A stretch of 32,683 nt of DNA. It comes from an uncultured Solirubrobacteraceae bacterium. GTDB lineage: Bacteria > Actinomycetota > Thermoleophilia > Solirubrobacterales > Solirubrobacteraceae. Positions 1 to 32,683 of the stretch are shown here, piece after piece. Position 1 is the first letter of the stretch. Every line of letters begins with the position of its first letter. The notes beneath the pieces were generated by a model, which did not search any database, was not told the DNA's origin, and saw nothing but the letters and a program-made list of their open reading frames with translations. The stretch spans positions 1 to 32,683 of the forward strand of contig CATPBV010000089.1 of the NCBI GenBank assembly GCA_955652345.1, written 5' to 3'. The position numbers were made by a program, and so were the translations under genes.

Positions 1-2
1 AG

Positions 3-392
3 TTACTTCAGCGTGGCGCTCCAGTCGCCTGGCAACCCGTCGCAGTTGGACGTGAAGTCGAGGTCGATGTGTCCACCTGCGTGCTGGCGGTCGGTGAAGC
101 TCCCGTAGCCCCTGAAGATCGAGACCCGCCGGCCGAAGTCCACGTTGTACTTCCAGATGCCGAAGTGTCCCTTCTTGACGAAGATCCCGACCTTGTAGCC
201 GCAGTACTTGAAGGTCCCGTGGTAGACGCCGGGCTTGACGGGCTTCGAGTCGATGGTGATTCGCACCGGGGAGTGCTTGAAGGTGCCCCCCACGTACGTC
301 CCGCCCAACTTCGGCATCGCAGCGAGTGCGATCGCGACGGATCCGCAGAGGACGGCGGAGGTGAGGAGCAGGAGGCGGACGAGTTTCTTCAT
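3..392 (-). CDS. Hypothetical secreted protein (129 aa)
   Basis: Complete ORF with N-terminal signal peptide (MKKLVRLLLLTSAVLCGSVAIALAA). No family recognised. Confidence 0.7.
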   Translation of the reverse strand: MKKLVRLLLLTSAVLCGSVAIALAAMPKLGGTYVGGTFKHSPVRITIDSKPVKPGVYHGTFKYCGYKVGIFVKKGHFGIWKYNVDFGRRVSIFRGYGSFTDRQHAGGHIDLDFTSNCDGLPGDWSATLK

Positions 393-483
393 GAGCCGGG
401 CATTCCTTCCATCGATTGGGTTCAGGCACGGTTATCGGCCGTGCCCGCCACTGCTTTAGCCCAACGGGGCGAAGCGGCGAGCG

Positions 484-897
484 CTACGGCTGGAGCAGGT
501 CGTTCGATCCGCTCGGGCGTAGCGGCCCGATGTGGAGGGTCGCCGGCTGGACGGCTGTCGTACTGGTCAGCGAGTAGTCGCCGGGAGTGCTCAGCTCGAC
601 CTTCATCTGTGCCGTCCCCTGCGGGCTGATCGACCCGGTGGAGGCGACTGCCTGGGCAGCCGGCGTCCCCGCGGGGAGGAGCGTCAACGTCTGTGCCCTC
701 GAGGCCTGGTTGGTGATGATGAACACGACTTGCCCGGCCCCGACCGTGTCGGGTGACAGCGACACCCGCGCATCGTTGATGTAGACGGTCAGGTTGATCG
801 GGAGCGGGGGTGAGGTCTCCTTGACCCCCCCGCCGCCACCGCCGCAGCCCGCGGCAGCGAGCGCGACAGCCACCCACATCCCCGAAGTCGTGCGCAT
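484..897 (-). CDS. Putative lipoprotein with cupredoxin-like domain
   Basis: Lipobox-like LAAAGC followed by a Gly run, then a beta-rich segment (VSLSPDTVGAGQVVFIITNQASRAQTLTLLP) resembling cupredoxin-like secreted domains. Confidence 0.65.
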   Translation of the reverse strand: MRTTSGMWVAVALAAAGCGGGGGGVKETSPPLPINLTVYINDARVSLSPDTVGAGQVVFIITNQASRAQTLTLLPAGTPAAQAVASTGSISPQGTAQMKVELSTPGDYSLTSTTAVQPATLHIGPLRPSGSNDLLQP

Positions 898-918
898 CCG
901 GCGGCAGTTTGGCTTAGC

Positions 919-1122
919 TCAGGCTGAGGTGCGATTCAGCGACTCGCGGCGGCGCTCGATCCGGCGAAGCTCGGTCTGGAGCTCCCCCCAGGACTCCTGC
1001 TCGGCCAGGTCGTACTCGTCGCCAGTCAGCCCGCTCAGCTTCTCGCGGTAGGCGTGCCAGGCGCGCCGTGTTCCCGCGTCGAGCTCGCGAAGCCTTTCGG
1101 CATCACGGGCGATAGTGGTCAC
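919..1122 (-). CDS. Small charged helical hypothetical protein (67 aa)
   Basis: GTG-start ORF rich in Arg/Glu, placed between the lipoprotein and the divergent exonuclease gene. Confidence 0.55.
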   Translation of the reverse strand: MTTIARDAERLRELDAGTRRAWHAYREKLSGLTGDEYDLAEQESWGELQTELRRIERRRESLNRTSA

Positions 1123-1200
1123 GTCACGACTCCTTCCCTAGCTTTCTTGAATCCTACCCGCAGCTACGGTCGGCACAATCGCGCGTCACGGCGCAAGGGC

Positions 1201-3063
1201 ATGTGCATGCCGTCCGGGCGAGGGCGTATCACAGGACGCTTGCAGCTGCTCGACCAGCCGATCGCGAGCGCCGAGCTCCTCGTCGTCGATACCGAGACCA
1301 ACGGCCTCGGCGGCGACGACTGCGAGCTGACCGAGATCGGGACGGTGCTCGTCGGGGGCGGCGAGCTGCACGATCGGTGGTCCTCCCTGGTTCGCCCGAA
1401 CATGCCGCTGCGGCGGGGCATCCAGCGTTTCACCGGGATCACGCAGGCGATGGTCGATGATGCGCCGTCGCTCGAGGAGGTGCTGCCCGGCCTCGAGGCG
1501 CGGATGCTGGGCCGGGTCCTCGTCGCGCACAACGCGCCTTTCGACCGCAGGGTTCTGTGCCAGGCGTTCGAGCGCGTCGGGCTGGCATGGCCGGACCCGC
1601 CGATCCTTTGCACCGCCGCGCTGGCACGGGCGCTGCTGCCGCTCCAGCGCGAGCGCGGGTTGGCCCCACTCGCAGACTCGGTAGGCGTCGATGTCCGCGC
1701 CGTCCATCGTGCGCTCGTCGACGCCGAGACGTGCGCGCGGGTCCTGTGCGCGCTGTTCGGACGCCTGTGCGCCAACGCCGCGACCGTTGGGGATGCGGTC
1801 GCCCTGCTTGCCCCGAGGCGCCCCGCACGGAAGCCCGCGCTGCGCCTCCAGAGGGCGACTGCCCTGATCCCGAAGCTCGACTTCGCGGAGCTTCCGAAGG
1901 ACCCCGGCGTCTACCTGTTCCGCGACGCGTCCGGCGCGACCCTTTACGTAGGCAAGTCGATCTCGATTCGCAGTCGCGCGCGGGCGCATTTCGCCCCGGC
2001 CGCGATCCTTGGTGGCGACAGCGGGGGATCTCAGGACTGGCGATCCCACGCGTCGATCGTCGACTACCGCCCGACGAACTCGGAGCTCGGCGCGCTGGTG
2101 CTCGAGAACCGGCTGATCAAGGAGCTGCACCCGCCGGGCAACATCCGCCTGGCGAAGCGCGACGACCGGCTCGTCTACATCCGCTGCCGGCTGGACATCC
2201 CGTATCCGATCATCGAGGTGGCGCCGGAGCCGGCCTCAGGGCACGCCGTCACGATCGGCCCGCTCCGGGGGCGCCGACTCGCGGTCGAGCTTGTCGAGCA
2301 GCTCGATTCGCTGTTCGGCTTACGGCACTGCGGGCGGCGCCTGCGCATGCGTGAGCACCCGTCCGCGTACGGGCAGATGGGGCGTTGCCTGTCTCCGTGC
2401 CTGGGGGACCTCGATCCGAACCTCTACCGCAGGCGGCTCGATGAGGCGCTGCGCGTGTTCGTGGAGGGCGGCGACGCCCGCGAGCTGCTGGTCGCGCACG
2501 TCGAGGCGCAGATGCGCGAGGCTGCCGCGGCGCAGCGCTACGAGCGTGCGAGCTGGCTGCGCCGGCGTGCTCGCAGGCTGAGTGTGATCCTCGGGCGACT
2601 CGACGGGGTGCTCGAGGCGACCCACGTTCGCCCCAGGCTGGTGCTTGCGGCGCATCCAACGAAGCCGTGCTTCGACGCGTTCTGGATCGTCGATGGCAGG
2701 CTGGCCGATTGGGGCGCGGTCAGCGATGAGCCGGATGAGCTCGAGGCGCGGACCGACGCGGCGCTCCGACGAGCCTCGCGAAGGCCGGAGCTGGCCGCCC
2801 ACGTGCCACCCGGGGAGGTCGACGAGGTCCGCATCCTCGCGACATGGCTCGCCTCGCATCCCGGGATGCCACAGCTGGCGCTCGACCACCGGCCCGGTCT
2901 CGAGGAGCTGAGAAGCTTCTTCGTGAGCGCCGCTGAGGAGCCGGAGCCGTCAGCCGGCGGCGAACGGCAGCTCCACGACCTCGGCCGGCTGGCCGTCGCC
3001 GACCGCCAGGCCGGATCCCGGCGGAGCCTCGCGCCGGACCAGCGCCAGGCCGATGTGGCCTAG
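1201..3063 (+). CDS. DEDDh exonuclease (DnaQ epsilon-like) fused to GIY-YIG/UvrC-like nuclease region
   Basis: DnaQ-type motif LLVVDTETNGLGGDDCELTEIG and AHNAPFD; GIY-YIG motif DPGVYLFRDASGATLYVGKSISIRSR. Start placed at ATG 1201 because the upstream extension (from 1054) overlaps the opposite-strand ORF. Confidence 0.88.
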   Translation: MCMPSGRGRITGRLQLLDQPIASAELLVVDTETNGLGGDDCELTEIGTVLVGGGELHDRWSSLVRPNMPLRRGIQRFTGITQAMVDDAPSLEEVLPGLEARMLGRVLVAHNAPFDRRVLCQAFERVGLAWPDPPILCTAALARALLPLQRERGLAPLADSVGVDVRAVHRALVDAETCARVLCALFGRLCANAATVGDAVALLAPRRPARKPALRLQRATALIPKLDFAELPKDPGVYLFRDASGATLYVGKSISIRSRARAHFAPAAILGGDSGGSQDWRSHASIVDYRPTNSELGALVLENRLIKELHPPGNIRLAKRDDRLVYIRCRLDIPYPIIEVAPEPASGHAVTIGPLRGRRLAVELVEQLDSLFGLRHCGRRLRMREHPSAYGQMGRCLSPCLGDLDPNLYRRRLDEALRVFVEGGDARELLVAHVEAQMREAAAAQRYERASWLRRRARRLSVILGRLDGVLEATHVRPRLVLAAHPTKPCFDAFWIVDGRLADWGAVSDEPDELEARTDAALRRASRRPELAAHVPPGEVDEVRILATWLASHPGMPQLALDHRPGLEELRSFFVSAAEEPEPSAGGERQLHDLGRLAVADRQAGSRRSLAPDQRQADVA

Positions 3064-3903
3064 GCGGGGCGAGGTCACCGCGCTCGTCAGCCGGCCCACC
3101 AGGCGGCCCGCGACGTGCAGCTCCTCGCCGGCGGTCATCGGATCGTCGCTTCGCAGCCCCCGCAGGTGACGGTTTGGCTTGCCGCGGTAGTAGAGGCGCG
3201 CGACGGTCTCCTGCCCCACGTAGCAGCCCTTGGTGAACGACACGGCGCGTTCGTTCAGGCCGGCCTCCTGCGGGATCACGGTCTCGTCGAGATCGACACC
3301 GTAGCGAGGGCGCCCGTGCTCGATCCTCAGGATCTCGGCCGCGGGCTCCGAGACGCTCGCCGCGCCGAGCTCGGCGAGCGCCTCCGCGAGCGCTTCGGTG
3401 TCCGCGGCGTCACACAGCAGGTCGATTCCGACGTCGGTGCGGATCGCGCGGGCCTTCACCGTGGCGAGCTCGACGGGTTGGTGGGAATGCTCGACGCGAC
3501 GCGGAGCGCTCTCCCCGAGCACGGCATCGGCGGTCGGGCCGATCAGTGACAGCAGGCCCCGCTCGAGCGTGCGCTTGTGGAGCTGCGCGTCGTAGCCGAC
3601 GCTGAACAGGCGGATCATGTTGAACAGTGCTTGCAGCGCCGTCCGCTCGGTGTCGAGCAGCAGGTCGTCTCCCGCATCGAGCACGCGCAGGTCGCCGAGC
3701 ATCTTGCCCTTCGGCGTGAGGAACGCCGCGTAGCAGCCTTGACCGGCGGCTAGCGCCTCGACGTCGTTTGTCACCTGGCCCTGGAGGAAGCTCTTGGCCT
3801 CGGCGCCGGACAGCGCGAGCTTGCCGCGGTCGGAGCGGTCGAGGAGGCCGCATCCCTCGGTGATCGCCAGGTACTCGGCGCTCAGCGAAGCGGTGGAGCT
3901 CAT
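2950..3903 (-). CDS. ygfZ: YgfZ/GcvT-like folate-binding protein
   Basis: Signature KGCYVGQE (SFTKGCYVGQETVARLYYRGKPNRHLRGL). ATG 3903 preferred over 3927 because a TATCCT box lies 7 nt upstream. Confidence 0.88.
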   Translation of the reverse strand: MSSTASLSAEYLAITEGCGLLDRSDRGKLALSGAEAKSFLQGQVTNDVEALAAGQGCYAAFLTPKGKMLGDLRVLDAGDDLLLDTERTALQALFNMIRLFSVGYDAQLHKRTLERGLLSLIGPTADAVLGESAPRRVEHSHQPVELATVKARAIRTDVGIDLLCDAADTEALAEALAELGAASVSEPAAEILRIEHGRPRYGVDLDETVIPQEAGLNERAVSFTKGCYVGQETVARLYYRGKPNRHLRGLRSDDPMTAGEELHVAGRLVGRLTSAVTSPRLGHIGLALVRREAPPGSGLAVGDGQPAEVVELPFAAG

Positions 3904-3910
3904 ATGACCA

Positions 3911-3916
3911 AGGATA
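3911..3916 (-). promoter_or_regulatory. Candidate -10 element (TATCCT) of ygfZ, leaderless arrangement
   Basis: Minus-strand TATCCT then 7 nt then ATG 3903. Confidence 0.45.
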
Positions 3917-3927
3917 TGAACGCTCAC

Positions 3928-3933
3928 TACAGT
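3928..3933 (+). promoter_or_regulatory. Candidate -10 element (TACAGT), leaderless arrangement
   Basis: TACAGT-TCTCGC-ATG(3940). Confidence 0.45.
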
Positions 3934-3939
3934 TCTCGC

Positions 3940-4302
3940 ATGGGCCTCGCCGTTACCTTCGATCAGATCGTCGAGTCGCTGCCCGACGACTGGACCGACC
4001 TCGAGCTCGACCTGCGGATCTTCGACGAGCGCCGCTACGTCGATTCGGCGCTCCTACTGGTGGCGTGCAATGCCCAGCCGTACTCGAAGCACGACTGGCA
4101 CTGGCGGCTGTTGGTCGCCCATCGCTTCGGGCACGCCGCGGCGGTCCCGGCGGTTCACACCTCGATGAAACTGCTCGACGACGCAGGCATCAGCGGAGAG
4201 CTCGCCGTTCGCGAGGTGCGCACCGGACGGGTTGAGGTGACCCAGATGTGGGGGAGGCCCGAGTCGGTGCGCGAGGAGTTCCGAAAGCTCAGGGCGCAGT
4301 AA
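3940..4302 (+). CDS. Conserved hypothetical protein (about 120 aa)
   Basis: ORF from ATG 3940 (MGLAVTFDQIVESLPDDWTDLELDLRI...). Stop overlaps the start region of the next gene. Confidence 0.65.
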   Translation: MGLAVTFDQIVESLPDDWTDLELDLRIFDERRYVDSALLLVACNAQPYSKHDWHWRLLVAHRFGHAAAVPAVHTSMKLLDDAGISGELAVREVRTGRVEVTQMWGRPESVREEFRKLRAQ

Positions 4303-4655
4303 TCGCGCGGGTCGTCGCCTATGTTCCGGACCTGCTGTTCGGGTCCAGCGTGCTCGGCGCCATCCAGGCAGCCGGGCACGAGGCAGTCCTCGTACCCGAC
4401 CTCGAGCGCCTGCGGGAGGCCCTCCCGAGCGCCGATGCGCTGGTCGTCGATCTGACCGCCGACGCCGCAGTGCGCGCCCGGCAGGTGAGCGAGTGCCGTC
4501 CGCCGGGATTCCCGGCGCTGGCCTTCTATTCGCACGTGGAGGCCGACGTTCGCGCGCTCGCCGAGCGCACCGGGTTCGACCTCGTGGTGCCCCGCTCGCG
4601 GATGGCGCGCGAGGGGCCGCAGCTGGTGGAGCGGCTAATAGCCGCCGGGCGGTGA
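4302..4655 (+). CDS. Receiver-like / Rossmann-like hypothetical protein
   Basis: Reading frame IARVVAYVPDLLFGSSVLGAIQAAGHEAVLVPDLERLREALPSADALVVDL... has alternating strand/helix pattern. The natural start appears to be ATC at 4302 within TAATC; the only canonical upstream start is GTG 4248. Confidence 0.5.
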   Translation: MARVVAYVPDLLFGSSVLGAIQAAGHEAVLVPDLERLREALPSADALVVDLTADAAVRARQVSECRPPGFPALAFYSHVEADVRALAERTGFDLVVPRSRMAREGPQLVERLIAAGR

Positions 4656-5648
4656 GGGGACCGAGGCGGCGAAGCTCGAGTCGAACATCTGCCCCACGTC
4701 AGGAGGGCGCGAGACGATATGAAAGCGTGCCTCCCAGCTCGCCCAGGCCTGGAGCGCACGCGGATCCAGCCTCCCGACCTTGCGGTCGCGACCGCTGAAC
4801 GCCGGAAGCAGCGCACCGAGCTGTGCGGCAACGAGCTTGGGGTCGAGGCCGGCGACGAACGACTCGAGGTCCGCGGCACTCCGCTGCGGGTTCGAGAGCG
4901 TGAAGTCATAGCCGTAGACGAGCATCTTGACCACGGAGGCGGCGAGGTCTGGATCGTCTCGGACGAGCCTGCGCGTCGTGCAGACGACGAGCTCCGGGTA
5001 CCGGGGCGCGCCGTAATCGTCGACCCTGAAGACGTGAAATCCGGGGCGCCGCAGCGACAGCGTTACGCCCTCGTCGTTCCAGAACGCGGTCGCAGCCGCG
5101 ACCCGCCCGGCGAGCAGCACCGGCACCGCGTCGAAGCCGATCGTGACCGTCCGGACCGCTGACGGGTCGCCGCCGGCGCCCGCGACGACCGAGCGCAGCA
5201 CCGCGGTGTCGCTCGGGACGCCGGTGATCCCGACGGTCTTGCCCGCGAGCTGCCGTGGCGATCCCACCGACCGCGCGGCGATCACCGACGCCAGCGGGCG
5301 CTGGACGATCGCCATGATCGCGACCAGGCGCGCGCCGCGCTCGCGGGCGATCGCGAGGTCGTGCAGGTCGAGGATCGCGAAGTCGACGCGCCGGCTCTCC
5401 AGCAGCCCGATCGAGTTGGTCGACGCTTGGGGGACGATCACATTGAGGTGCACGCCGACGATACGGTCGTAGTGGTGCGCAAGGGCCGAGTAGATCCCGG
5501 CATGGACCGCGTTGGGCGTGAAGTCGAGCACCAGGGTCGCGTTGCGGACGCGTGTAGCTCCGCTGCCCGAGCCGCACCCCGCGATCAGCAGGGCGACGAG
5601 CAGCGGCAGGAGTGATCGCCTCGCCGGGAGTGTCCGGGTGATACGCAT
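4635..5648 (-). CDS. ABC transporter substrate-binding lipoprotein, NMT1/THI5-like
   Basis: Lipoprotein signal (LLIAGCGSG); LVLDFTPNAVHAGIYSALAHHY and ESRRVDFAILDLHDLAIARERG are typical of NMT1/THI5-like binding proteins. Confidence 0.85.
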   Translation of the reverse strand: MRITRTLPARRSLLPLLVALLIAGCGSGSGATRVRNATLVLDFTPNAVHAGIYSALAHHYDRIVGVHLNVIVPQASTNSIGLLESRRVDFAILDLHDLAIARERGARLVAIMAIVQRPLASVIAARSVGSPRQLAGKTVGITGVPSDTAVLRSVVAGAGGDPSAVRTVTIGFDAVPVLLAGRVAAATAFWNDEGVTLSLRRPGFHVFRVDDYGAPRYPELVVCTTRRLVRDDPDLAASVVKMLVYGYDFTLSNPQRSAADLESFVAGLDPKLVAAQLGALLPAFSGRDRKVGRLDPRALQAWASWEARFHIVSRPPDVGQMFDSSFAASVPSPPGGY

Positions 5649-5658
5649 CGGCGGCGCC

Positions 5659-5664
5659 AGGATA
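5659..5664 (-). promoter_or_regulatory. Candidate -10 element (TATCCT) for the NMT1-like SBP
   Basis: Minus-strand TATCCT, 10 nt before ATG at 5648. Confidence 0.35.
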
Positions 5665-5672
5665 CGGCTACG

Positions 5673-5678
5673 TAGAAT
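5673..5678 (+). promoter_or_regulatory. Candidate -10 element (TAGAAT) for fbiC
   Basis: TAGAAT 11 nt before ATG 5690. The identical hexamer precedes the tRNA-Leu at 32494 with the same spacing. Confidence 0.4.
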
Positions 5679-5689
5679 TGCCCTAGCGC

Positions 5690-7912
5690 ATGCGCCGACG
5701 CGTCACGTTCAGCCGTAACCTCACGCTGTCGCTGTCGCGGACCTGTCGGTGCTACTGCAAGTACTGCTCGTTCGCCACCCACAGAGAGCACCTCTACTCG
5801 CCGGACGAAGTCGAGGCGATCCTCGACCAGGCGGTTGCGCGCCATCGCGTCAAGGAGCTGCTCGTGCTGACCGGCGAGCGGCCGGAGGTGAACGAGGGAG
5901 TCGCGGCGCGGCTGGCGGAACACGGGTTCAGCGACTTCACCTCCTACGTGGTGTGGGTCTGCGAGCGCGCGCTCGAGCGCGGGTTGCTCCCGCATACCAA
6001 CCTCGGCGTCCTGCCGCGGGGCGACCTCGAGCGCCTGCGGGAGGTCACGGCATCTCAGGGGCTGATGCTCGAGTCGATCTCCGAGCGGCTGATGGAGACC
6101 GTCCACGCTGGATCGCCGTCCAAGCACCCCGCGCGCAGGATCGAGACGATCGCCACGGCCGGGGAGCTGCGAATCGCCTTCACCACCGGGATCCTGGTGG
6201 GGATCGGCGAGACCGGGGATGAGCGGATCGCCTCACTCGAGGCGCTCGCCGAGCTTCATCGCAAGTACGGGCACATCCAGGAGGTGATCCTCCAGAACTA
6301 CGTCCCGCACGAGAGCTACTACGGCCGCGAGCCGGCGCAGATCGCGGGTGCTGCGGCGAGCGAGTACTGGCGGACGGGGATGTGGTCGGGCCCGCAGCTC
6401 GACGCTCCGGCCTGGGCGTGCCCGGTCACGCTCGATGACATGAAACGCCTCGTCGCGGAGACGCGGCGGCTGATGCCCGGCGTCGGGATCCAGGTTCCGC
6501 CGAACCTGTCCGACTGGTGGCCGGAGCTGGTGCGCGCCGGCGCCACCGACCTGGGCGGGCTCAGCGCCAACGGCGACCACATCTCGCCCGAGCATCCGTT
6601 CCCGTCGCCCGCGCAGGTGCGAAAGCTGCTGCACGCAGACGGATTGGCGCTGACCGAGCGCCTGTGCGTGTATCCCGAGTACATCGATCCGCACTGGGTC
6701 TCGGAGGCGGTGCTCGACGTGATCAAGCGCTGCTACTGGTCGTTTATCCCGCGTCGGGGGTCGGGTCGGCGGGGAGGCGTCTCGATCTCGGACGAGGCCG
6801 CGCCGCGGGCGGTCTCCCGCGCACGAGTCGGCCTCCCGCTCACCGCTGAGGAGCTGACCGCGCTGTTCGCCGAGCGCCGGCCGTCAGTAATCGAGGAGAT
6901 GCGGTGCGCCGCGGACGAGCTCCGCGAGGAGCTCGCGGGAGAAACGGTGACGTTCGTCGTCAACCGCAACATCAACGTCTCGAACATCTGCGTGGTCGGC
7001 TGCGCGTTCTGCGGGTTCGGCCAGTCTCGTCGCTCGCCCGACGCGTACGAGCAATCGGCCGAGGAGTTCGCGAGCCGCGTACTGGAGGCGGTCGACTTCG
7101 GCGCCACCGAGATCTGCATGCAATCCGGGATCCACCCCGACTGGGGTGTCGAGGACTACGAGAAGTGGCTGCGGCTCGCGCACGAGGTCGCGCCGCACCT
7201 GCACCTGCATGCATACTCGCCGATGGAGGTCGCCCACATGTGCGACGTCAGCGGGCTGCCGCCGCTCGAAGTGTTCGAGCGGCTGCGGGCGGCGGGGCTC
7301 GGCTCGACGCCGGGGACGGCGGCGGAGGTTCTGCACGACGGAGTCCGGGAGCGGATCTCCCCGAACAAGCTGCCCGTCGCCCGCTGGATCGAGATCATCG
7401 AGGCCGCGCACGCGGCGGGAATCCGCTCCACTGCGACGGTGATGTTCGGACACATTGAGGAGCCGTGGGAGCTGGCCGAGCACATGCGGGTCGTGCGCGA
7501 GCTCCAGGAGCGAACGGGCGGATTCACCGAGTTCGTGCCGCTGTCGTTCATCCCGTTCCACACGCTGCTCGGGAGGACCCACGGGATCGAGGAGATCTCG
7601 ACCGAGGAGAACCTCAAGCACACCGCCGCGTTCCGGCTGGCGCTCGGACGCTCCGTCCGGAACCTCCAGGCGAGCTGGGTGAAGATGGGGCTCGACGCGG
7701 CGACCGAGTCTCTGCGCTGGGGCGTCAACGACCTCGGCGGCACGCTGATGGAGGAGTCGATCTCGCGGATGGCGGGGAGCTATCACGGGGTAAGGCTCGA
7801 GCCCGCGGACCTGATCGCGGCGGCTCACCGGGCGGGGCGCCCGGCCGCGGAGCGCACCACCCTGTACGAGATCCGCCGGCGCCACGAGCTCCTCGCGACA
7901 GCGACGGCATGA
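5690..7912 (+). CDS. fbiC: FbiC: 7,8-didemethyl-8-hydroxy-5-deazariboflavin synthase (CofG-CofH fusion)
   Basis: Two radical-SAM Cys motifs, CRCYCKYCSF near the N-terminus and CVVGCAFCGF in the second half; 740 aa, CofG then CofH order. Confidence 0.96.
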   Translation: MRRRVTFSRNLTLSLSRTCRCYCKYCSFATHREHLYSPDEVEAILDQAVARHRVKELLVLTGERPEVNEGVAARLAEHGFSDFTSYVVWVCERALERGLLPHTNLGVLPRGDLERLREVTASQGLMLESISERLMETVHAGSPSKHPARRIETIATAGELRIAFTTGILVGIGETGDERIASLEALAELHRKYGHIQEVILQNYVPHESYYGREPAQIAGAAASEYWRTGMWSGPQLDAPAWACPVTLDDMKRLVAETRRLMPGVGIQVPPNLSDWWPELVRAGATDLGGLSANGDHISPEHPFPSPAQVRKLLHADGLALTERLCVYPEYIDPHWVSEAVLDVIKRCYWSFIPRRGSGRRGGVSISDEAAPRAVSRARVGLPLTAEELTALFAERRPSVIEEMRCAADELREELAGETVTFVVNRNINVSNICVVGCAFCGFGQSRRSPDAYEQSAEEFASRVLEAVDFGATEICMQSGIHPDWGVEDYEKWLRLAHEVAPHLHLHAYSPMEVAHMCDVSGLPPLEVFERLRAAGLGSTPGTAAEVLHDGVRERISPNKLPVARWIEIIEAAHAAGIRSTATVMFGHIEEPWELAEHMRVVRELQERTGGFTEFVPLSFIPFHTLLGRTHGIEEISTEENLKHTAAFRLALGRSVRNLQASWVKMGLDAATESLRWGVNDLGGTLMEESISRMAGSYHGVRLEPADLIAAAHRAGRPAAERTTLYEIRRRHELLATATA

Positions 7913-9024
7913 GCGTGTCCGAGCGGCCGCCTTCGCTGTTCGCCGGCGTCGAGCCGCTCGAGGTGTTCGTCGACCTGCTCGCGGATATCGACACGGACAC
8001 GTCCTCGACGGAGTTCTACGACAAGATCTGCGAGGCGATCTGCCGGCTCACCACGATGCGCAGGGCGGCGATCTTCATGGCCGACGCCGCGCGCCGGAGG
8101 GTCAGGGCGGTCGGAGCGCACGGGATCTCCTTTGGCCAGCTCGCGCCGCTGCGCCCGACGCTGGTCGACACGCCGATCGCCCAGCGCGCGCTGCTCGAGG
8201 ACAAGGTCGTCGTGTCCGATCGCGTCGAGGACGCGGTTCCGGCGGAGTACGGGAAGATCCTCGGCCTCACCACGATCGTGTGCACTCCGATGAGCGCGGC
8301 CGGGCGTGCGTACGGGGTGATCTGCGCCGACCGCGGCGGCGGGCGGTTCGAGCTCTCAGACGGCGAGCGCCACCTCCTGTGGACACTCGGGAAGACCGCC
8401 GCCCTGGTCGCTACCGCGCGCAACGCAACCCGCCAGCAGGAGCGCGCCCGGCGTCTCGGAGAGCGGCTGGGGCTGGCGCGCGAGATCCACGAGCGGGTGC
8501 TTCAGCGACTGTTCGGCGTGTCGCTGGCGCTGAGCGCGGAGCAGCCGCTCGATCGGGAGGGGCGCGAACGCTGCCGGATCGAGATGGAGGAGGCGCTCGG
8601 CGATCTGCGACGGGCGCTCGAGCGCCCGCTTGCCCCGCTTCCGCGCGAGACGGGCACGACGCTCCACGCGGAGCTCGAGCGGATGCAGAGCACCTCCGAT
8701 GCGACGGTCGAGATCGATTGGCCGCGCGGGGTCAGCGTTCCCGGTGACCTCGAGCCGCTTGCGCAGTCGGTGCTCGCGGAGGCCAGGCGGAACATCACCA
8801 AGCACGCCGCGCCCTCGCTCGTGAAAGTGGCGGTCTCGCGAGACGCCGACACGTTCGCGCTCGAGGTTCGCAACGACGGGGCGCGAGACGGGGCTCCGGG
8901 CGCCGGCATGGGTCTCCGCCTGGCGGCGTTCGAGGCGCTTCAGCAGGGCGGCGTGGTGGAGTTCGGGCGCAGCGATCCCGACGCCTGGCGCGTCCGTCTC
9001 GTGGTGCCGCTCGGCCGGCCTTGA
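7909..9024 (+). CDS. GAF-domain sensor histidine kinase (HisKA_3/NarX-like)
   Basis: GAF-like N-terminus; phosphoacceptor region LAREIHERVLQRLFGVSLAL; N-box-like LAEARRNITKHAAPS; glycine box GAGMGLRLAAFEA. ATGA overlap with fbiC. Confidence 0.87.
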   Translation: MSVSERPPSLFAGVEPLEVFVDLLADIDTDTSSTEFYDKICEAICRLTTMRRAAIFMADAARRRVRAVGAHGISFGQLAPLRPTLVDTPIAQRALLEDKVVVSDRVEDAVPAEYGKILGLTTIVCTPMSAAGRAYGVICADRGGGRFELSDGERHLLWTLGKTAALVATARNATRQQERARRLGERLGLAREIHERVLQRLFGVSLALSAEQPLDREGRERCRIEMEEALGDLRRALERPLAPLPRETGTTLHAELERMQSTSDATVEIDWPRGVSVPGDLEPLAQSVLAEARRNITKHAAPSLVKVAVSRDADTFALEVRNDGARDGAPGAGMGLRLAAFEALQQGGVVEFGRSDPDAWRVRLVVPLGRP

Positions 9025-9629
9025 TGAGCGCCGAGCGGCGGCTTTCAGTTCTGGTCGTCGACGACCACGAGGTGGTGCACTGGGGCTTCCGCGTGCTCCT
9101 GGGCGAGCAGGCATGGGTTGAGCGCTGTCTCGCGGCCCGGACCGGAGCCGAGGCGCTCGAGCTGGTCCGCAGCTTCGAACCCGACGTCGCCTTGGTCGAC
9201 CTGTTCCTCGCGGGCGAATCGGGCGCCGAGCTGTGCGAATCGATCCGGAAGGCGTCGCCGTCGACCCGGGTACTGTTGATCTCGGGCGCGGGGAGGATGT
9301 CGCCGGCGGCCGCGCGGGCCGCCGGCGCGTCGGGATTCGTCTCCAAGGACGCCGGCGCCGCCGAGGTCGCGATGGCGGTCCGCCGGGTGGGGATGGGGAT
9401 GACCACGTTCGCGCCCAAGGCCGACCAGCCGTCGCCGCTTCTGTCCGAGCGGGAGCGGGAGGTGCTCGAGCTGATCGCCGCCGGCTCGACCAATCGCGAG
9501 ATCGCCGAGCGGCTGTACCTGTCTCCGCACACGGTCAAGGAGCACACGAGCGCGCTGTACCGCAAGCTGAACTCGCGCAACCGCGCTGAGGCCGTGCAAC
9601 GGGCGCAGCGAATCGGCCTGCTTGAGTAG
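9021..9629 (+). CDS. LuxR/NarL-family response regulator
   Basis: Receiver (VLVVDDHEVVHWGFR, DVALVDLFL, FVSKDAG) plus HTH (LSEREREVLELIAAGSTNREIAERLYLSPHTVKEHTSALYRKL). ATGA overlap with the kinase. Confidence 0.95.
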   Translation: MMSAERRLSVLVVDDHEVVHWGFRVLLGEQAWVERCLAARTGAEALELVRSFEPDVALVDLFLAGESGAELCESIRKASPSTRVLLISGAGRMSPAAARAAGASGFVSKDAGAAEVAMAVRRVGMGMTTFAPKADQPSPLLSEREREVLELIAAGSTNREIAERLYLSPHTVKEHTSALYRKLNSRNRAEAVQRAQRIGLLE

Positions 9630-9659
9630 CCTCCGGCCCTCAAACCAGAAAGGGGCACG

Positions 9660-10415
9660 ATGCCGAACGCATTGTCGGAAATGGACGAGCACCTGCTCGA
9701 AGAGTCGGAGTGGGACTTCTCGGACCTGCGCGCGCTCTACATCAACTGTTCTCTGAAGCGCTCGCCCGAGGTTTCCCACACCCAGGGGCTCGGCGACCGC
9801 TCGATCGCGATCATGGAGCGACTCGGCGTGTCGGTGAAGTCGATTCGCGCGATCGACCACGAGATCGCGACCGGCATCTACCCGGACATGACCGAGCATG
9901 GGTGGGAGCGCGACGAGTGGCCCGCGATCTACGAGGACGTGCTCGCGTCCGACATCCTCGTGCTGCTCGCGCCGATTTGGCTCGGCGAGAAGTCCTCGGT
10001 CTGCACGAAGGTGATCGAGCGGCTGTACGGGAACAGTCACCTGCTGAACGAGGCCGGCCAGTACGCCTACTACGGGCGCGTCGGCGGATGCATCATCACC
10101 GGCAACGAGGATGGCGCCAAGCACTGCGCGATGAACATCCTCTATTCACTCCAGCACCTCGGCTACGCGATCCCGCCGCAGGCCGATTCCGGGTGGTTGG
10201 GGGAAGCGGGGCCAGGGCCCAGCTACCTCGATCCCGGCTCAGGTGGCCCCGAGAACGACTTCACGAACCGAAATACGACGTTCCTCACCTGGAATCTGCT
10301 CCATCTCGCCCGGATGCTCAAGGACGCTGGAGGGTTCCCGGCACATGGGAACCAACGAGCGTTGTGGGACGCGGGCTGCCGCTTCGAATACGACAACCCC
10401 GAGCATCGGGTGTAG
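9660..10415 (+). CDS. NAD(P)H-dependent FMN reductase-like flavodoxin-fold protein
   Basis: LRALYINCSLKRSPEVSHTQGL and ASDILVLLAPIWLGEKSS match the flavodoxin-like reductase pattern. SD-like AAAGGGG precedes the ATG. Confidence 0.82.
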   Translation: MPNALSEMDEHLLEESEWDFSDLRALYINCSLKRSPEVSHTQGLGDRSIAIMERLGVSVKSIRAIDHEIATGIYPDMTEHGWERDEWPAIYEDVLASDILVLLAPIWLGEKSSVCTKVIERLYGNSHLLNEAGQYAYYGRVGGCIITGNEDGAKHCAMNILYSLQHLGYAIPPQADSGWLGEAGPGPSYLDPGSGGPENDFTNRNTTFLTWNLLHLARMLKDAGGFPAHGNQRALWDAGCRFEYDNPEHRV

Positions 10416-10434
10416 GGAGAAAAATGGACCAGCC

Positions 10435-12387
10435 CTAGATGAGGTCAGGATCGCACATGACTTCGACCAGCGCCGGCCCTCGATAAGCGGCGGCTTCCCC
10501 GAGCGCCTCGTCGAGCTGCTCCGGTCGCTTCACCCGGATCCCCAAGGCCCCGCAGATCTCCGCGTACTTGGAGAAGTCGGGGTTGTGCAGCGACGTCTGC
10601 CAGACGTCCCAATCGCCGGCGCGCTGCTCCTTCGAGATCTTGCCGAGCTGGCCGTTGTTGAGTAGCACGTGGGTGATATTCATGCGGTGCTTAACGGCTG
10701 TCAGTACCTCCGCCATGTACTGGGCGAAGCCGCCGTCGCCCGTGACCGCGTAGATCGGCCGCTCCGGGGACGCCGCCCACGCACCGATCGCCGCCGGGTA
10801 GCCGAACCCGATCGACCCGAGGTACCCGGACATCAGCACCGACTGGCTCCCGCGGCACTCGAAGTAGCGGCCGAACGAGTATGCGTGGTTGCCGACATCG
10901 ACCGCGATCACGGCATCCTCAGGCACGTGCCGGCCGAGCGCCGCGAACACAGCCGCCGAGCTGACCCCGCATCCCCGGTCGTCCCGTGCCCGGCTTGCCT
11001 TCTCGGCCCGCCAGATCGCCCAGCGCTCGGCGACCTCGACCCGCTGGTCGACGCGATCCATCGGCGGGTCGCCGAGGAGCGAACAGAAGCGCTCGAGCAC
11101 GACGCCGATCTCACCCCACACCGGCACCGTCACGGGATGGAACTTGCCGAGCTGAAGCGGATCGACGTCGACCTGGATGATCGGCTTGCCCGCATAGATG
11201 CCGGTGTGGTTCGAGAACGAGGCGCCGAGCACCACGAGCAGGTCGGACTCGTTCATCAGCCAGCTCGCCACCGGCGTGCCGCTGCGTCCGAGGACGCCGC
11301 ACGCGAGCGGGTGGTCGTCGGGGATCTGGCCCTTGGCCTTGAAGGTGGTGATGACCGGCGCGTCCAGCCGTTCCGCGAACGAGATCGCCTCGTCACGGTG
11401 AAAGCGCGCACCGTGGCCGAGGATCAGCACCGGTCGCTTCGCCGCCGCGAGAAGCTCGACGGCCCGCGCTACCGCGTCGTCGGGCGGCGAGATCTCGAGC
11501 GATGTGATCCTGCCCTCGGGCCCCGAAGCCTCACCCGCCGCCGGCAGCGTCTGGACCTCGTCCGGGAAGATCAGGTGTGCGGGGCCCTGCTGGAGGATCG
11601 CGTGCTTACAGGCGAGCGTCATCAGCTCGGCGTGCTTGGAGCTCTCGAGCACCGTCTGCGTCCAGCGCGCAACCTTGCCGAACGCCGCTGAGAGATCGAC
11701 CTCCTGGAAGGCGCCCGGGCCGAGCACCTGGGTGTCGACCTGTCCGGTCAGGGCGATCACGGGCGCGCGGTCGACGTTGGCGTCCCACAGCCCGGTCAGC
11801 AGGTTGGTGGCCCCGGGACCCGCGATCGTCAGGCAAGCGGCGGGACGCCCGGTCAGCTTGCCGTACGCGGAGGCGGCGAACGCCGCGGCTCCCTCATGGC
11901 GAATCCCGATGTACGTAAGCGCACCCGCCTCCTCCTGGCGCCGGAGCGCGTCGGCGAGGCCGAGGTTCGAGTGGCCGACCATCCCGAACACATGCCTGAC
12001 GCCCCAATTCACCATCGTCTGCGCCATCACGTCGCTGACCGTCGTGGCGTGCGGCCGGTCGGGCTCGACGCCGACGTAGATGCCGTCCTCGCGGATGTCG
12101 ATCGGGAAGGTGGGGACGCTGTCGCCGAACGGTGAGCTCCCGTCCAGCGGGCAGTAGTCGTAGCCGTGCCAGGGGCAGCGCAGCATCCCCTTCTCGATCG
12201 AGCCCTCGCCGAGCGGCCCGCCCTGATGCGGGCAGCGGTTCGAGAGCGCCGCGTAGCGGCCGTCGAAGTGGGTCAGCGCGAAGCTGTGCCGCCCGGCGGT
12301 CACGGTCTTGACGCGTCCTTCGGGCAGCTCGTCGGCGGCGAGCACGTGGTGCCAGATCAGTCCGTTGCTGGGGCTAGATTGCGACAT
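10435..12387 (-). CDS. Rieske [2Fe-2S] domain fused to ThDP-dependent enzyme (pyruvate oxidase/acetolactate synthase-like)
   Basis: N-terminal Rieske motif CPH-x16-CPWH (NRCPHQGGPLGEGSIEKGMLRCPWHGYDYC); ThDP catalytic Glu region GIRHEGAAAFAASAY; ThDP motif GDGGFAQYMAEVLTAVKHRMNITHVLLNN, all in one uninterrupted frame. ATG 12387 preferred over 12444, which would overlap the divergent antiporter. Confidence 0.9.
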   Translation of the reverse strand: MSQSSPSNGLIWHHVLAADELPEGRVKTVTAGRHSFALTHFDGRYAALSNRCPHQGGPLGEGSIEKGMLRCPWHGYDYCPLDGSSPFGDSVPTFPIDIREDGIYVGVEPDRPHATTVSDVMAQTMVNWGVRHVFGMVGHSNLGLADALRRQEEAGALTYIGIRHEGAAAFAASAYGKLTGRPAACLTIAGPGATNLLTGLWDANVDRAPVIALTGQVDTQVLGPGAFQEVDLSAAFGKVARWTQTVLESSKHAELMTLACKHAILQQGPAHLIFPDEVQTLPAAGEASGPEGRITSLEISPPDDAVARAVELLAAAKRPVLILGHGARFHRDEAISFAERLDAPVITTFKAKGQIPDDHPLACGVLGRSGTPVASWLMNESDLLVVLGASFSNHTGIYAGKPIIQVDVDPLQLGKFHPVTVPVWGEIGVVLERFCSLLGDPPMDRVDQRVEVAERWAIWRAEKASRARDDRGCGVSSAAVFAALGRHVPEDAVIAVDVGNHAYSFGRYFECRGSQSVLMSGYLGSIGFGYPAAIGAWAASPERPIYAVTGDGGFAQYMAEVLTAVKHRMNITHVLLNNGQLGKISKEQRAGDWDVWQTSLHNPDFSKYAEICGALGIRVKRPEQLDEALGEAAAYRGPALVEVMCDPDLI

Positions 12388-12401
12388 TAATAGGCCTGTT
12401 A
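12388..12401. promoter_or_regulatory. Near-perfect palindrome TAATAGGCCTGTTA in divergent intergenic region
   Basis: 12/14 self-complementary, immediately upstream of the Rieske-ThDP start. Confidence 0.3.
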
Positions 12402-12429
12402 GGAAAGCGCGGTCAGACTGGTAATCGGC

Positions 12430-13710
12430 GTGAGCGCCATCCACTTTACGAATCTGTTAATCGTCGTGGCACTCGCGTTCGCGGCCCCGTTCGTGCTGGG
12501 ACTGGCGCCGCGGCTGAGGCTGCCCGCGGTGGTGCTCGAGATCGTCGCCGGGATCGTGGTGGGTCCGTCCGGCCTCGGCTGGGTCAAGATCGATGAGCCG
12601 GTCGAGATTCTCTCGTTGCTGGGGCTCTCGTTCCTGCTGTTCCTCGCGGGGACCGAGATCGACATCCGTCGGCTGAAAGGGCAGACGCTGCGGTTGACGG
12701 CGCTGGGGTACCTCGTGTCGCTGGTGATCGGCGTCGGCGCGGGCCTCGCGTTTCACGCCGCGGGCCTGGTGCGCTCGCCGCTGTTGATCGCGATCGTGCT
12801 CGCTTCGACCTCGCTCGGTGTGATCGTGCCGGTGCTGAAGGACTCGGGCAACGTCACCTCGAGCTTCGGCCAGCTCGTGATTGCGGCCGCGTCGATCGCC
12901 GACTTCGGCGCGATCATCCTGCTGACGCTGTTCTTCTCCGGTCAGCATTCGACCGGCACCGCCGGGAAGCTGATCCTGCTCGGGCTGTTCGCAGCGCTGG
13001 TGGCGGCCGCGGGCCTGGCGATCAAGGGGCTCGAGCGGTCTTTGCGGCTGGGGTCGGTGCTGATCTCCCTACAGGACACGACCGCGCAGATCAGGGTGCG
13101 TGGCGCCTTCGTGCTGCTGGTCGCGTTCGTCGCGCTCGCGGAGCAGGTGGGCTTCGAGACGATTCTCGGCGCGTTCGCCGCCGGGGCGCTCCTGTCCCTG
13201 ATCGACCGCGATGAGGCGATGACGCATCCGCAGCTCCGGCTGAAGCTGGAGGCCGCCGGGTTCGGCTTCTTCATCCCGGTGTTCTTCATCGCGAGCGGCC
13301 TGCGGTTCGATCTGAACGCGCTGTTCTCGAGCGCCTCGACGGTCGCGCGGGTGCCGCTGTTCCTGCTCGCGCTGGTCGCCGTCAGGGCGGTGCCGGCGTT
13401 GCTGTACGGGCGCCTGCTCCCGCGTGGCCAGCAGGTTGCCGCGGGGCTGCTCCAGGCGACCTCGTTGCCGTTTATCGTGACCGCCGCGATGATCGGCCTC
13501 CAGCTCAGGGTCGTCTCGAGCCCGACTGCGGCCGGTCTGATCGCCGCCGGGATGCTGTCGGTGATCCTGTTCCCGCTTGCGGGCCTGGCGATCCTCCGAC
13601 GCGGCGAAGCCGACGATCGCCGCACGACGGCGATGCCCACTCCGGCAACTCCGGTCCTCGGTGTCGAGGACCGCGCGCTGTGCCGGGACGCTCTCGGGAT
13701 GGCGCGGTGA
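12430..13710 (+). CDS. Cation:proton antiporter (Kef/CPA2-like membrane domain)
   Basis: Highly hydrophobic; ARLRLPAVVLEIVAGIVVGPSGLGW-type start and LLFLAGTEIDIRRLKG; no TrkA-like C-terminal domain. GTG start. Confidence 0.88.
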   Translation: MSAIHFTNLLIVVALAFAAPFVLGLAPRLRLPAVVLEIVAGIVVGPSGLGWVKIDEPVEILSLLGLSFLLFLAGTEIDIRRLKGQTLRLTALGYLVSLVIGVGAGLAFHAAGLVRSPLLIAIVLASTSLGVIVPVLKDSGNVTSSFGQLVIAAASIADFGAIILLTLFFSGQHSTGTAGKLILLGLFAALVAAAGLAIKGLERSLRLGSVLISLQDTTAQIRVRGAFVLLVAFVALAEQVGFETILGAFAAGALLSLIDRDEAMTHPQLRLKLEAAGFGFFIPVFFIASGLRFDLNALFSSASTVARVPLFLLALVAVRAVPALLYGRLLPRGQQVAAGLLQATSLPFIVTAAMIGLQLRVVSSPTAAGLIAAGMLSVILFPLAGLAILRRGEADDRRTTAMPTPATPVLGVEDRALCRDALGMAR

Positions 13711-14645
13711 ACAATCCCGGTGCCGAAGCATTCGAGCGGCTCGACGGCCGCTACGAGACGCGGGTGCTGGAGCCATCCCCGCCGGCCGTTGCCGAAGGCC
13801 CATGGTTTGCCGACGATCCAGTCGCCCGCGGCGAGGTTCCCGCCGGGCGGCGGGTCGTTTCGCCGGTGCCTACGGGCGACGTCAGCTGGGAGGAGCTGGC
13901 GGCCGGCGACGAGGGGCTGCGAGAGTGGTGTGCCGAGCGCTGGCTGGCCGGGTTTCGACGGCTCCGGCCTGCTCCGGCCACGCTCGTCGACACCCGGTTG
14001 GGGCTCCATCGCGTCGCCGAGCAGGTGATCTCGCCCGCGCGCCGGCACGCCAACACGAAGATCGCCCTTCGCTACACCCGCGGCGGCTTCGGCACCCCCT
14101 TCTTCGGTGACGACGTGCAGGTGCGAGTGCTTGCCGACGATCTGATCGTCGAGCAGGCGGGCACCGAGCGCAGCGCAAAGATCTCGACGCTCGCGGCGGC
14201 GGCCGAGCACATCGGCCGCAAGCTCCTCCCGGATGACGTCGAGCTGGACGACGAGCCGCTCGAAGTTGATCCAGACGCTTCGCGCTTCCTCGGTGACTGG
14301 TACGGGTTCGCCTGCAACGTGCTCGAGACGCTCCGTGCGCAGGCGGGAGAGGCTGCTGATCCATCGCGCGTCCAGCTGTGGGCCGAGCACTTCGACCTGG
14401 CGGTGGAGCTCGGGCGAGAGGACGCCGGCCAGCGCGCCGGGTACGGCCTCTCGCCGGGAGACGAGCATCACCCGGAGCCGTACGCATATGTCGTCCCGTG
14501 GGTTGCCCCCACCCCTGGCGAGCTGTGGCAGGCAACCGGGTTCCCCGGTGCGGAACTGTCATACGCCGAGTTGCTCGACGCCGCCGATCAGCGGGCGCTC
14601 GTGCTCCAGTTCCTCAGTGAGCGGTTCGCGGCGCTGACCGGGTGA
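13707..14645 (+). CDS. Uncharacterised protein (312 aa)
   Basis: GTG start in GTGA overlap with the antiporter stop. Contains ANTKIALRYTRGGFGTPFFGDDVQVRV and DEHHPEPYAYVVPW. No family recognised. Confidence 0.75.
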   Translation: MNNPGAEAFERLDGRYETRVLEPSPPAVAEGPWFADDPVARGEVPAGRRVVSPVPTGDVSWEELAAGDEGLREWCAERWLAGFRRLRPAPATLVDTRLGLHRVAEQVISPARRHANTKIALRYTRGGFGTPFFGDDVQVRVLADDLIVEQAGTERSAKISTLAAAAEHIGRKLLPDDVELDDEPLEVDPDASRFLGDWYGFACNVLETLRAQAGEAADPSRVQLWAEHFDLAVELGREDAGQRAGYGLSPGDEHHPEPYAYVVPWVAPTPGELWQATGFPGAELSYAELLDAADQRALVLQFLSERFAALTG

Positions 14646-14682
14646 ACTTGCGCGGCCATGCGGCGGCGCCTATCGTGCCGCC

Positions 14683-15579
14683 ATCGCCGATCTCGCCCAA
14701 GCGCTGCGTGGCAAGCGTGTTCTGATCACCGGCCCTGGCCGGGGGATCGGAGCGGCGCTCGCGCTCGAGCTTGCGCGTTACGAGGCGCGTCTCGCACTCG
14801 TCGGTCTGGAGCCTCAGGCGCTGGCCGAGGTGGCCGAGCGCTGCGGCGAAGGAACGTTCGTCGCCGAGTGCGATGTGTCCGACAGTGACCAGATCACCGC
14901 CGCGGTCGATGCCGCGGCGGAGGCGCTTGGCGGCCTCGACGTGGTGGTGGCCAACGCCGGCATCGCGACCGGCGGTCCGCTTCGCTACCAGGACATCCGC
15001 TCGTGGGAGCGGGTGATCGAGATCAACCTGCTCGGCGTGATGTACACCGATCGGGCTGCGCTGCCGCATCTCGAGCGCAGCCGCGGGTACCTGCTGAACG
15101 TTTCGTCGTCGGCCGCTGCGCTGCGTGGGGCTGGGCTGAGCGCGTACTGCGCGGCAAAGGCGGGCGTCGAGGCGCTCAGCGATTGCCTTCGGATCGAGGC
15201 TCGGTCAGCGGGGGTGGCGGTCGGCGTCGCCTACTTCCTGTTCCTCGACACCGACATGGTCAGGGATGGAGAGCGGGAGATGCCGGCTTTTCAGCGCGTC
15301 AAGGACAGCCTGCCCCGGGCGTTGGGGCGCACCTACCCGCTGGCTCCGGCAATCGACCAGCTGGTCGAGGCGATCGAGGGCCGGAAGCGGCGCGTCGCCT
15401 ACCCGAGGTGGGTTCTGCCGCTGTTGTCGCTGCGTCAGCTGTTTGCCTCCACCATCGTGGAGCGCTTCTCGGCTCGGAGCGCCGCGGACGGGATCGAGGA
15501 GTACCGGCAGATCGCCGAGCACGGCGGCGCGGGTGCCGCCTCCGCGAGCGAGCGCACGCGCCAAGTGGCCGGGCTCTAG
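14683..15579 (+). CDS. SDR-family oxidoreductase
   Basis: VLITGPGRGIGAALALELA (TGxxxGxG), VVVANAGIA, YCAAKAGVEAL. Cofactor motif lies upstream of the first ATG/GTG/TTG (GTG 14830); start at ATC 14683 or CTG 14704 is inferred. Confidence 0.75.
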   Translation: MADLAQALRGKRVLITGPGRGIGAALALELARYEARLALVGLEPQALAEVAERCGEGTFVAECDVSDSDQITAAVDAAAEALGGLDVVVANAGIATGGPLRYQDIRSWERVIEINLLGVMYTDRAALPHLERSRGYLLNVSSSAAALRGAGLSAYCAAKAGVEALSDCLRIEARSAGVAVGVAYFLFLDTDMVRDGEREMPAFQRVKDSLPRALGRTYPLAPAIDQLVEAIEGRKRRVAYPRWVLPLLSLRQLFASTIVERFSARSAADGIEEYRQIAEHGGAGAASASERTRQVAGL

Positions 15580-16016
15580 CCGAGTCCCTTCTGGCGTAGC
15601 TCTCGGCTGGCCGAGTCGCTCTTCGGCAGCTCGCCGAGGCCCATGCCCCTTAGAACCGTCGGCGCCTTCGTGAACTGGATCTCGCGGTAGTCGACGACCT
15701 GCACGTTGTTGCCCCACGGGTCGTGAAAGTCGAGGGATCCAGAGGCAGCTACCGGGACGTCGGCCTCGCGCAGGGCCGCGCGCACCGCCTCCTTGTCGTC
15801 GACGACCAGCCCGAAGTGCCTGGCCGAGTCGGGCGGCTGTGATCTTCCGGCGGAGAGCGCGATGAACTGGTCGCCCATGTCGATGAACGCCATGCGCCGT
15901 CCGATCCGGCCCCGCAGCTCGAACTCGAAGAAGCGGCGATACCAGGCGATCGCCTCGTCGATGTCCCCGACTTCGAGGGCGACGTGGTTGATCCCGACGA
16001 GCCGTGCCGCGCTCAT
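15576..16016 (-). CDS. VOC-family (glyoxalase/bleomycin-resistance-like) protein
   Basis: INHVALEVGDIDEAIAWYRRFFEFELRGR ... FHDPWGNNVQVVDY pattern; ATG at 16016. Confidence 0.85.
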   Translation of the reverse strand: MSAARLVGINHVALEVGDIDEAIAWYRRFFEFELRGRIGRRMAFIDMGDQFIALSAGRSQPPDSARHFGLVVDDKEAVRAALREADVPVAASGSLDFHDPWGNNVQVVDYREIQFTKAPTVLRGMGLGELPKSDSASRELRQKGLG

Positions 16017-16831
16017 TCGCCCCTCATCAGCCACTCCATCACGGGCAGCTTGACCGCGTTGGGCAGGTAGCGCGATGCAAGCATCGCGGTCCGCATCGGC
16101 AGGCCGGGAACGACCACGCGCTCCCCGGCTGCGAGGCCCTTGACGCCGGCACGCGCGGCCTGCTCGGCCGAGATCAGGGCTGGGCGGGGAAGAGCCTTCT
16201 CGAACGATTGGCCGCCCTTCACCTGCCACCCGGCCTGATCCCAGAACTCCGTCTTCACGGGGCCCGGGCACAGGGCGGTGACCGTCACTCCCCGGCCGGC
16301 GAGCTCCTGGTGGATCGCCTCGGAGAAGCTGAGCACGTAAGCCTTGGCTGCCGCGTACCCCGCTGAGTAAGGCATCGGCTGCATGCCCGCGGTCGAGGCG
16401 ACGTTCAGGATCGCACCGCGCCCGCGCTTCACCATCGCGGGTACGAATGCCGAGCTCAGCGCGACGACCGCCTCGACCAGCACGCGCACCTGCTGGAGCT
16501 CGCGTTCGGCCGGCGACTCGTGGAAAGGCCCGCCGGTCGCAAACCCCGCGTTGTTGACGAGGATCTCGACGTCGACTCCCAGGTGGGCAATTCGCCCAGG
16601 GAGCCTGGAACGAGAGGCGGCGTTTGCGAGATCGCACGCGAGTGCGTGCGCGCGGATTCCATGAGCGTCGTGAAGCTCTCCGGCGAGCGCGACGAGCCGG
16701 TCCTTTCGGCGCGCCACAAGCACCAGCCCGTGCCCGCGGGCCGCGAGCTCGCGCGCGATCTCGGTCCCGATCCCGGCAGAGGCGCCCGTGACCAGGGCGG
16801 CGGACGAGGGATTTGGGTCCGGGAGGCTCAC
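16013..16831 (-). CDS. SDR-family oxidoreductase
   Basis: VTGASAGIGTEIARELA, NNAGFATGG, YAAAKAYVLSFSE. 4-nt overlap with the VOC gene. Confidence 0.9.
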   Translation of the reverse strand: MSLPDPNPSSAALVTGASAGIGTEIARELAARGHGLVLVARRKDRLVALAGELHDAHGIRAHALACDLANAASRSRLPGRIAHLGVDVEILVNNAGFATGGPFHESPAERELQQVRVLVEAVVALSSAFVPAMVKRGRGAILNVASTAGMQPMPYSAGYAAAKAYVLSFSEAIHQELAGRGVTVTALCPGPVKTEFWDQAGWQVKGGQSFEKALPRPALISAEQAARAGVKGLAAGERVVVPGLPMRTAMLASRYLPNAVKLPVMEWLMRGE

Positions 16832-16850
16832 GCCCTCAATTGGACCACAT

Positions 16851-16866
16851 CCCCCCGAACGGGGGG
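16851..16866. promoter_or_regulatory. Perfect inverted repeat CCCCCC-GAAC-GGGGGG between divergent SDR and fabD
   Basis: 6-bp G/C arms with 4-nt loop in the intergenic region upstream of the FAS-II cluster. Confidence 0.4.
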
Positions 16867-16906
16867 AAGTCCACGATAAGGCTGTATCCCCGCGAGCGCT
16901 CCCGCG

Positions 16907-16912
16907 TACGCT
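16907..16912 (+). promoter_or_regulatory. Candidate -10 element (TACGCT) of the fabD operon, leaderless arrangement
   Basis: TACGCT-GGGTG-ATG(16918). Confidence 0.45.
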
Positions 16913-16917
16913 GGGTG

Positions 16918-17754
16918 ATGGGTCTCACGGCCATAATTTTCCCTGGACAGGGCAGCCAGACCACCGAGATGCGGGAGCTCGTCGCCGATCTGCGGCCGGA
17001 CCTCCTCGAGCGGGTCGTCGCGGCCGTCGGCGAGGACCCGTTCCCGCGCGTGGATGACGGCACGCAGTTCGCCCAGCCGGCGATCTTCGTCGCGAGCCTC
17101 GCGGGCTGGGATTCGCTGGGGCACCCCGACGGCGATTTCATGGCGGGCCATTCGCTCGGCGAGCTCGCCGCGCTGGTCGCTGCCGGTTCGCTGGCCGAAG
17201 GCGACGGGATCGAGCTTGTGGCGCTCAGGGGGCGGCTGATGGCTCGGGCCGGTGAGCGCGAGGGCGACGGCGGGATGCTCGCGCTGCTCGGCGCAGGAGC
17301 TGCGGAGCACGCAGCCGAGCTCGCCGAGGCGCACGGCCTGTCGGTCGCCAACGACAACTCCCCCCAGCAGATCGTTCTGTCGGGCGCCCGCGCCGCGCTT
17401 CCGAAGGCCGCGGAGCACGCGGAGGAGCTGGGGCTGAGGCCGAAGGAGCTTCCGGTAGCCGGTGCGTTTCACTCGCCGATGATGGCCTCGGCGGTGCCGG
17501 AATTCGTCACCGCGCTCGCGGAGGTGAGCTTCCGGACGCCCCGGGTACCCGTCCTGTCGGCGGTCACCGCGATGCCATTCGAAGACCCGCGCGAGCAGCT
17601 CGCCCAGGCGCTGACCAAGTCCGTGCGCTGGCGGGAGGTCGTCCTCGCCCTCCACGACGGGGGCGTCGAGGAGTTCGTCGAGGTCGGTCCGGGCCGGGTT
17701 CTGACCAGCCTGATCAAGCGCACGCTGAGAACGACGGAGCTCGCCGGTGCCTGA
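16918..17754 (+). CDS. fabD: Malonyl-CoA:ACP transacylase
   Basis: IIFPGQGSQ, AGHSLGELAALVAAG, GAFHSPMM. Confidence 0.95.
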   Translation: MGLTAIIFPGQGSQTTEMRELVADLRPDLLERVVAAVGEDPFPRVDDGTQFAQPAIFVASLAGWDSLGHPDGDFMAGHSLGELAALVAAGSLAEGDGIELVALRGRLMARAGEREGDGGMLALLGAGAAEHAAELAEAHGLSVANDNSPQQIVLSGARAALPKAAEHAEELGLRPKELPVAGAFHSPMMASAVPEFVTALAEVSFRTPRVPVLSAVTAMPFEDPREQLAQALTKSVRWREVVLALHDGGVEEFVEVGPGRVLTSLIKRTLRTTELAGA

Positions 17755-18766
17755 CCCGACCGCCACGACGACCGTCGAGCCCACCGCGCTCGGATTCCCC
17801 GCTGCCTTGCGCCGCGCCGCGATGCTGTCGCTCTCGACGCTGTTGCCCGAGGGCCGCCTCACGAACGAGGAACTCGCCTCTCGCCTTGGCGTGACCGAGG
17901 ACTGGATCTTCTCGCGCACCGGCGTGCGCGAGCGCCCGATCGCGGGCCCGGAGGATCGCCTGTCGGATTTCGCCGCGCGCGCCGGAGCGGCTGCGCTACG
18001 TCGGGCGGAGGTCGATCCGGGCGAGGTTGACCTGGTGATCGTCGGAACGCTGACCCAGGATGAGCTCACGCCTAACACTGCGCCGCTGGTCGCGGACGCG
18101 ATCGGCGCTCGCCACGCCGGCGCCGTCGATGTTGGCGCGGCCTGCACGGCGTTCCTGACCGGGCTGCAGCTCGGGACCGCGCAGATCGAGGCGGGGCGTG
18201 CCGAGTGTGTGCTTCTCGTCGGCGCCGACTTCGTCTCGCGGATCACCGACTACGACGACAAGCGCTCGGCGCCGCTGTTCGGCGACGGAGTCGGCGCCAC
18301 GGTGCTTGGAGTGGCCGACGGCGAGCACGGAGTGATAGGGCCGATCATCCTCGGGTCGGACGGCTCGCAAGCACAGGCGATCCAGATAGGGCATTCAGAT
18401 CGGCTGCTGCGAATGGACGGCCCGGAGGTGTATCGCAACGCCGTGATGCGGATGAGCGAGGTGACCGTCGCGGCCGTCCGCCAGGCGGGGCTGACGCTCG
18501 CCGACATCGACCTGTTCGTCTACCACCAGGCCAACGGTCGCATAACCCGTGCGCTCGGCGAGAGGCTCGGGCTGGCTCCCGAGCGCGTTGTGGACTGCAT
18601 CGCAGGGCTTGGGAACTCGTCTGCCGCGACGCTCCCGCTGGGGTTGATCGCTGCCCACCGCGATGGGCGCCTGCGGCCCGGAGCGCGGGTGCTCTTGTGC
18701 GCGTTCGGCGCTGGCTTCACGTGGGGCGGAGGCGTGCTCGAATGGGGTGGGATGGCCGATGACTGA
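17747..18766 (+). CDS. fabH: 3-oxoacyl-ACP synthase III
   Basis: Cys (VDVGAACTAFLTGLQ), His (VYHQANGRI) and Asn (GLGNSSAATLPLGL) motifs; GTG start overlapping fabD. Confidence 0.95.
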   Translation: MPDPTATTTVEPTALGFPAALRRAAMLSLSTLLPEGRLTNEELASRLGVTEDWIFSRTGVRERPIAGPEDRLSDFAARAGAAALRRAEVDPGEVDLVIVGTLTQDELTPNTAPLVADAIGARHAGAVDVGAACTAFLTGLQLGTAQIEAGRAECVLLVGADFVSRITDYDDKRSAPLFGDGVGATVLGVADGEHGVIGPIILGSDGSQAQAIQIGHSDRLLRMDGPEVYRNAVMRMSEVTVAAVRQAGLTLADIDLFVYHQANGRITRALGERLGLAPERVVDCIAGLGNSSAATLPLGLIAAHRDGRLRPGARVLLCAFGAGFTWGGGVLEWGGMADD

Positions 18767-19493
18767 GCGAGCTGGAGCCGCGCTCGTCACGGGCGCCTCG
18801 CGCGGAATCGGCGCGGCGATCGCGCGCGCGCTCGCGCGCGACGGCTGGCCCGTGGGCGTCAACTACCGAAGCGAGGCCGAGCGAGCAGGCGGCGTGGTCG
18901 ATGAGATCGAGCGCACGGGAGGGCAGGCAGTCGCGCTCGCGGGCGACGTGGCAGATCCCTCGACACCCGACCAGCTGTTCGAAGCGCTCGAGTCGCGGTT
19001 CGACCGCCCGGTCCTCGTGCTGGTCAACAACGCGGGCATCAACCGCGACGACCTCACGCCTTCGTTGCGCGACGAGCAGTGGGACGCGGTGATCGACACC
19101 GACCTCACGGCGGCGTTCCGTCTGACCCGCCGTGCGCTGCGCCCGATGCTCCGGGCGCGCTCGGGGCGGATCGTCAACATCTCGTCGGTCGTCGCGCTCC
19201 GCGCCAACCCCGGACAGGCCAACTACGCAGCCGCCAAGGCCGGTTTGATCGCTCTGACCAAGACCGCCGCCGTGGAGGTAGCCCGCCGGGGCGTTACAGT
19301 CAATGCGGTAGCGCCCGGCTGGATTGATACCGAGATGACGGCCGGCGTCGCCAGCGACCTGCTCGCCGCGGTTCCGGCCCGCCGCGCAGGTACTCCCGAA
19401 GAGGTCGCGTCGTGCGTGCGGTTTCTAGCCTCCGACGAGGCGAGCTATGTCACCGGTGCCGTGCTTACGGTCGACGGCGGCCTATCCGCCTGA
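18759..19493 (+). CDS. fabG: 3-oxoacyl-ACP reductase
   Basis: LVTGASRGIGAAIA, NNAGINRD, NYAAAKAGLIALTK, cluster context. Confidence 0.93.
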   Translation: MTERAGAALVTGASRGIGAAIARALARDGWPVGVNYRSEAERAGGVVDEIERTGGQAVALAGDVADPSTPDQLFEALESRFDRPVLVLVNNAGINRDDLTPSLRDEQWDAVIDTDLTAAFRLTRRALRPMLRARSGRIVNISSVVALRANPGQANYAAAKAGLIALTKTAAVEVARRGVTVNAVAPGWIDTEMTAGVASDLLAAVPARRAGTPEEVASCVRFLASDEASYVTGAVLTVDGGLSA

Positions 19494-19522
19494 ACAGAAC
19501 TAAATCCGAAAAGGAGCAGGAC

Positions 19523-19768
19523 ATGTCAACAGTCACCAAAGAGCAGGTCGAGGCCCGAGTGGTCGAGACGCTCGCAAGCTTCGGTCCCGACGCGGATCAG
19601 ATCACCCGGGAGTCCACCTTCCAGGAGCTCGACATCGATTCGCTCGACCTCGTCGAGCTCGCGCAGGTGGTCGAGGACGAGTACGGCGTGGTCCTCAAGG
19701 GCGAGGACATGAAGGATCTGCGCACCGTCGGCGACGCCGTCGATCTGATCGTCAGCCGGGCTGAGTAG
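19523..19768 (+). CDS. acpP: Acyl carrier protein
   Basis: 81 aa, phosphopantetheine site ELDIDSLDLVEL; strong SD AAGGAG at 19511-19516. Confidence 0.96.
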   Translation: MSTVTKEQVEARVVETLASFGPDADQITRESTFQELDIDSLDLVELAQVVEDEYGVVLKGEDMKDLRTVGDAVDLIVSRAE

Positions 19769-19782
19769 ATCCAGAACTCCAA

Positions 19783-20994
19783 GTGAAGCGAAGAGTCCTC
19801 ATAACCGGAATCGGCGCGGTCACGCCGCTCGGCGTCGGCGCGCGGACACTGCACGAGCGCTGGGCCGCCGGCGTGTGCGGGATTCGCGACGGCGCCGGCG
19901 CCTGCGACGAGTTCGAGCCGAGCGACCACCTGTCGCTCAAGGAGATCCGCCGCCTCGACCGCTTCGCGCAGCTCGCGGTCGTCGCCGCCGGAGAGGCCCT
20001 GGCGCAGGCCGGCTGGGAGCAGGATTCTCCCTATGACGCGCTGAAGATTGGATGCGTGGTCGCAACGGGAATCGGTGGGATCGGCACGGTTGAGACCCAG
20101 CACGACATGATGCGCGATCGCGGAGCGGAGAGGGTTTCCCCCCTCGGGATCCCTCTGTACATGCCAAACGCGGCCGCTGCGGCGGTCTCGATGAAGCACC
20201 ATCTCCAGGGCCAGTCCTACGGGGTCGTCTCGGCTTGCGCGAGCGGCGCGCACGCCGTCGGATCGGCGATGCGGATGATCCAGTACGGCGACGCCGACGC
20301 GGCGGTGGCGGGCGGAAGCGAGGCAACCCTGACCGAGTTCGGCTTCGCCTGCTTCAACGCCATGCAGGCGCTGTCCCCGTCCGGGATATCGCGTCCGTTC
20401 GATCTTCGGCGCGACGGCTTCGTGATGGGCGAGGGGGCGGGGATCCTCGTGCTCGAGGAGGCTGAGGCCGCGCGGGCCCGAGGAGCGACGATCCTCGGAG
20501 AGGTGATCGGCTATGGCTCGACCTCGGACGCCTTCCACCTGACCGCGCCCGAGCCGAGCGGAGAGCCCGGTTCGCGTGCGATCGAGCTGGCTCTGAAAGA
20601 CGCCGGACTTGCGCCGCAGGACATCAGCTACGTCAACGCCCACGGCACGTCTACGCCGCTCAACGACGCCACCGAGACTGCGGCGCTCAAGCGCGCGCTC
20701 GGCGATGAGCGGGCCAAGCAGGTTCCGGTGTCATCGACCAAGTCGGCGATCGGTCACCTACTCGGCGCCGCCGGGGCGGTCGAGGCGGTGGCGACCGTCG
20801 AGACGCTCCGCACCCGCGTGATCCCACCGACTCTCGGCTACGAGGTGCCAGATCCCGAGCTCGACCTCGATTACGTCCCCGGCGAGGCGCGGCCGCTGCT
20901 GGCGGCCAACGGCGGCCCACCGGTCGCGGTCTCGAACTCGTTTGCGTTCGGGGGGCACAACGTGGCGCTGGTGCTGAGGGGCGCGCCGTCATGA
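19783..20994 (+). CDS. fabF: 3-oxoacyl-ACP synthase II
   Basis: VVSACASGAHAVGSAM, YVNAHGTSTPLND, KSAIGHLLGAAG; GTG start. Confidence 0.96.
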   Translation: MKRRVLITGIGAVTPLGVGARTLHERWAAGVCGIRDGAGACDEFEPSDHLSLKEIRRLDRFAQLAVVAAGEALAQAGWEQDSPYDALKIGCVVATGIGGIGTVETQHDMMRDRGAERVSPLGIPLYMPNAAAAAVSMKHHLQGQSYGVVSACASGAHAVGSAMRMIQYGDADAAVAGGSEATLTEFGFACFNAMQALSPSGISRPFDLRRDGFVMGEGAGILVLEEAEAARARGATILGEVIGYGSTSDAFHLTAPEPSGEPGSRAIELALKDAGLAPQDISYVNAHGTSTPLNDATETAALKRALGDERAKQVPVSSTKSAIGHLLGAAGAVEAVATVETLRTRVIPPTLGYEVPDPELDLDYVPGEARPLLAANGGPPVAVSNSFAFGGHNVALVLRGAPS

Positions 20995-22463
20995 GCGCTA
21001 CCGCGATTCCGAATCGTGAGCTGCGCGAGCGGACGCGCGCTCCCGCGCCATCGGGCGCCGAGCGGCTGAGCCCGATCGAGCGGCTGGAGGCCCTCTGCGA
21101 TCCCGGAAGCGTCCAGCCGATCCGGACGCGCGTAACCTCGCGCGTGCTCGGGGATCGCGCACGCGACGGCGACGGCGTGATCGGCGCCACCGGCGCCGTG
21201 GGCGGACGGCCGATAGCGTGCTACGCCCAGGACGGGTCGTATCTCGGCGGCTCGCTCGGCGAGCGCCACGCCGAGACGATCGTGCGTGTGCTGCAGACCG
21301 CGGAGCGGGCCAGGGTTCCCGTCGTGGGATTCGTCGAGTCGGGCGGCGCCCGTATGCAGGAGGGCACCGCCGCGCTCGCGGGCTATGGCCGGATCTTCCG
21401 CCACACGGTGCGTCTGACCGGGGTGGTGCCGCAGATCTCCGTGGTGTCGGGAGCTTCGGCGGGCGGCGGCGCCTACTCCCCGGCGCTCACCGACCTGATC
21501 GTGATGACCGCCGACGCGGCGATGTTCTTGACGGGGCCCGGCGTGGTGCGCGAGGCGCTCGGCGAGGAGATCGATGCCCAGTCACTTGGAGGCGCGCGGG
21601 TGCACGAGCACAACGGGGTCTGCCATCTCGTCGAGCGCGACGATCGCAGCGCCGCGGCGCGGGTCCGGGACATCCTCTCGTATCTGCCCTCGTATGCCGG
21701 CGAGCGGGTGCCGCGCGCCGAGTCGCTGCCCCCCGAGCTCGAGGACCCCGCCGCTGTCGTGCCGTTCGAGGCACGCCGGGCGTATGACATCCGCGAGGCA
21801 CTGCGCGGAATCGTCGATGCCGGGTCGCTGCTCGAGCTGTGGCCGCGCTGGGCACGCAACGCGGTGACGGCGTTCGCACGAATCGACGGCCGCCCTGTCG
21901 GCATCGTCGCCAACCAGCCGCACTACCTCGGGGGCGTGCTCGACGCCGCAGGCTCCGAGAAGGCTGCCCGGTTCGTCGGCTTCTGTGACTCGTTTGGGCT
22001 GCCGCTGCTCGCTGTCGTCGACACACCAGGCTTCATGCCGGGCTCAAAGCAGGAGCAGGCCGGGGTGATCCGGTATGGCGCCTCGCTCGTCCGGGCGTTT
22101 GCGTCCGCGCGCGTGCCGAAGCTGACCGTCGTCCTGCGCAAGTCCTACGGCGGGGCTTTCATCACGATGAACTCGCGAGATCTGGGCGCCGATCTGGTGA
22201 TCGCGTGGCCCGACGCCGAGCTCGGGATCATGAGCGCGCGCGCAGCGGTCGGCATCGTCAACCGCCGCGAGCTGAGCGCGGCCGACGATCCCGAGGCCGA
22301 GCGCGGACGGCTCGCTGACGCTTACGCCGAGGAGCACCTGACGGCCGAGGCGGCGGCGGCAGGTGGGTTCGTCGATGAGATCGTCGAGCCCCGAGCGACG
22401 CGCGCACGTCTGGCGTGGGCGCTGAGCACCCTGGCTGGGGCACGGCCGCCCGCTCGCCCGTGA
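20991..22463 (+). CDS. Acetyl/propionyl-CoA carboxylase-type carboxyltransferase
   Basis: VGFVESGGARMQEG, SGASAGGGAYSPAL, VDTPGFMPGSKQEQAGVIRYGA, KSYGGAFITMNSRDLGAD. Both carboxyltransferase halves in one chain. Confidence 0.93.
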   Translation: MSATAIPNRELRERTRAPAPSGAERLSPIERLEALCDPGSVQPIRTRVTSRVLGDRARDGDGVIGATGAVGGRPIACYAQDGSYLGGSLGERHAETIVRVLQTAERARVPVVGFVESGGARMQEGTAALAGYGRIFRHTVRLTGVVPQISVVSGASAGGGAYSPALTDLIVMTADAAMFLTGPGVVREALGEEIDAQSLGGARVHEHNGVCHLVERDDRSAAARVRDILSYLPSYAGERVPRAESLPPELEDPAAVVPFEARRAYDIREALRGIVDAGSLLELWPRWARNAVTAFARIDGRPVGIVANQPHYLGGVLDAAGSEKAARFVGFCDSFGLPLLAVVDTPGFMPGSKQEQAGVIRYGASLVRAFASARVPKLTVVLRKSYGGAFITMNSRDLGADLVIAWPDAELGIMSARAAVGIVNRRELSAADDPEAERGRLADAYAEEHLTAEAAAAGGFVDEIVEPRATRARLAWALSTLAGARPPARP

Positions 22464-23233
22464 TCCTCGCCGGCAAGCGCCTCCTGATAACGGGTGTCAT
22501 CACGAAGGACTCGATCGCGTTCCACGTCGCCGAGCGGGCGCAGCGGGAGGGAGCGTCGGTGCTGCTGACGAGCTTCGGTCGCGTGCGCCGCCTGACCGAG
22601 CGCGCCGCGCAGCGTCTCGGAGAGCCGGTCGAGGTGCTCGAGCTCGATGTCAACAAGCCCGAGGATCTGGCGGCCCTGACCGAGACTCTGTCTGACCGCT
22701 GGGGCTCTCTCGACGGGGCGCTACACGCGATCGCGTTCGCGCCGCAGGACGCGCTCGGCGGCAACTTCATGGCGACCCCGGCTTCGAGCGCGGTCGAGGC
22801 GTTCCAGACGAGCGCGTTTTCGCTGAAGGCGCTCGCGGCATCGCTCGAGCCCCTGATGAGCGGCGGCGGGAGCATCGTCGGAATGGACTTCGATGCCGCC
22901 GTGGCGTGGCCGATCTACGACTGGATGGGCGTCGCCAAGGCTGCGCTCGAGTCGGTCTCCCGCTATCTCGCACGAGATCTGGGGCCGAAGGGGATCCGGG
23001 TCAATCTGGTGTCGGCCGGGCCCCTCGGAACCTTGGCCGCCCGGGGAATCCCTGGGTTCGAACGACTCGCAGACCTGTGGCGTACGCAGGCGCCGCTCGG
23101 TTGGGACATCGACGACCCGGGCCCGGTCGCAAACGCGGTCTGCTTCCTGCTCTCAGACCTCGCGCGCGGGATCACCGGCGAGATCGTGCACGTCGACGGC
23201 GGCTTTCACGCGGTCGGCGCCCCGGCGAACTAG
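22460..23233 (+). CDS. fabI: Enoyl-ACP reductase, InhA-like
   Basis: LLITGVITKDSIAFHVAERAQREGASVLLTSFGR, GMDFDAAVAWPIYDWMGVAKAALESVSRYLARDLG, VSAGPLGTLA. Starts at GTG 22460 overlapping the carboxyltransferase stop. Confidence 0.94.
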   Translation: MILAGKRLLITGVITKDSIAFHVAERAQREGASVLLTSFGRVRRLTERAAQRLGEPVEVLELDVNKPEDLAALTETLSDRWGSLDGALHAIAFAPQDALGGNFMATPASSAVEAFQTSAFSLKALAASLEPLMSGGGSIVGMDFDAAVAWPIYDWMGVAKAALESVSRYLARDLGPKGIRVNLVSAGPLGTLAARGIPGFERLADLWRTQAPLGWDIDDPGPVANAVCFLLSDLARGITGEIVHVDGGFHAVGAPAN

Positions 23234-23246
23234 CAGCGGCACCGAT

Positions 23247-23252
23247 TACCCT
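23247..23252 (+). promoter_or_regulatory. Candidate -10 element (TACCCT), leaderless arrangement
   Basis: TACCCT-CGGGTG-ATG(23259). Confidence 0.45.
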
Positions 23253-23258
23253 CGGGTG

Positions 23259-24500
23259 ATGGAGCGGTGGCTCTCCAGCGAGCGCAACGTCCGGGTCTGC
23301 GCCGTCCTCGGCGCGGTCGCGATCGCGTTCTCGAGCATCCTCGTCAGGCTCAGCCACGCGTCGCCGTCGACGTCGGCGATCTTCCGGTGCGCGTATGCCC
23401 TTCCGGTGCTCGGCTTGCTCGCCTGGCGGGAGGACCGCCGACACGGGCCTCGGTCCTGGAGCGAGCGGCGAACCGCAGTCGCCGCCGGGGTGTTCTTTGC
23501 CGCCGATCTGATGCTGTGGCACCGCTCGATCGCCGACGTCGGCGCGGGTCTTGCGACTGTGCTCGCGAACGTGCAGGTGGTCCTGGTGCCGCTGGTCGCA
23601 TGGATGGTCCTCGCGGAGCGTCCGGGGCGCAAGGTTCTCGCCGCGTTGCCGGTCGCGCTGCTGGGGGTGCTGCTGATCTCCGGCGCGCTCGAGCACGGTG
23701 CGTATGGCCGGAACCCGACCCGTGGCGCGATCCTGGGCCTCGGCGCCGGCATCGCGTACGTCGGCTTCCTGCTGCTGCTGCGCCGTAGCGGGGCGGATCT
23801 CCGCAGGCCTGCCGGTCCTCTGTTCGACGCGACCGCCGTCGCCGCGGTGTTGTGCGTCCTCGGCGGCGAAGCTCTCGGCGATGCCCATCTCGTGCCGGTC
23901 TGGCCGGGAGCGGCCTGGCTGATCACGCTTGCGCTGACCTCGCAGGTGCTCGGATGGCTCCTGATCGCGGCGTCGCTGCCCCGCCTGAAGGCCGCGCTGG
24001 TATCCGTGCTGCTGACAATCCAGCCGGTTGGGTCGGTCGCGCTTGCCGCGCTGATCCTCGGCGAGTCGCCGAGCGCACTTCAGCTGATCGGCGTTGGGAT
24101 CGTGCTCGCCGGGCTGCTCGTCGCCACCGCTCCGAAGCGGTCTCTATCTGAACAGGTCGTGCGTCTCCGGCCGGATCATCGCGACGGCGCCCGGGCCGTC
24201 GCCGGCGATCACGTGGCGTCCAGCGCCGCGAACCAGCACCACCGGCTGAAGGCCGTCCTTGGTCCGCGCCAGGTCGGCCGCCGCCGCGAGCTCGTCGACG
24301 ACCGCAATCCAGGTGGCCCGCAGCTCCCGCCCGAACGCATCGAGGCGACCGCGCCAGTCCTCGAGCGGTCCGATCCCGGCGCATCCGATCGCGATGTCGG
24401 ACTGGCCTTGGCGCCACGCTCGCCCGAAGGAGTCGGTGATCACCACCCCCGGGCTCACGCCGAGCAGCGAACGGAGCCCCGAGCGCAGCGCCCGCGCTGA
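23259..24500 (+). CDS. DMT/EamA-family transporter with long non-membrane C-terminal tail
   Basis: Multiple hydrophobic segments with duplicated EamA-like halves (AIAFSSILVRLSHASPSTSAIFRCAYALP; GESPSALQLIGVGIVLAGLLVAT). The last ~115 codons are hydrophilic and antisense to cofE. Confidence 0.82.
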   Translation: MERWLSSERNVRVCAVLGAVAIAFSSILVRLSHASPSTSAIFRCAYALPVLGLLAWREDRRHGPRSWSERRTAVAAGVFFAADLMLWHRSIADVGAGLATVLANVQVVLVPLVAWMVLAERPGRKVLAALPVALLGVLLISGALEHGAYGRNPTRGAILGLGAGIAYVGFLLLLRRSGADLRRPAGPLFDATAVAAVLCVLGGEALGDAHLVPVWPGAAWLITLALTSQVLGWLLIAASLPRLKAALVSVLLTIQPVGSVALAALILGESPSALQLIGVGIVLAGLLVATAPKRSLSEQVVRLRPDHRDGARAVAGDHVASSAANQHHRLKAVLGPRQVGRRRELVDDRNPGGPQLPPERIEATAPVLERSDPGASDRDVGLALAPRSPEGVGDHHPRAHAEQRTEPRAQRPR

Positions 24501-24914
24501 GGCATCGGGGTCTCGCGGCAAGAGCACGACCGCATCGTCACCGCGGACGTTCGACGCGTCGACGCCCGCGTTCGCGCATACGAAGCCGTGCTGCGTCTCG
24601 CAGATCAGGACCCCATGGGCGGCACGGAGCACCTTGCGGGATTCGTCCAGCACGACCTGCACGTGCCTGGGGTCCTTGCCGAGCTCACGGGCCAGGGCGG
24701 TGGCCCGCTCGCCGGGGACAACGGCCGACAGCGCGCGTAAGCGGCCCTCGGCCTTGGAGACGATCTTGTGCGCGACGACAACGACATCGCCATCGCGAAC
24801 ACCGCCGTCGCAGCCGGGTAGGGCGCCCGCGATGAGCTCCGCGATGTCATCCCCTGGAGCGATCTCAGGCAGCCCTACGAGCGCCGTAACGGTCACGCTC
24901 GGGGTGGGCTCCAT
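24144..24914 (-). CDS. cofE: Coenzyme F420-0:L-glutamate ligase (CofE; FbiB N-domain type)
   Basis: LVGLPEIAPGDDIAELIAGAL, DGDVVVVAHKIVSKAEGR, GVVITDSFGRAWRQGQSDIAIGCAGI; about 256 aa, lacking a C-terminal nitroreductase-like domain. Confidence 0.94.
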   Translation of the reverse strand: MEPTPSVTVTALVGLPEIAPGDDIAELIAGALPGCDGGVRDGDVVVVAHKIVSKAEGRLRALSAVVPGERATALARELGKDPRHVQVVLDESRKVLRAAHGVLICETQHGFVCANAGVDASNVRGDDAVVLLPRDPDASARALRSGLRSLLGVSPGVVITDSFGRAWRQGQSDIAIGCAGIGPLEDWRGRLDAFGRELRATWIAVVDELAAAADLARTKDGLQPVVLVRGAGRHVIAGDGPGAVAMIRPETHDLFR

Positions 24915-24935
24915 GCCGGCGGCTCCCGTCGCGCA

Positions 24936-25592
24936 CTAGGCGCGGCTTCGCGTGAGTTGGCGCAGGGCCCCTCGGGTGTGTGCTGCTCTGCCGTGGATCG
25001 ACTCGAGCGCGACGTACAGCTGCTCGAGATCATCGGGAGTATCGATGTCGAGCGCGAGCGACGACACCTCGACGACCTCCGCTGCGGTTCCGTCCCGTTC
25101 GGCGTTCGCCTGGTGCCGGGCACAGCTGTCCGGTCCAAACGCCGGCTCCAGCGAGTCGGGCGGCGTCAGCAGCAGCCCGTTGGTCCCGGTGCCGTGCCGA
25201 TCGGGAACGATCGCCACAGCCGGCGCCGGATCCCTGCTGATCAGCTCATCGACCTCCACGGGGTCGAGGAGCGGGCAGTCTCCGGGGACGAGCAGCGCAC
25301 GTCCCGCGCTGGCCCGGCATGCAGCCAGCACCCCGACCGCCGCCGCGGCGTTGTGGCCTCGCTCGTGATCGATGAGCACGCTTGCGCCATATCCCCCGGC
25401 GACCTGCGCGGCGTGGTCGTCCGCGGTGACCACGAGGATCTCATCGATCCGCTTGGCACGCCGGAGTGCGACCAGAACGTCGCAGTACATCGCCTGCGCG
25501 ATCACGCGCCGCGTCCCGATGTCGAGACCCTCGTCGAGCCGTTGCTTGGCCTTGGCGAAGGTCTTCACGGGCAGGATCGCGAACGTCCGCAT
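24936..25592 (-). CDS. cofC: Phospholactate/phosphoenolpyruvate guanylyltransferase (CofC/FbiD)
   Basis: ILPVKTFAKAKQRLDEGL, LLVPGDCPLLDPVEVDEL, GTGTNGLLLTPPD; position in F420 operon. Confidence 0.93.
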   Translation of the reverse strand: MRTFAILPVKTFAKAKQRLDEGLDIGTRRVIAQAMYCDVLVALRRAKRIDEILVVTADDHAAQVAGGYGASVLIDHERGHNAAAAVGVLAACRASAGRALLVPGDCPLLDPVEVDELISRDPAPAVAIVPDRHGTGTNGLLLTPPDSLEPAFGPDSCARHQANAERDGTAAEVVEVSSLALDIDTPDDLEQLYVALESIHGRAAHTRGALRQLTRSRA

Positions 25593-25611
25593 CGGCGGAA
25601 AACCTACCCGC

Positions 25612-26526
25612 TCACGACGCCAGCGCCAGTGCGAACCGCAACGCCTCCTCCGCCAGTCTCGCTCGAGCCGCAGGCGCATCCATCAGCACATCCGTCTCGA
25701 GCACCGGAAGCAGCGCGGTTCGCTGATCCGCCACAAGTCCGTCGAGCAGTCCTTCGTAGCACCCGACGACACCGGCGCTGCTCAGCGGGCGGCGCTCGAG
25801 CTCGAGGAATTCGGCAGTGGGACCCTTCAGCACCGCGCCGCCGACAAGGGGGCTGACGGCAACGACCGCGGCGGCGGTGTTCCGCACGGCGGCTCGGATC
25901 GAGTCGATCGCGAGGATCGGCCCGATCGAGGCGATCGGGTTCGAGGGGCCGATCACAACCGCGCGGGCGGCCGCTATCGCCGCGAGCACCTCGGGCGTCG
26001 GCCGCGCTGCCCGAGCCCCGCGAAAATCGACCGCGTCGACTGGACCGCGACCTTTGCCGGCGATCATGAACTCCTGGAAGGACCACCAGCGGCCGTGGGC
26101 CAGCACGCGCGTTCGGACGGGGACGTCGCACATGGGGAGCACGCGAGCCTGGACTCCGAGCGCCGCGGTGAGCGCAGCGTGCGCATCGGTCAGGCGCGCC
26201 CCATCGCGCAGCGCACGAGCGCGCTCGATACCGATCGCGAGATCCCTGTCGCCGAGGTTGAACCACACGTCGGCGCCCAGCTCACGGAGCCCGTCCATGA
26301 CGCTGAACGTGTCGCCGGCCAGGCCCCAGCCGCGCTCGTCGATCCGATCCGCCAGCCAGAACGTGACGAGATCCGGATCGGGCGATACGTACGCCCCGTA
26401 GATCTCGATGTCGTCGCCGGTGTTGGCGATCACCACGAGCTCGCCGGGCCCGACGACGTCGAGCATGCCGCGCGCAAGCTTCGCGCCGCCAGTGCCGCCG
26501 GCCAGGAGGACGACCGGCCCACTCAT
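25612..26526 (-). CDS. cofD: 2-phospho-L-lactate transferase (CofD/FbiA)
   Basis: VVLLAGGTGGAKLARGML, ANTGDDIEIYGAYVSPDPD, IGPSNPIASIGPIL. Confidence 0.95.
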   Translation of the reverse strand: MSGPVVLLAGGTGGAKLARGMLDVVGPGELVVIANTGDDIEIYGAYVSPDPDLVTFWLADRIDERGWGLAGDTFSVMDGLRELGADVWFNLGDRDLAIGIERARALRDGARLTDAHAALTAALGVQARVLPMCDVPVRTRVLAHGRWWSFQEFMIAGKGRGPVDAVDFRGARAARPTPEVLAAIAAARAVVIGPSNPIASIGPILAIDSIRAAVRNTAAAVVAVSPLVGGAVLKGPTAEFLELERRPLSSAGVVGCYEGLLDGLVADQRTALLPVLETDVLMDAPAARARLAEEALRFALALAS

Positions 26527-26542
26527 AGCCAAACCGGCCCGC

Positions 26543-27232
26543 TCACAGTCCGGTGATCTTGACCCCCGCCCGGGCCTTGTGCCGGACGTTGATCGAGATG
26601 ATCAGCGCTGTCAGCTGCTCGAGGATCCGCGCCATCTCGAGCGCACCGCAGTCGACGGGACGCAGGCCCTCGATCAGCGCTACGAGCTCGGCGACGGCGT
26701 GCTTGTCGTCGCGGTCCTCGCCACACAGCAGGATGTCCTCGTCGAGGCGGTGGTCGAGGTCCGCGAGCAGCGCCGCGCTGATCGTGTGAAATCCCGAGAC
26801 GACGCGGACTCCGTCAGGAGCCATCTCCTGCGCCTGCTGCGCGGCCGATCCCTGCCAGACGCCAAGGGTCCGGGTGGCCTTGCCGCTGACGGCGGCGGCC
26901 AGCGGGACCGTCGTGTCGATCAGCACCTGACCGGCTCTGAGGGCGCCTTTCAGGTTCGTCAGCGTCTCGGAATGGTTGCGGAACGGGACGGCGAGCATCA
27001 CGAGTCGCGTCTCATGCACCGCCTCGCTGTTCTGAAGCCCGGTGAACGAAGCGCTGCCAACGAGCTCAGCGGCCCTGCGCGCGGCCTCGTGCGCACGCCC
27101 GGCATCGCGCGAGCCGATCACGATCGGCACACCTGCTCTGCCCAGGCGAAGCGCCATCCCGAACCCCAGCGCGCCCGTGCCGCCGACGATGCAGAGGGGT
27201 TCGTGCACGGCGGCTGAGTCTATGGCGCGCAT
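26543..27232 (-). CDS. npdG: NADPH-dependent F420 reductase
   Basis: CIVGGTGALGFGMALRLGRAGVPIVIGSRD, first in the operon with cofD/C/E. GTG 27208 is an alternative start. Confidence 0.9.
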   Translation of the reverse strand: MRAIDSAAVHEPLCIVGGTGALGFGMALRLGRAGVPIVIGSRDAGRAHEAARRAAELVGSASFTGLQNSEAVHETRLVMLAVPFRNHSETLTNLKGALRAGQVLIDTTVPLAAAVSGKATRTLGVWQGSAAQQAQEMAPDGVRVVSGFHTISAALLADLDHRLDEDILLCGEDRDDKHAVAELVALIEGLRPVDCGALEMARILEQLTALIISINVRHKARAGVKITGL

Positions 27233-27237
27233 GGATA

Positions 27238-28431
27238 ATGAGTCGTTCCGTGACCCGCGTGGCGCTGATGTTGGGCTTGCTCGCAGTGGGCAGCCAGATC
27301 GCTCGGGCAAATGGGATCGGCGAGCAGCCCCTGGCGGTGCGCGCGGCGTCGTTGTCGCAGAACGGCCAGGAGCTCGTCTGGAGCGTGCAACTAGCCCATC
27401 CCTTCTCCCCGGCGGCGCTGAGCCGGCATCATCGTTCGCTGTGCCTGCTGATCGAGCGCGTCGCGAACGCGTCGGTCGCCGGGCAGGTCTGCGTGGTCGG
27501 TCCTCGGCGTGGCGCGAGCCAGCCGCGGCTCGAATACACGGCGGTCACCGCGAGCGGGCCCGGGCACCCCGCAATCATCGCCGCGACCGTCACCCGGGCG
27601 AATACAAGCGAGCTGAGCACGAGCTTCCTGCCATCCGGCATCGGCCGCCGGTACAGCTCGATTCGCTGGCAGGTGGTGAGCTCGGTGAGCACTCAGACCT
27701 GCACGGGACCGTTCCGTGGGCGGGTGGGCTGCTACACGACGTTTCCGGGCAAGCCCGCACTGGCGAGGCTCCACATCCCTCGGCTGGTCGGGTGTGTGCC
27801 AAGCGGGCCTGACGTCGCTTCCCACGGTCCGACGAACGTGCGCGAGGTCGCGCTCACGTTCGACGACGGCCCCTGGTACGACACGCCGCAGTTCCTGTCG
27901 GTGCTCGAACGCGAGCACGTCGTTGCCACCTTCTTCGAGATCGGCGAGCAGATCTCAACGTACGGTCAAGGAGGCGCGATCGAACGGCGGATGCTCGCCG
28001 ATGGCGACATGATCGGCGATCACACCTGGAGCCACGCCAACGTCTCCGGCGGAGGGAGCTTCGCAGCCGGTCAGATCTCGCAAACCGCTGCTGCGATCCG
28101 CAAGGCCACCGGCGGCTTTGAGCCGTGCCTGTTCCGGGCTCCGGGCGGCGCGGTGAGCCCATCGCTGATCACGCTGGCGCGGTCGATGGGGTTCACCACG
28201 ATCCAGTGGGATGTGGATCCCCGCGACTGGGCCCGCCCCGGAACGAGCGCGATCTACGGCAACGTGGTCGCCAACGCCCACAGCGGCGCGATCGTGCTCC
28301 AGCACGACGGGGGCGGTGACCGGTCGCAGACGCTCGCTGCGCTCCCCCAGGAGATACATGCGCTACGCGCCGCGGGCTATCAGTTTGTGACCGTCACCGA
28401 GATGCTTGGTCAACGCCTCATCTATAAGTAG
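27238..28431 (+). CDS. Polysaccharide deacetylase (NodB domain) with secreted N-terminal extension
   Basis: LTFDDGPWYDTPQF, GDHTWSHANVSG, RAPGGAVSP; signal peptide at N-terminus. Confidence 0.92.
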   Translation: MSRSVTRVALMLGLLAVGSQIARANGIGEQPLAVRAASLSQNGQELVWSVQLAHPFSPAALSRHHRSLCLLIERVANASVAGQVCVVGPRRGASQPRLEYTAVTASGPGHPAIIAATVTRANTSELSTSFLPSGIGRRYSSIRWQVVSSVSTQTCTGPFRGRVGCYTTFPGKPALARLHIPRLVGCVPSGPDVASHGPTNVREVALTFDDGPWYDTPQFLSVLEREHVVATFFEIGEQISTYGQGGAIERRMLADGDMIGDHTWSHANVSGGGSFAAGQISQTAAAIRKATGGFEPCLFRAPGGAVSPSLITLARSMGFTTIQWDVDPRDWARPGTSAIYGNVVANAHSGAIVLQHDGGGDRSQTLAALPQEIHALRAAGYQFVTVTEMLGQRLIYK

Positions 28432-28435
28432 GAGG

Positions 28436-29350
28436 ATGAGCGAACTGCCCGAGAGCGTCCGGATCCGCGAGGTGGGGCCCCGGGACGGCTTTCAGAACGA
28501 GCCCGAGGTGATCGCGACCGCCGACAAGATCCGGCTGATCGAGCTCCTCGGGCGAACCGGCCTGCGCCGGATCGAGGTGACGAGCTTCGTCAGGCCGGAC
28601 GTGATCCCGCAGCTGGCCGACGCCGAGGAGGTCCTCGAGGCGGTGCGGCTGCCGGATCCGGTCTCGGTGAGCGTGCTGATCCCGAACGAGCGGGGGCTCG
28701 AGCGGGCTCTGGCTCATCGTGATCGATTTCATGAGATCAACGGCTTCCTGTCGGCGTCCGAGACGCACAACCAGGCGAACGTCGGCCGCTCGGTCGATGA
28801 GTCGCTCGCGGGCCTGCGCGTGACGTTCGGGCGAGCGTGTGCCGAAGGGCTACGGTGCGAAGGCGTGATCTCGACCTCGTTTGGCTGCCCGTACGAGGGT
28901 CACGTCCCGGCCCAGCGAGTGCTCGAGATCGCCGATGCCCTGGTGCAGGGGGGATGCGAGGAAGTCGGCTTCGGTGACACCACCGGGATGGCGAATCCAC
29001 TCCAGGTCCGGGAGTTCTTCGGCGCTGCCCGGGACGCGCTGCCCGGCGTCGAGCTGACCGCCCACTTCCACAACACTCGCGGCCAGGGGCTTGCGAACGT
29101 GCTCGCCGCGCTCGAGGCCGGGGTTGAGAGCTTCGAGTCGAGCTTCGGAGAGCTCGGAGGCTGCCCGGTACCGGCCGGGGCGACGGGGAACATCGCCACC
29201 GAGGACCTGATCTCGATGCTCCACGAGATGGGAATCCAGACGGGCATCGATCTCGGCGCCGTGATTGCGGCGTCGCGCGCAGCGCAGGAGGTTCTCGGGC
29301 GGCCGCTCGGGAGCCATGTCCTGTCCGCGGGACCGGTGGTGTGGCGGTGA
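28436..29350 (+). CDS. mvaB: Hydroxymethylglutaryl-CoA lyase
   Basis: IREVGPRDGFQNEPEV, HFHNTRGQGLANVLAALEAGVESFESSFGELGGCPVPAGATGN; SD AGGAGG overlapping the previous stop. Confidence 0.93.
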   Translation: MSELPESVRIREVGPRDGFQNEPEVIATADKIRLIELLGRTGLRRIEVTSFVRPDVIPQLADAEEVLEAVRLPDPVSVSVLIPNERGLERALAHRDRFHEINGFLSASETHNQANVGRSVDESLAGLRVTFGRACAEGLRCEGVISTSFGCPYEGHVPAQRVLEIADALVQGGCEEVGFGDTTGMANPLQVREFFGAARDALPGVELTAHFHNTRGQGLANVLAALEAGVESFESSFGELGGCPVPAGATGNIATEDLISMLHEMGIQTGIDLGAVIAASRAAQEVLGRPLGSHVLSAGPVVWR

Positions 29351-30885
29351 GCGAGCTCGAGCACGCCGACGAGCTGGCCGCGGCAGTCGAGCGCTCCCGG
29401 GCCGGAGGGCCCGAGCGCCACCGCGAGAAGGCGGCCGCGCAGGGCAAGCTCCCGGTGCGCGAGCGCGTGCAGCGCCTGCTCGATCCAGGATCGTTCTCCG
29501 AGGAAGGGCTGCTTGCCAGCTGGGAGCAGGAGGGACTCGGCGCCGAAGGCGTGGTGACGGGCATCGGCACGATCGGCGGCCGTCCGGCCGCCGTGATGGC
29601 CAACGATCCGACCGTGAAGGCGGGCTCTTGGGCGCCAAAGACGGTCGAGAAGATCCTCCGGATCCAGGAGCGGGCGCTGACGCTGCGGATCCCGCTGGTG
29701 TACCTCGTCGACTCGGCCGGGGCGCGGATCAACGAACAGGTCCAGATGTTCCCGGGTCGCCGTCACGCGGGGCGGATCTTCTTCAACGAGGTTCGCCTTT
29801 CGGGCGTGGTCCCGCAGGTGTGCGTGCTGTTCGGCCCGAGCGCAGCCGGTGGCGCCTACATCCCGGCGTTCTGCGACTTCGTGATCATGCGCGACGGGAA
29901 TGCCTCGATGTACCTGGGCTCGCCGCGTATGGCGGAGATGGTGATCGGCGAGAAGGTCACGCTCGAGGAGATGGGCGGAGCGCGGATGCACACCTCGAAG
30001 AGTGGCTGCGGCCACGCGCTGGTCTCCAGCGACGAGGAGGGAATCGAGCTGGCCAAGCGCTACCTGAGCTTCTTCCCCGGCTCGTTCGTCGATGAGCCAC
30101 CGGGGGCGCCGCCCGCCGCGCCCTCGTCAGATCGCCCGATCGGCGAGCTGATCCCGCTCGATGAGAACAAGCCGTTCGACATGCGAGAGCTGCTCGACGG
30201 GCTGATCGACGATGGCTCGTTCCTCGAGGTCCATGAACGGTGGGCGAAGGAGCTGATCGTCGGCTACGCACGGTTCGACGGGCGCGCGGTCGGGATCGTC
30301 GCGAACCAGCCGAAGGTCAAGGGCGGCGTTCTATTCGTGGACTCCTCCGACAAGGCGGCGCGGTTCATCTGGACCTGCAATGCGTTCAACATCCCCTTGC
30401 TGTTCCTCGCGGACGTGCCGGGGTTCATGATCGGGACGCAGGTCGAGCGCGAGGGGATCATCCGCCACGGAGCGAAGATGATCAGCGCCGTCTCCGAGGC
30501 GACGGTCCCGAAGATCTCTGTGATCGTCCGCAAGGCCTACGGCGCCGGCCTGTACGCGATGGCCGGGCCCGCCTTCGACCCCGACTGCTGCATCGCCCTG
30601 CCCACCGCCTCGATCGCGGTGATGGGCCCCCAGGCGGCGATCAACGCCGTCTACTACAACCAGCTCCAGGCGATCGAAGACCCGGAGGAGCGCGAGCGCC
30701 GAACCGAGGAGCTCCGTCAGGAGTACGCGAAGGACATCGACATCCTGCACCTTGCGTCCGAGCTGGTGATCGACGCCGTGATCGCGCCCGAGGAGCTTCG
30801 CCAGGAGCTGATCCGGCGCTTTGCGCTTGCGGCCGGCAAGCATCGAGCGTGGCCGGCCAAGCACAACCCCGTGACGCCGGTATAG
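29347..30885 (+). CDS. Acyl-CoA carboxylase carboxyltransferase (beta) subunit
   Basis: LVDSAGARINEQVQMFPGRRHAGRIFFNEV, FGPSAAGGAYIPAFCDF, DVPGFMIGTQVEREGIIRHGAKMI; GTGA overlap with mvaB. Confidence 0.93.
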   Translation: MSELEHADELAAAVERSRAGGPERHREKAAAQGKLPVRERVQRLLDPGSFSEEGLLASWEQEGLGAEGVVTGIGTIGGRPAAVMANDPTVKAGSWAPKTVEKILRIQERALTLRIPLVYLVDSAGARINEQVQMFPGRRHAGRIFFNEVRLSGVVPQVCVLFGPSAAGGAYIPAFCDFVIMRDGNASMYLGSPRMAEMVIGEKVTLEEMGGARMHTSKSGCGHALVSSDEEGIELAKRYLSFFPGSFVDEPPGAPPAAPSSDRPIGELIPLDENKPFDMRELLDGLIDDGSFLEVHERWAKELIVGYARFDGRAVGIVANQPKVKGGVLFVDSSDKAARFIWTCNAFNIPLLFLADVPGFMIGTQVEREGIIRHGAKMISAVSEATVPKISVIVRKAYGAGLYAMAGPAFDPDCCIALPTASIAVMGPQAAINAVYYNQLQAIEDPEERERRTEELRQEYAKDIDILHLASELVIDAVIAPEELRQELIRRFALAAGKHRAWPAKHNPVTPV

Positions 30886-30902
30886 CGGCGGGGGGGTTGC
30901 CG

Positions 30903-31688
30903 GTGACTGTGTTCGATGAGTCGGAGCTGCTCGAGGTCGCCGTGCGGGCTGCGCAGGCCGGCGCGCGCGAGCTGAGCGCGCGGTTCGGGCGTCCGCAAGA
31001 CGGCGTGCAGACCAAATCGGGTCCGACGGACCCCGTGTCCGAAGCGGACCTGGCGGCCGAGGCCGCGATCCGGCGGGTCCTGTCGGAATGTCGCCCCGGT
31101 GACGCGATTCTGGCCGAGGAGGGAGGCGCGAGTGGCGATGGCGACATCCGCTGGCTGGTCGACCCGCTCGACGGAACCGTCAACTTTCTGTTCGGGATCC
31201 CTGCGTTCGCCGTCAGCATCGCGTGCGAAAACGCTGAGGGAACGCTCGCTGGGGTTGTTCTGGATCCGCTCCGGGATGAATGCTTCGCGGCTACCCGCAC
31301 CGGTGCCTCCACGCTGAACGGCGAGCCGCTCAGCCGCCCGGAGCGCTCGAACAAGCTCGAGCTCGCGATCGTCGCGACCGGCTTCGCCTACGACGCTCAG
31401 GTGCGCGAGCGCCAAGGTCGGGTGGTGGGCCGCTTGCTGCCGCGGGTGGCAAACATCCGGCGCGTCGGTGCGGCGGCGCTCGATCTTGCATGGTGCGCGT
31501 GCGGACGGTTCGACGCGTACTACGAGCGCGGCCTCAATCCCTGGGACACTGCCGCAGGGGCGTTGATCGCCTCTCGAGCCGGGCTCGTCGTGAGAGAGCT
31601 GCCGGTGGCGGCGCTGGAGCCGCCTGGGGTGATCGCCGCGCCGTCGGAGTTGATCGACGAGCTGATGGCGCTCGTGGTCGAGCCGTAG
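30903..31688 (+). CDS. Inositol monophosphatase-family protein
   Basis: AILAEEGG, WLVDPLDGTVNFLFGIP, GLNPWDTAAGALIASRAG; GTG start. Confidence 0.94.
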   Translation: MTVFDESELLEVAVRAAQAGARELSARFGRPQDGVQTKSGPTDPVSEADLAAEAAIRRVLSECRPGDAILAEEGGASGDGDIRWLVDPLDGTVNFLFGIPAFAVSIACENAEGTLAGVVLDPLRDECFAATRTGASTLNGEPLSRPERSNKLELAIVATGFAYDAQVRERQGRVVGRLLPRVANIRRVGAAALDLAWCACGRFDAYYERGLNPWDTAAGALIASRAGLVVRELPVAALEPPGVIAAPSELIDELMALVVEP

Positions 31689-31736
31689 CCGCGGCGCTCG
31701 CTGGCCGCATGGGCCCGTGGCGTTCGCCGGCCCCAA

Positions 31737-31742
31737 TACACT
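31737..31742 (+). promoter_or_regulatory. Candidate -10 element (TACACT) of tRNA-Leu(CAA)
   Basis: TACACT 10 nt upstream of the tRNA 5' end. Confidence 0.4.
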
Positions 31743-31752
31743 CAGCTCGCCC

Positions 31753-31836
31753 GCGGCGGTGGCGAAATCGGTAAACGCGATGCCCTCAAAAGGCATTGCC
31801 CCAACGGGCTTGTGGGTTCGAGTCCCACCCGCCGCA
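31753..31836 (+). tRNA. tRNA-Leu(CAA)
   Basis: Acceptor GCGGCGG/CCGCCGC, anticodon loop CTCAAAA (CAA), T-arm GGGTTCGAGTCCC, long variable arm. 3' CCA not encoded. Confidence 0.95.
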
Positions 31837-31845
31837 CCTAGGCCC

Positions 31846-32424
31846 TCAGGCAGGAGCGGGTCTGGCGGGAGGAGCGGCTGGGGGGAGCTGGCCGCGCCGG
31901 CGCGCCTCTTCCGCCGGGACCTCCAGCTCGACGTTCCACGCCTGCGCGAACCCCATCATCGAGAAGAAGATCAGAACGGCCTGCACGGGCACGAGCAGCA
32001 GCGTGATCAGGCCCAGCAGGTCCGGGCCGAGGCCCTTCCCTCCGAACAGCGTCTGCGGGGCCCCGAAGCCGGCATTGTTTCGATCGAACCAGCTCGTGCC
32101 GGTGATCCCCGTTCCCGCAACCAGGCCGGCGAGCAGCAGCAGGATCGCGAGGGCCGCCGCGATCGGCAGCAGTCCACGCGTCCACCGCCTCCCTACGTAG
32201 AACGCAATCAGCACATACACCAGGCACCAGACGAAGTTGACCGCCTTCATCCCCTCGAGCTTCGACCAGCCGCCGATCGTCACGATCAACATCAACACGA
32301 CCGAGACCAGCAGCAGCATCACGACGACCGCCTTGGTCGTGTGGCTGGCGGCCTTGTCCCGGTTGGGGTAGACGACGACGTAGCCCGGCGTGATCGTCCG
32401 ATGTACTGCCACTGCGGGGAACAT
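31846..32424 (-). CDS. Hypothetical membrane protein
   Basis: Several hydrophobic segments (AVVVMLLLVSVVLMLIVTIGG, LPIAAALAILLLLAGLVAG, LLGLITLLLVPVQAVLIFFSMM) and a Pro/Ala-rich C-terminus; MFPAVAVHRTI start at 32424 preferred over 32469. Confidence 0.75.
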   Translation of the reverse strand: MFPAVAVHRTITPGYVVVYPNRDKAASHTTKAVVVMLLLVSVVLMLIVTIGGWSKLEGMKAVNFVWCLVYVLIAFYVGRRWTRGLLPIAAALAILLLLAGLVAGTGITGTSWFDRNNAGFGAPQTLFGGKGLGPDLLGLITLLLVPVQAVLIFFSMMGFAQAWNVELEVPAEEARRRGQLPPAAPPARPAPA

Positions 32425-32476
32425 ATAGCCTCGCGCACCGGTCGGGCGAGGCTGGCTGAGAAACGGCAACCCCGCT

Positions 32477-32482
32477 TAGAAT
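32477..32482 (+). promoter_or_regulatory. Candidate -10 element (TAGAAT) of tRNA-Leu(UAG)
   Basis: TAGAAT 11 nt upstream of the tRNA 5' end. Confidence 0.45.
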
Positions 32483-32493
32483 CGCATGCGTTC

Positions 32494-32577
32494 GCGGGCG
32501 TGGCGAAACTGGCAGACGCGTCAGGTTTAGGTCCTGGTGGGCTAACGCCCTTGGGGGTTCGAGTCCCTCCGCCCGCA
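32494..32577 (+). tRNA. tRNA-Leu(UAG)
   Basis: Acceptor GCGGGCG/CGCCCGC, anticodon loop TTTAGGT (UAG), T-arm GGGTTCGAGTCCC, long variable arm. 3' CCA not encoded. Confidence 0.95.
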
Positions 32578-32683
32578 CTAGCGCTTTGGCCCCACGATCC
32601 GTTCGAGTATCGCAACGCTGTCGCGATGCGCTACTGACATGTTCCGGTGGTTCGACTGGGTAACCCGTATGCCGAGCAGCTCG

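Follow-up and report, generated by a model that had tools for sequence, protein, structure and literature searches.

A Rieske domain fused to a pyruvate-oxidase-like ThDP enzyme: conserved architecture, exchangeable N-terminal redox modules and a predicted alternative electron exit

The stretch of DNA analysed here (the window) comprises 32,683 nucleotides of contig CATPBV010000089.1 (GenBank assembly GCA_955652345.1, positions 1 to 32,683) from an uncultured Solirubrobacteraceae bacterium, the metagenome-assembled genome (MAG) of which consists of 344 contigs and is 77% complete. The gene of interest occupies positions 10435-12387 and encodes a protein of 650 amino acids. A preliminary description of this DNA had given these coordinates and a single uninterrupted frame correctly and had not stated the strand, which is minus: the ATG start codon lies at 12387, the stop codon at 10435-10437, and all 650 codons are unbroken. 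A plus-strand reading of the same interval was rejected because that strand is not open there.

Four Pfam domains were found in the protein, all scoring well above their curated cut-offs. The N-terminal Rieske [2Fe-2S] domain (residues 12-108, positions 12064-12354; PF00355 match over residues 12-84, E 1e-15) reached 57.9 bits against a cut-off of 20.3. Its predicted cluster ligands, C52 and H54 (12226-12234) and C71 and H74 (12166-12177), are arranged as C52-P-H54, x16, C71-P-W-H74, so the intact CxH-x16-CxxH ligand set reported earlier was confirmed. The extra disulphide cysteines (CxHxxC, CxCH) of bc1/b6f-type Rieske proteins are absent, CPHQGG and CPWH being present instead, and a Rieske domain of the ferredoxin type with a low potential is therefore expected. 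The nearest solved chain to this part is the CarAc Rieske ferredoxin (1vck, E 1e-8). Residues 1-108 can be aligned over their full length, ligand pattern included, with Rieske ferredoxins of ring-hydroxylating dioxygenases (CarAc as well as toluene and biphenyl dioxygenase); those proteins, however, stand alone and feed oxygenases, whereas the Rieske domain described here is covalently joined to a ThDP enzyme.

The remainder of the protein is made up of TPP_enzyme_N (residues 116-233, positions 11689-12042, E 3e-34), TPP_enzyme_M (residues 306-433, positions 11089-11472, E 1e-35) and TPP_enzyme_C (residues 497-643, positions 10459-10899, E 3e-37), all on the minus strand. Alignment to E. coli PoxB and Lactobacillus plantarum pyruvate oxidase (LpPOX) placed the catalytic glutamate at E165, within an RHEG motif of the first domain, which also holds a fusion-specific histidine, H139. 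The ThDP motif GDGGF...NN spans residues 550-578 of the third domain, in which K583 and E587 stand at the places of LpPOX F479 and E483. The N-M-C core of POX and PoxB, including its catalytic Glu and its GDG...N motif, is thus present, bearing out the complete ThDP enzyme that had been proposed. The flavodoxin-like TPP_enzyme_M domain is the one that carries the FAD site in POX and PoxB. Only five residues follow the core, and Pfam found no match to domains of 2-oxo-acid:ferredoxin oxidoreductases (OFOR).

The source genome is a fragmented MAG, and an assembly chimera or a frameshift could in principle have joined two genes. Screening 85,462 species genomes yielded 265 relatives, the best 80 of which were analysed; of the six seed peptides, one came from the Rieske domain, a slight bias toward fusions. 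These best 80 share 59-89% identity, are full or near-full copies and are all fusions of the same architecture, the copy in L061 being truncated within its Rieske domain where the contig stops. About 16 bacterial phyla are represented, and the record titles include Actinomycetota, Dormibacteraeota, Chloroflexi, Cyanobacteria, Acidobacteriota, Myxococcota, Pseudomonadota, Bacteroidota, Chlorobiota, Calditrichota, Planctomycetota, Verrucomicrobia (Opitutales), Gemmatimonadales, Hydrogenedentota and Latescibacterota, among others. An independent search of 348 whole genomes of the phylum recovered 12 fusion genes from 11 genomes, counting that of the window (58-100% identity, always with the Rieske domain), and the next-best matches, at 36-41% identity in five genomes, came without it. 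A genome of the window's genus carries the fusion at 65% identity. Isolate genomes are among the 80 other loci, and the architecture is kept on complete plasmids of haloarchaea and Mycobacteroides abscessus. Nocardioides donggukensis has the fusion, as do Labrenzia and Pontivivens isolates, which are cultured aerobes. The preliminary description had named a frameshift or join near codons 110-120, consistently split homologs and loss of cluster ligands in relatives as signs that would speak against the fusion. The frame is open throughout that region, every homolog of at least 58% identity has the Rieske domain, and the ligands are invariant wherever they are covered (C52/H54 in 80/80 aligned fusions, C71/H74 in 81/81); the ligand loop has a second length, greater by about five residues, in proteobacterial and some other copies. 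Because 80 independent loci in other genomes read alike, the fusion is no chance or assembly join, and we regard the artefact explanation as refuted, its residual probability being negligible.

In public annotation the plasmid fusions are called 'thiamine pyrophosphate-binding protein', and the family as a whole is known in public databases under generic names only. On the haloarchaeal plasmids (L118, L119, L139 and L140) the gene lies amid merA/dihydrolipoyl-dehydrogenase-like, DsrE, TauE/SafE and HTH genes, a setting that suggests a redox/sulphur or stress gene cluster.

An AlphaFold2 model of the protein, built from 42 sequences, had a pLDDT of 90.2 and a pTM of 0.89. It contains no low-confidence linker, and the blocks covering the Rieske-ThDP junction (residues 101-120) stand at pLDDT 93; the two domains therefore look docked in the model rather than loosely tethered. 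The best solved Foldseek matches were LpPOX (1pox/1pow, E 2e-45), PoxB, acetohydroxyacid synthase (AHAS) and Corynebacterium PQO (9ev3-9ev6), and no match was seen to span both the Rieske and the ThDP domains. At the sequence level, the closest enzyme to the ThDP part is PoxB (pyruvate:ubiquinone oxidoreductase, 3eya/3ey9), which matches the core end to end at about 28% identity in the structural comparison, shares the catalytic Glu and the GDG...N motif and has E469 at the place of E587. PQO shares the FAD/ThDP oxidoreductase fold and uses a quinone as acceptor. None of these three oxidoreductases has an Fe-S domain, however, and the C-terminal membrane/quinone segment of PoxB, which runs to residue 572, is absent from the fusion.

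Comparison with LpPOX showed that E59, F121, Q122 and E483 are kept (E165, F227, Q228 and E587), whereas G35, H89 and F479 are changed to H139, N195 and K583. H139, H394, Q556, Y557 and K583 are the same in all of 44 fusions, and elsewhere they are rare or missing. The active-site Phe next to ThDP and FAD (LpPOX F479, EcPoxB F465) is Lys in 44 of 44. H139 and K583 are two additional basic residues at the substrate end of ThDP. They suggest that the substrate carries a second negative charge; an anionic 2-oxo acid would fit, and pyruvate is unsupported. The curated pyruvate oxidase and dehydrogenase models likewise missed the protein: the best, NF006377, gave 400 bits against a cut-off of 742, and SpxB (304 against 638) and PRK09124 (302 against 792) also remained below theirs, as did the AHAS model TIGR00118 (305 against 538); none of the curated NCBIfam models scores at or above its cut-off. 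Of the designation 'pyruvate-oxidase-like', the fold and ancestry are upheld and pyruvate as substrate is not. Given these scores, the replaced Phe and the tree position described below, we class the fusion as POX-like by fold and ancestry and do not file it as a pyruvate oxidase. FAD would probably be bound in the central domain, which matches PF00205 and has FAD-containing POX, PoxB and AHAS as its best structural matches. Some relatives, AHAS for example, keep FAD non-catalytically, and ancestry is therefore no proof of redox catalysis in the fusion.

In a careful tree all fusions formed one clade (ultrafast bootstrap/SH-aLRT 100/100). Its sister consists of three Actinobacteriota genes (100/97), and both lie outside the rows with PoxB and LpPOX; the separation from POX/PoxB (100/97) counts as moderate evidence, given the length of the LpPOX and PoxB rows. 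A quick tree that included additional rows agreed with this result. The sister genes could not be taken as unfused: Pfam finds a rubredoxin domain at their N-terminus (E 3e-9 to 3e-10), in the same place as the Rieske domain. They lie in small Actinobacteriota genomes (L133:1348-3099, L134:1354-3105 and L135:744-2519), and a transketolase-like gene adjoins two of them. The short C-terminus was rejected as a mark of the Rieske fusions because the rubredoxin clade is equally short.

Within the fusion clade, further modules have been added at the same end. CDGSH-CDGSH-Rieske-ThDP is the in-frame reading of three gammaproteobacterial genes, for one of which Pfam confirmed it, and two actinobacterial single open reading frames (L126:1498-4143 and L129:1498-4416) encode CDGSH-Fer4_19-CDGSH-Rieske-ThDP, with three kinds of Fe-S module stacked. 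CDGSH was seen only as such in-frame extra modules in a few clades, and none was found in the window's own MAG. An upstream CDGSH gene considered as a general partner was rejected as a frame-shifted reading of the end of another gene, the true general partner being the Rieske-glutamate-synthase gene described below. Carriers swapped or added at one position of one ThDP core (rubredoxin, Rieske, CDGSH and 4Fe-4S) are what an electron-transfer role predicts, and we regard this exchange and stacking as the strongest evidence for an electron-carrying role of the N-terminal domain.

The neighbourhood survey covered 98 loci. In 38 of them a gene for a Rieske domain fused to a glutamate-synthase FMN domain lies within a few kb (PF01645 E 4e-91, PF00355 E 7e-13), usually directly upstream and on the same strand; in G013, a genome of the window's genus, it ends 96 bp before the fusion. 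The Rieske ligands and the C-x5-C-x4-C cluster motif of this partner are intact in every complete copy examined. It keeps the domain and the motif of the large subunit of glutamate synthase (FMN/[3Fe-4S]; 7mfm, 2vdc, 1ofd) but, unlike that enzyme, lacks a glutaminase domain and has the Rieske domain ahead of the FMN domain; the gene at L022:3443-5089 is an example, with counterparts in 37 further loci. Its annotation is only 'glutamate synthase-related protein', and the architecture is apparently undescribed in the literature searched. Among 20 further fusion genomes the partner gene was present in 12 and not found in eight, nor was it found in the window's own incomplete genome.

The window has a different set of neighbours, contiguous from 9660 to 14645. 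A flavodoxin-like protein of 251 amino acids (FMN_red, PF03358, E 3e-6; 9660-10415, plus strand) is convergent with the fusion, the 3' ends lying about 20 bp apart. Homologs with 56-76% identity stand beside the fusion in eight other loci (nine with the window), and none of the 98 loci has both this gene and the Rieske-glutamate-synthase partner. We consider the flavodoxin-like protein a candidate soluble electron partner. On the other side, a CPA2-like cation/H+ antiporter gene (Na_H_Exchanger, E 3e-55; 12430-13710, plus strand) diverges from the fusion with about 42 bp between the start codons. Antiporters of this type, from three subfamilies, occur near 12 of 84 fusions. About one would be expected in stretches of this size by our estimate, since 20 genomes averaged some 3.8 such genes each; several of the 12 belong to related lineages, which brings the excess closer to seven independent cases. 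The 3' end of the antiporter gene is overlapped by a gene for a DUF5996-related protein of 321 amino acids (13680-14645, plus strand), which has no Pfam match of its own and is linked at E 4e-12 to an L026 gene matching DUF5996. Its homologs lie near the fusion in 22 other loci (23 with the window), with 55% identity over 310 residues in L012. On the M. abscessus plasmid, fusion, flavodoxin and antiporter genes again occur together. PADLOC matched no anti-phage defence model to the four clustered genes of the window, and a defence role was rejected.

From these results we propose, with moderate confidence, that the fusion acts in the cytosol as a ThDP-dependent 2-oxo-acid oxidoreductase, that it belongs to the POX/PoxB lineage and that it releases its electrons by way of a one-electron carrier joined to it covalently. 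ThDP, activated by E165, would attack an anionic 2-oxo acid held in part by H139 and K583, and loss of CO2 would leave the enamine. The enamine would then give up its two electrons singly, with FAD in the central domain as the most likely intermediate, to the [2Fe-2S] cluster that the Rieske domain is predicted to assemble, and a soluble partner would receive them from there. In the window that partner would be the adjacent flavodoxin-like protein; in many relatives it would be the glutamate-synthase-like protein (Rieske-FMN-[3Fe-4S]) encoded in the same operon. In OFOR enzymes the ThDP adduct is oxidised in one-electron steps to an Fe-S carrier, and the proposed chemistry would resemble theirs in outline; OFORs differ in their [4Fe-4S] clusters, their use of CoA and their arrangement of ThDP domains. 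The alternative electron exit put forward in the preliminary description is thus strongly supported by the rubredoxin swap and the stacked CDGSH and 4Fe-4S modules, and strengthened further by the partner near 38 of the 98 copies, itself Rieske-fused and with the glutamate synthase cluster cysteines kept; the direction of flow is our prediction. The eight of 20 fusion genomes without this partner count against it.

The same observations bear on three other readings. The preliminary description had also considered a sensor or gating role, which appears less likely than an electron exit: the Rieske cluster would sense redox state or oxygen and gate the ThDP enzyme, while electrons left elsewhere, to O2 or quinone. 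In its favour, Rieske clusters of the ferredoxin type can respond to redox state, two haloarchaeal plasmids have a PAS sensor kinase gene ahead of the fusion, and the DUF5996-like and antiporter genes nearby are suggestive of a stress context. Exchange for rubredoxin and stacking with CDGSH and 4Fe-4S modules are not expected of a sensor, however, and the operon partner is a Rieske-fused redox enzyme, so that we judge this explanation unlikely. Electrons might instead flow the other way, from the partner through the Rieske domain into a reductive or carboligating ThDP reaction. Homologous Rieske ferredoxins, including the closest solved chains, do donate electrons in oxygenase systems, and a flavodoxin-like or FMN enzyme could be the donor. 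Yet the characterised close structural relatives with redox activity (POX, PoxB and PQO) are established to oxidise the ThDP adduct, and we know of no precedent for a reductive ThDP reaction in this superfamily; a reversed flow thus seems improbable.

We give equally little credence to a non-redox, AHAS-like carboligase or lyase in which the Rieske domain is structural. The ThDP domains do score similarly against AHAS, and H139 and K583 set the active site apart from that of POX, but a structural role leaves unexplained both the invariance of the ligands over such divergence and the replacement by rubredoxin, and the tree groups the fusions nearer to POX/PoxB than to AHAS-like rows. The reading that we favour as the probable one is therefore still an enzyme that acts in the manner of POX and PoxB and differs from them in where its electrons leave. 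Much more tentatively, the fusion and its partner may form an NAD(P)H-independent couple, in which electrons from oxidative decarboxylation of an anionic 2-oxo acid by the Rieske-ThDP protein would pass from Rieske to Rieske to a reductive, amination-like step of the FMN/[3Fe-4S] enzyme; flavodoxin would replace the partner in the window's variant, and rubredoxin, Rieske, CDGSH and 4Fe-4S domains would be interchangeable plugs on one ThDP core.

Characterised PoxB-type enzymes pass electrons to quinone or oxygen. If the proposed exit is correct, ThDP flavoenzymes would be linked to ferredoxin-like electron pools outside the OFOR family, and the keeping, swapping and stacking of carriers at one spot suggests an uncharacterised electron drain from keto-acid breakdown. 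Fusion and Rieske-glutamate-synthase partner make up a testable two-gene unit, unexplored in many genomes. No description of a Rieske-ThDP fusion was found in the open literature searched, which covers few subscription journals and preprints, and neither PMC7176365 nor PMC6037941 treats such a fusion.

Some further genes of the window are recorded here as separate observations. An SsuA/NMT1-like periplasmic binding lipoprotein is encoded at 4635-5648 on the minus strand, with TIGR01728 below its cut-off; it was rejected as a member of the conserved set because no homolog lies near other fusions. Reading of the translations pointed to a single-polypeptide FO synthase-like radical SAM protein at 5690-7912 and to CofE-, CofC- and CofD-like genes at 24144-24914, 24936-25679 and 25612-26532, so that genes of the coenzyme F420 pathway are split over two places in the window.
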